Shown: piece by piece, positions 1 through 47,215 of the stretch
Layout of the letters: each line of letters starts with the position of its first letter
Numbering within the stretch: the first letter of the stretch is position 1
Assembly (NCBI GenBank): GCA_009695465.1
Contig: SIAW01000007.1
Location: 1-47,215 of the forward strand
Reading direction: 5' to 3'
DNA length: 47,215 nucleotides
DNA from: Pedosphaera sp.
Lineage (GTDB): Bacteria; Verrucomicrobiota; Verrucomicrobiia; Limisphaerales; UBA1100
Position numbers and translations under genes: made by a program
Notes under the pieces: model-generated
Database searches by the model: none
What the model was told of the DNA's origin: nothing
The model's input: only the letters and a program-made list of their open reading frames with translations

Positions 1-101
1 GGCGCGCCGAAAGGCGTCTTCACCGTCACCCATTTCTGATCAGTGAATCCTTCGATGTGATAAAGTCCGCTGCCGCCGATGATGCCGATGCGTTGGTGCA
101 T
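1..101 (-). CDS. mtnP: S-methyl-5'-thioadenosine phosphorylase, N-terminal fragment (cut by window edge)
   Basis: Reading the minus strand from the ATG at 101-99 gives 33 residues that begin MHQRIGIIGGSGLYHIEGF. This is the characteristic opening of MTA/purine nucleoside phosphorylases (phosphate-binding GGSGLY loop, then a TPFG segment near residue 30). The family cleaves 5'-methylthioadenosine with phosphate in the cytoplasmic methionine salvage pathway. An AAAGG Shine-Dalgarno-like run lies just upstream of the ATG. The gene continues beyond position 1, so most of the enzyme is not visible. It follows the methyltransferase on the same strand by about 50 bp, so the two may be co-transcribed. 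The family call rests on the N-terminal motif only; a related purine nucleoside phosphorylase of the same fold is the main alternative. Confidence 0.85.
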   Translation of the reverse strand, partial: MHQRIGIIGGSGLYHIEGFTDQKWVTVKTPFGA

Positions 102-152
102 GCTGCCTTTTGCCAAAGAACGCGCCCGCAGGAAAGCAAAAGGAGCGCGCGG

Positions 153-1049
153 CTACGCGATGGACTTGCGTGCCCAGACTTGAACCATCGGACAGGCGGC
201 AGTCGTGTGATCAATGGAATGGAGCGCGCCGATCAAATCGTCCACCTCGGCGGCGGCTGCCAACTGCGCGCGCAGGAGGGCTGGGCGCAGACTGGCCAGC
301 GTGAGCGGCGACAATCGGCGGATGTCCTCTGCGGGTTCTGTGGGCGAGACCACGCCGACATGCGCTGGTTTTAATCCAGCGGCGTGGAAGAGTCGCGGCA
401 GTTTGCGGCCCAGCGATGGGTCGCCGCCGTGATGGGCGATCACCGCGCGGTACAGTTGCCAGTAACGCAAATGCGCTGGCGAGGCGGCCACCGGTAATCC
501 TGTTCCGCAATCAATGTCCTCCACGCAGATGACGCCGCCGGGTTTGGTGAGCGCGGCCATCCGCTGCAACACACGCGCTGGTTGTGCCAGATGCGAAAGC
601 AGGCAGCGGGCGTACACCAAATCGAACGGAGCCTCGCCGATGTTCCCCGCACCTGCATCGCTCACGGCAAACTGCACGTGAGGGACAACGTGTTGCTTGG
701 ATGCCCCGCGAGCCTGCGCCAGAAAGAGGTCTGAAATATCAACTCCCAACGCGCCGCCTGACGCGCCGACTTTCTCGCCGAGCCAGTGCGTGACCAATCC
801 CGTGCCGCAACCGATATCCAAACAACGCCAGCCGACGGCTATCCCCGCGTCCACCAGCAACGCTCGCGAAGTGCTGCCATACACGGCGTCGAGCACGCGC
901 AGGCGCGCTGCTTCGGCGTCGGATTCGCCAAGCGCATAAGCTGCCGCCGTGCCGTCTGCAGGGTGCGGGTGATCGCGGCGTTCTTCCAATAAACTGTCGG
1001 TGGCCGGAGCCATGAGCGGTCTTGAATAGGATTTTTCGCGCAGCGACAC
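153..1049 (-). CDS. SAM-dependent methyltransferase (class I)
   Basis: A 298-residue cytoplasmic protein with a Rossmann-type methyltransferase core. Motif I is visible as LDIGCGTGLVTHWL (about residues 77-90), followed by an acidic strand-2 end (GVDIS) and a post-motif DLVYARCLLSHL ahead of KPGGVICVED. This layout matches the methyltransferase 11/25 type that acts on small molecules; the substrate cannot be read from the sequence. I kept the GTG start at 1049-1047 because AAAAGG sits 5 bases upstream; an ATG at residue 13 (position 1013) is the alternative. It is the upstream gene of a likely pair with mtnP and is divergent from glgC across about 107 bp. Confidence 0.85.
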   Translation of the reverse strand: MSLREKSYSRPLMAPATDSLLEERRDHPHPADGTAAAYALGESDAEAARLRVLDAVYGSTSRALLVDAGIAVGWRCLDIGCGTGLVTHWLGEKVGASGGALGVDISDLFLAQARGASKQHVVPHVQFAVSDAGAGNIGEAPFDLVYARCLLSHLAQPARVLQRMAALTKPGGVICVEDIDCGTGLPVAASPAHLRYWQLYRAVIAHHGGDPSLGRKLPRLFHAAGLKPAHVGVVSPTEPAEDIRRLSPLTLASLRPALLRAQLAAAAEVDDLIGALHSIDHTTAACPMVQVWARKSIA

Positions 1050-1156
1050 AACGACCTTTTCATAGGTTGACCAAGTAATTCTGGGTTGCGGCTTGCGGTT
1101 ACTGGGCGGGTGGGGTTATAGAAAGGGCGGTCACCTGCAATGTCGGTTGCGGTGTT

Positions 1157-2467
1157 ATGCCGAGTTCCAACCAAAAGATTTTCGACCCGTTCACCACATT
1201 GGCTGTGGTGATGGGTGGCGGACAGGGTGCGCGGCTCTTTCCGCTGACGAAAGATCGCGCCAAGCCCGCAGTGCCGTTGGCGGGAAAATATCGTTTGGTG
1301 GACATCCCCATCTCCAACTGCATCAACTCCGGTCTCAAGCGGATTTATGTGCTGACGCAGTTCAACTCCGCCTCGTTGCACCGGCACATCGCGCAGTCGT
1401 ACAAGTTCGATCACTTCACGCGAGGCTTCGTGGAGATCATGGCGGCGGAGCAGACACTTGCCGATTCCTCGTGGTTCCAGGGCACGGCAGACGCGGTGAG
1501 AAAGAATCTGGGACATTTCCTGATTCACCGGTTTGATTATTTTCTGATCCTCAGCGGCGACCAGCTCTATAACATGGATTTCAGCCGGGTCATCACGCAG
1601 CACATCGACACCAAGGCGGAGCTGACGGTGGCGACGATCCCTGTGGAGCGCCGGGATGTCTCTTCCTACGGCATCATGCATCTGGATGACCAGCGGCGCA
1701 TCGTGGAGTTCATGGAGAAGCCGAAGGATCCGGAGGTGATTGACACCCTGCGCATGCCTGCGGCCACGCGCGCGGAGCTGAAGGTGGCCGAGCACGAGGA
1801 TCTTTATCTGGCCTCGATGGGGATCTATGTCTTCAACCGGGACGTGCTGGAAAAATTGTTGGAGGACAGCTCGCTGACGGATTTTGGAAAGCACATCATC
1901 CCCAACGCCATCAAGACGCACCGCGCGTTTGCCTATGTCTATCGCGGGTATTGGGAGGACGTGGGCAGCATCCAGACTTTTTTTGAGGCGAACCTTGATG
2001 CGGCTGCGGAGTTGCCCAAGTTCAATTTCTTCGACATGTCCGCGCCCATCTTCACGCGGCCGCGGTACTTGCCCGCCTCCAAGATCAACGGCGCGGCGGT
2101 GGATCACGCGGTGCTCAGCGACGGCTGCATCATCAACCGTTCGCAGATCGCCCACTCCATCATCGGCGTGCGCAGCATCGTGGGCGAGGGGACGCGGCTG
2201 CGGCGCGTGGTGATGATGGGCGCCGATTATTACGAGTCGGAAGGTTCCATCCTGCATCACGAACGCAAAGGCGCGCCGCCCATGGGCATCGGCAACAACA
2301 CGTTCATCGAGAATGCGATCATCGATAAGAACGCGCGCATCGGCGATAACTGCGCCATCACGCCCGAGGGCAAGCCCGATTACGTGGATCATCCGCTCTA
2401 CTACATCCGCGATGGTATCGTCATCATCCCCAAAGGTGGCATCGTACCCAGCGGCACGGTGATTTGA
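1157..2467 (+). CDS. glgC: glucose-1-phosphate adenylyltransferase (ADP-glucose pyrophosphorylase)
   Basis: A 436-residue enzyme that makes ADP-glucose from glucose-1-phosphate and ATP, the committed step of bacterial glycogen synthesis. The nucleotidyltransferase signature [12 protein letters not shown] starts near residue 21. It is followed by the [15 protein letters not shown] and SNCINSGL segments, [30 protein letters not shown] and [11 protein letters not shown], all landmark blocks of GlgC. The C-terminal third has the spaced hydrophobic pattern of the left-handed beta-helix seen in this family. Length is normal. The ATG at 1157 lacks a strong ribosome site. Upstream, TTGCGG and TATAGA (1093-1122, 18-bp spacer) are a weak promoter candidate. 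The stop overlaps a possible TTG start of the next gene. No other glycogen gene is adjacent. Confidence 0.96.
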
Positions 2468-2490
2468 ATTTTCCTGCGCGGGATGATTCA

Positions 2491-4431
2491 ATGCGCCGCG
2501 TGACTGGCGACGACATCTTCCGCATCCGCACCCACGCCGCAGGCCCGCAAGGCAGTCTGCCGATCACCGAGGACATGCTGCGCCACGAACCCAGTGGCAA
2601 TCTTTTTGGTCTCACGCAATCCGCGGGCATGGGCTGGAATCCTGCAGAGCTGGGCCGCCCGGCGTATCTCATCCTCAGCACGCAAGGCGGCGTGCGCGCG
2701 CCCGATGGCCGGCCCATCGCGCTGGGTTATCACACCGGACATTGGGAAGTGGGACTGCTTGTCGAGGCCGCCGCTAATGCCATTCGCAGCGGCGGCGGTG
2801 TGCCGTATGCCGGGCACTGCTCCGATCCTTGCGACGGTCGCACGCAAGGCACCACCGGCATGTTCGACAGCCTGCCGTATCGCAATGACGCAGCGGTGAT
2901 TTTTCGCAGACTGATCCGCTCGCTGCCCACGCGGCAGGGAGTGATCGGCGTGGCCACTTGCGACAAGGGAATGCCTGCGATGATGATGGCGCTGGCGGCG
3001 ATGAGCGATCTGCCCACGGTGATTGTGCCCGGAGGCGTCACGTTGCCGCCGGAACATGGCGAAGACGCGGGGACGGTGCAGACCATCGGCGCTCGGTTCT
3101 CGCACGGATTGATCACGCTCCAAGAAGCCGCGGATCTCGGTTGCCGCGCCTGCGGCACGCCGGGTGGTGGCTGCCAATTCCTCGGGACGGCCGCCACGGC
3201 GCAGGTCGTTGCCGAGGCGCTGGGCATGGCGTTGCCGCACACCGCGCTGGCGCCTTCTGGGGAATCCGTGTGGCGCGACGCCGCTGTGCGTTCCGCGCGC
3301 GCCGTGATGACGCAGAAGCAGCGCGGTATTTGCACGCGCGATTTCCTGACAGCGGCAAGCATTCGCAACGCGATGGTGGTGCACGCCGCGTTCGGCGGTT
3401 CCACGAATCTGCTGCTGCACATCCCGGCCATCGCGCACGCCGCGGGATTACGCCGGCCCACCGTGGCGGATTGGTGCGAGGTCAATGCCCGCACGCCGCG
3501 GCTGGTCAGCGTGCTGCCCAACGGCCCCGTGCATCATCCCACCGTGAACGTGTTTCTCGCGGGCGGTGTGCCGGAGGTCATGCTGCATTTGCGCCGGCTC
3601 AATCTGCTGGAGACCGGTGCACTCACGGCAGAAGGACGCACGTGGGGCGAACTGCTCGACGAATGGGAAACGTCCGAGCGCCGCCAGCGTTTCCGCGACA
3701 TCCTGCGCACGCAAGCCGGAGTGGATGCGGATGAAGTGATCCTGTCGCCCGAACGCGCGGCGCAGCGCGGGCTGACTTCCACCGTGACGTTTCCTTCCGG
3801 CAATCTGGCCCCCGACGGTGCGGTGATTAAAAGCACGGCCATTGACAGCGCGAGGCTCGATGCCGCCGGTGTTTATTTCCATGAAGGCCCCGCGCGCTTT
3901 TTTACCAGCGAGGCGGCTGCGATGGCTGCCATCAAAGGAGGCGGCATCCGCGCGGGCGACGTGCTCGTGCTCGCAGGCATCGGCCCGATGGGCACGGGTA
4001 TGGAGGAGATTTATCAGATCACCTCGGCGCTGAAATTCCTGCCGTTCGGCAAAGAGGTGGCCGTGGTGACGGACGGCCGCTTTTCCGGCGTGTCCACCGG
4101 TGCCTGCATCGGCCACGTCGGACCAGAGGCGCTGGCGGGCGGCCCCATCGGTCGCGTGCGCGATGGAGATGTGATCCGCATCGAGGTGGATTGCCGTCGC
4201 AACACCGGCAGCGTGGATTGGGTGGGCGATGGCACCCGCCGTTTCACTCCCGATGAAGGCGCGCAGATCCTCGCGCAACGTGCGCCGCACGCGCAGTTGG
4301 CGCCGCATCCCAAACTTCCTGCGGACACGCGACTGTGGGCGGCCTTGCAAGCGGCCAGTGGCGGGACGTGGGCCGGCTGCGTTTATGATGTGGACGAAAT
4401 CATCGCGCGGCTGAACGGCGGCGCGCGGTGA
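2491..4431 (+). CDS. yjhG: YjhG/YagF-type sugar-acid dehydratase (IlvD/Edd family)
   Basis: A 646-residue dehydratase of the IlvD/Edd superfamily that matches the E. coli YjhG/YagF (D-xylonate dehydratase) branch almost throughout from memory. Shared blocks include [77 protein letters not shown] and the final [11 protein letters not shown]. Three cysteines likely to hold the Fe-S cluster are visible: Cys114, Cys157 (ATCDKG) and Cys228 (GGGC). The reaction expected is removal of water from an aldonic acid to a 2-keto-3-deoxy acid; the exact sugar acid is inferred. I chose the ATG at 2491 because the family starts close to its RTHA block. A TTG at 2464 overlapping the glgC stop is possible. The 23-bp gap suggests co-transcription with glgC. 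It abuts the convergent lipoprotein gene with no spacer. Confidence 0.93.
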
Positions 4432-5067
4432 TTAATTTGGCGGTGCCGGTTTGCGCTGAGCCGGGCTGGGTTGGGATTCCGCGACAGACTGCGGTGCGCG
4501 TTCGTAGATGCGGAACTGTTCTGCGCGGCGCTTTCCTTCCGCGACCAAATCCGGCGTCAGCAGCAGCGCCAACTGATCGCGCGCCTCGATGTGCGCGGGG
4601 TTGCCGTGCTCTGCGGCCAGGTGCAGCCACTTGTACGATTCCACCGCGCTCTTGGCCACGCCGCTGCCTTCCTTGAACGAGAGGCCCATGAGATATTGCC
4701 CGTTCGGATTATCCTGCCGCGCGGACTTGAGATACCACTGCGCTGCGGTGAGGTAGTTGATGGCGACGCCGTGGCCGTTCTGGTAGCAGACACCCAAGGC
4801 GAACTGCGCCTCCGAGTTGCTTTTTTCCGCGGCGATCTTGAAAAGCTCCGCCGCCCGCTTGTGATCCACCGGCACCTCCGTACCCAGATAATATTTGTAC
4901 GCCAACTCCAACTGGCCCTCGGGCGTCTTGGGATCGAGATCCACTTTGGCCGCGCCCGCTTTGTCTTTCTCAGCGGGCTTCTTGTCGCCACAGCCCATTA
5001 AGCCAAACGTAACGGCGATGATGCTGGAAAATAAAAGCGAGGCAGTCGCTACCTTCAACGTCTTCAT
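4432..5067 (-). CDS. Sel1-repeat lipoprotein
   Basis: A 211-residue predicted lipoprotein. The N-terminus MKTLKV plus a hydrophobic stretch ends in the lipobox LMGC, with the lipidated cysteine at residue 26. The next residues, GDKKPAEKDK, form a charged linker. Residues about 50-165 form three Sel1/TPR-like helical repeats (for example AAELFKIAAEKSNSEAQFAL and AAQWYLKSARQDN). The tail is proline-rich. Sel1 repeats are protein-protein interaction scaffolds; no enzymatic domain is visible. It lies 63 bp downstream of, and on the same strand as, the Sel1-trypsin gene, so the two probably form one envelope unit with the lipoprotein as a possible membrane anchor or partner. Its stop directly abuts the convergent dehydratase stop. 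Confidence 0.88.
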   Translation of the reverse strand: MKTLKVATASLLFSSIIAVTFGLMGCGDKKPAEKDKAGAAKVDLDPKTPEGQLELAYKYYLGTEVPVDHKRAAELFKIAAEKSNSEAQFALGVCYQNGHGVAINYLTAAQWYLKSARQDNPNGQYLMGLSFKEGSGVAKSAVESYKWLHLAAEHGNPAHIEARDQLALLLTPDLVAEGKRRAEQFRIYERAPQSVAESQPSPAQRKPAPPN

Positions 5068-5130
5068 GGATCCGCCCTCCTTGAGCAGGGCAACATCGTA
5101 GCGCGGCCGGGCGCAGAGTCAATCCGGCAG

Positions 5131-6660
5131 TCAGCGATGCGCTTGGATGCGCACCGTGGCGGCCTGCGCGGCGGCCACCGATTCTTCTTTTGATAACGCC
5201 TTGGCCAGTGGCGGTGCCAGCTTGCCCGCCAGCACAGGTTGGGCGCGGATAAACGTGAGCAGCACGTCGCTCTTGAGGGCGTAGTTGACCTGTTGCGGCA
5301 GCGAGCCGGTCTGCTGAAATGTCTTCAGCGGATTCAGCCGGCACTGGATCATGCCGATGGCGCGCCCGCCTTCATCCACCAATGCCCCGCCGGAATTGCC
5401 CGGCTGCACGGCGGCGTTGATCTGAAACTGGTGCGGATCATCCTGCACGCCGCCCAAGCCATTGATGAAGCCTGCGCTGTACTTGGGTTCCACGCCCTGC
5501 ATCGCCGTGTTGGGAAAACCAATGGTGAACACCGCGTGGCCCAAGCGCGTGGCGTTGCTGGGCGAGAGCGTCAGCGGCGTGTGGCGTCCATCAATCTTCA
5601 GCAACGCGATGTCATTGGGGATGTCAGCTTCAATCAATTTCGCCTGCGCCACGCCAGCGGCGGTGATCACCTCGATACGTTTGGCGCCAGCCACGACATG
5701 TTGGCTGGTCAACACGTAGCCATCGGCGGTGATAAAAAATCCTGTGCCGGCGGTGGCGTCGGACGATGGGTGTGCTGGCGTCTCCACAGTCGCACCGCCG
5801 GTGCGCCGTGCGGCAAAGAGTGCCGCCAAACGCTGCGCTTCACCCAGTTGTTGCGGCGTCATTTTGTCCGCCACCGTCCGCAGATGTTCCGCCGCTGCGG
5901 TGTGACTGCTGGCGGCCGCGAGGTTCATCCATTTGTGCGCTTGGACAAAATCCTGCGGCACGCCTTCACCAAAGAAATAGTGGGTGCCCGACAGGAACTG
6001 CGCCTGCGCCAATCCTTGCTCAGCGGCGGCCAAGTGCCAACGCGCGCCCTCGGCGAGATCCTTGTCCACGCCGCGTCCGTTGCAGTACACCGTGCCCAAG
6101 TATAATTGCGCCGGCGCAAAGCCTTGCTTGGCCGCCCGCCGATACCAGTACACCGCATCGGCCAAGTTTTGCACAACGCCCGTGCCGCTTTCCAGTGCCG
6201 CGCCCAAGTTCGTCTGCGCGGCGGCATGGTCCTGTTTGGCCGCCTTGAGATACCACTCCACCGCAGTGGCGGGATCACGCGCGACTCCCTGTCCATTGGC
6301 ATGCAGCAACGCCAACCCGTGCTGCGCGATGGCGTCGTCTTGATCGGCGGCGCGGCGCAGCCAGTGCGCAGCTTTCTGGAAATCCACCGGCACACCTTGT
6401 CCGCCGTGATAGCAGAGGCCGAGCATGCCCTGCGCTTTGGCGTGGCCTTGTTCGGCGGCGCGCGTGAACCAAGTGACGGCTTCAGCGGGCGATTTCAGTC
6501 CCTGTTTGCCCAGATAGAAACCCATGCCGGCGCGGTACTGGATTTGGGCCGTAGATTCGGCGGGCGGTGCCGCAGCGCGCAGTGTGTTTGGAAAAGAGGC
6601 GCAGCAGAAAATCAGCGTGGCAATGCTCGCGTGCATCCTGAAAAACCGTCCCCCCTCCAT
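5131..6660 (-). CDS. Sel1-repeat / trypsin-like serine protease fusion, exported
   Basis: A 509-residue exported protein. An N-terminal signal sequence is followed by about six Sel1 repeats (residues about 40-250; units such as AAHWLRRAADQDDAIAQ and AVEWYLKAAKQDHAAAQ). After a short linker comes an S1C-type trypsin domain from about residue 300. The full catalytic triad is readable: His321 (TSQHVV), Asp350 (NDIALLKI) and Ser423 (GNSGG). There is no PDZ domain, unlike DegP/HtrA. The repeats may recruit substrates or partners, with proteolysis in the periplasm; this is inference. The start could be ATG 6660 or the internal ATG at residue 9 (6636), which also yields a signal peptide. It is the upstream gene of the pair with the Sel1 lipoprotein. 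Confidence 0.92.
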   Translation of the reverse strand: MEGGRFFRMHASIATLIFCCASFPNTLRAAAPPAESTAQIQYRAGMGFYLGKQGLKSPAEAVTWFTRAAEQGHAKAQGMLGLCYHGGQGVPVDFQKAAHWLRRAADQDDAIAQHGLALLHANGQGVARDPATAVEWYLKAAKQDHAAAQTNLGAALESGTGVVQNLADAVYWYRRAAKQGFAPAQLYLGTVYCNGRGVDKDLAEGARWHLAAAEQGLAQAQFLSGTHYFFGEGVPQDFVQAHKWMNLAAASSHTAAAEHLRTVADKMTPQQLGEAQRLAALFAARRTGGATVETPAHPSSDATAGTGFFITADGYVLTSQHVVAGAKRIEVITAAGVAQAKLIEADIPNDIALLKIDGRHTPLTLSPSNATRLGHAVFTIGFPNTAMQGVEPKYSAGFINGLGGVQDDPHQFQINAAVQPGNSGGALVDEGGRAIGMIQCRLNPLKTFQQTGSLPQQVNYALKSDVLLTFIRAQPVLAGKLAPPLAKALSKEESVAAAQAATVRIQAHR

Positions 6661-6789
6661 GCGCCGAGGCTACGGCCGCGCGCGGTCAAGACAAGTGACA
6701 ATTATGCACAGCGGCACGCGCGGCTTTCGGGCTTGCCCCCGGCACGCGTTGTGGGAACGTTGGCCAACCCCAAGAGCAACGGCCATTTT
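6661..6789. promoter_or_regulatory. divergent intergenic region with a direct repeat
   Basis: This 129-bp spacer separates the divergent Sel1-protease and TIM-barrel genes and must hold both promoters. I see no convincing -35/-10 pair. A 9-bp direct repeat CGGCACGCG occurs at 6712-6720 and 6740-6748, 28 bp apart, which could bind a regulator but could also be chance in such GC-rich sequence. Confidence 0.3.
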
Positions 6790-7818
6790 ATGAACACTCC
6801 CGAATCCCATCCCGCAACAGCGCAGTCTTTGTTGAGCCGCCGCGCGGCGATCAGTTCAGCCTTGGCGGCGGCCGGTGGCGCTGCGGCGTTTGGGCAGAGC
6901 GCTGCCGCACCCGCGAAGGTTGCGCCGGACATCCGCCGCGCAGCAACGAAGCGGTACTCGATGAAAAAGTCCATCAACCTCTGGGCATTTCCGTATCCGG
7001 AACGGATGAACTTGGAGGAGTGTTTGCGGCTGGCCAAGGACGCGGGCTTTGATGGTATCGAACTCAATTACGATTTGGAGAACGACCTTTCGCCCAAGCA
7101 CGGCACAAAAGAATTCACCGCCATCCGCCGCATGGCCGAGCGCATCGGCATTGCCATCAGCGGCGTGTGCTCCTTCCTGTACTGGCCGTATCCGCTGACG
7201 AGCAACAAGGAGGCCGAACGCGCGCGCGGATTGGAGTTGGCGCAGAAGATGGCGCAGTGCGCGCACGATCTGGGCACGGAAAATCTGCTCGTCGTGCCGG
7301 GCGCGGTGCACATGCCGTGGCGCGCGGATCATGAGCCTACTCCGAATGACGTGTGCGATCGGCGCGCGCGCGAGGCGGTGGGCCGGCTGGTGCCGCTGGC
7401 GGAGAAACTCAAGGTGCGGCTCAACATGGAGAACATTTTCTTCAACGGCTACCTCATGACGCCGCAGGAGATGGTGACGTTCGTGGACGGTTTTCAGAGC
7501 GAGTGGGTGCGCGTGCATTTTGACACCGGCAACATCATGCTCTTCCAATTCCCGGAGCACTGGATTCCGATTCTCGGTAAGCGGATCCAGAACGTGCATC
7601 TCAAGGAGTTCACCAAGAAGGGCAGCGACCATTCGCTGGAATCCTTCCGCCCGCTGTTGGACGGCACGACGAATTGGCCGGCGGTGATGGAGGCGTTTGC
7701 GCAGACGGGCTACAACGGTTATCTCACCTTCGAGTACTTCCATCCGTACGCGCATTATCCGGAAGCGCTCATCCATCAGACCAGCGATTCGCTCGACCGC
7801 ATGCTCGGGCGCAAGTAG
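6790..7818 (+). CDS. Tat-exported sugar phosphate isomerase/epimerase-like TIM-barrel protein
   Basis: A 342-residue protein of the AP-endonuclease-2/xylose-isomerase-like TIM-barrel family. The N-terminus has a twin-arginine signal (LSRRAAISSALAAAGG, near residues 15-30), so it should be exported folded. The barrel starts at MKKSINLWAFP. Family landmarks are GFDGIELNYD, a likely metal-binding glutamate in RLNMENIFF, HFDTGN, NVHLKEF and the closing glutamate in YLTFEYFHPY. Such proteins isomerise or epimerise sugars or inositols, often with a divalent metal; the substrate is unknown here. I took the ATG at 6790 because it directly precedes the Tat signal; the reading frame stays open further upstream without plausible coding content. 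It is convergent with the next gene across only 3 bp. Confidence 0.9.
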   Translation: MNTPESHPATAQSLLSRRAAISSALAAAGGAAAFGQSAAAPAKVAPDIRRAATKRYSMKKSINLWAFPYPERMNLEECLRLAKDAGFDGIELNYDLENDLSPKHGTKEFTAIRRMAERIGIAISGVCSFLYWPYPLTSNKEAERARGLELAQKMAQCAHDLGTENLLVVPGAVHMPWRADHEPTPNDVCDRRAREAVGRLVPLAEKLKVRLNMENIFFNGYLMTPQEMVTFVDGFQSEWVRVHFDTGNIMLFQFPEHWIPILGKRIQNVHLKEFTKKGSDHSLESFRPLLDGTTNWPAVMEAFAQTGYNGYLTFEYFHPYAHYPEALIHQTSDSLDRMLGRK

Positions 7819-7821
7819 CGC

Positions 7822-9153
7822 TCAGGATTCGGCGGGCGCGGCGTGCGACTTGGCGTGCTGGTAGAGGCCAATCAATTTGCTGCCGAGCAACGCGGTCAAA
7901 AGGATAAACGTGGCTTGGCCCAAATCTTTACCCGGCTCTCCCGAGGCGATGGGCATGTAGTTGAACAGCGGCAGTTGCAGCAGTGGCTGATTGATCCAAC
8001 CGCGGCCCCACTCGTGGTAATGCAGAAACTCGCTGATATACATCTGCGCCACGTACCCCAGCCACACCAGCACGAGAAAGCCGCCGGTGAAAAACCGGCC
8101 CGCACGTGTCAGTGCCCAAAGCATCAGCCGCGCGAGCCAATGCCGTTGCACGGACGGTGCGCCACGCAGCATTTGCAGCCTTTCCAGTGCCGTGCGTTCG
8201 ATGGGGGCCAACTCGTCCAAGCCCACCTTGTTCTCCCGCACCAACGCCAGAATGCCCGCCGCATAAATCCGCGCCGACACCAAACGCAGCAGGACAAATA
8301 ACGGGAAGCCGACCAGCGCCATCCAGAAATAATAACTGTCGAGGTACGCGTAGGCTGCGGCTTCGGAGGCGAACTCCGGTTCCGCCCCGCGCCCGGCCAG
8401 ATACATCGGCGCAACTTTCAGCGCGTTGATGGGCACCGCGCACAATCCGCACAGCATCGCCAGACCGATGCAGCGCACCCATTGCTGCTGCACGATGCGC
8501 CAGACCAGATGGAACTGGAAGAACGTCCTCCACTGGCCGGTGACGGCTTGCCGCGCCTGCGCCATCGGCACGTAAAACATGGCGACGACAAACAGGACGA
8601 TGCCGATCGCCGCCATGCCGGTGCCGATGGCGAATTGCTCGTAGCTTTTGTAGTAGGAAATGTTCCAGCCGTAATCCCAGCCGAACCACCAGAGCAATCC
8701 GGAGGGCAACAGCAGCACCGCGGTGCAAAACACACCCTGCACGCCCAGCCAGAAATTGGCGCGCAACGAAGTCGCGAGCGCGCGGAGGAAATCCCACGCC
8801 GACCGAGATTCGCGCGGGCGGAATGATTGCCGCAGAAACCAGTTGGGCCAGTGAAGGTGTCCGGAAAGCTCCTCTTCGCTGCGCAGGAATGTCTCGAAAG
8901 GTTGTTGGGCGGCGGGACTGCGTTGCCACCAATGTTTCAGAGCGGCGCGCTGCGCTGCACGTTGCGCCCAGCCGATGACCAGCAGTGCGCCCGCGATGGA
9001 CTTGCAGAAAAATGCGCCCCAAAGAATTTTGACCACGCAGACAATCGCGCGCCACAGTTTGGATTGTAATGGTCCGCCACCGATGGCAGCGGTGGACGGC
9101 GCAGACGGAGTGAACGCGGAGTGTGCTGGCAGTGGTGGTGTTTGTCCGGTCAT
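7822..9153 (-). CDS. multi-pass membrane protein of unknown function
   Basis: A 443-residue integral membrane protein that I do not recognise. A cytoplasmic-looking proline-rich head (residues 1-30) is followed by about seven hydrophobic segments, near residues 35-60, 133-158, 180-205, 233-252, 285-312, 350-372 and 415-432. A basic and aromatic-rich loop lies between segments 1 and 2. No catalytic motif is visible. The ATG overlaps the stop of the upstream alkaline-phosphatase-like gene in an ATGA arrangement (9150-9153), so translation is probably coupled and the two products may act together. The tail is convergent with the TIM-barrel gene. Confidence 0.8.
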   Translation of the reverse strand: MTGQTPPLPAHSAFTPSAPSTAAIGGGPLQSKLWRAIVCVVKILWGAFFCKSIAGALLVIGWAQRAAQRAALKHWWQRSPAAQQPFETFLRSEEELSGHLHWPNWFLRQSFRPRESRSAWDFLRALATSLRANFWLGVQGVFCTAVLLLPSGLLWWFGWDYGWNISYYKSYEQFAIGTGMAAIGIVLFVVAMFYVPMAQARQAVTGQWRTFFQFHLVWRIVQQQWVRCIGLAMLCGLCAVPINALKVAPMYLAGRGAEPEFASEAAAYAYLDSYYFWMALVGFPLFVLLRLVSARIYAAGILALVRENKVGLDELAPIERTALERLQMLRGAPSVQRHWLARLMLWALTRAGRFFTGGFLVLVWLGYVAQMYISEFLHYHEWGRGWINQPLLQLPLFNYMPIASGEPGKDLGQATFILLTALLGSKLIGLYQHAKSHAAPAES

Positions 9154-10352
9154 GCGATGGCGGCCTCGAGCGCGGGGCCTTCAGTATGCTCAGTCTTGAA
9201 GCCCATCAGTTGGCCGAGCGTGGCGGCGACTTGGATTTGATGCACGGGCTGGTCCACCACAGTGCCCTTGGGCACGCCGCGCCCAAAGAAGAGGGCAAAG
9301 ATTTCGCGCGAGGAACGGGAGCCGAAATGATGCTGGAAAGGCACGTCGGCCAGCGGATTGTTGTCGCGCCCGCAATCGGGGACGATGCAGAAGATGGTAT
9401 TGTCGCGATAGAATTCGTCGTGCTCCACAAACTGCACGAGCTGGCGGATGCCGCGATCCATGATGCGGATGGCGTCGGTGTAATGGCTCTTGATGCCCCA
9501 GTGAACGTAGTCGCAGTCGGTGTAGTTGATCATCATCAAGCGCGGGCGCAGTTGGCGCAGACCGCGCAAGGCAAGATCGGTCAGCAACTGGTCGCCGCGC
9601 TCGTTCACGAAGCCCGTGTCGCCGTAGTACGCGCGCCAGTCGTCCCAGAAACGGTGGATGGCTGGGCCTTGCTGGTCGTGATTCTTCTGCGCCGGATCAA
9701 GCTGCTTGACCAAATCCTGCTTGGCTTTTGTCACCTTCTTGCGCTCGACATCGGACAGATTGGGGTTGGCCAGTTGCTGGTCGTAGAGGTGCAGCTTGAA
9801 ACGGAAAAGGCTCAGCGTTTCGGCTTTGTAATCCAAGCCAAAGCGCATGTGGTTGCTGAACGTGAAGTACTCTTCCGCCGGGCGGTTCTCATTGTTGATG
9901 ATGAGCGTCTGCTCCGGCGGCACGTCGTAGGCGCTGCGGAAATACTCAAAGAGCGTGGGCACCTTCAGCTCGAAATTCTCGCTGAGAAATTTGCCGCTGC
10001 GATCCTTGAACTTCTCGTACTTGCCCAGGATGAGATACAGCGTGCCCTGCGCGTGGCTGGTGTCCACGTTGAGTTTGGGATCGAGCTTCTCGCCCGCGCG
10101 GGCTTTGAAATCCACCAAGTCCACGATCATGTTTTTGAAGAGCGTGCCGCGCGCGGCCAGTTCGTTGCAGAGGAAGCGCGAGTAGCTGTGCTGCGGATCA
10201 ATGCTCTCCCGCCGGCGCGCACCGCCGCCAAAGCGGATGAGGACGACGTTGGGGCCGCCATACTCTTTCTTCTCCGCCTGCTTGGCCAAGAGCGGCGTCG
10301 TGGCCAGCATGCCGGCGGCCATGCCTTGCAGAAAAGTTCGTCGGGTGTTCAT
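9150..10352 (-). CDS. alkaline-phosphatase/sulfatase-superfamily protein, Tat-exported
   Basis: A 400-residue protein with a twin-arginine signal (MNTRRTFLQGMAAGML). The remainder resembles the alkaline phosphatase-like superfamily. It has an NVVLIRFGGG opening strand, a central MINYTDCDYVHWG block, a repeated-helix segment with LMDRG-like IRIMDRGIRQLVQF, and a late metal-site-like stretch IVPDCGRDNNPLADVPFQHHFG. The usual early DD or nucleophile Thr/Ser motif is not obvious, since RFGGGARRRE stands where a metal and nucleophile would be expected; activity on phosphate or sulfate esters is therefore uncertain. It lies between a cupin gene (50 bp upstream) and a coupled membrane protein gene (4-bp overlap), which suggests a three-gene unit. 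Confidence 0.75.
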   Translation of the reverse strand: MNTRRTFLQGMAAGMLATTPLLAKQAEKKEYGGPNVVLIRFGGGARRRESIDPQHSYSRFLCNELAARGTLFKNMIVDLVDFKARAGEKLDPKLNVDTSHAQGTLYLILGKYEKFKDRSGKFLSENFELKVPTLFEYFRSAYDVPPEQTLIINNENRPAEEYFTFSNHMRFGLDYKAETLSLFRFKLHLYDQQLANPNLSDVERKKVTKAKQDLVKQLDPAQKNHDQQGPAIHRFWDDWRAYYGDTGFVNERGDQLLTDLALRGLRQLRPRLMMINYTDCDYVHWGIKSHYTDAIRIMDRGIRQLVQFVEHDEFYRDNTIFCIVPDCGRDNNPLADVPFQHHFGSRSSREIFALFFGRGVPKGTVVDQPVHQIQVAATLGQLMGFKTEHTEGPALEAAIA

Positions 10353-10402
10353 GGGAGATTGAACTGCGCCGGATTATACGCACCGGCAGCGGTTACAGCG
10401 CA

Positions 10403-10732
10403 TCAATCCAACGTCAACGGGCCGTCGAAATGCGTCAGGCTGATGACCTCGGTCTTCGCGTGATGCGGGCCGTGGCGCGTGCCTTTGGGCGCGAAGAAAA
10501 GCGTGCCGGGCAGATGCACGACATCGCTCTCCACCCATTCGCCGGAAAGCACGTAGGCCGTTTCATTCGTCAACCGATGCGTGTGCGCGGGGATGGTGGT
10601 GCCGGCGTGGAACTTTCGCAGCACCGTCGCGCCGCCGGTCGCTTCGTCCTTGTGCAGCACCATCAACTCCACACCCGCGTACGGGCCGGGCTGCCACTTT
10701 CCATCCTGCGCCTGTGTGATGTAAGGAAACAT
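10403..10732 (-). CDS. small single-domain cupin
   Basis: A 109-residue cupin of the ChrR/anti-sigma-like type. Cupin motif 1 is seen as PAHTHRLTNETAYVLSGEW (His-x-His plus Glu) and motif 2 as GTRHGPHH, giving the usual 3-His/1-Glu metal site of the double-stranded beta-helix. Function cannot be assigned from the fold alone. I chose the ATG at 10732 (MFPYITQAQDG) because the upstream extension, which starts at 10816, is low-quality and would run into miaE. It is the first gene of a likely unit with the phosphatase-like and membrane genes, and is divergent from miaE. Confidence 0.8.
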   Translation of the reverse strand: MFPYITQAQDGKWQPGPYAGVELMVLHKDEATGGATVLRKFHAGTTIPAHTHRLTNETAYVLSGEWVESDVVHLPGTLFFAPKGTRHGPHHAKTEVISLTHFDGPLTLD

Positions 10733-10814
10733 GCCTCTGCGTATCCCGAAGGTGCGGGCAAGGCAAGCGCCGGATTTTCTTGCCGCAGGCGCGAGCGTCC
10801 GCACACTCGCGGCC
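10733..10814. promoter_or_regulatory. divergent cupin/miaE promoter region with an inverted repeat
   Basis: This 82-bp spacer lies between the chosen starts. It contains the inverted repeat GGCAAG-11 bases-CTTGCC, a possible operator or weak hairpin. No clear sigma-70 pair is visible. Alternative divergent ATG codons share a CATG at 10730-10733 and at 10814-10817, so the exact starts are open. Confidence 0.3.
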
Positions 10815-11387
10815 ATGTTGCTTTGGCGCGAGCCTGTGCCTGCGAGTTGGTTGCCAAAAATGCTGGCGCATCTGCCGGCGGTGTTGGTGGATCATTGCCA
10901 TCTGGAACGCAAAGCGACGACCACGGTGTTGAGCCTGATGAAGTATCGCGCGCTGCAGCATCACACCGCGCATCTCGCGGCCATTGCGCGCGAGGAGCTG
11001 GATCATTTTGATCTGCTTCTGGCCCTCTTGAAACGGCGCGGCATTCCCTTTGGCCAACCGCATTCCAGTCCGTGGATCAGCGGCATGATGGATGCGATCC
11101 GGCGCGGCCAGCAGAAGCAGGTGATTGATCATCTGATCTGCTGCTCGTTGATCGAGGGGCGCAGTTGCGAGAAATTCCAGATGCTGGGCGAGGCGTTGGC
11201 GGGGATTGACGACGAGGTGGCCGGGATGTACCGCGGGCTGGTGCAGTCCGAGGGCAATCATTACGCCGACTTCTGGCTGATGGCCTGCGAGCTTGACGAC
11301 GCGGAGGCGCATCGGCGGCTGAACGATTTTCTGGAATTGGACGCGCAACTCATCCGCCGCACGCACGACCTGCCGCTGCTGCACTGA
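10815..11387 (+). CDS. miaE: tRNA-(ms2io6A37) hydroxylase
   Basis: A 190-residue ferritin-like diiron protein of the MiaE family, which hydroxylates the isopentenyl group of 2-methylthio-N6-isopentenyladenosine at tRNA position 37 using O2. Expected iron ligands are visible: Glu in CHLERKA, Glu and His in REELDHF, Glu in IEGRSCEKF, and Glu and His in SEGNHYADF. The layout LVDHCHLERKA...REELDHF...LIEGRSCE matches the family. The open frame begins at 10731, but the family starts close to LLWREPVPASW, so ATG 10815 is preferred. It is a stand-alone gene, divergent from the cupin. Its presence predicts MiaA and MiaB elsewhere in the genome and an O2-using lifestyle. Confidence 0.9.
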   Translation: MLLWREPVPASWLPKMLAHLPAVLVDHCHLERKATTTVLSLMKYRALQHHTAHLAAIAREELDHFDLLLALLKRRGIPFGQPHSSPWISGMMDAIRRGQQKQVIDHLICCSLIEGRSCEKFQMLGEALAGIDDEVAGMYRGLVQSEGNHYADFWLMACELDDAEAHRRLNDFLELDAQLIRRTHDLPLLH

Positions 11388-11432
11388 GCGCCGAGCAGTG
11401 CCGTCGAGCTTGTGCCTGCGGGGAATTTCCTT

Positions 11433-11460
11433 TTGATAGCGCACCTTCCCGTTCTATAAA
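11433..11460 (+). promoter_or_regulatory. near-consensus sigma-70-type promoter of the TPR-kinase gene
   Basis: TTGATA at 11433-11438 and TATAAA at 11455-11460 are separated by 16 bp, each a 5-of-6 match to the housekeeping consensus. The -10 box ends only 5 bases before the GTG at 11466. Transcription would therefore begin at about the start codon and make a leaderless message, unless translation begins further in (GTG 11475 or ATG 11526). Confidence 0.6.
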
Positions 11461-11465
11461 CCTTT

Positions 11466-13805
11466 GTGCCTGATGTGGAGGAATCGCAATTGCCACAGGA
11501 ACTGCGCGAGCGTTACGCGCGGGCAATGGCGTCGCTCAAGAAGGCCAACTACGACTACGCCATTCTTCATCTCAAGGAGCTGATGAAAATGGCGCCGGGT
11601 TTTGCCGAAGGCCGTGCCGCGTTGCGGGTGGCGCAGCGGCAAACCAAAAAGGGGACGGGGTTTCTTCAGCGCGCCGCCAACACGGCTCTCGGGGCGCCCG
11701 CTTTGGCCAGGGGCAAGATGGCGTTGCACAAGGAAAACCCCACCGAAGCGCTCCTCCAAGCGGAAGAAGTTTTGACGGCAGACCCGGAGAGTTTGCTGGG
11801 CCATCGCCTGTTGGTGGATGCGGCATTGGCGCTGGACTTGTCCCGCACAGCACTACCGAGCGTGAGGATGCTGATTGCGGCCAAGCCCGAGGACAAGGCC
11901 ATCTGCCAGTTGCTGGCGCAGGTGCTCGAGAAGCGCGGCGATTATGAGGAGGCGGAGAAGACGCTCAAGTCACTCACGGACCAGTACCCCGATGACTTCA
12001 ATCTGCGGCAGCTCTTCCGTGATTTTTCTGCGCGCTCGACCATCCGCGGTGGCAATTACGAGAAGCTGGCCACGGGCCAAGGTTCCTACCGCGACGTGCT
12101 CAAAGATTTGGGGCAGACCCAGAACGCGGAGAACGAGGAGCGCATCCACAAGCCCGATGAGGTGCTCGAGCAGATGATTTACGACAAGGAACAGATGTTC
12201 CAACGGGACGTGAAGAATCTTCGGCTGGCGGTTGAGTTGGGGCGACTGTGGGTTCAGCGCAAAGAGTACGACAAGGGTTTGGAGTATTTCGAGTATGTGG
12301 CCAGCAACGGTATGGCGGGCGATGCTTCAGTGGACAAACTGCTCACCGAGACGCGTCTCTCCAAGTTGGATTATGAAATTTCCAAGCTCGATCCCAAGGC
12401 AGCCAACTACAATTCTGAGCGCGAGCGATTGGAGAAAGATCGCGCGAAATTCAAGCTCGACGAGTGTCGCAAGCGCGCCGAGCGGTTCCCTGCCGACATG
12501 GACATCCGCTACGAGATGGGCGTGGTGTGTTTCGAGGCCGGTCAGATTGACGAGGCCATCCAAGCTTTCCAGCGCGCGCAAAGCAGCGCCCGCAATCGTT
12601 CCAAGTCGCTCAATTATTTGGGCCAAAGTTTTGCCCTGCGCGACATGCTCGACATGGCCGAGCGCACGTTTCTGTCTGCCGTGGAGGAAAAGAAGGGGGT
12701 CTCGGTGGAACTTCGGAAAGAGCTTCTCTACCATCTGGGCTGCGTGTACGAGCGCATGGGCAAGGCGGAGGAAGCCTTCGAGCGATTCCGCGAGGTGTTT
12801 GAACAGGACGTCGGGTTCCGCGATGTCCAGACTAAGGTGGATGCCCATTACCGCGAGCAACGCGTGCAGTCCGCGCTGGCCAAAAGCACGCCGACGTTGG
12901 GCGGCATGACACCGGCTGTGCCATCGGCGACGGCGCAATCGGGGATAGTCGGTGGCGGACGGTTTTTATTGGTGCGCCAGTTGGGACGCGGCGGCATGGG
13001 CGTGGTGTGGCTGGCGCGCGATCAACAGTTGGAAGAAGAAGTTGCGGTCAAACTGCTGCCCGCAGAACTCTCGGCAGACGCGGTGGCCTTGAGCGAACTC
13101 AAACGCGAGACGCAAAAGAGCCGGCGACTTTCGCATCCGCACATCGTGCGCACGCACGACTTGGTGCAGTTGCCCGGCGAGGCGCCGCTCATCAGCATGG
13201 AATTCGTGGACGGCACCATGCTGGAGGCCATGCGGCTCTCGCGCCCCGACCACATCATGCGCTGGCAGGAGATCGAGGTGTGGATGCTGCAACTGTGCGA
13301 CGCGTTGGAGTACGCGCACCGGCAGAAGATCGTGCACCGCGATCTCAAGCCGTCGAACATGATGATCACCAAGGACGGTGAACTGAAGCTGGCGGATTTT
13401 GGCATCGCCGCCACGATGGCGGATTCCTTGAGCCGCTCCTCGATGCGCCACGTGATCAGCGGCACGGCGTGTTACATGAGCCCGCAGCAATTGCAGGGAG
13501 CGGTGCCGCGTGCCACGGACGATTTCTATGCGCTGGGCGCCACGTTGTACGAGCTCTTCACCAGCCGCCCGCCGTTTTACACCGGCGACCTGACGTATCA
13601 GATCATCCATGTGGCACCGGTGACGATGGCCGAGCGGCTGAGCGAAATGGAAAAGGAAAATCACGTGCCCGCGCACGTCACGCAGTTGGTGATGGCCTGC
13701 CTCTCCAAAGATCCGGCGCAGCGCCCGCAAACCGCCGGGGCCATCGCAGATTGGATCCGGACGACCGGGCACTCCACCCTCGTCGGTCCCGCGCCGGTCA
13801 TCTGA
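11466..13805 (+). CDS. TPR-containing Ser/Thr protein kinase (kinase domain C-terminal)
   Basis: A 779-residue cytoplasmic protein with no membrane segment. Residues 1-480 are helical TPR-like repeats (for example KKANYDYAILHLKELMKMAP, AGQIDEAIQAFQRAQ, MGKAEEAFERFREVFEQD). A Hanks-type kinase domain fills about residues 500-770. It has a glycine loop GRGGMG (507-512), the AVKLL lysine, HRDLKPSN with catalytic Asp626, DFG at 644-646, then GTACYMSPQQ and DDFYALGATLYEL. All catalytic residues are present, so it should be active. The order is the reverse of common PknB-type kinases, whose sensor follows the kinase, so the TPR part may present substrates or sense partners. The GTG start is supported mainly by the promoter and by the open frame; no Shine-Dalgarno is seen. 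Confidence 0.92.
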   Translation: MPDVEESQLPQELRERYARAMASLKKANYDYAILHLKELMKMAPGFAEGRAALRVAQRQTKKGTGFLQRAANTALGAPALARGKMALHKENPTEALLQAEEVLTADPESLLGHRLLVDAALALDLSRTALPSVRMLIAAKPEDKAICQLLAQVLEKRGDYEEAEKTLKSLTDQYPDDFNLRQLFRDFSARSTIRGGNYEKLATGQGSYRDVLKDLGQTQNAENEERIHKPDEVLEQMIYDKEQMFQRDVKNLRLAVELGRLWVQRKEYDKGLEYFEYVASNGMAGDASVDKLLTETRLSKLDYEISKLDPKAANYNSERERLEKDRAKFKLDECRKRAERFPADMDIRYEMGVVCFEAGQIDEAIQAFQRAQSSARNRSKSLNYLGQSFALRDMLDMAERTFLSAVEEKKGVSVELRKELLYHLGCVYERMGKAEEAFERFREVFEQDVGFRDVQTKVDAHYREQRVQSALAKSTPTLGGMTPAVPSATAQSGIVGGGRFLLVRQLGRGGMGVVWLARDQQLEEEVAVKLLPAELSADAVALSELKRETQKSRRLSHPHIVRTHDLVQLPGEAPLISMEFVDGTMLEAMRLSRPDHIMRWQEIEVWMLQLCDALEYAHRQKIVHRDLKPSNMMITKDGELKLADFGIAATMADSLSRSSMRHVISGTACYMSPQQLQGAVPRATDDFYALGATLYELFTSRPPFYTGDLTYQIIHVAPVTMAERLSEMEKENHVPAHVTQLVMACLSKDPAQRPQTAGAIADWIRTTGHSTLVGPAPVI

Positions 13806-13859
13806 GGCAGGTGGGGCTGAGGTTGACGCTCGGTCAGGTTGGGGGTATTTCTTGCGCAT

Positions 13860-14381
13860 ATGAAACCAATTCTCTGCGCGCTGCTCCTCGTGACGGCCTC
13901 GCTTTTTGCCCAGGACAAACCCGGCAATTTTGTCGTGAGCGGACTGACGTTCGCCAAACCCGCCGGATGGAAGGCTCTTGAGAGCAAGAGCGAGATGCGC
14001 AAGGCGCAGCTTGAGGTGCCCGCGGCAAAGGGGGCTGAGCCGGGCGAGTGCATCTTTTTCTATTTTGGCCCGGACGGCGCGGGCGGTGTGCAGGCCAATG
14101 TGGGGCGCTGGCTGCAGCAGTTCGCCAAGGAGCCGGCTGTCAAGCATGGGCAGAAGCAGGTTACAATCAATGACGTGAAGATGACGTTGGTCGAGGCGGA
14201 GGGAACTTATTTGAGCGGCCAACCTGGAGGCGAAAAAGTTCCCAAGGCCAACTACATGCTGCTCGGCGCCATTGTGGAGGCCAAGGAAGGTTCCATCTAC
14301 GTGCGTCTGACTGGCCCGGCGGCCACGGTGCGCGGAGCCAACAAAGATTTCATCGCCATGCTGGAGAAAGCGCTGAAATAG
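13860..14381 (+). CDS. small secreted protein of unknown function
   Basis: A 173-residue protein with a clear Sec signal peptide (MKPILCALLLVTASLFAQ). The mature part is mixed beta/alpha with FVVSGLTFAKPAGWKAL near its start and a late VRLTGPAATVRGANKDFIAMLEKAL helix. This resembles small secreted proteins that measure as single alpha/beta domains, but I cannot name a family. The ATG at 13860 was chosen over an upstream TTG because it starts the signal peptide. It follows the kinase gene by 54 bp on the same strand. Confidence 0.78.
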   Translation: MKPILCALLLVTASLFAQDKPGNFVVSGLTFAKPAGWKALESKSEMRKAQLEVPAAKGAEPGECIFFYFGPDGAGGVQANVGRWLQQFAKEPAVKHGQKQVTINDVKMTLVEAEGTYLSGQPGGEKVPKANYMLLGAIVEAKEGSIYVRLTGPAATVRGANKDFIAMLEKALK

Positions 14382-14446
14382 CGAGCCGCTCAGACACGCC
14401 TGCCACAGCGTGTAATCTTTGGTGCGGTGCCGGTGTCTATCCCGTT

Positions 14447-15094
14447 GTGAAAACCTTCATGCTGCTGATGATGTTGGCGGCTGCGGTCAAGCCCGCGAAG
14501 CCTGCGCCGCCGCGCGATCCGGTCTCCGTGATCACCTTGCAGCAACGCCGCTCGGTGACGTTGCCGGTGGGGCAGTTGACCGTGTACATCGGCGACATCT
14601 CCGCAGGGCAAGTGCTGCTGCACATCGCCTATCCAACGGGGCGCGACTTCGTGCCGTCGCGGTCGGTGCGCGCGGGGGACGTGGTGGTGTATCAAGTCAA
14701 CGGGCGCGATTATCAACTGGCAGTGGTGCGGCTGGTGAACCTGTTGGTGGGCGAAGATTTTGCCGTGCTGGTGGACAGTCCGCGCCAGCTCACCGAGCCG
14801 CAGAAAATCGAGGTGCTGCTGCAGGGGTTGCGCGGTGCCAATCCACGGCTCAAGCGCGGCGAGAAAGCGATCACCGTGGCGGAGGTCGAGCGGCAACTGC
14901 GTGACGATCTGAAAAAGGCGGGGGACACGGCCGAGACCGTGGAGGATTTCATCAACCTTGCCGCACCCAAGTCTGCACCCGCTGAAACGCGGCTGTCTGT
15001 TCAGGAAGATGGCGACACTTCCACGCCGCTGCGCGAGATGTTGCAGCGGCAAGCGGCGGCGTTCTTTGCGCCCAGCAAACCCAAGCAGCCTTGA
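14447..15094 (+). CDS. exported protein with DUF5329-like C-terminal half
   Basis: A 215-residue protein with a short hydrophobic N-terminus (KTFMLLMMLAAAVK), probably a signal peptide, then a beta-rich domain (residues about 25-110). The segment EVLLQGLRG...AEVERQLRDDLKKAGDTAETVEDFINLAAPKS (about 125-185) follows the pattern of DUF5329 (paired helices, TAEDFI, S-x-S). This match is from memory and needs a profile search. The GTG start at 14447 has no clear ribosome site. Its TGA overlaps the ATG of the PA14 gene (TGATG at 15092-15096), which suggests coupling and a common envelope role. Confidence 0.72.
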   Translation: MKTFMLLMMLAAAVKPAKPAPPRDPVSVITLQQRRSVTLPVGQLTVYIGDISAGQVLLHIAYPTGRDFVPSRSVRAGDVVVYQVNGRDYQLAVVRLVNLLVGEDFAVLVDSPRQLTEPQKIEVLLQGLRGANPRLKRGEKAITVAEVERQLRDDLKKAGDTAETVEDFINLAAPKSAPAETRLSVQEDGDTSTPLREMLQRQAAAFFAPSKPKQP

Positions 15095-16782
15095 TGATGC
15101 GCGGCGCGGGGTTCATTCTCGCTGGCGGTGTTGCGCTGGCATCGGCCCTGTTGCTCTCGGCGGGCACGGTGCGCACGTTGGATGGCAAAAACTTTTCGGG
15201 CAACGTGCGCTTTGTGGAGGGCGACCAACTCCTCATCCGTGGCGCAAAAGGGCAGCAGGTGAAGGTGCCGCTGGCACAGGTGCGCTTCGCCAGTTTTGAG
15301 CCGGTCGCAGAGACCAATCTCATCGAGCAGGGCACGCCGCTCAACGGCAACGGCACGGGGTTGCTGGGATCCTACTTCAGTCGGCCCGGCTACAAAGGGC
15401 CGGTGATCTATCGCATCGATGAGACGATTGATTTCCAGTGGGGACTGGGGCGGCCGATCGTGGAACTCAATCGCGATTATTTTTCCATCCGCTGGACGGG
15501 CGAGTTCGAATGCCCGGCTACTGGCGAATACACTTTTTACCTCGACGCCAATGACGGTGGGCAGTTGGTGCTGGGCGATGCGCTCAAGCTGGGCGAGTGG
15601 GAAGGCCAACTGGGCTTTGTCGCCAAAGGCAAAGTGCAGTTGACGGCCGGCAAGCGGTATCCGGTGCGGCTGGACGTGTACGATAATTACGGCGAAGCCA
15701 CGGCGCGCTGGTGGTGGAGCGGGCCGGGCATCCCCAAGTCGCTGGTGCCCCGCAGCCAGTTGCATCCGCAGTTGATTACGCCAGAAATTACGCAGGCGTT
15801 GCCCGGTCAATCTGGTCTCTTGGGATGCTACTATCGCAACCGTTTCTTTTTTGGCGACGTGTTGCTGCGCGTGGATCCACAGATTCTTTTTCATTGGGCC
15901 AAAGAACCGGCCCCGGGTTTTGGCGCGGAGAATTTCAGCGTGCGTTGGATGGGGCAGGTGCAGTCGTCGTTGACGGGCGAACACAAATTCCATCTGGTGG
16001 CCGATGAGGGCGTGCGGCTGTGGTTGGGCGAACAGTTGTTGGTTGATCAGATGCGCAACCAGATGCGCGCCGAGTTCACCACTGCGGCCACGCTGGCAAA
16101 AGATCGGCGCTACGATCTGCGCGTGGAGGCGATCGTGCGGCAGGGCGGGGCGGCGTGTCAGTTGCATTGGACGGAGCCGGGGCGCGCCAAGAAATTGATC
16201 CCGCCACAAAACCTGTCCGCGTCATTTACACCACCGCCGTCGGTGAAGAGTCCCACCGGGGACGCCGCGGCGCAGGCCGTGGGGGTTTACACTTGGGGCG
16301 GCTCGCGCATCGCGCTGCCGGTGGTTGCGGCGGATGACACCTCCGTGCGCTTTGCCGCAGGGCAAATGCCCGCGCGCGTCTCCACCGTCAACGTGGGGCG
16401 CATCGTGTTCCAGCCGGTGTCCGAGCAGTTCGCGGACAAAGCGAAGGCCGACCGTCGCGGTGCGCTGCTCAAGAACGGCGATTTTGTGGAGGGCAAACTC
16501 ATCTCCATCGCGGAGGGCACGTTGACGCTGGACTCCACGCTGTTCGGTCAGCGCGAGTACGGGTTGCTGGAAGTGTTGCTGGTGCAACTGGCCAAGGTGA
16601 ACGAGAAGCCGCCGGTGGGCGCGCTGTTTCTGGCGAGGCTGGAGGACGGGTCGGTGTTTCATTTGCGGCAATGCCGCGTGGCCGGCGAGCGGTTGGAGTT
16701 GGAAGATCCCACCGTCGGCACCCTCACGATTGAGCCGGGCAAGTTGACGGAACTCAAACGACTGGGCGTGCCCGAAGAATAG
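15094..16782 (+). CDS. secreted double-PA14 protein with flanking repeated beta modules
   Basis: A 562-residue exported protein with an N-terminal hydrophobic signal (GFILAGGVALASALLLSAG). Two PA14-type domains are visible: GLLGSYFSRPGYKG to about PKSLVPRSQLHP (residues about 88-225), and GLLGCYYRNRFFFG to about AKKLIPPQNL (about 240-378). Each has the typical FSIRWTGEF / FSVRWMGQV and W-Y/H-W strands; PA14 domains usually bind carbohydrate. They are framed by four beta-rich modules of about 45 residues (TLDGKNFSGNVRFVEGDQL before; GGSRIALPVV, LLKNGDFVEGKLISIAEG and LEDGSVFHLRQC after) that recur in the two lectin-like proteins at 36-39 kb. The ATG overlaps the preceding stop. No enzyme motif is visible. 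Confidence 0.88.
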   Translation: MMRGAGFILAGGVALASALLLSAGTVRTLDGKNFSGNVRFVEGDQLLIRGAKGQQVKVPLAQVRFASFEPVAETNLIEQGTPLNGNGTGLLGSYFSRPGYKGPVIYRIDETIDFQWGLGRPIVELNRDYFSIRWTGEFECPATGEYTFYLDANDGGQLVLGDALKLGEWEGQLGFVAKGKVQLTAGKRYPVRLDVYDNYGEATARWWWSGPGIPKSLVPRSQLHPQLITPEITQALPGQSGLLGCYYRNRFFFGDVLLRVDPQILFHWAKEPAPGFGAENFSVRWMGQVQSSLTGEHKFHLVADEGVRLWLGEQLLVDQMRNQMRAEFTTAATLAKDRRYDLRVEAIVRQGGAACQLHWTEPGRAKKLIPPQNLSASFTPPPSVKSPTGDAAAQAVGVYTWGGSRIALPVVAADDTSVRFAAGQMPARVSTVNVGRIVFQPVSEQFADKAKADRRGALLKNGDFVEGKLISIAEGTLTLDSTLFGQREYGLLEVLLVQLAKVNEKPPVGALFLARLEDGSVFHLRQCRVAGERLELEDPTVGTLTIEPGKLTELKRLGVPEE

Positions 16783-16790
16783 GGCGGCAC

Positions 16791-16823
16791 AAAAAAACAG
16801 GCCGGGAATTTCTTCCCGGCCTG
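16791..16823 (-). terminator. intrinsic terminator of the alpha-2-macroglobulin gene
   Basis: A perfect 11-bp inverted repeat, CAGGCCGGGAA / TTCCCGGCCTG with a 4-base loop, spans 16798-16823. On the minus strand it is followed by a run of seven T (16797-16791), the classic intrinsic terminator for the leftward gene ending at 16851. For the rightward PA14 gene the hairpin has no U-tract after it. Confidence 0.9.
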
Positions 16824-16850
16824 CATGAGATTTGAGGTTTCTTCTCCGGA

Positions 16851-19800
16851 CTATTTCACGTTGAGCATGTGGCTCTCGGAGTGGCTGTTGAACTCCGGGG
16901 CGTACATGCACTGGATGGACGCCATGCCGGTCTGATACTGGCCCTTGTGCTGCACGCGCACGGTGTGTTCAAAGACGTACGTGCCCTTGGGCAGGTAATC
17001 GATGAAGAAGTGCGAGGCCGTGTCGCGCGTGGACTCGTAGTAGCCCAGTCCATCCTGATATTTGTAGCGCGAGAGCACGTTCACCGGCTCGGTGCCACTG
17101 CCGCGATGGTCCTTCATGTGGACATACTCCATGTCGCGATCCGTCCGCAGCACGATGCGCACCACCACCTCGGAGCCTACGGGCAGGTTGCCAGTGACGG
17201 GCATCAACTGCGGGCCTTTGCCCGTGTTGACCTTGGCGAAGAGTTTCTTCTCCAACTTCAACGGCGTGTCCGTGTGCGGCGTGACTTTGCTGATGTCCTC
17301 CATGTACTGCCAGTGGACGCTGCCCCACGAGACGCCTTCGTCATGTTTGGTGACGGTGATCTTGCCGAACTCCGGCTTCACATCATTGGAGAGGAAGCGG
17401 TGCTCGTAGAAGCCCGTGCCGGCTTCCACTTTCTCGGGCTTGATCTTGTGATCGCCCACGCTCACCTCCACCAACGCCTCGCTGGCCAGCCAGTTGGAGC
17501 CTTGCAAGAGCAGGGCGTAACAGGCATCGGCCGTGGCCTTGGTGGTCTTCCAATCCTGCGTCTGCTTTTGTTTGAGCAACCACACCTTGCAGTCCTCGAC
17601 GGCGTTGAAGTCCTTGGCCACCTCGTGGAAGGCTTCGATCATCATCGCCTGCGATTCGATGGGCGCGCGATACCACCAATACGAATACTCGGTGTCGCGC
17701 CAGAACGTGCCCATCTCTTCGTTGCTCACGGAACGTTCCTTGAGCGAGGCGATGATTTCCTTGGGCGTCACGGCGTCGCCCAGGCGATGGAGCGCGACGG
17801 AGATGTGCGCCTGCGACTGGCGATTGGCCAAGCTCAGCCAATTCTTCTTGGCCTGCGCGACGTAGTAATCAAACGCCTCTTTGTGCTGCGCGGCCACCGG
17901 ACGCTCCTTGCTGAAGAAGCTGCGGCCGTACAGATAGTAGGCGATGGTGTGCGACAGGTTGTTCTTGTCCTTGTTGCCGTGGCGCAGGATCCAGCGGTAC
18001 TGCTCGTCCACCCAACCGTCCATACGATTGAGCGCGTTGAGAGCCATGCTGACGTCCAAGTCCACGCCCAAGTGGCGCAACCGGCCAAAGCCCGTGGCGA
18101 TGTACAACGTCATGTAATCGTTGGCCGGACCGCCGGGGAACCACGACCACGCACCGTCGGGCCGTTGCAGCTCGCGCAGTTTGCGCAGCATGGCATCGGA
18201 CTCGCGCGTGAGGCGGCCGTCATCAAAGAGCAGGCCCACGTTGCGGCGGGACTGGCTCTCGTTCTTGGCTTGGCGCAACCACGGCGTCTCTTCGAGCATC
18301 ACGGACTTGAGGTCCTGGTTTTTCTCCAGCGGACTGTCCAGCGCCGGTGTGTCGCGCCACTGGTCAAACACGCCGCGGATGCGCGGGTCGCTCTTGGCGA
18401 TGTGGTGGGCAAGGCTGTTGGCATAAAGCCGGTTGAACGTCGCCTCGGTGGATTCGTGCGGCGTCTCCATCAAGTAGGGCAGTGCCATCACCGCGTACCA
18501 CGTGGGGTTGGAGACCATCTGCACGGTGAACCGCTCGTGCTTGATGGTGTCGGATTTGCCGGAGCCAGCGAGTTTGGCGAAGTCAAACTTCTTGGTCTGC
18601 GCACCGCGGATGGGCAGCGGCAATGACTCGGTGACAAAGATGCGCCGCGAAAGCACGGGCAGGAAACCCGTCTCGCCATCGGACATCTTTTGCGTCGCGC
18701 CCACGGCCTTGTAGGAGAGATAGCCGATGCTGTCGGGCACGCTCAGCTTCCACGAGTACGTGCGCGATTGCTTGGCCGGCACGTCGAAGGGCTGATCCTT
18801 GGCCACGTTGCCCAAGAGCGCATCCACCGAGGTGTCGCCCACCGCGTCGTTCATGGACAGGCGCACCTGACCTTGCTGCGCCTTGTCGGTGAGGTTGGTG
18901 ACCTTGACGGTGAACTCCAGCTTGTCGCCCTCGCGCAGGAAACGCGGCGGGTTGGGTTGCACCATCAGATCCTTGGCCGTCACCGCGCTGTCGGTGAGGA
19001 AGCCGCTGCGCAGCGCGTTGTCATGCGCGAAGGCCATGAACTTCCACTTGGTCAACGCCTCGGGCATCGTGAACTCCATCTTCACGGTACCATCCTTGTC
19101 GGCAATGAGGTGTGGCAGGAAGAAGGCCAGCTCGCTCAGGTTTTTGCGCGCGGTGACTTGGCCCAGATCCGGCGGCTTGTTGTCGGCAGCGCCACCTTGA
19201 TCGCCCTGTTGCAGGCCATCACGGGCCCGCTTATCTTCGCCGGCGGCGCGGCGATCGGATTTGGCGGCCGATTGTTCCCGGACACCATCCGCCTGCATCG
19301 CATTCTGCTGCCTTTCCGCCATGCCCTCGGGCGCAGCGGCTGCCATGGCGCGCATCGCCATGGGCGGACCACCGGGGCCACCCATTCCACCACCAAAACC
19401 AGCCTTGCGGTTGTGGCCGAAGTATTCGTAGCCCCACAGGTTGGCGGCGATCTCGTGCGGGAAGCTCCGGTAGTGGAAGTTGGATCCCTTGTTCTGCTGC
19501 GGCCACTGGCCTTGCAGATATTGCAGGCCCTTGTTCATGTTCTCGAAGCTCTGGCCCAAACGGGCGTAGTCTTGCCGGAACACGTTGAAGGCCGACTGCC
19601 AGCGGTGCGGCAGGAATTGGTCGAGCGATTCGTCGTACAACGTGGCCACCATTTCGGCCACGGCCTTCTTGGCATCAGGGCCGGTGATGACAGCCGTCCA
19701 CGTCTCCTTCTGGCTTGGCTCGAGTTTGTTGACGAAGCGCTCCCACTTCACGGAGAGGTTCTTGTTGGTCCACGGCACATTGACGTGGTGGCTGCTGAGG

Positions 19801-22800
19801 TAGGCGCGGTTTTCGCGCACCATCGTGATGTGCAGCGTGAACCCGCCGCGCATGGCCTCGTTCACCGCCTGCTTGATGGAGAACTGTGTGAGACCTTGCT
19901 CGGTCCAGTAGCTCTGCAGAATCTTGTGGCGGTGTTCCACCTCGACGAAGGCGCGGGCGGTGCCGTAGCCGCTGCCCCAAAGCGCCATGAATTCTTCACC
20001 CGGCTCGACGCTCCATTTGGGCGCGGCGACAAGGTTGGGAATCTTGATGGCCAGCTTGGCGGCCTTGGGATCGATGACCTGCACGGGCAACTGTGCCGTG
20101 ACTTTTTTGCCAAAACGATCCTGCGTCTCCAGCATGGCGCGGTAAACGCCCACGGGCAGCTTGGCCGAGAAGCTGGCCTTGCCGTCTTTGTCGGTGGTGA
20201 AACCGTGCGTGGCGGCGACCGGGCCTAGCTCCCACGAATTGGGCTGCGAAGCGTCCGGCTCGGGCTTGAAGTTGGCGGCGTTTTTGCCCATCGGCATCGG
20301 ATAGTGATGGCGATCCCCGAGGGAGGCGCGTTCCACCTTGGCCGGTTCTTTGAGGCGATAGATCTTGAGCGATCCTTCGGCGGTCTGGCCAATGCCATCC
20401 AGTGAAGTCGTGGAGATGTCCACCACGACTGCCTTGTCGCTGGACTGCCAATCGCCCGCGGCCAACGCGGCGGCGAGGGCCGTGTAGCCGACGTTGATGC
20501 TGCGATCGCTGGAACGGGTCTCGCCGGTGGTGTCGGTGACATCCGCGAAGATCTGGTAATGGAAGGTCGGCTCGTCTTTCTCCGAGACGGTCAAGTCAGG
20601 CTTGGCCGTGAACTCCACATCGAAGGTGCCATCGGCCTTGGTGACGGCGGTGCCGTGCGCGATTTCCTGGCTGTTGTTGGGCGCGGCCGGACGCCACCAA
20701 TAGTACCAACCCCACCACATCGGATAACGCACCTGCCGCACCACGCGCCATTTCACCTGCGCATCGTTGATGGCCGCGCCGGTGTAGCCGGTGGCCTTGC
20801 CCTGCAGCTTGACGGCGGCCAAGAGCTTGGCGGCGTCTTTGGGCGCGTCCATTGTCACCTGGAATTTCGGGCGCTTGTATTCTTCCACGTTCACGGCGGT
20901 CGAGCCGTTGGGGCCGTTGATGACGTGCATGCTCATGCGGCCCATCACGCGGTCGCGGGGCGCAGTGAACTTGCCGCTGAAGCTGCCGTACTCATTGGCC
21001 TTGTGATTCTGCCGGGAGACTTCCTTGCCGTTGGGATCGTTGAACACCACGGTGAGGAAGGCGTTGGGCACCGTCACGTAGTTGTCGTTGTTCTGATCCA
21101 CATTGATGCAGATGCCCTTGTACTCGATGGTCTGGCCCGGCCGATAGAGCGAGCGGTCCGTGAAGAAGATGCTGTGCTGATAGCCGTTCTGCTGGAAGCC
21201 ATGCAGGCCGTTGTAATGCTCGCGCGACGTGGAAAGGCGCTGGCCATTGGCGCTGGCCAAAAGCAGATAGCCCGAGTTGTTGGCGGCGAACTTGAAGAGG
21301 CCGTTGGCGTCAGTCTTCTGCGCAGCGACTTCCACGCGGTTCTGGCCCACCCGATGCCACGCGCGAATCTCGGCGTTGGGGATCGGCTCGCCCGTGATGG
21401 CGTTGAGGAGGAAGCCCTCCACTTGGCCGTCGCCTTGATGGGTGCGGATCACGAAGGACAGGTCGCTGACCCAGAAATCGGTAAAGTACACCATGTTGTT
21501 GCCCGCGCCAAAATTCTTGTCGTGGCTGGCGATGAGGAAATAGAAGCCGGGCTTCATGCCCTTCGGCACTTCAATCTTCTGCAAGCGCTCCTGGAAATCA
21601 TCGGTGGGCGTGAGTTTCACGGACCATTCCTTGATGATTTCTTTGCCCAACAGCGCCTTGCGCTCGGCATCGGTGAGCGCCTCGGGCTGCCAGTGATGGC
21701 GCTTGATCAGGTCGTCGTAGCTTTCGGCCACGATGCGGAAATGGATCTGGTCCAGATTGCGGTAGCGCGTGATCACCTGCGGCTGCGGGTCGTTCCACAC
21801 GCGCTCGACGCTCACCTGCGAGCTTTTCTGCTCGATCTGCTGCTTGAGATTGAAGCAATGGGCACCGCCTTGGCTGTCGGGGAAAACCTCCGCGCCGCGC
21901 TTGGCCAGCTTGTGCGCCTCCACGAAGTCGCCTTCGCCATGCAACACCTGCGCCCACTCATAGAGCGCGCGGGCGGAGATGGCATGATCCGCCCAACGAT
22001 CCACGAAACGTTTGAGCGCCGCTTTGTAGCGCGTGTTCTTATCTTCGCCGACGGCCAGGTTCTGGCCCATGTCCAAACGCCACAGGTCCGCGTCCGCCAA
22101 CGCATCACCCTTGGCGTCGTTCTTGTGGAACTTGAGCAAGTCTTGATAAAGCTGCACCGCCTTCAACGTGCGCGAGGTGGTGTCGGTGGTGGTGGGCTTC
22201 CAAGCGGTGAACGCAGCGGTGTCATCCAAGATGGGGCCGGCCGCCGTCAGCTCAAACGCGTCCTGCACCTTCGCGCCGGCTTGCTCGGGCGACATGTAGA
22301 AGGCCAGCGCGTTGTGCGCCAGAAAATCGTACATCGTGGGGCGATAGCTGTCCGGCGCCGTGGCCTTGAGGATCAGGTCATCATATTCACCCACGGGAAT
22401 CTTCTTGAGGACATCGGCAGCGGAGAGGGCCTTGGTGAACTGCGCGTCAATCTCCGTGAAGATGCGGGCCAAATCCCACGTGGTGATGTCCTTGCCGGCG
22501 GCCTCGCCACCTTGCGTGCGCTGCATGAAGCGCCAGCGGTTCTGCTGGAAATAATGCCAGTACCAGTTGGCGAGGATGGTGTCCATCACCGGCACCATCT
22601 CTTTGGGCGCCTTGGCGATTTCCGCCTGCAGGCGCGTGATCTTCTCCTCGGGCTTGTTGCCTTGGATGTTGCCCTCCAACGCAATCTTCTTGCCGATGGC
22701 CTTGATGGCTTCGGCGTGGCGCTTGTCTTTGAGCGCGCGGGTGATGATGGGTTCGAGGCGTTCGATGGCCGTTTTGGGCAGGCCATTGTTGATGGCTTCA

Positions 22801-22931
22801 TCAACCTGCTTCCACTGCGCCTCGGGCGTGAGGGCAGCGGGTGCCGCCGGCGCAGGCTCAGCGGCGCGGACGGGTTGCAGGGCAAAAGCCGCGACAAGGA
22901 TGGGGATGAGGGATGTGAACAGTGATTTCAT
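16851..22931 (-). CDS. secreted bacterial alpha-2-macroglobulin lacking the thioester
   Basis: A 2,026-residue protein with a Sec signal (MKSLFTSLIPILVAAFALQPVRA) and no lipobox, so probably periplasmic or secreted. The start at 22931 has GGAG 6 bases upstream. Residues 30-480 are helical and TPR-like. Macroglobulin domains follow, with the MG2-type DRSLYRPGQTIEYKG near residue 590 and VEEYKRPKFQV later. A Gly/Ala/Gln-rich, low-complexity stretch near 1185-1260 stands where the bait region is expected. The A2M domain starts near LSELAFFLPHL (about 1262), and an alpha/alpha-barrel thioester-type domain follows. Where thioester proteins carry Cys-x-Glu-Gln, this one reads Ser1494-Thr-Glu-Ala1497, so no thioester can form. 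The family traps proteases by bait cleavage. It is divergent from the MoxR run and no pbpC is adjacent. Confidence 0.93.
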   Translation of the reverse strand: MKSLFTSLIPILVAAFALQPVRAAEPAPAAPAALTPEAQWKQVDEAINNGLPKTAIERLEPIITRALKDKRHAEAIKAIGKKIALEGNIQGNKPEEKITRLQAEIAKAPKEMVPVMDTILANWYWHYFQQNRWRFMQRTQGGEAAGKDITTWDLARIFTEIDAQFTKALSAADVLKKIPVGEYDDLILKATAPDSYRPTMYDFLAHNALAFYMSPEQAGAKVQDAFELTAAGPILDDTAAFTAWKPTTTDTTSRTLKAVQLYQDLLKFHKNDAKGDALADADLWRLDMGQNLAVGEDKNTRYKAALKRFVDRWADHAISARALYEWAQVLHGEGDFVEAHKLAKRGAEVFPDSQGGAHCFNLKQQIEQKSSQVSVERVWNDPQPQVITRYRNLDQIHFRIVAESYDDLIKRHHWQPEALTDAERKALLGKEIIKEWSVKLTPTDDFQERLQKIEVPKGMKPGFYFLIASHDKNFGAGNNMVYFTDFWVSDLSFVIRTHQGDGQVEGFLLNAITGEPIPNAEIRAWHRVGQNRVEVAAQKTDANGLFKFAANNSGYLLLASANGQRLSTSREHYNGLHGFQQNGYQHSIFFTDRSLYRPGQTIEYKGICINVDQNNDNYVTVPNAFLTVVFNDPNGKEVSRQNHKANEYGSFSGKFTAPRDRVMGRMSMHVINGPNGSTAVNVEEYKRPKFQVTMDAPKDAAKLLAAVKLQGKATGYTGAAINDAQVKWRVVRQVRYPMWWGWYYWWRPAAPNNSQEIAHGTAVTKADGTFDVEFTAKPDLTVSEKDEPTFHYQIFADVTDTTGETRSSDRSINVGYTALAAALAAGDWQSSDKAVVVDISTTSLDGIGQTAEGSLKIYRLKEPAKVERASLGDRHHYPMPMGKNAANFKPEPDASQPNSWELGPVAATHGFTTDKDGKASFSAKLPVGVYRAMLETQDRFGKKVTAQLPVQVIDPKAAKLAIKIPNLVAAPKWSVEPGEEFMALWGSGYGTARAFVEVEHRHKILQSYWTEQGLTQFSIKQAVNEAMRGGFTLHITMVRENRAYLSSHHVNVPWTNKNLSVKWERFVNKLEPSQKETWTAVITGPDAKKAVAEMVATLYDESLDQFLPHRWQSAFNVFRQDYARLGQSFENMNKGLQYLQGQWPQQNKGSNFHYRSFPHEIAANLWGYEYFGHNRKAGFGGGMGGPGGPPMAMRAMAAAAPEGMAERQQNAMQADGVREQSAAKSDRRAAGEDKRARDGLQQGDQGGAADNKPPDLGQVTARKNLSELAFFLPHLIADKDGTVKMEFTMPEALTKWKFMAFAHDNALRSGFLTDSAVTAKDLMVQPNPPRFLREGDKLEFTVKVTNLTDKAQQGQVRLSMNDAVGDTSVDALLGNVAKDQPFDVPAKQSRTYSWKLSVPDSIGYLSYKAVGATQKMSDGETGFLPVLSRRIFVTESLPLPIRGAQTKKFDFAKLAGSGKSDTIKHERFTVQMVSNPTWYAVMALPYLMETPHESTEATFNRLYANSLAHHIAKSDPRIRGVFDQWRDTPALDSPLEKNQDLKSVMLEETPWLRQAKNESQSRRNVGLLFDDGRLTRESDAMLRKLRELQRPDGAWSWFPGGPANDYMTLYIATGFGRLRHLGVDLDVSMALNALNRMDGWVDEQYRWILRHGNKDKNNLSHTIAYYLYGRSFFSKERPVAAQHKEAFDYYVAQAKKNWLSLANRQSQAHISVALHRLGDAVTPKEIIASLKERSVSNEEMGTFWRDTEYSYWWYRAPIESQAMMIEAFHEVAKDFNAVEDCKVWLLKQKQTQDWKTTKATADACYALLLQGSNWLASEALVEVSVGDHKIKPEKVEAGTGFYEHRFLSNDVKPEFGKITVTKHDEGVSWGSVHWQYMEDISKVTPHTDTPLKLEKKLFAKVNTGKGPQLMPVTGNLPVGSEVVVRIVLRTDRDMEYVHMKDHRGSGTEPVNVLSRYKYQDGLGYYESTRDTASHFFIDYLPKGTYVFEHTVRVQHKGQYQTGMASIQCMYAPEFNSHSESHMLNVK

Positions 22932-22945
22932 GACAGGCTCCATAA

Positions 22946-22974
22946 ATAATGCGGTGTTGGACGGTGTTGGCCAA
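22946..22974 (-). promoter_or_regulatory. candidate promoter of the macroglobulin gene
   Basis: On the minus strand TTGGCC (22974-22969) and CATTAT (22951-22946) are 17 bp apart, each a 4-of-6 match to sigma-70 boxes. This would give a leader of only about 10 bases containing the GGAG ribosome site. The spacer is filled by the tandem repeat described separately. Confidence 0.35.
22952..22970. repeat. tandem 9-bp repeat CGGTGTTGG (operator-like)
   Basis: CGGTGTTGG occurs at 22952-22960 and again at 22962-22970, one base apart. The period of 10 bp is about one helical turn. It sits between the candidate -35 and -10 boxes of the macroglobulin gene, where a bound regulator would act on the promoter. 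Confidence 0.6.
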
Positions 22975-22981
22975 AGCCATG

Positions 22982-22999
22982 CTCCCAATCAGTTGGGAG
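22982..22999. promoter_or_regulatory. perfect 7-bp inverted repeat upstream of the macroglobulin gene
   Basis: CTCCCAA-TCAG-TTGGGAG forms a perfect dyad in the 306-bp divergent region. It lies upstream of the candidate macroglobulin promoter, so it is more likely an operator half-site pair than a transcript hairpin. It has no T-run, so it is not a terminator. Confidence 0.4.
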
Positions 23000-23188
23000 T
23001 CCGGAATCCGTTTCGATTGCCGCGTTACATGTGATGCCAGGCAGCCTAGCATTCATGTGTGCGGTGGCTAGTCCAAATTATCAGCACACGCACCGCGCCC
23101 AACTCGCGCGTGTTTGTTGTGTGAGCGGCGCAGTGTGAATGGCTGTGATTTACTATTTCGGAAATCCTGTTGCCTCGCCGGAAGCATT

Positions 23189-23215
23189 TTGCCACTCTCT
23201 GCCGTCGATTATACG
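23189..23215 (+). promoter_or_regulatory. candidate promoter of the MoxR-vWA run
   Basis: TTGCCA (23189-23194) and TATACG (23210-23215) are separated by 15 bp, shorter than optimal. They lie 23 bp before the chosen MoxR ATG at 23238. If real, this promoter excludes the longer reading frame that starts at 23139. The rest of 22932-23237 holds only the repeats listed above. Confidence 0.35.
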
Positions 23216-23237
23216 GTCGTTCGATATTCCACTAACT

Positions 23238-24305
23238 ATGCGCATACATTTTTCTCCGGATGCAGCGGGTTCCAATGGCGGCAGCAACGGGGGCCACACT
23301 GTTTCAGATCAGGACGTGCAAGAGATTGACGCGTTGCGCGCGCAGTACGACGTCATCCGCAAAGAGATGGCGCGCGTGATCATCGGGCAGGAGGAGGTCA
23401 TCGAGAAGATGATGCTCTGCATCCTCAGCCGCGGTCACGGCCTGTTGATGGGCGTGCCCGGTCTGGCCAAGACGATGATGGTGAATTCACTGGCCAAAGT
23501 GATGAGCCTGGAATTTAGCCGCATCCAGTTCACCCCGGACTTGATGCCCAGCGACATCACCGGCACCGAGATTTTGCAGGAGACCAATCAGCCCGGCCGA
23601 CGCCAGTTCGAGTTCGTTAAAGGCCCGATCTTCGGCAACATCATTTTGGCTGACGAAATCAACCGCACGCCGCCCAAGACGCAGAGCGCGCTCCTGGAGG
23701 CCATGCAGGAACATCGCGTGACGGTGGGTGGCAAACACTGGCAGTTGCCCGAGCCGTTCTTTGTGTTGGCCACGCAGAACCCCATCGAACAGGAAGGCAC
23801 CTATCCGCTGCCGGAAGCGCAGTTGGACCGTTTCATGTTCCTCATCAACGTGGATTATCCCACCGCCGAGGAAGAGCGCCGCATCGCGCGCGAGACCACC
23901 GGCCAGCATCACGGCGACTTGAAGAAGGTCATTGATGGGCCGACGCTGATTAAATATCAGGAACTGGTGGAGCGCGTGCCCGTGCCCGATCACGTGTACG
24001 ACACCATCGTGGATCTGGTGCGCATGTCCCGCCCCAAATACGACGGCGCTTTCGAATGGGTTCGCAAATGGGTCACGTGGGGCGCGGGTCCTCGCGCAGT
24101 GCAATATTTGGTGCGCGGTGCCAAAGCCCGCGCGGTGCTGCACGGTAGTTATCTGGCGCGGATGGAAGACGTGGAAGCCGTGGCCAAGGCGGTGCTCACG
24201 CATCGTATCCTCACCAACTTCCAAGCGCAGTCCGAAGGCGTGGACAGCCCGTTCGTGATCGAAAAATTGCTGGAAGCCCAGCGAGAGGTCGGCGTACGTG
24301 GCTGA
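23238..24305 (+). CDS. moxR: MoxR-family AAA+ ATPase
   Basis: A 355-residue cytoplasmic AAA+ ATPase of the MoxR type. Walker A is GVPGLAKT (residues 72-79). Walker B is IILADEINRTPPKTQSALLE, and the sensor/arginine-finger block ATQNPIEQEGTYPLPEAQLDRF follows. The C-terminal helical lid contains RMSRPKYDGAFEWVRKWVTWGAGPRA, as in the family. MoxR ATPases act as chaperones that load or remodel vWA-domain partners, which are encoded directly downstream. The ATG at 23238 was preferred to the one at 23139 because the extra 33 residues look non-conserved and overlap a candidate promoter. The final 8 bases overlap the GTG start of the DUF58 gene. Confidence 0.93.
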   Translation: MRIHFSPDAAGSNGGSNGGHTVSDQDVQEIDALRAQYDVIRKEMARVIIGQEEVIEKMMLCILSRGHGLLMGVPGLAKTMMVNSLAKVMSLEFSRIQFTPDLMPSDITGTEILQETNQPGRRQFEFVKGPIFGNIILADEINRTPPKTQSALLEAMQEHRVTVGGKHWQLPEPFFVLATQNPIEQEGTYPLPEAQLDRFMFLINVDYPTAEEERRIARETTGQHHGDLKKVIDGPTLIKYQELVERVPVPDHVYDTIVDLVRMSRPKYDGAFEWVRKWVTWGAGPRAVQYLVRGAKARAVLHGSYLARMEDVEAVAKAVLTHRILTNFQAQSEGVDSPFVIEKLLEAQREVGVRG

Positions 24306-25203
24306 GGGCGCGTATAGCGAATTCCTCGATGGCGAGGTGCTGGGTCGGTTGATGCGGCGGTTTCTGCATGCGCGCACACCGATGATCGGCACCATGTCGG
24401 GTCATCACAAAAGCCCGCACCGCGGCTCCAGCGTGGAGTTCGCCGAGTACCGCAAGTACGCGCCGGGCGATGATCTGCGCCGCTTGGACTGGCGTGTGCT
24501 GGCCCGCACCGACCGCTACTACATCCGCGAATTCGAGGCCGACACCAATCTGCGCTGTTACATCGTGATGGACTGCAGCGCCTCCATGGGTTTCGGCGAC
24601 AAAGGCCAGCGCAAGTTTGATTACGCGCGCCGCATCGCCGCCACGTTGGCGTACATGACCAGCCATCAAGGCGACGCCGTGGGCCTGCAATGCTTCGCCG
24701 ACAAGCGCGTGCATGACATCCCCCCGCGCCGCAACCCCGCCCATCTGCGCTACGTGTTTGACACCTTGGCCAATGTGGCGCCGCGCGGCGAGACGCGCTT
24801 GGTGGAAGAACTGCACTCGCTGGCCGAGCGCATCCGCCAGCGCGCGTTGATGATCATCATCTCCGATTTCTTCTGCGACGTGGACGAGTTGATCAACTGC
24901 TTCCAGCATCTGAACTTTCGCAAGCACGACTTCGCCGTGTTCCATCTACTCGATCCGCAGGAGTTGGATTTCCAGTTCGACCGGCCCATGCGCTTTGTAG
25001 ATATGGAGACGGACTCAGTGCTGTTGGCCGAGCCTGACGTGATCCGGCGCGAGTACATCGCTTCGGTGAACGAATATCTGGTGAAGCTGCACGAGGGTTG
25101 CAACAAATTCCAAGCCGACTACCGCCGCGTGACCACCGACACCCCGTACGAGAAGGTGGTGGCCGATTTCCTCGTGGAACGCGAGCGCTACTCGAAGGAT
25201 TGA
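24298..25203 (+). CDS. DUF58 (vWA-like) protein
   Basis: A 301-residue DUF58 protein. The diagnostic block SVEFAEYRKYAPGDDLRRLDWRVLARTDRYYIREFE (about residues 45-80) is followed by a vWA-type strand ending in the metal-site motif DCSAS (Asp92, Ser94, Ser96). No membrane segment is present, so it is cytoplasmic or membrane-associated through partners. In MoxR loci DUF58 proteins are the usual ATPase partner. The GTG start at 24298 overlaps the end of moxR by 8 bases and gives coupled translation. The next gene starts 6 bases after its stop, with AAGGA in position for initiation. Confidence 0.92.
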   Translation: MAEGAYSEFLDGEVLGRLMRRFLHARTPMIGTMSGHHKSPHRGSSVEFAEYRKYAPGDDLRRLDWRVLARTDRYYIREFEADTNLRCYIVMDCSASMGFGDKGQRKFDYARRIAATLAYMTSHQGDAVGLQCFADKRVHDIPPRRNPAHLRYVFDTLANVAPRGETRLVEELHSLAERIRQRALMIIISDFFCDVDELINCFQHLNFRKHDFAVFHLLDPQELDFQFDRPMRFVDMETDSVLLAEPDVIRREYIASVNEYLVKLHEGCNKFQADYRRVTTDTPYEKVVADFLVERERYSKD

Positions 25204-25209
25204 CCGGCG

Positions 25210-27753
25210 ATGTTCGACCAGTTCATCAATTGGAACGTCCTGAAATTGGGCTGGCCGCTGGTGCTCTTGCCGGTGCTCATCCATCTGTTCAACCGGCTTC
25301 GGCACAAGAAAATGCCGTGGGCGGCGATGATGTTCCTGCGCGTGGCCTCGCGCAAATCCACCAAGTACGCCAAGCTGCGGCAATTCCTCATCCTCTTCAT
25401 GCGCATGCTCGCGGTGCTGGCGCTCATCATGGCCATCAGCCGGCCGCTGGCGGGCAGTTGGCTTGGCGGCATGATGTCGAGCAAACCCGAGACGGTGCTC
25501 TTTGTGATGGACCGTTCCGTCACGATGGAATCCAAAGACACCGGCCGCGCCAGCAAACGCGAGGCTGCCGTGAAATTGCTGGAAGACACCGCCAAGAGTT
25601 TTCCCGGCATTGAGCTGTGGTATTTGGATCCGGTCGTCGGCACGCCGCAGCGCGTGGATCGCTTGCAGATGGAACAGAGCGGCGGACTGGGCGCGCAGTT
25701 TGAGATCAACGCCACCGACGTGCCCACCGATGTGCCGCGCCTGTTGGAGACCGCCGCAGATTGGCTCAAGAAAAACAAGTCCGGCAACTGCGAAATCTGG
25801 CTGGCCTCCGACATGCAGCAGAGCAACTGGCATCCCGACGCCGCCGGACGCTGGGCCGCCGTGGCCAGCGGATTGGGCGGCAAAGATGTGCCGTTCAAGG
25901 CGCGTGTGCAGGTGCTGGCCAAGACGCAATCGGTGAGCAATAACTTTTCCGTGCGCGTGCAGGAGGCCCGGCAGCGCGAAGTGCGCACGGAGAACCGGCT
26001 GGAGCTGGTGCTTAAATTCACCGGGCCTGCTGATGCCTCGCGGCCCATGCCGCTCAAGTTTCATCTCAACGGCAAGGACGTACCGGAGAACGAGGTGGAC
26101 GCCAATCATCGCCAGTTCAATCTCTCCGCTGCCACCACGCGCCGGCAGGGACAGGAAGCGGAGCTGGTGCAAAACGTCTTTCTGCCGCTGGCCAACGCAC
26201 CGGCCACCGGCTGGGGTTATGTGCAGATTGGCAGCGACCTCGCCGGGAGCGAACGCTACGCCACCGATGACAACCCCCGCGACAATCGCAGCTACTTCGT
26301 GTACGGCCCGGGATTGGAAAAGGCGCGCGCGCTCATTGTCGGCCCGCAGCACTTTTCTGCCGGTTACCTGCGGCTGGCCGCTGATCCTTTCGACAACAAC
26401 ATCGCCAAGGTGGTCACGCCCGAAGCATTGGCTGAGGTGAAATTCACCGACTACGCCAGCGTGCTGTGGCACGGCGCGTTGCCCACGGGCGACTTGGCCG
26501 TGCGCTTGCAGCAATATCTGGCGCAGGGCGGCGTCACCATGTTTGTGCCGGAGGCCAACGCCACCGTGTCCGGCGATCGTGCCTTTGTCGGCGTGTCATG
26601 GGGCAGCGCGCAAGCGGCCACCAATCTCGCCGGCCAGCCGCTGGCCAACTGGCGTCAGGCATTGCCCGGTGTTGATAATAACAAGACCGGTAAACCTGAG
26701 AAGCAGGGCGGGTTTCTGGTCGGCGGTTGGAAAGATCGCGAAGGGCCGCTGTCCAATGCGCAGAATGAGAAGCCGCTGCCGGTGACCGATCTTGTCACGA
26801 TTCGCCGCGCCGGATTGGTAGATCACGCCAAGCTGGCGGTGGAACAGATCCAACTGGCGCAGCAGGTGGCCGATGCACTTTCCAAAGGCAACACGTCCGC
26901 GGGCGTGGGCAACATGCTGCGCGAACTGCAACAGGCGCTGAACGCCGCCGCCACGCATGCAGAAAAACTGGGCACCGTGCGATGGACGGCCGACCGCGCA
27001 GTGGCGTTGAAGACCGAACTGATCGAGTCGCTGGCCAACGTGGATCCGTTGGACGAGACCGCCGCCACACAGGCCATGTTGCGCTTGGTGCCGCTCATCA
27101 AACAATGGGCGACGGAATTGGAGTCGGCCACTGGCGGTTACCATCTGCTGGCGCACTATGAAGATGGAGCCTCGCTCTTGGCGCGGCAACTGGTCGGGCG
27201 CGGGCAGGCGTATTTTCTGGCGACGCGCCCGGACGAAGCGTGGTCGAGCCTGCAGGAAGAATGGGTGTTCCTCATCTTGGTGCAGCGCCTGCTGCAAACC
27301 GGCGAGGCACTGGGCGCAGGCAGTTATTCGGTGGCGCACAGCCGCGTGGTGGGGGTGTTTAAGCCTGAAGGAGAGTCGGCCGTGGTGACGTGGAACGCCA
27401 AAGTCGGCGAGGGCGACGCGCCTGATTATCGCCGCGACGCAGGCATCTATGAATCAGCCGACGGCCAGGTGCTGGCGCTCAACCGCCCGCCGACGGAGGA
27501 TGACGCCCGGTATTTTGGCCCCGACCAGGAGCATCTCTTGAAAAGTCTCTTCGCCGGAGTGCCCCTGCATGTGCACTGGGAAAATTCCTCCGACACCGCC
27601 GGCAAGGCCGCCGCCGGGCCGAAGGAAGTCTGGCGTTGGCTCCTCGTTTTCATGGCGGCATTTTTGTTGGGCGAAGCCATCCTCATCCTGCCGCGCACCT
27701 CCGACGAGACGGTCGCGGGCCGTGCGCCAGTGCAACCCGCTACCAGCACTTGA
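25210..27753 (+). CDS. BatA-like membrane protein with vWA-type domain
   Basis: An 847-residue membrane protein. The N-terminal BatA domain (residues 1-90) has hydrophobic segments at about 13-28 and 58-78, with the family pattern WPLVLLPVLIHLFNRLR...MPWAAMMFLR. A vWA-type domain follows with a modified metal motif DRSVT (Asp101, Ser103, Thr105 in place of the usual last Ser). The long central part (about 250-800) includes a glutamine-amidotransferase-like strand pattern (SVLWHGALPTGDLAVRLQQYLAQGGVTMFVPEA) typical of these large BatA proteins. A C-terminal membrane helix (RWLLVFMAAFLLGEAILIL) follows. Most of the protein should face the periplasm. It is part of the MoxR-vWA run. Confidence 0.9.
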   Translation: MFDQFINWNVLKLGWPLVLLPVLIHLFNRLRHKKMPWAAMMFLRVASRKSTKYAKLRQFLILFMRMLAVLALIMAISRPLAGSWLGGMMSSKPETVLFVMDRSVTMESKDTGRASKREAAVKLLEDTAKSFPGIELWYLDPVVGTPQRVDRLQMEQSGGLGAQFEINATDVPTDVPRLLETAADWLKKNKSGNCEIWLASDMQQSNWHPDAAGRWAAVASGLGGKDVPFKARVQVLAKTQSVSNNFSVRVQEARQREVRTENRLELVLKFTGPADASRPMPLKFHLNGKDVPENEVDANHRQFNLSAATTRRQGQEAELVQNVFLPLANAPATGWGYVQIGSDLAGSERYATDDNPRDNRSYFVYGPGLEKARALIVGPQHFSAGYLRLAADPFDNNIAKVVTPEALAEVKFTDYASVLWHGALPTGDLAVRLQQYLAQGGVTMFVPEANATVSGDRAFVGVSWGSAQAATNLAGQPLANWRQALPGVDNNKTGKPEKQGGFLVGGWKDREGPLSNAQNEKPLPVTDLVTIRRAGLVDHAKLAVEQIQLAQQVADALSKGNTSAGVGNMLRELQQALNAAATHAEKLGTVRWTADRAVALKTELIESLANVDPLDETAATQAMLRLVPLIKQWATELESATGGYHLLAHYEDGASLLARQLVGRGQAYFLATRPDEAWSSLQEEWVFLILVQRLLQTGEALGAGSYSVAHSRVVGVFKPEGESAVVTWNAKVGEGDAPDYRRDAGIYESADGQVLALNRPPTEDDARYFGPDQEHLLKSLFAGVPLHVHWENSSDTAGKAAAGPKEVWRWLLVFMAAFLLGEAILILPRTSDETVAGRAPVQPATST

Positions 27754-27757
27754 TGTC

Positions 27758-30385
27758 ATGCTGACGACCGACGTCCCCACATTAGTCCTGGTGTTCGTGC
27801 TGCTCGTGCTGGCGACGACGGGCGTGCTGTGCTTCCTCAACTGGTACCGGCGGCGCGGCGCGGGCGTGGCGTTTCTGGAAACCCTGCGCTTCGTGACGAT
27901 GGCGCTCATCCTTTTCACGTTGTGCAAGCCGGAGTTTCATCGGGAGAAACCGCGCAAAGAAGATCCGCAGGTGGACATCCTCGTGCTGGCCGATGCCTCC
28001 GGCAGCATGACGACGGAGGACGTGGACTTGGGCCGCGGTCACGTGCCGCTTTCGCGCCAGCAATTGCTCGACGCGCGGCTGGGCTTGATCGGCGCGTTGA
28101 CGGAAGCCGATCCGCTGGGCGAGCGCGTGCTGCAGGTGTTCCAACCTTCGCCCGCGCACACGGCGGGATTGCAGCCGGGCGATGTCATCACGCAAGTGGA
28201 CGGCAACTCCACGCAAAGTGGGCTGGCCAAATTATTGGAAGGCCGCACGGCCGGACAGACGTTGAAACTTGCGGTGCGTCGCAGCGGGGCGGTCACGCCG
28301 ATGGATCTCAAACTGGCGGGACTGGGCGAGGTGTTGCAGGATGAATTGCGCAAACGCAAAGTGGAGGCGCGCGTGTACGTGCAGCCCTTTGGCAAACCCG
28401 AAGGCAACGGCTCCACCGTGCGGCTGGTGGGCACGGACATCAACCGCGCCATTCTCACCGAGGCGGAGAAGCATGACAACCTGCGCGCGCTGCTGCTCTT
28501 GAGCGACGGCGATTGGAACATCGGCAAGTCGCCCACCGAAGAGGGTGCGCGTTTTCTGCGCGAGCGCAACGCCACCGCGCACGTCGTTACTGATTTGGGC
28601 CGCACGTCGTATCTGCCCGATGTGGAGTTGGTGCTCGAAGACATTCCTTCCTTCGGCGTGGTGGACGATCGTATCGCCGTGCCGTTCCGCGTGCGCAACC
28701 ATCTCACGCGCGAGGTGTCCACCAACATCATTCTGCGCGGGGAGAACAACGAGGCCATTGATTCCAAACGCGTCATCGTGCCGGCGCGCGGTCAGTCCAC
28801 CGGCACGTTCATCTGGGAACCCATCCGCAGCGGGCCGCACCGCATGAAGGTGGATCTGCCCGTGTCGCCCGAGGAACTTTTCAAGACCAACAACGTCCAG
28901 ACTTTCGCCATCAACATCCAGCGCAACACAAACAACGTGCTGATCATCGAGAGTTCGCCGCGCTGGGAATATCGCTTCCTACGCAACGCCCTCACACGCG
29001 ATCCCGATGTGGCGCCGCGCGTGCTGCTGCTGCATCCGGGATTGCAACGCGGCGACGGCAACAATTATCTCAACGGCTTCCCGCCGCTCAGCCGCACGGC
29101 CGATCAGAAGATCATCCCCGGTCCGGTGGCGTTGCCCGATTACGATTTGATTTTTCTGGGCGACGTGGGCTTGGGCGCCGGCGGCATCAGCGACGAGCAG
29201 GCGCGGCAGATCAAAAATCTGGTCGAGCATCATTCCAGCGGGCTGGTGTTCATGCCCGGCCAGTTGGGCAATCAGATCACTTTTTACAGATGGAAGACGC
29301 ACGACGTGCAACCCGCCGACACCCCCAACAGCATCGCCGCGATGCACGGAGTGGCGCCGCGCACGCTCAGCTACGCGAATTTTGGCGTGGACTTGGACAA
29401 CCTCAAACCGGGCACGCAACTGCACATCCCGCATCCGCTGGCCGATCTGTTGCCGGTGGCGTTCGACTTGAAGGCGCCGCGCGGCGATTGGACGGTCAAC
29501 GAATCGCGCTTCAGCCTGTTGCCCGAAGGACGCGGCAATCCGCTGCTACTTTTGGGACGCGACGAGTTTGAGAACGAAGAATTGTGGAAGACCATCTTGC
29601 CCGGATTTTTCTGGCACGCCGGCGTGCTGCGCGATGTGCCCGGCTCGCAAATCCTCGCCATCCATTCCACGCGCCGCAATCAATACGGCTATCTGCCGCT
29701 GCTCGTCACCCAAGCCGCCGGCAACGGGCAGGTGCTTTTCATGGGCACCGACAGCGCGTGGCGCTGGCGTCGCGGTGTGGAGGACAAGTACCACTACCGT
29801 TTCTGGGGGCAGGTGGTGCGGTGGATGGCGCACAAACGCAAACAAGCCGGCGGGCAGGGGATGCACTTGGTCTTCTCGCCCGAACGTCCCAAGCTGGGCG
29901 ACACGCTCAATATCGAGGGCATTCTCACCGACTGGGCTGGCGTTGCTGCTGATGAAATCGTGCAGGCAGAAGTGCAGTTGCCCGGTGGCGGCGAGAAGCG
30001 GTTGACCTTCGAGCCGGTGCCCGGTGGCATGGGCAATTATCGCGCCAAGATCCTGCTGGATGAGGCTGGCCCGTATTCCGTGCGCGCCTACACCAGCAAG
30101 GCCAAGCGCGAGGTCAAGAAATCCGTCACCGCCGAGCAGACGGTGATTGAGGTTGTCGGCCGCCCCATCAACGCGGCCATGCTCGCGCAGTTGGCTCGCG
30201 ACACCCGTGGCGGCGCGCATTCGCTGGCCAATCTCACCCCCATGATTGAGCAGATTACCGAGAAAATCCGCTACAAGCCGGAGATCGAGGAATACAAGCT
30301 TTGGGCCCAAATGTGGTGGGGCGGACTGATTTTGTTCCTCCTTGCAGTTTATTGGACAATGCGTAAGGTGCTGGGACTGATTTAG
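27758..30385 (+). CDS. membrane vWA protein with an inserted PDZ-like segment
   Basis: An 875-residue protein. Two N-terminal membrane helices (residues about 8-28 and 42-56) precede a vWA domain whose metal motif DASGS is intact (Asp79, Ser81, Ser83). Inside that domain, residues about 120-187 read as a PDZ-like half: ERVLQVFQPSPAHTAGLQPGD, VITQVDGN, then LEGRTAGQTLKLAVRRSG. After it the vWA fold resumes (ARVYVQPF and LLLLSDGDWN). Later residues contain a glutamine-amidotransferase-like block (LVEHHSSGLVFMPGQLG) and a C-terminal membrane helix (WWGGLILFLLAVYWTM). The ATG at 27758 follows the previous stop by 4 bases. It probably works with the BatA-like protein at the membrane. Confidence 0.9.
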   Translation: MLTTDVPTLVLVFVLLVLATTGVLCFLNWYRRRGAGVAFLETLRFVTMALILFTLCKPEFHREKPRKEDPQVDILVLADASGSMTTEDVDLGRGHVPLSRQQLLDARLGLIGALTEADPLGERVLQVFQPSPAHTAGLQPGDVITQVDGNSTQSGLAKLLEGRTAGQTLKLAVRRSGAVTPMDLKLAGLGEVLQDELRKRKVEARVYVQPFGKPEGNGSTVRLVGTDINRAILTEAEKHDNLRALLLLSDGDWNIGKSPTEEGARFLRERNATAHVVTDLGRTSYLPDVELVLEDIPSFGVVDDRIAVPFRVRNHLTREVSTNIILRGENNEAIDSKRVIVPARGQSTGTFIWEPIRSGPHRMKVDLPVSPEELFKTNNVQTFAINIQRNTNNVLIIESSPRWEYRFLRNALTRDPDVAPRVLLLHPGLQRGDGNNYLNGFPPLSRTADQKIIPGPVALPDYDLIFLGDVGLGAGGISDEQARQIKNLVEHHSSGLVFMPGQLGNQITFYRWKTHDVQPADTPNSIAAMHGVAPRTLSYANFGVDLDNLKPGTQLHIPHPLADLLPVAFDLKAPRGDWTVNESRFSLLPEGRGNPLLLLGRDEFENEELWKTILPGFFWHAGVLRDVPGSQILAIHSTRRNQYGYLPLLVTQAAGNGQVLFMGTDSAWRWRRGVEDKYHYRFWGQVVRWMAHKRKQAGGQGMHLVFSPERPKLGDTLNIEGILTDWAGVAADEIVQAEVQLPGGGEKRLTFEPVPGGMGNYRAKILLDEAGPYSVRAYTSKAKREVKKSVTAEQTVIEVVGRPINAAMLAQLARDTRGGAHSLANLTPMIEQITEKIRYKPEIEEYKLWAQMWWGGLILFLLAVYWTMRKVLGLI

Positions 30386-30422
30386 CGTCTAATCGGGAGG
30401 CAAAAAAACGGAGAAAGGTGCT

Positions 30423-33400
30423 ATGAACGACAACGGCCGTGAAAGAATGGAACTGCCCGCGGACTTGCAGAGGCAGTTTGAGAAGCTGGAACGGAAATTA
30501 TGGTGGGTGGATTCCACCATCGCAATCTGTGGCACCATGTTGGGTGCCTTTTTGGCGTTCAGCATCTTTTTCATGACGGATCTCGCCGGCGAGACTTCGT
30601 CGGCAACCCGCTTGGCGCTCTTTGCGCTGGCGGTGGGCGCCGCCGGTTATTGCGGCTGGCAATGGCTGCGGTTGTGGGTGTTCAACAAACGCGACACGCG
30701 CGACCTCTCCAAACTGGTGCAGGGCGGCCATCGCAAACTGGGCGACCGCCTGCTGGGCATCGTGGAGTTGGCCGACCCGCACACCGCGCCGGCCTACGCC
30801 TCCGAAGGGTTGCGCCGTGCGGCCATCAATCAGGTGTCAAAAGAAGCGGGCAAGTACGACTTCCGCTCCGTGGTGGCCACGCGCAAGCCGCGCATCTATT
30901 TCGTGCTGGCCTTGTTCATTGCCAGTATGGCGATGCTGCCGGCGTATTGGGTGCCTGCGATTTTTAAGAACAAGGTCAAGCGCCTTGCCAATCCCGTTGG
31001 GCAGACCGAACGCCTCACGCTCGCTGCCGTCGGCGAAGAGGATGTCAACGTGGGCAGTGTGATTGACCGCAACCGGGTGCTGGCGGTGCACGAGTTGGGC
31101 ATCAAAGGGCAGGGCGGCCCGGCGATCTATCAAGTGCGCGACGGTGCTGGGCGCGTGAAGTACATCGAGGTTTCCCAAAGCGCGGTCAAGGGCGGCCGCA
31201 TCGACAACATCTTCGTGGTGCCCGCCGGGGAGCAAAGTCAGGTGCACGCGCGCTTCAATGCCGATCCCTTCGTGGGCCGCTTTGGACTGTGGCGCGATCG
31301 CGTGGTGAGCGCAGCGCAAGGTGCGGAGAATTATTTGCAGAATAATGTCGGAGCCTCGACCGATCTGGCCCAAGCGGCCAATCGCATCCTGCCCAATCCC
31401 TTGAAGGCCACCGTGGTGGAGTCGGATGGGGAGTCCAAAACGGTGGACTTGGAGAATATCAAGCTCGGCGAGGGCGACCGGCTCACCGGCGATTTCAATC
31501 TGCAACTCAAAGGCCGCACCAAGCCCGGCGAGTTGGCCCTGAACCTGGTGGACATCAAGAAGCGCGTCTTCATCCAGCCTGTGCCGCGGCCCACGCTGCG
31601 CGCCGACAAGGTGGCGCGGGTGTTTTATCCGGACTACCTGCAGCGTCCCTCCGAGGTCGTCTCGGCCGATGCCTCCACGCATTTCCCCTTCGGCAGCAAG
31701 GTGTCTTTTGAGGTGCGCTCCGACAATTTCCGCGAACTGCTCGCCGCCGAATATGTCGTCTCGGTGGATTTGACCGAGGCGGAAGTGGCGCGTCTGCGCG
31801 AGGCAATCGACACGCTCTCCGTGGCCCCGTACCACACGCAACTGCAGGCCGGTGCCACGGCCGATCATCACAGCGAACTGAGCCGTCGGCTCGGCTTGCC
31901 CGCAGAACTGGTCACGCCGGAAAATCTGTCGCGCATGATTTTGGCGCAGGCTGATCAAGCCACGTTGACCAAGGCCGCCGAGGAATTGGCCACAGCCACA
32001 AAGACCGGTGCGGAGGGCATTGGCGAGTTCGACAAGTGGGCGCAGAAATTGAAAGTGCCCAAGGCGTATCTCACCGCCGAAGCGCTGGCCAAGGTCAGCC
32101 CCAAACAGATCAAGCTCTCCGTGCCCGAGTTGGCCGTGGAGCAGTATCACCACATGTTGCTGCAGGGCGCCTCGCGCTATTCGCAGCAGTTCAGCACCGT
32201 GCCGTTGCCGCTGGACGGCGCGGCGGCCACCAGCCTCACCGTGGCGTCGTGGAAGGATATCTTCGAGATGGACGCCAACCCGAAGGACACGTGGAGCGGC
32301 GGCTTTGAGATGCGCCCCGACGAGCGGCCGTTCGCTGACTGGACCGATTGGCCGGGCATGGAGAACACCGAGGCGGTGCTCATCAACCGCACGTTCCCCA
32401 TCCGCATTTTCTCATCGGATGATCTGGGTCTGTACGAGATGCGCCTGCGTTGGGAAGCCCGCAAGATCGGCTCCGAGGAAGTCATCAAGCGCGATGAAAT
32501 GATCATCCAGAATGGCAATCCGAAAGCCACGCGGTTGGACGGCGAGTTCATCTTCTCCGGTCGTCTGCTGGGGTTGACCGAGGGCACCGATGTCACGCTG
32601 ACCATTCTGGCGCGCGACTATCATTTCCATAAGGACGGCCGGCAGTTCATCTCGCGCCCGTTCCACGTCCGCATCGTCACCGCTGCGGAACACGCCAAGA
32701 TCATTCAGGACATCTTCAAAGAAAAGATGGCGGAACTGGACAACATGGTGCGCCGTCAGGAACGCCTGCTCACCGAGGGCCGCGATTTGCAGGGCAAGCC
32801 CAGCGCGCAGAAGGAAGGCAGCGAGGCGAGCCAGGAACTGCGCAACCAATCGCAGGAGCAACGCAACCTCGCGCAGGATTTGAAGAACCTCGCGCGTGAG
32901 ATCGGCGAGTTGGCCGAGGGTGCCTTTGGCAACCCCGACATCAGCCCGGACACCAAGGCCAAGATGGCCGAAGCAAAGCAGCAGCTTGAAGGCATCGCCC
33001 AAAACCCGATGAGCAAGGCTGCTGAAAATCTGAGCCAAGCCAGCCAAGCCCAAAAGGGCGATCAAGGTCAGAAGGGCGATCAAGGTCAGAAGGGCGATCA
33101 AGGTCAAAAGGGCGATCAAGGTCAAAAGGGCGATCAAGGTCAAAAGGGCGACCAAGGTCAAAAGGGCGACCAAGGTCAAAAGGGCGATCAAGGTCAAAAG
33201 GGCGACCAAGGTCAAAAGGGGCAGCAGGGGCAAAAAGGTCAAAAAGGACAGCCGGGCCAACCGGGACAGCCAGGCCAACCGGGACAGCCAAGTCGTCAGG
33301 AGAAGTTGGATGAGGCATTGAAGAACGAGCAGGCTGCGCTGGATCAGTTGAAGAAGATGCAGGAGAAATCGGCCGAGACCATCGAGGCGATGTTCCTCAA

Positions 33401-35021
33401 CACCATCATTGCCCGCATGCGCAAGGTCGCTGATTCCGAGCAGAAGATTGAGGAAGGCTTGAAGGGCAAATTCGCGGAACTGGCCGGCGCCACGACCGAG
33501 CAGTTGGCGAAGAAGTTGCAGGACATGCTGCGCGATTTCAGCGCCGATCAAACCCACAATAGCAAGGACGCCGATGAGCTGCAGGGCGAGATCAACCGGT
33601 TCTTCGAGGAGACCGGCCGCAAGGAACAGAAGTTCGGCCAGGTCGCCCGCGAGATGGAAGAGAAGAAGGCGGCCGAAGCCCTGCGCGACAACGCGGCTCT
33701 CATCAAACAGAACATCGCGATGAAGGCCATCCGCGGCGCCAATCTGATGAAGGATCAGTTCAACAAATGGGCTGACCTCTTGGAGGCTGCGAAAGAAGCT
33801 GGCGGTGGTGGCGGCGGCGGTGGTGGTGGCGGCGGCGGTTCCAACGAGGACGCGCTGGAACGCATCATCGAACTCTTGCGCCTGCGCCAAGCCGAGATGG
33901 ATCTGCGCACGGCGACGCAGGAGTTGGATCGCAAGAAGGCGACCATGAAGGCCGAGGATTTCGATGAGATCGCCGCTTCACTGGCGTTCCGGCAATTCGA
34001 GATCGAGCGCGATCTGGAACGCGAACGTGAGCTGCGCGGCAACGGCAAGTTCATCATCCCCGCGCAGAAAGACATGAGCGAGGCTCGCGGTCGGTTGGAT
34101 CGTGCCGAGCTGGGTGAGTTGGGCCGTCAACAGCTCGACGCTGCTGCAGCGGAACTGGAGCGCGCGCTCAAGGCGTTGGACGAGATCTCTGAACGCGCCA
34201 ACAACGCTGTCGAGAAGGCCGTGAAGCCCGAGGAAAAGAAGCCGGCGCAAAAGCTGGAGGAACAGGCCGCTGGATTGGGAGTTGATCTGCGCAAGCTCGC
34301 GCAGGAGGCACGCAATGAGGCCGATCCCAAGTTGACCCAGGAGGCCAAGCTCCACGCCCGCGCCGTGCAACTGGCGCTGCTCGCTCGTGCGATGGCGAAG
34401 GATAAGATTGCCGAGGTCGAGAAACAGGCCGGTGAAGCGAAGGTGGATCCCAAGGATTTCCTCAACGAAGCCAAGCAGGCGCTGGCCGATGCCGCCAAGG
34501 AGGCCGACAAAGCCGCCGGCAGTTTTGCGCAGCATCAGGACATGAAGAAGGCCAACCAGAAACCCACGTTGCCGGCCACCGGGCCGTACACGGAGGAGGC
34601 GCAGTCTGACGCGATCCTCAAGCTGGAGCGCGAAGTGCAGGACATGTTGCAGCAAGGCGGCGGTCAGGGCAAAGGCGAGCCTAGCGAGATGGACGAGCGC
34701 CAGTTGCGGCTGCTGATGGAGATGATGAAGATGTTGCAGGCGCAGGGCTTGATGCCCGGCCAGATGCAGGGCGCCATGCCCGGCAGCGGCCAAGGTCAAG
34801 GCCAGCCCAGCCCCGGCAGTGGTCAGGGTCAAAGCCCGGGCATGAGCAGTGCCGGCGGCGACACCAAGCGTACCGACACCATCACCGGCTCGGCGTACAA
34901 TCAGAACGACATCTCCCGCGCCAGCCGTCAGGCCGCAGGCGCCAACCGGGCGATGCCCGATGAATACCGCGACGCCCTGCAGGCTTATCTGCGCGGCGTC
35001 CGTTCCGGAAACAACAAATGA
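30423..35021 (+). CDS. very large DUF4175-like membrane protein with a collagen-like segment
   Basis: A 1,532-residue protein with an AGAAAGG ribosome site before its ATG. Three membrane helices lie near the N-terminus (about residues 29-54, 60-82 and 158-180). A periplasmic beta-rich part follows, and from about residue 750 the protein is mostly charged helical and coiled-coil (for example ELDNMVRRQERLL). The layout resembles DUF4175/TIGR02302 proteins. Between residues 877 and 954 it carries 26 consecutive Gly-x-y triplets, nine of them QKGDQG hexapeptides, like collagen. A run of 13 glycines is at 1127-1139, and a Gly/Gln/Pro/Ser-rich patch lies near the end. It is the centre of the MoxR-vWA run; its stop overlaps the next ATG. 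The function is unknown. Confidence 0.88.
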   Translation: MNDNGRERMELPADLQRQFEKLERKLWWVDSTIAICGTMLGAFLAFSIFFMTDLAGETSSATRLALFALAVGAAGYCGWQWLRLWVFNKRDTRDLSKLVQGGHRKLGDRLLGIVELADPHTAPAYASEGLRRAAINQVSKEAGKYDFRSVVATRKPRIYFVLALFIASMAMLPAYWVPAIFKNKVKRLANPVGQTERLTLAAVGEEDVNVGSVIDRNRVLAVHELGIKGQGGPAIYQVRDGAGRVKYIEVSQSAVKGGRIDNIFVVPAGEQSQVHARFNADPFVGRFGLWRDRVVSAAQGAENYLQNNVGASTDLAQAANRILPNPLKATVVESDGESKTVDLENIKLGEGDRLTGDFNLQLKGRTKPGELALNLVDIKKRVFIQPVPRPTLRADKVARVFYPDYLQRPSEVVSADASTHFPFGSKVSFEVRSDNFRELLAAEYVVSVDLTEAEVARLREAIDTLSVAPYHTQLQAGATADHHSELSRRLGLPAELVTPENLSRMILAQADQATLTKAAEELATATKTGAEGIGEFDKWAQKLKVPKAYLTAEALAKVSPKQIKLSVPELAVEQYHHMLLQGASRYSQQFSTVPLPLDGAAATSLTVASWKDIFEMDANPKDTWSGGFEMRPDERPFADWTDWPGMENTEAVLINRTFPIRIFSSDDLGLYEMRLRWEARKIGSEEVIKRDEMIIQNGNPKATRLDGEFIFSGRLLGLTEGTDVTLTILARDYHFHKDGRQFISRPFHVRIVTAAEHAKIIQDIFKEKMAELDNMVRRQERLLTEGRDLQGKPSAQKEGSEASQELRNQSQEQRNLAQDLKNLAREIGELAEGAFGNPDISPDTKAKMAEAKQQLEGIAQNPMSKAAENLSQASQAQKGDQGQKGDQGQKGDQGQKGDQGQKGDQGQKGDQGQKGDQGQKGDQGQKGDQGQKGQQGQKGQKGQPGQPGQPGQPGQPSRQEKLDEALKNEQAALDQLKKMQEKSAETIEAMFLNTIIARMRKVADSEQKIEEGLKGKFAELAGATTEQLAKKLQDMLRDFSADQTHNSKDADELQGEINRFFEETGRKEQKFGQVAREMEEKKAAEALRDNAALIKQNIAMKAIRGANLMKDQFNKWADLLEAAKEAGGGGGGGGGGGGGSNEDALERIIELLRLRQAEMDLRTATQELDRKKATMKAEDFDEIAASLAFRQFEIERDLERERELRGNGKFIIPAQKDMSEARGRLDRAELGELGRQQLDAAAAELERALKALDEISERANNAVEKAVKPEEKKPAQKLEEQAAGLGVDLRKLAQEARNEADPKLTQEAKLHARAVQLALLARAMAKDKIAEVEKQAGEAKVDPKDFLNEAKQALADAAKEADKAAGSFAQHQDMKKANQKPTLPATGPYTEEAQSDAILKLEREVQDMLQQGGGQGKGEPSEMDERQLRLLMEMMKMLQAQGLMPGQMQGAMPGSGQGQGQPSPGSGQGQSPGMSSAGGDTKRTDTITGSAYNQNDISRASRQAAGANRAMPDEYRDALQAYLRGVRSGNNK
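33051..33293 (+). repeat. 18-bp tandem repeat encoding collagen-like Gly-x-y triplets
   Basis: Nine tandem copies of an 18-bp unit (CAAAAGGGCGATCAAGGT and close variants) fill 33051-33212, each encoding QKGDQG. They are followed by QKGQQG, two QKG, four QPG and QPS. Copies differ only at third positions (cag/caa, gat/gac), which points to recent duplication. Because the unit is a multiple of 3, copy-number changes keep the frame. Confidence 0.95.
33801..33839 (+). repeat. polyglycine codon tract (13 codons)
   Basis: Thirteen consecutive glycine codons mixing GGC and GGT encode a flexible hinge between two helical regions of the DUF4175-like protein (residues 1127-1139). The mixed codon use makes it less prone to slippage than a pure repeat. 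Confidence 0.95.
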
Positions 35022-36073
35022 TCACCCGCTTGCGCCAACTCCTTGTGGCCGGTATCGCCGGTCTCTTGCTCGCCCAACCCGCGCACGTGTCTGCGCAGGA
35101 GCTTTTCGAAGGCTCCGGCGTGGATGTCCGCGAGATTGAGCAGCTCTATGTGAAGGGCCTCAAGTGGCTCAAGGATAACCAGCAGGCGGACGGCTCCTTC
35201 GGCACTGCGGGGCGCGACCATTACGGCACGCAGCCGGGTGTGGTGGGCTTGGCCGTGGTGGCCATGCTCGCGCATGGCGACGACCCCAACTTCGGTTTGT
35301 ACAGCAAGCAGATCAACAAAGGTCTGCAGTTCGTCATCAATCAGCAGAACAAGGCTACTGGTTACATCGGTTCCTCGATGTACAATCACGGCTTTGCCAC
35401 GCTGGCGTTGGCCGAGGCATACGGCACAGTGCTTTATCCCACGCCGGCCAAGCCCGACAATGAGCTGGGCAAATCGTTGACCAACGCCGTGCAGTGCATC
35501 CTGCGTTCGCAGGCGGTGGCCAAGGCTGCCAATTATCAAGGTGGCTGGCGTTATTCGCCAGAGAGCAACGATTCGGACAGCACCGTCAGCGGCGCTTGTT
35601 TTGTCGCGCTCTTGGCGGCGGCCAACGCGGGCATTGCCGTCCCGCAGAAAGCCATCAACGAAGGCCTGGGCTTTTTCAAATCCTGCCAATCCTCCGACGG
35701 CGGCATCGGCTACACCAGCCCCGGCGGCCCCAACGCCCCACGCACCGCCATTGGTGGACTGGCCTTCGCGCTGGCCAAACGCAAAGACGACAACTCCTAC
35801 AAGCAGGCCATGCAGTATCTCTACAACCACCAGAACGACGGCAGCGAATCGCACTATTACCACTACTACCTTTACTACGCGTCACAGGCGTACTTCCACG
35901 GCTCGGACGCTGCGGCGTGGCGCACGTGGAACAAGAACAACATTGCCACGTTGAAGGAGACGCAGAAGGAGGACGGCAGTTGGGATGGCAACTTCGGGGC
36001 GACCTTCGCGACGGCCGCATCGCTGCTTTCGGTGGCGCTCAATTACCGCTACCTGCCGATCTATGAACGCTGA
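35018..36073 (+). CDS. secreted terpenoid-cyclase-fold (prenyltransferase/squalene oxidase repeat) protein
   Basis: A 351-residue exported protein with signal MITRLRQLLVAGIAGLLLAQPAHVSAQ. The mature part is an alpha/alpha barrel of prenyltransferase/squalene-oxidase-type repeats with QW-like motifs: QQADGSFG, QSSDGGIGY and QKEDGSWDG. Alternating helices such as GVVGLAVVAML and FATLALAEAYG fit the fold. The catalytic DxDD of class II cyclases reads DSDS here, and the protein is exported away from prenyl substrates, so enzymatic cyclisation is unlikely. A binding or structural role is inferred. Its ATG overlaps the DUF4175-like stop (ATGA), and its own end overlaps the next gene by 11 bases. 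Confidence 0.9.
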   Translation: MITRLRQLLVAGIAGLLLAQPAHVSAQELFEGSGVDVREIEQLYVKGLKWLKDNQQADGSFGTAGRDHYGTQPGVVGLAVVAMLAHGDDPNFGLYSKQINKGLQFVINQQNKATGYIGSSMYNHGFATLALAEAYGTVLYPTPAKPDNELGKSLTNAVQCILRSQAVAKAANYQGGWRYSPESNDSDSTVSGACFVALLAAANAGIAVPQKAINEGLGFFKSCQSSDGGIGYTSPGGPNAPRTAIGGLAFALAKRKDDNSYKQAMQYLYNHQNDGSESHYYHYYLYYASQAYFHGSDAAAWRTWNKNNIATLKETQKEDGSWDGNFGATFATAASLLSVALNYRYLPIYER

Positions 36074-37784
36074 GCGCACCCTGCCTCTAGCCGCACTGCT
36101 GGCGTTGGGTCTGTGTTCAACACCCGGCGCGCAGGAGTTGAAGCTGGAAGTGCGCCCCGCGCTCCCCCGGCAGAGGGTGCCCTTTGCCGAACCACTGCCG
36201 CCACTCCCGCCGCCCGTCCTCGAGAGGGTTGAAAAACTGGCCCCCGATGGCGCGCCCGCGCGGGCACCGCTGCAATTGGATCTGCAGACCAGCCGCCATC
36301 TCCATCCCACGCGCGCCATCCGGCGTGCGCTGCCGCAGCAGGCATCGGCCAATGCGGCTGGCCCGCAGTCCAGCGACCGCTTGCACCTGCTGCAGGGCGA
36401 CCAGTTCAACGGCAGATTGATTTCCTACATACCCGGCGAGGGACTGCACTGGCAGCATCCCTCAGTCAAAACGCCGATGGTGCTGGACGCGCAGAGTCTG
36501 GCGCGGTTGACGCTCAAAAACCTGCCGCTGCCGCCCACGGCCAAGCGCCACACCTGCGCGGTGTATCTGGCCAATGGCGACGAGTTGATGGGGGATCTGG
36601 TGGAGTTGCGCCCCGAGAAGGAAGGCCAGCCCGCGGCACTGGTGCTGGACACTTGGTATGCCGGGCGGCTGACGATTCCCTTCGCCGCACTGCGTTCGCT
36701 GACGCCGGGCAGTGTGGGTTCGCGTGTTCTTTACGAAGGCCCGGACAGCGCGGCTGGCTGGCTTTCGGGTGCCAACAATCAGATTGACGGCAACGGCCTC
36801 GCGGCGGGACTAGCCGGCGGTGGACTTCCCGGTGGCGCGGGGATGGTTGGCGGCATGCCTCCGGGCGATGTGGCCATCCAGATCGCAGGAAAAATTGCCG
36901 AGGTGCCCGGCGCGGCGCAGTGGCGTTTCGCCAACAACTCGTTCCAGTCGCGCAGCAGCGGCGCGATGATCGCGCGCGACTTTGATCTGCCCGACAAATG
37001 CAGCTTCGAGTTCGATCTGGCGTGGCAGGGGTACTTCAGCCTCAGCTTCAATTTTTACACCGACAAGTTTGACCAGTACTCCGGCAACAGCTACAGTCTG
37101 CGCTTTGACCAGAACAACGTGTACCTCTACCGCATCTCGCCCACGATGGGCAACGTGCGCATCGGCGCCAACGTCAACAGCGGCCTGCAACATCCGCGCA
37201 CCACTGGGCGCGTCGCGATACGCGTGGACAAGGCCGCGCGCACCATCGCCATGCTGGTGGATGGCGTGATGATCCATCAATGGAAGGAAGAGGCCGGGCG
37301 CGATTTCGCCGGCAAAGGCAAGGGCGTGCTCTTCGTCACGCGCAACGCCCAGCCCATGCGCATCAGCGCGCTGCGCATCGCGGAATGGGACGGCCGCCTG
37401 CCCGTGGCGGGCAACGTCGTCGGCACGGGCAAAGAGGATTTCGTGCTCTTCTCCAACGAGGACAGCGTCTCGGGAAACGTGCTGGCGATCAAGGATGGCA
37501 AGATGACGTTGCAGACCAGTTTCGCCTCGCTGGACATCCCGCTGCAGCGGGTGGGCCGGGTGGATTTCAAACCGCGCACGCTGCAACTGCCGCCGGCCAC
37601 CATGCGCGCGACGCTGCGTGATCAAGGCAAGTTCGCCTTCAGCCTCAAGCAATGGCAGGACGACAAGGTGCGCGTGACCAGCCCCGTGTTTGGTGAGGCT
37701 GATTTTTCGCCCGCTGTATTTGCTGCGATGGAATTTAACCTCGATCAACCCAGGAAGGAAGGCCAGGACGCCTCCTTCCCATGA
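36063..37784 (+). CDS. secreted lectin-like protein with four repeated beta modules (paralog 1)
   Basis: A 573-residue exported protein; its ATG at 36063 lies within the end of the previous gene and begins a signal (ERTLPLAALLALGLCSTPGAQ). Two modules come first (LLQGDQFNGRLISYIPGEG near residue 110; LANGDELMGDLVELRPEK near 175). A concanavalin-like/DUF1080-like jelly-roll follows (about 280-460; FEFDLAWQGYFSLSFNFYTD, then RVAIRVDKAARTIAMLVDGV). Two more modules end it (FSNEDSVSGNVLAIKDGK; LRDQGKFAFSLKQWQDDK). A glycine-rich loop precedes the jelly-roll. No catalytic residues stand out; carbohydrate or surface binding is inferred from the fold. It is a clear paralog of the next gene. Confidence 0.87.
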   Translation: MNAERTLPLAALLALGLCSTPGAQELKLEVRPALPRQRVPFAEPLPPLPPPVLERVEKLAPDGAPARAPLQLDLQTSRHLHPTRAIRRALPQQASANAAGPQSSDRLHLLQGDQFNGRLISYIPGEGLHWQHPSVKTPMVLDAQSLARLTLKNLPLPPTAKRHTCAVYLANGDELMGDLVELRPEKEGQPAALVLDTWYAGRLTIPFAALRSLTPGSVGSRVLYEGPDSAAGWLSGANNQIDGNGLAAGLAGGGLPGGAGMVGGMPPGDVAIQIAGKIAEVPGAAQWRFANNSFQSRSSGAMIARDFDLPDKCSFEFDLAWQGYFSLSFNFYTDKFDQYSGNSYSLRFDQNNVYLYRISPTMGNVRIGANVNSGLQHPRTTGRVAIRVDKAARTIAMLVDGVMIHQWKEEAGRDFAGKGKGVLFVTRNAQPMRISALRIAEWDGRLPVAGNVVGTGKEDFVLFSNEDSVSGNVLAIKDGKMTLQTSFASLDIPLQRVGRVDFKPRTLQLPPATMRATLRDQGKFAFSLKQWQDDKVRVTSPVFGEADFSPAVFAAMEFNLDQPRKEGQDASFP

Positions 37785-37808
37785 GCAGAAAAAGCTGCGA
37801 CCAAATTT

Positions 37809-39311
37809 ATGCGTGAACTGATCAAGACCCCGTGTGCCGTCGTGGCACTGCTGGTGCCGTTGCTGGCGATTGCCGCCGGCGGTATCGTCGTCAAGTCCGT
37901 GCGGCCCGCCGGTGAGACGCCCGCCAAGCCCATCCGCGTCGCTGCTCCGGGCACTGCGGGCGAGGTGCGCCTCAAACCGCAGATCATCGAACTGCTCAAC
38001 GGCGATTCACTCTCGGGTGGATTCATCGGGTACGATGCCGAGAAAGGCGCGCGCTGGAAACACGAGGCTGTGAATGCGGAGATCGCCTTCACCGCCGCTG
38101 CCATCGGCCGCATCCGCCTCAACACCCCGCCTTCCGCCGAGGCTCCCGCGCGCCAGAATTGCCGCGTGCGCCTGCGCAACGGCGACGAGGTGCAGGGCGA
38201 GATGATGATGCTCAACAACGACACGCTCAGCTTGGAGACGTGGTACGGCGGCATGCTCAACGTCCCGCGCGCGGAAATCGAGAGCATCGCTCCGGGCGCC
38301 GCCACGCAGGAAGCGCTGTACGATGGGCCGACGGATCTGAAAGGCTGGACGGGCGGCAATCTGCAGAACGGCGAGGCGGGTTTGCGAGAAGGCAAAGGCA
38401 TGCCTGTCCCCGGCGCTAACGGCGCGACGCCCCCCGGTTGGCTTTTCCGCAACGAATCTTTTTACGCCAACGGCCCCGGCCCGCAGATTGGTCGCATGGT
38501 GAAATTCACCGACATGGTCAACATCGAGTTCGACCTCGCGTGGCGCGGCTATTTCCAGATCGCCGTGCACATGTACGCCGATCGCCTCGAGCAATACTCC
38601 GGCAACGCCTACGTCGTGGGCATCAATCCGGGCAACGTGTACCTCATCCGCATGACGGCGCGCGAAGGCCAGAACAACATCGGCAACGGCAACATCCAGG
38701 AATTGCAGCAGAAGAACAAAGCGCGCTTCTCCATCCGCGTGGATAAGAAGAACAAGAACATCTCTCTGCTCGTGGACGGCGTGCTCAAGCAGCAGTGGAA
38801 GGACGCCAACGCCTTCGCCGGCGGCGGCGACGGGCTGATGTTCATCTCGCAAGGCAACGGCATGGTGAAGCTGAGCAAGCTGCGCGTCACCGAATGGGAC
38901 GGCAAGATGCCTTCGGCCAATGCCGCTGCGGGAGGCAAGGCCACTGAGGACATCGCGCGCCTGACCAACAACGACAGCGTCACCGGACAGTTGCGCGGCG
39001 TGAAGGAAGGCAAGGTTCACTTCTTCAGCCAGAGCATTGGCCAAGAGTTGGCCATCCCCATCGCGCGCGTGGCGCGTATCGAGTTGGCCAAGCCCGCCGG
39101 CGAACCCGCCAAACCCGCGCCCGGCAGCGTGCGCGCCGTGTTTGCACATGGAGGCGCGTTGACCTTCAATCTGGAAAAGTGGGAAGGCGATCAGGTCTCC
39201 GGCACGAGCAGCGCCTTGGGCAAGGTGACTCTCCGGCCCACGGCCATCACCCAGTTGGATTTCAATCTCCAACAAAAACGTCCCGACAGCGGCGACCCGT
39301 TTGATTTTTAG
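37809..39311 (+). CDS. secreted lectin-like protein with four repeated beta modules (paralog 2)
   Basis: A 500-residue exported protein with N-terminal hydrophobic signal (PCAVVALLVPLLAIAAGG). The layout is the same as in the preceding gene: modules LLNGDSLSGGFIGYDAEKG and LRNGDEVQGEMMMLNNDT, then a jelly-roll (IEFDLAWRGYFQIAVHMYAD, FSIRVDKKNKNISLLVDGV), then LTNNDSVTGQLRGVKEGK and FAHGGALTFNLEKWEGDQ. The two proteins share the EFDLAW, QYSGN and RVDK blocks, so they arose by tandem duplication and have diverged. It begins 24 bp after its paralog and closes the MoxR-vWA run. Confidence 0.87.
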   Translation: MRELIKTPCAVVALLVPLLAIAAGGIVVKSVRPAGETPAKPIRVAAPGTAGEVRLKPQIIELLNGDSLSGGFIGYDAEKGARWKHEAVNAEIAFTAAAIGRIRLNTPPSAEAPARQNCRVRLRNGDEVQGEMMMLNNDTLSLETWYGGMLNVPRAEIESIAPGAATQEALYDGPTDLKGWTGGNLQNGEAGLREGKGMPVPGANGATPPGWLFRNESFYANGPGPQIGRMVKFTDMVNIEFDLAWRGYFQIAVHMYADRLEQYSGNAYVVGINPGNVYLIRMTAREGQNNIGNGNIQELQQKNKARFSIRVDKKNKNISLLVDGVLKQQWKDANAFAGGGDGLMFISQGNGMVKLSKLRVTEWDGKMPSANAAAGGKATEDIARLTNNDSVTGQLRGVKEGKVHFFSQSIGQELAIPIARVARIELAKPAGEPAKPAPGSVRAVFAHGGALTFNLEKWEGDQVSGTSSALGKVTLRPTAITQLDFNLQQKRPDSGDPFDF

Positions 39312-39424
39312 TCGGCAACCGCAGCGTTGCCAATGGGGTCGCACGACTGGAATAGTGCCGCGCCCGCTCGCCGTCGCGTGCGCAGGCGGATGGGGATGCG
39401 CCCGCACCGCCGGACAATTTCCTT
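39312..39424 (+). promoter_or_regulatory. promoter region of the hydroxybutyrate cassette
   Basis: This 113-bp spacer contains TTGCCA (39328-39333) and AATAGT (39352-39357) with an 18-bp spacer, a plausible sigma-70 promoter for the thiolase operon. A small dyad GGCAAC-6-GTTGCC (39315-39332) overlaps the -35 box; it has no T-run and is not a convincing terminator for the upstream gene. Confidence 0.4.
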
Positions 39425-40555
39425 ATGAAACCTGTCTGGATTGTCGCCGCGCGACGCACACCTCAAGGCCGCTTCCTCGGCGCGCTGGCCAAACACACCG
39501 CGACGGACTTGGCGATCGCCGCCGGCAAAGCCGCGCTCACCGGCATTGATCCAGCACGCGTGGATGCGGTGATTGTCGGCAACGTTCTCAGCGCCGGCTT
39601 GGGCATGAACGTGGCGCGGCAAGTGGGCATGAGCGTCGGTGTGCCGGTCAGCGCACCCGCCTTCACCGTGAACATGATGTGCGCCTCGGGCATGCAGGCG
39701 GTCATCCTCGCCGCCCAAGCCATCCAGTGCGGTTCCGCCCGCATGGTGCTGTGTGGCGGCACTGAATCCATGTCCAACGCGCCGCATCTTTTGCCCCGTG
39801 CGCACATGCAAGGCGGCAAGCCCGCTGCGGAGGCGGCCCCGGTGGATTCCATGTTGCGTGATGGTTTGCACGACGCCTTCAACGGCGAACACATGGCGCA
39901 CACCGCCGAACGATTGGCGTCGCGCTACACGATTTCCCGCGAGGCGCAGGATCAATACGCCGCGCGCAGTCAGCAACGCTACGGAGCGGCGCGCGCCGCA
40001 GGCCATTTCCAAAATGAGATTGTGGCTGTCGGGGACGTGGCGCTGGACGAACATCCCCGCCCCAATGCCACGGCAGAAAAACTGGCGATGCTCTCGCCGG
40101 TGTTCAACACCAGCGGCACCGTCACGGCCGGCAACGCCTCCGGCATCAACGATGGCGCGGCGATGTTGCTCGTGTGCGATGCAGCGTACGCGCGCGAGTG
40201 CGGGCTGGAACCGATGGTCATCCTCAGCGCCAGCGCGGCCGCGGGCTGCGAGCCTGCGCTTATGGGCTTGGGGCCGGTGCACGCGGTGCGACGGCTGGAT
40301 TTGGATGTGCACCAGTTCGACATGATCGAATTGAACGAGGCATTCGCTGCGCAGGCACTGGCCTGCATCCAGGAATTGGGTCTCGATGAAACCAAGGTGA
40401 ATCCCGATGGCGGCGCGATTGCGCTGGGCCATCCCATCGGTGCCACGGGCGCGCGGCTCTTGGTGCATCTGGCGCATCGCCGACCGCGGCGCGGACTGGC
40501 CACCCTCTGCGTGGGCGGCGGCATGGGCTGCGCCGTCGTCGTGGAGCAGCCCTGA
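39425..40555 (+). CDS. acetyl-CoA acetyltransferase (thiolase)
   Basis: A 376-residue thiolase. Active-site residues are all in place: nucleophile Cys86 (NMMCASGM), His336 in GHPIGATGAR, and Cys362 in CVGGGMG. The ELNEAFAAQ and NPDGGAIALGHP blocks are also present. It cleaves acetoacetyl-CoA to two acetyl-CoA, or the reverse; the degradative direction is inferred from its partners. At 376 residues it is slightly shorter than the typical 390, within the RxPRRGLA loop near the C-terminus. It is first of four tightly spaced genes and is followed after 13 bp by the acyl-CoA synthetase. Confidence 0.93.
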   Translation: MKPVWIVAARRTPQGRFLGALAKHTATDLAIAAGKAALTGIDPARVDAVIVGNVLSAGLGMNVARQVGMSVGVPVSAPAFTVNMMCASGMQAVILAAQAIQCGSARMVLCGGTESMSNAPHLLPRAHMQGGKPAAEAAPVDSMLRDGLHDAFNGEHMAHTAERLASRYTISREAQDQYAARSQQRYGAARAAGHFQNEIVAVGDVALDEHPRPNATAEKLAMLSPVFNTSGTVTAGNASGINDGAAMLLVCDAAYARECGLEPMVILSASAAAGCEPALMGLGPVHAVRRLDLDVHQFDMIELNEAFAAQALACIQELGLDETKVNPDGGAIALGHPIGATGARLLVHLAHRRPRRGLATLCVGGGMGCAVVVEQP

Positions 40556-40568
40556 TTTTGTCGTGCGC

Positions 40569-42413
40569 ATGACTGCGGAGAAAGCGAACCACAGCGACGC
40601 GCCGATGTGGGTGCCGTCCCCCGCGTTCATCGCCAGCACGAACATCGCGTGGCTGATGCAGCGCGCGGGCGTGGATTCATACGAAGCACTGCACGCGTGG
40701 TCAGCGCGCGAGCGCGAGGCATTCTGGGCGCAAGCCATCCAACGATTGGGCATCCGTTTTCAGCGGCCGTATCAGCGGGTGCTGGACATGTCCGGCGGCG
40801 TGGAGTCGCCGCAATGGCTGGCGGATGGACAGTTAAACATCGTGGAGAGTTGCTTCGCTGCGCCGCCGGATTCACCGGCCATCATTCATCAAGCTGAAGG
40901 CGGCGCATTGGGCGTCGTGACCGTGGGCGAACTGGCCGCGCTGACCCACCGTGTGGCGGCGAGCTTGGTGCGGCGCGGATTCCAGCGTGGCGACGCACTG
41001 GCGATGATCATGCCGATGACGCCCGCAGCGGTGGCGATTTATCTGGGCATCATCAAAGCGGGCTGCGTGGTCGTGGGCATCGCCGACAGTTTCCGGCCAA
41101 AAGAAATCGCCACGCGCCTGCGGTTGGCCAACGCAGTGGCGGTGTTCACGCAGGACATCACTGTGCGCGGCGGCAAAACACTTCCCTCATTCGCAAACGC
41201 GGTGGAGGCCGGCGCGCCTGCGGCCATCGTGCTGCCGGCGGCGGACACATTGCAAGTGACGCTGCGTGCGGGCGATTGCGCGTGGGCGGATTTTCTGGGA
41301 TGCGAAACGACGTTTCAAGCGGCACCCGCCGCCCCGTCCGATCCCATCAACATCCTCTTTTCCTCCGGCACCACCGGCGAACCCAAGGCCATCCCGTGGA
41401 CGCAGACCACGCCGATCAAGTGCGCCACCGACGCGCACTTCCACCAAAACGTGCAGCCCGGCGACGTGCTCGTCTGGCCCACCAACATCGGCTGGATGAT
41501 GGGCCCGTGGCTGATCTTCGCCAGCCTGATCAACCGCGCTGCGATGGGCCTGTACGGCGGCGCACCGACAGGCCGCGAGTTTTGTGAGTTCGTGCAGGAG
41601 GCGAAGGCGACGATGCTGGGTGTGGTGCCCAGTCTGGTGAAAACATGGCGCGCGGCCGACTGCACGCGTGGTGTGGATTGGAGTGCCATCAAGCTGTTCA
41701 GTTCCACCGGCGAATGTTCCAATGCCGCTGACATGCGTTGGCTTTCTGCGCAGGCCGGTGGGCGGCCGGTCATCGAATACTGTGGCGGCACTGAGATCGC
41801 AGGCGGCTACATCGCCGGCAGTCCCGTGTGCGCGTGCGTGCCCGGCACGTTCAACACACCGGCGCTGGGATGGGATGTGGTGACGCTGGACGAAACGGGG
41901 CGGCCAGCCGATGAGGGCGAGATGTTCCTCGTGCCGCCCTCCATCGGATGTTCCACCACGCTGCTCCAAGGCGATCATCACGAGGTGTATTACGCCGGGA
42001 CGCCGAAAGGGCCGCAGGGCCAAGTGTTGCGGCGGCACGGCGATCAGATGGAACGGTTGCCCGATGGCCGCTGGCGCGCTTTGGGTCGCGCGGATGACAC
42101 GATGAATCTGGGCGGCATCAAAGTCAGCTCTGCGGAGATTGAGCGGACGCTCCAAGCAGTGCCGCATGTCGTGGAAACTGCCGCCATCGCGGTTGCGCCC
42201 GATGGCGGGCCGAGCCGGTTGGTGATCTGCGCTGTGTGTTCCGCTCCGCAAAATGCGGAGGCGCTGAAGGCCGCCATGCAAGATGCGATTCGGCGCGAGC
42301 TCAATCCGCTCTTCAAGATTTACGACGTCGTCCTGCTGGATGCGCTGCCGCGCACGGCTTCCAACAAAGTCATGCGCCGCGTGCTGCGCGACCAATTTAT
42401 TTCCCGCCCATGA
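40569..42413 (+). CDS. AMP-forming acyl-CoA synthetase, probably acetoacetate-CoA ligase role
   Basis: A 614-residue adenylate-forming ligase. Core motifs are FSSGTTGEPKAIPW (P-loop), YCGGTEIAGGYI (A5), GRADDTMNLGGIKVSSAEIER (A8) and the catalytic-lysine segment PRTASNKVMRRVLRDQ (A10). The N-terminal PMWVPSP...W and the blocks LRRHGD and LNPLFK resemble the plant AAE17-like group and acetoacetyl-CoA synthetases. The acid is not fixed by sequence. Flanking thiolase and 3-hydroxybutyrate dehydrogenase genes make acetoacetate the best guess. ATG 40569 was chosen 13 bp after the thiolase stop; the open frame extends upstream inside the thiolase gene. Its TGA overlaps the next ATG. Confidence 0.88.
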   Translation: MTAEKANHSDAPMWVPSPAFIASTNIAWLMQRAGVDSYEALHAWSAREREAFWAQAIQRLGIRFQRPYQRVLDMSGGVESPQWLADGQLNIVESCFAAPPDSPAIIHQAEGGALGVVTVGELAALTHRVAASLVRRGFQRGDALAMIMPMTPAAVAIYLGIIKAGCVVVGIADSFRPKEIATRLRLANAVAVFTQDITVRGGKTLPSFANAVEAGAPAAIVLPAADTLQVTLRAGDCAWADFLGCETTFQAAPAAPSDPINILFSSGTTGEPKAIPWTQTTPIKCATDAHFHQNVQPGDVLVWPTNIGWMMGPWLIFASLINRAAMGLYGGAPTGREFCEFVQEAKATMLGVVPSLVKTWRAADCTRGVDWSAIKLFSSTGECSNAADMRWLSAQAGGRPVIEYCGGTEIAGGYIAGSPVCACVPGTFNTPALGWDVVTLDETGRPADEGEMFLVPPSIGCSTTLLQGDHHEVYYAGTPKGPQGQVLRRHGDQMERLPDGRWRALGRADDTMNLGGIKVSSAEIERTLQAVPHVVETAAIAVAPDGGPSRLVICAVCSAPQNAEALKAAMQDAIRRELNPLFKIYDVVLLDALPRTASNKVMRRVLRDQFISRP

Positions 42414-43183
42414 ACAATCCGCCACGCACCATCCTCATCACCGGCGCAGGCAGCGGCTTGGGCCGCGGCTTGGCGCAGCACCTCGCGCAGCAAGGCCACT
42501 CGATCATCGCAACCGATGTGCAGACTGAGGCCGCCGCCGACACGGCGTCACAGATTCAACACGCCGGCGGCAACGCGCAATCGCATGCGCTGGATGTGTC
42601 CAGCGAGGCGGATGTCCAACGGTTCTTCAGCGAAAACAGCGATGTCCCCATTGATGTGCTGATCAACAACGCCGGGCTGCAACGCGTGGCGCGCATTGAA
42701 GAGTATGACATCGCCAACTGGGATTTGCTGTGCGGGGTGATGGTGCGCGGGGTGTTCTTGATGACACGCGCCGTGCTGCCCGGCATGCGGGCGCGCGGCT
42801 TCGGTCGGCTCATCCACATCGGCTCCATTCATTCGCACGTGGCGTCGCCGTACAAGACCGCGTACGTGGCGGCCAAGCACGCCTTGCTCGGATTTTCCAA
42901 AGTGATGGCGTTGGAGACGGCCGACACCGACATCACCAGCAACACCATCTGCCCGGCCTACATCCGCACGCCGTTGGTGGAGGGGCAGATCAAAGCACAA
43001 GCCCGTCTGCGCGGCATCACGGAGGAAGAAGTAGTGGAGAATATCATGCTCGGGCCGATGCCCAAGAAGGCGTTCATCACCACTGAAGAAATTGCAGGCG
43101 CCGCCGAATATCTCATCAGCGCTGCCGCGCGCAATGTCACCGGGCAGGCCATCACCATTGACGGCGGATGGACGGCGCAATGA
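42410..43183 (+). CDS. bdhA: 3-hydroxybutyrate dehydrogenase (SDR family)
   Basis: A 257-residue short-chain dehydrogenase that interconverts 3-hydroxybutyrate and acetoacetate with NAD. The cofactor motif TGAGSGLG is near residue 10 and NNAG follows the fourth strand. The active site reads Ser139, Tyr152 and Lys156 (AYVAAKH). The end of the protein, NTICPAYIRTPLVEGQI and the terminal DGGWTAQ, is characteristic of bacterial D-3-hydroxybutyrate dehydrogenases. The ATG at 42410 overlaps the ligase stop (ATGA), and its own stop overlaps the transporter ATG, so all three are coupled. Confidence 0.92.
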   Translation: MNNPPRTILITGAGSGLGRGLAQHLAQQGHSIIATDVQTEAAADTASQIQHAGGNAQSHALDVSSEADVQRFFSENSDVPIDVLINNAGLQRVARIEEYDIANWDLLCGVMVRGVFLMTRAVLPGMRARGFGRLIHIGSIHSHVASPYKTAYVAAKHALLGFSKVMALETADTDITSNTICPAYIRTPLVEGQIKAQARLRGITEEEVVENIMLGPMPKKAFITTEEIAGAAEYLISAAARNVTGQAITIDGGWTAQ

Positions 43184-44475
43184 ACCTCGACCAGCCTAAA
43201 GCCGCGCAGACATCCCCGGCTTCGCTGCGCCGGGTGCTGCTGGCCAGTTTCGTCGGCACGGCCATTGAGTGGTACGATTTCTTTCTCTACGGCACGGCGG
43301 CGGCGTTGGTGTTCAACAAACTCTTCTTCCCCACGATCGAGCCGCGCGCGGGCACCATGGCGGCGTTCGCCACTTACGCCGTCGGATTTTTTGCGCGACC
43401 ACTTGGCGGGATTGTCTTCGGCCATTACGGCGATCGGCTGGGGCGCAAGTCCATGCTCGTGACCACGCTCATGATGATGGGGCTGGCGACCTTCCTCATC
43501 GGAGTGCTGCCGACGTACGATCAGGCGGGCATTCTCGCGCCGATCCTGCTGGTCGTGCTGCGATTCGTGCAGGGGTTCGGCGTGGGCGGCGAATGGGGCG
43601 GTGCGGTGCTCATGGCCGCCGAGCACAGTCACACGGGCAAACGCGGACTGCATGCGAGCTGGGTGCAGGCGGGTGTGCCCGTCGGCCTGTTGCTGGCCAA
43701 CGGCGCTTTCTATCTCTGCTCCCAGTTGCCGCCGGAATCCTTTTTGTCGTGGGGCTGGCGTGTGCCATTCCTGCTGGGCATTTTGCTTTTGGGCATCGGC
43801 CTTTTCATCCGCCTGCACGTGCTGGAAAGCCCCGTCTTTACCGCGCAGAAAATCGAGCACACTTCGCTGCCCATCGTGGAGGTGCTGCGCCGCCACCCGC
43901 GCAATGTGCTGGTGGCGATGGGCGCGCGGTTTGCGGAGAACGCGTACTTTTACACCTTCACCGTGTTTGCGCTGAGCTACGCCACCGATCAATTGGGGCT
44001 GCCCCAATCCACGGTGCTCAACGGCGTGTTGATTGCTTCGGCCCTGCAGTTCTTTGCCATCCCGTTCTTTGGTGCGTTGTCCGACCGCGTGGGGCGCCGC
44101 CCCGTCTATCTCGGCGGCGCAATCTTTCTGGCGCTGTTTGCCTTTCCCTTTTTCTGGATGCTGGGCACCAAGGACAACGTCACCATCTGGCTGGCGATTG
44201 TGATTGGACTGGTGGCGCACTCGGCCATGTACGGTCCGCAAGCGGCGTTCTTTTCTGAACTGTTCAGCACGAGTGTCCGGTACAGCGGCGCGTCACTGGG
44301 CTATCAACTTGCGGCGCCGCTGGCCGGCGGACTCGCCCCGCTCATCGCCATGGGGTTGCTGGATGTGTCCGGTGGCAAACCGTGGCCAATCGCTCTGTAC
44401 CTGATCGGCATGGCTGTGATCACAATCATCTCCGTCTGTTTAGCGGCGGAAACTTTTCGGGATGACTTAACCTGA
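43180..44475 (+). CDS. MFS transporter, metabolite:H+ symporter (MHS) type
   Basis: A 431-residue major-facilitator protein with about 12 membrane helices. MHS-type signatures are visible: ASFVGTAIEWYDFFLYG at the start, GHYGDRLGRKSML in the first cytoplasmic loop, LRFVQGFGVGGEWGGAVLMAAEH after helix 4, and DRVGRRPVYL in the second half. The family imports organic acids such as shikimate, alpha-ketoglutarate or proline with protons. Coupled expression with the dehydrogenase suggests 3-hydroxybutyrate or acetoacetate as substrate, which is inference. The ATG at 43180 overlaps the previous stop in an ATGA arrangement. Confidence 0.92.
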   Translation: MNLDQPKAAQTSPASLRRVLLASFVGTAIEWYDFFLYGTAAALVFNKLFFPTIEPRAGTMAAFATYAVGFFARPLGGIVFGHYGDRLGRKSMLVTTLMMMGLATFLIGVLPTYDQAGILAPILLVVLRFVQGFGVGGEWGGAVLMAAEHSHTGKRGLHASWVQAGVPVGLLLANGAFYLCSQLPPESFLSWGWRVPFLLGILLLGIGLFIRLHVLESPVFTAQKIEHTSLPIVEVLRRHPRNVLVAMGARFAENAYFYTFTVFALSYATDQLGLPQSTVLNGVLIASALQFFAIPFFGALSDRVGRRPVYLGGAIFLALFAFPFFWMLGTKDNVTIWLAIVIGLVAHSAMYGPQAAFFSELFSTSVRYSGASLGYQLAAPLAGGLAPLIAMGLLDVSGGKPWPIALYLIGMAVITIISVCLAAETFRDDLT

Positions 44476-44481
44476 CAGCGC

Positions 44482-44498
44482 CCGCGCGAAACGCGTGG
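44482..44498. terminator. weak hairpin between convergent transporter and DUF1501 genes
   Basis: CCGCGCG-AAA-CGCGTGG forms a 7-bp stem with one G-T wobble and a three-base loop in the 28-bp gap. No T-run follows on either strand, so termination here is uncertain. Confidence 0.3.
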
Positions 44499-44503
44499 CG
44501 GGA

Positions 44504-45940
44504 TTAGGCAAAAAGCGGCAGCAACGGACGGCCCTGCTCGAGCAGGTTGAAGGGGCGGCCTTGCAGATCGGTCGCTTCAAGATTCTCAATGCCCATCGCG
44601 TGATAGACGGACTTGGCGACGTCCTCGGGACCGACCGGATTTTCAGCGGGATACTCGGCGTGCGAATCGGTTTTGCCGTAAGTCTGCCCCCCGCCGATGC
44701 CCCCGCCGGCCATGACCACGCTCATGCACCCCGTCCAGTGATCGCGGCCAGCGCCGCCGACACCGCGCGTGCGCGGATCACCCACTTTGGGTTTTCGCCC
44801 CATCTCGCTCGTCACCAGCAGCAGGGTCGAATCGAGCAGCCCGCGTTGGTGCAAATCTTCGATCAAGGCTGAGAAGCAGCGATCAAACTCCGGCAGCAAA
44901 TTTTCCTTGAGGCAACTGAAGTTGTTTCCGTGCGTGTCCCAGCCACCGCCGCTGAGACATTTCTTGGCCACCACATCATCGTTCTCCGACCAAAACACGG
45001 TGGTGAACGGCACGCCCGCCTCGACGAGCCGCCGCGCCATCAGCAGGCTCGTGCCGTTGATGGTCTTGCCGTAACGCTCGATGGTGGCCGGTGTTTCCTT
45101 GTCGATGTCAAACGCGCCTGCGGTCGCGCTGGAGGAGAGCAGCGCAAACGCCGTCTCCTGTTGATGCGTGTAATTGCGCACCGCAGCGGTGTTGTCCAAC
45201 TCGCGGCGCGCGACGTTGATGGACTCGAGCAACGAGCGCCGATCCTTCATCCGCGCGGGCGTCACGCTCGCGTCGAGCGTCAGTGTGGGCGCAGTGAATT
45301 GAAGCGGGTTTGCGCGATTGCCCATGATGAGAAACGGATCATGCTCCATCCCGATCCGTCCCGCGAATTGCCCCGGCCGCGTGTAGGGCGCCGTGCTCGG
45401 TCTGTACGGAAGCGTGATGACCTGCGGCAGTTTCGCGTGACGCGGTCGCCGCGCGCCGATCACGCAGCCCATGTGCGGCCAGTCGCCCGGATAAGGACGG
45501 CGATCGTTGCCCTGTTGACGGAATGTCTCATCGGGCGCATGGCCGGTGAGATTGTAATAATAGCCAGCGTGATGATCGCCGGTGGCGCGGCCGAAGTCGG
45601 TGACGCCGTTGACCAGCGAAAAATGATGCGCCTGTTTCGCCAGCATCGGCAGATGTTCGCAGATGCGAATCTCCGGCGCAGTGGTTCGCATCGGCTGGAA
45701 TTCACCGCGGTACTCCACTGGCGCATCGGGCTTCATGTCCCACATGTCGATGTGCGAGGAGCCGCCGCAGAGGAAAAAGAGGATGGCAGACTTGGCGGGC
45801 TTTTTTCTGGGAGCCGCCGACGCCGCACCGAATGCCGTGCTCAGTGCAGCCGGCCCAAAACTCAGTCCGGCCAATCCGGTGGCGGAAGCCGCCAGAAAAG
45901 CGCGCCGTCCTAGTCGGGGTGAAAAGAGAGGGCCACTCAT
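44504..45940 (-). CDS. Tat-exported DUF1501 protein
   Basis: A 478-residue protein of the DUF1501 family, distantly related to sulfatases/alkaline phosphatases, which is expanded in Planctomycetota and Verrucomicrobiota. The twin-arginine signal is LGRRAFLAASATGLAGLSFG. Family blocks are KSAILFFLCGGSSHIDMWDMKPDAP, LPMLAKQAHHFSLVNGV, GDHHAGYYYNLTG, GGWDTHGNNF, RTRGVGGAGRDHW and a closing DVAKSVYHAMGIE. Start ATG 45940 was picked because it places the Tat signal at the N-terminus. DUF1501 genes often neighbour a DUF1553 or DUF1800 gene; none is seen here. Its target is unknown. It is convergent with the transporter and divergent from the enolase-family gene. Confidence 0.92.
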   Translation of the reverse strand: MSGPLFSPRLGRRAFLAASATGLAGLSFGPAALSTAFGAASAAPRKKPAKSAILFFLCGGSSHIDMWDMKPDAPVEYRGEFQPMRTTAPEIRICEHLPMLAKQAHHFSLVNGVTDFGRATGDHHAGYYYNLTGHAPDETFRQQGNDRRPYPGDWPHMGCVIGARRPRHAKLPQVITLPYRPSTAPYTRPGQFAGRIGMEHDPFLIMGNRANPLQFTAPTLTLDASVTPARMKDRRSLLESINVARRELDNTAAVRNYTHQQETAFALLSSSATAGAFDIDKETPATIERYGKTINGTSLLMARRLVEAGVPFTTVFWSENDDVVAKKCLSGGGWDTHGNNFSCLKENLLPEFDRCFSALIEDLHQRGLLDSTLLLVTSEMGRKPKVGDPRTRGVGGAGRDHWTGCMSVVMAGGGIGGGQTYGKTDSHAEYPAENPVGPEDVAKSVYHAMGIENLEATDLQGRPFNLLEQGRPLLPLFA

Positions 45941-46069
45941 GCTCGGGCATTTGACAGCGGCCGCAAGCGCACCATTCAACCGCACTCCGCGCTCATCGGG
46001 CAATGCAGTGATTGACGCAAACGACGTTCACGTACAGCCTGCAGGCCGCCTCCACCATCGCCAATGCGC

Positions 46070-47215
46070 ATGAAGAAAATCTCCCGAGCCGCGAAATCCA
46101 TCGCCACCATCTCGCCCACGGCCAAGCCGGTGCCGAATAGTTCGGGCATCAAAATCACCGCCATCGAGACGGTCATTCCCGACGACATCATGCCGGGCCT
46201 GCTGCTGCTGCGCATCCACACGGACGCGGGCGTCATCGGGCACGGCGAAACTTACTACGCGCCGGAGGCGGTCGCGGCGATGATTCACGATTGGATGGGG
46301 CGGCGGCTGCTCGGCGCGGATCCGCTCTCCATCGAGAATCACTGGCGCTTTCTTTACGAGCGCGCGAGTGCGTTCGGCGGGCGCGGCACGGAGTTGCGTG
46401 CGCTCAGTGCGATTGACCTCGCGCTGTGGGACATCCTCGGCCAAGTCTGCGGCAAACCCATCTGGCAACTGCTCGGCGGCAAGACGCGCGATCGCGTGCG
46501 CGTCTATAACAGTTCCGGCGGTCCGACCTATGGGCGGCGACTTGGCGCGGGCCGCGATCAAGGTTGGCCGGGCCACGGCGACGTGGGCAAGCCTGGCCCG
46601 CTCGAAGACAACTGGTCTTCCAACTACGCCGCCGGTGATCTCGCCGAGGAACTCGTGGCCGAAGGTTATTGCGCGATGAAATTCTGGACGTTCGACCGAG
46701 CGTTCCACGAGCACGGCGGGAATTTTCTGCCGTGGTCTGCGGTGAAAGCCTGCGTGAAGCCGATGGAGGAGGCGCGCAAACGCGTCGGTGACAAGATTGA
46801 AATCCTGCTCGATGGCCACGGCTTCTTTCAACTGCCCGCCGCGCTGCGCATCGCCGAGGCCATGCGCGATCTGCGCCCGCTCTGGCTGGAGGACGTGATG
46901 CGCGTGGACAACGCCGACACGCTCGCCGACTTTCGCGACAAGGCGCGGCTGCCCATCGCCGTGAGCGAGATGTTGACGACGCGCGAGGATTACCGGCACG
47001 TGCTCGAGCGGCGCGCGGTGGACTACGTGATGATCGACCCGACGTGGGTGGGCGGCATCAGCGAGACGCGGCGGCTGGCGGAGTTCGCGCAGACCTACAA
47101 CATTCCCGCGACGATGCACGATTGCACCGGCCCGCTGACGCTCTTCGCCGGGCTGCACGTGGCGACGGCAGTGCCCAACGTGACGTTTCAGGAAACCGTG
47201 CGCGCACACATCCGC
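46070..47215 (+). CDS. mandelate racemase/muconate lactonizing enzyme-type protein, 3' end cut by window edge
   Basis: An open frame of 382 codons runs off the window end; it is not interrupted. It is an enolase-superfamily enzyme. The N-terminal cap is LLLLRIHTDAGVIGHGETYY...FGGRGTELRALSAIDLALWDILG. The barrel carries the metal ligands Asp248 (LLDGHG), Glu274 (WLEDVM) and Glu300 (AVSEML), with the spacing typical of the superfamily. Other candidate active-site residues are Lys204 (AMKFW) and His350 (TMHDCTGP). This matches the mandelate racemase/sugar-acid dehydratase subgroup. The substrate is unknown; a sugar acid is a guess that would fit the YjhG-type dehydratase. An insertion rich in Gly and Pro lies near residues 155-185. 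ATG 46064, two codons upstream and in frame, is an equally good start. Confidence 0.9.
   Translation, partial: MKKISRAAKSIATISPTAKPVPNSSGIKITAIETVIPDDIMPGLLLLRIHTDAGVIGHGETYYAPEAVAAMIHDWMGRRLLGADPLSIENHWRFLYERASAFGGRGTELRALSAIDLALWDILGQVCGKPIWQLLGGKTRDRVRVYNSSGGPTYGRRLGAGRDQGWPGHGDVGKPGPLEDNWSSNYAAGDLAEELVAEGYCAMKFWTFDRAFHEHGGNFLPWSAVKACVKPMEEARKRVGDKIEILLDGHGFFQLPAALRIAEAMRDLRPLWLEDVMRVDNADTLADFRDKARLPIAVSEMLTTREDYRHVLERRAVDYVMIDPTWVGGISETRRLAEFAQTYNIPATMHDCTGPLTLFAGLHVATAVPNVTFQETVRAHIR

Follow-up and report, generated by a model that had tools for sequence, protein, structure and literature searches.

Gene neighbourhood and host protein

The window, which is the whole 47,215-nucleotide stretch of DNA that was analysed, carries a long Gly-x-y tract inside a large open reading frame (the host ORF). 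The host gene lies within a conserved moxR-DUF58-batA-vWA neighbourhood, as follows.

23139-24305, + strand: MoxR-type AAA ATPase (PF07726)
24298-25203, + strand: DUF58 protein (PF01882)
25210-27753, + strand: BatA-type protein (PF07584)
27569-30385, + strand: protein with PDZ and weak VWA matches (profile search; adjoins the orthologue in relatives)
30423-35021, + strand: host ORF, 1532 aa, membrane-anchored, distantly DUF4175-like (ORF call; single copy in the genome; orthologues in the order)
35018-36073, + strand: squalene-hopene-cyclase-like (alpha/alpha toroid) protein (PF13243; adjoins the orthologue in most relatives)

The true start of the ORF at 27569-30385 is probably downstream of the one called, since its first ATG falls inside the previous gene; this ORF also has a weak LysM match. 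The upstream and/or the downstream neighbour was observed to adjoin the orthologue of the host gene in most of the fetched loci, and because these immediate neighbours recur in most relatives, the proteins compared below are orthologous by position too. Two other origins of signal at the locus were considered and rejected: there is no RNA or tRNA feature in the window, and the ORFs on the other strand are mechanical.

Searches of the host ORF with Pfam and NCBIfam returned nothing certain besides the collagen tract. The initial annotation had called the protein DUF4175-like, and this label proved weak. The host protein shares a membrane anchor with DUF4175 proteins and PF13779 matches five of the 31 proteins in the orthologue alignment, weakly (best E 1.7e-5), but the profile search gave no match to PF13779 in the window ORF itself, so that kinship with DUF4175 is possible but distant. 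The anchor is made up of the following segments.

30519-30575, + strand: hydrophobic segment 1, aa 33-51 (hydropathy; helix 13-55 in the model of a relative lacking the tract)
30609-30677, + strand: probable second membrane helix, about aa 63-85 (helix 60-87 in the same model; below the hydropathy cut and hence weaker)
30894-30950, + strand: hydrophobic segment 3, aa 158-176 (hydropathy; helix 154-176 in the same model)

The earlier description of a membrane-anchored protein agrees with the two clear hydrophobic segments and with the third helix that lies between them in the relative's model. With three such helices in the membrane, and the N-terminus being positively charged, the bulk of the protein would be on the periplasmic side. 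The relative used for modelling (L047, mean pLDDT 82.7) has strands spanning residues 209-511, followed from residue 514 by a long helical run. A Foldseek search with this model matched its strands to tandem Ig domains only, as ranked by E-value (titin and KIT, for example; E to 8e-8), and a search with the modelled window segment gave no match at E <= 0.001.

Comparison with the orthologues revealed a second addition besides the tract that is specific to the same clade.

34116-34577, + strand: charged, helical addition of about 150 aa, about aa 1232-1385 (orthologue comparison)

It is present in the window and in a genome of another genus of the family (G003), and is replaced by 20-37 aa in the other orthologues read; the congener G001 is unreadable there. 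The region of about aa 444-588 (31752-32186) is skipped by matches to relatives and may be a third clade-specific addition. The host protein also contains a poly-glycine loop of 13 Gly (33801-33839), at which most orthologues have a Gly-rich stretch.

The Gly-x-y tract and its site

The tract is placed between two predicted helices.

32946-33047, + strand: predicted helix preceding the tract, aa 842-875 (residues 143-176 of an AlphaFold2 model that covers aa 700-1240)
33051-33293, + strand: Gly-x-y tract, aa 877-957, 26 triplets followed by QPS (sequence; Tandem Repeats Finder; PF01391)
33051-33212, + strand: nine 18-bp units, each QKGDQG, with nine KGD pairs (Tandem Repeats Finder; sequence)
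33213-33293, + strand: degenerate tail QKGQQGQKGQKG(QPG)4QPS, with Gly codons GGG, GGT, GGA and GGC (sequence)
33294-33467, + strand: predicted helix after the tract, aa 958-1015 (same model, residues 259-316)

The repeat itself is as the initial annotation had described it: nine 18-bp QKGDQG units and 26 uninterrupted Gly-x-y triplets, all in frame, reading (QKGDQG)9, QKGQQG, QKGQKG, (QPG)4 and QPS. Tandem Repeats Finder reports a period of 18 with 9.4 copies and a 96% match. The copies had been said to differ mainly at third positions; the nine units differ at five places, every one of them a synonymous third position (CAA/CAG, GAT/GAC). In 2000 shuffles of the protein the longest run was five consecutive Gly-x-y triplets, against the 26 observed. 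The tract matches the Pfam Collagen family PF01391 (E = 2.1e-14; 53.4 bits against a cut-off of 27.2). This is the only match to the family in the window genome, and an origin by copying from a second collagen gene there was rejected on that ground.

AlphaFold2 predicted helices on both sides of the tract, in keeping with the helical flanks proposed earlier, and left the tract itself without secondary structure at a pLDDT of 31-35, in a monomer prediction that cannot judge a trimer or a triple helix. In the L047 model, helices 602-635 and 637-697 are separated at this site by just one residue that is not helical. Covariation between the junction helices (87-89 sequences, effective number about 46) was too weak to tell a fold-back from a run-on arrangement.

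The orthologues come from genomes at three ranks, the genus, the family and the order of the window. A search for the helix that follows the tract gave matches in 104 of the 245 genomes of the order at E <= 0.001, some of them weak and partial, and 91 non-redundant orthologues were readable across the site. In 81 of these the conserved anchors stand 29-40 residues apart, which corresponds to a short junction between two helices. The corresponding distance is 107 residues in the window and 119 in G001, and these two alone among the 91 have the long tract, of 26 and 32 triplets respectively. Longer inserts of other composition, mostly P/S/Q-rich, occur in eight of the 91; the anchors are 47-68 residues apart in six of these, again with mostly P/S/Q-rich inserts. 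One of the six, from another family, f48 (L191, genome G103), carries a five-triplet Gly-x-y run, GEAGEPGEAGKPGQP, within a longer P/S/Q-rich insert, perhaps of independent origin. Two related sequences (L061 and L205) align poorly at the site, and L061 shows a long P/E-rich insert in another alignment. In G003, whose genome is 56% complete and whose gene is split, the contig starts inside the tract; at least 15 triplets are present, with GKPGEQ repeated four times (unit KPGEQG) and then varied triplets.

Since other lineages carry other, mostly P/S/Q-rich, low-complexity inserts, the site evidently tolerates spacers without Gly periodicity. The initial annotation had held that its proposal would be refuted if the sequence of orthologues here were unrelated and lacked Gly periodicity; nearly all of them are of this kind, whether with the short junction or with other inserts. 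Despite the absence of the tract from most orthologues, a clade of three genomes keeps it with every Gly. Collagen-like tracts as such are common in the order, as PF01391 matches occur in 90 of its 245 genomes, some with 20 or more; among the matches listed, only those of the window genome (G000), G001 and G003 lie in the host orthologue.

History of the tract

A FastTree phylogeny built from 89 sequences of the helix region that follows the tract placed the three carriers in one clade with a support of 0.96, at distances from the window of 0.16 substitutions per site for G001 and 1.01 for G003. To judge from these sequences, a single gain is probable, in the common ancestor of the window genus and a sister genus. 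Since the carriers form one clade, the tract predates its present units, which are QKGDQG in the window genus and KPGEQG in that of G003. The change could have run in either direction. The preferred codons of the unit differ even between the two congeners, being CAA and GGT in one and CAG and mostly GGC in the other, and have been homogenised independently. The array had been called young, and this holds for the present units, which are recently homogenised, but not for the tract, which is common to another genus. A capacity to change length in frame had also been proposed and is borne out by the 26 and 32 triplets of the congeners, counts that are provisional and may be wrong, the assemblies being drafts (the window genome is 2.57 Mb in 130 contigs).

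Through all this turnover of units, none of the 73 triplets that can be read in the three carriers has lost its Gly. In the tail of the window tract the Gly codons use all four third bases, and no Gly is lost. This suggests selection on the pattern and does not prove it, because homogenisation also removes variants.

Spacer, triple helix or slippage product

We favour, with a probability of about 0.5, the reading that the tract is a length-variable, very hydrophilic, extended spacer loop. It would be a clade-specific insertion where two long helices meet, within the large portion of a conserved inner-membrane protein that probably lies in the periplasm. After its gain, slippage during replication would have lengthened and re-homogenised it, always by whole codons, and it would let the helical parts before and after it move or stand apart. 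The spacer role and the absence of a stable fold are what we infer, as is the periplasmic side. The complete retention of Gly, through the turnover of units and with varied codons in the tail, counts against a mere spacer, because a spacer would not need every Gly.

The same retention speaks for the main rival reading, a true collagen triple helix, in which a homotrimer would form a rod of about 22 nm between the helical parts (26 triplets, scaled from the 163 A of (GAS)19; PMC7682875). We regard this as a possible reading, with about one chance in three. The Gly-x-y pattern is perfect in all three carriers, and there are nine KGD pairs in the window and 14 in G001. Together with KGE, this pair is reported to make peptides melt 15.4-17.5 C higher (PMC7824840). 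Triple helices are known from Scl2.28, which is low in Pro, rich in Lys and Asp, and has a melting temperature of 35.6 C (PMC8968730), and, by CD, from the (GAS)n tract of Bucl8, which is free of Pro (PMC7682875). Stalks that combine coiled coil and collagen are known in EPclA (PMC3368898). On the other side, the window unit lacks Pro and the third carrier, G003, lacks a KGD pair. Neither Pfam nor NCBIfam shows a trimerisation domain in the ORF beside the tract; nothing was found that shows the host protein trimerising, and the orthologues lacking the tract do not need a trimer. A rod 22 nm long would push apart two helices between which relatives have a single residue. An upright rod of that length also has little room in a periplasm of ordinary width, given the three Ig-like domains and the helices that precede the tract. 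The rigid trimeric stalk across the periplasm that had been suggested for this protein is unsupported. The monomer model leaves the tract unstructured, though a monomer cannot test a trimer, and the far end of such a stalk has no visible partner, as Pfam and NCBIfam found no outer-membrane or peptidoglycan-binding domain in the host ORF. The specific proposal that a collagen triple helix was inserted into a conserved inner-membrane protein as a length-tunable trimeric periplasmic rod appears unlikely to us. To our knowledge, collagen-like stalks are not commonly sought in the periplasm.

The near-identical units, the change in length and the unrelated low-complexity inserts of other lineages would also fit a functionless product of slippage, tolerated at an exposed junction, whose Gly periodicity is a by-product of the 18-bp (two-triplet) unit. 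This we consider unlikely, since one clade has retained the tract, without losing a Gly, while the adjoining helix region diverged by about 1.0 substitution per site, and Gly is intact also in the non-homogenised tails, despite codon differences at the third base. An assembly artefact, in which the copy number or the array itself is wrong, is highly improbable. The draft state of the assemblies and the G003 contig that begins within its tract lend it some weight, but three separate genomes contain the tract, with codons that differ and tails that are degenerate and unique, and only the copy number is at risk.

The orthologues offer a natural series for the birth of a collagen pattern, from a short junction through P/S/Q-rich and other spacers, one of them with a run of five triplets, to the 26-32 triplets of one clade. 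If a triple helix does form, it would be a collagen rod within an inner-membrane protein of a conserved and poorly understood MoxR/vWA cluster. If it does not, the protein would show that a spacer can give a strong Collagen match in bacteria.

Among known systems, the gene cluster resembles MoxR/vWA (Bat-type) clusters such as that of Borrelia BB0172/BB0173, where a MoxR ATPase adjoins VWA-domain membrane proteins (PMC5700661). Burkholderia Bucl8 (PMC7682875) likewise has a Pro-free Gly-x-y tract of variable length on a conserved Gram-negative envelope protein. Bucl8, however, is a trimeric type of efflux component in the outer membrane, with an extracellular tract near its C-terminus and a triple helix demonstrated by CD, whereas the window tract is internal and probably periplasmic, and a triple helix there is putative. 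EPclA and EPclB of E. coli prophages (PMC3368898) resemble the host protein in having a collagen tract beside long helices, but are of the phage tail-fibre type with known trimerisation domains, and no relation between their flanks and the host protein was seen. Streptococcal Scl1 and Scl2 (PMC8968730) share charged, Pro-poor Gly-x-y triplets, and the NCBIfam Scl models match the tract. The matches to the Scl1, Scl2 and Lcl adhesin models, at 55, 50 and 46 bits, nevertheless fall far below their curated cut-offs of 400, 325 and 500; those to Scl come from the repeat, and the host protein is without a cell-wall anchor. The tract is ordinary as a bacterial collagen-like sequence and less ordinary in its place.
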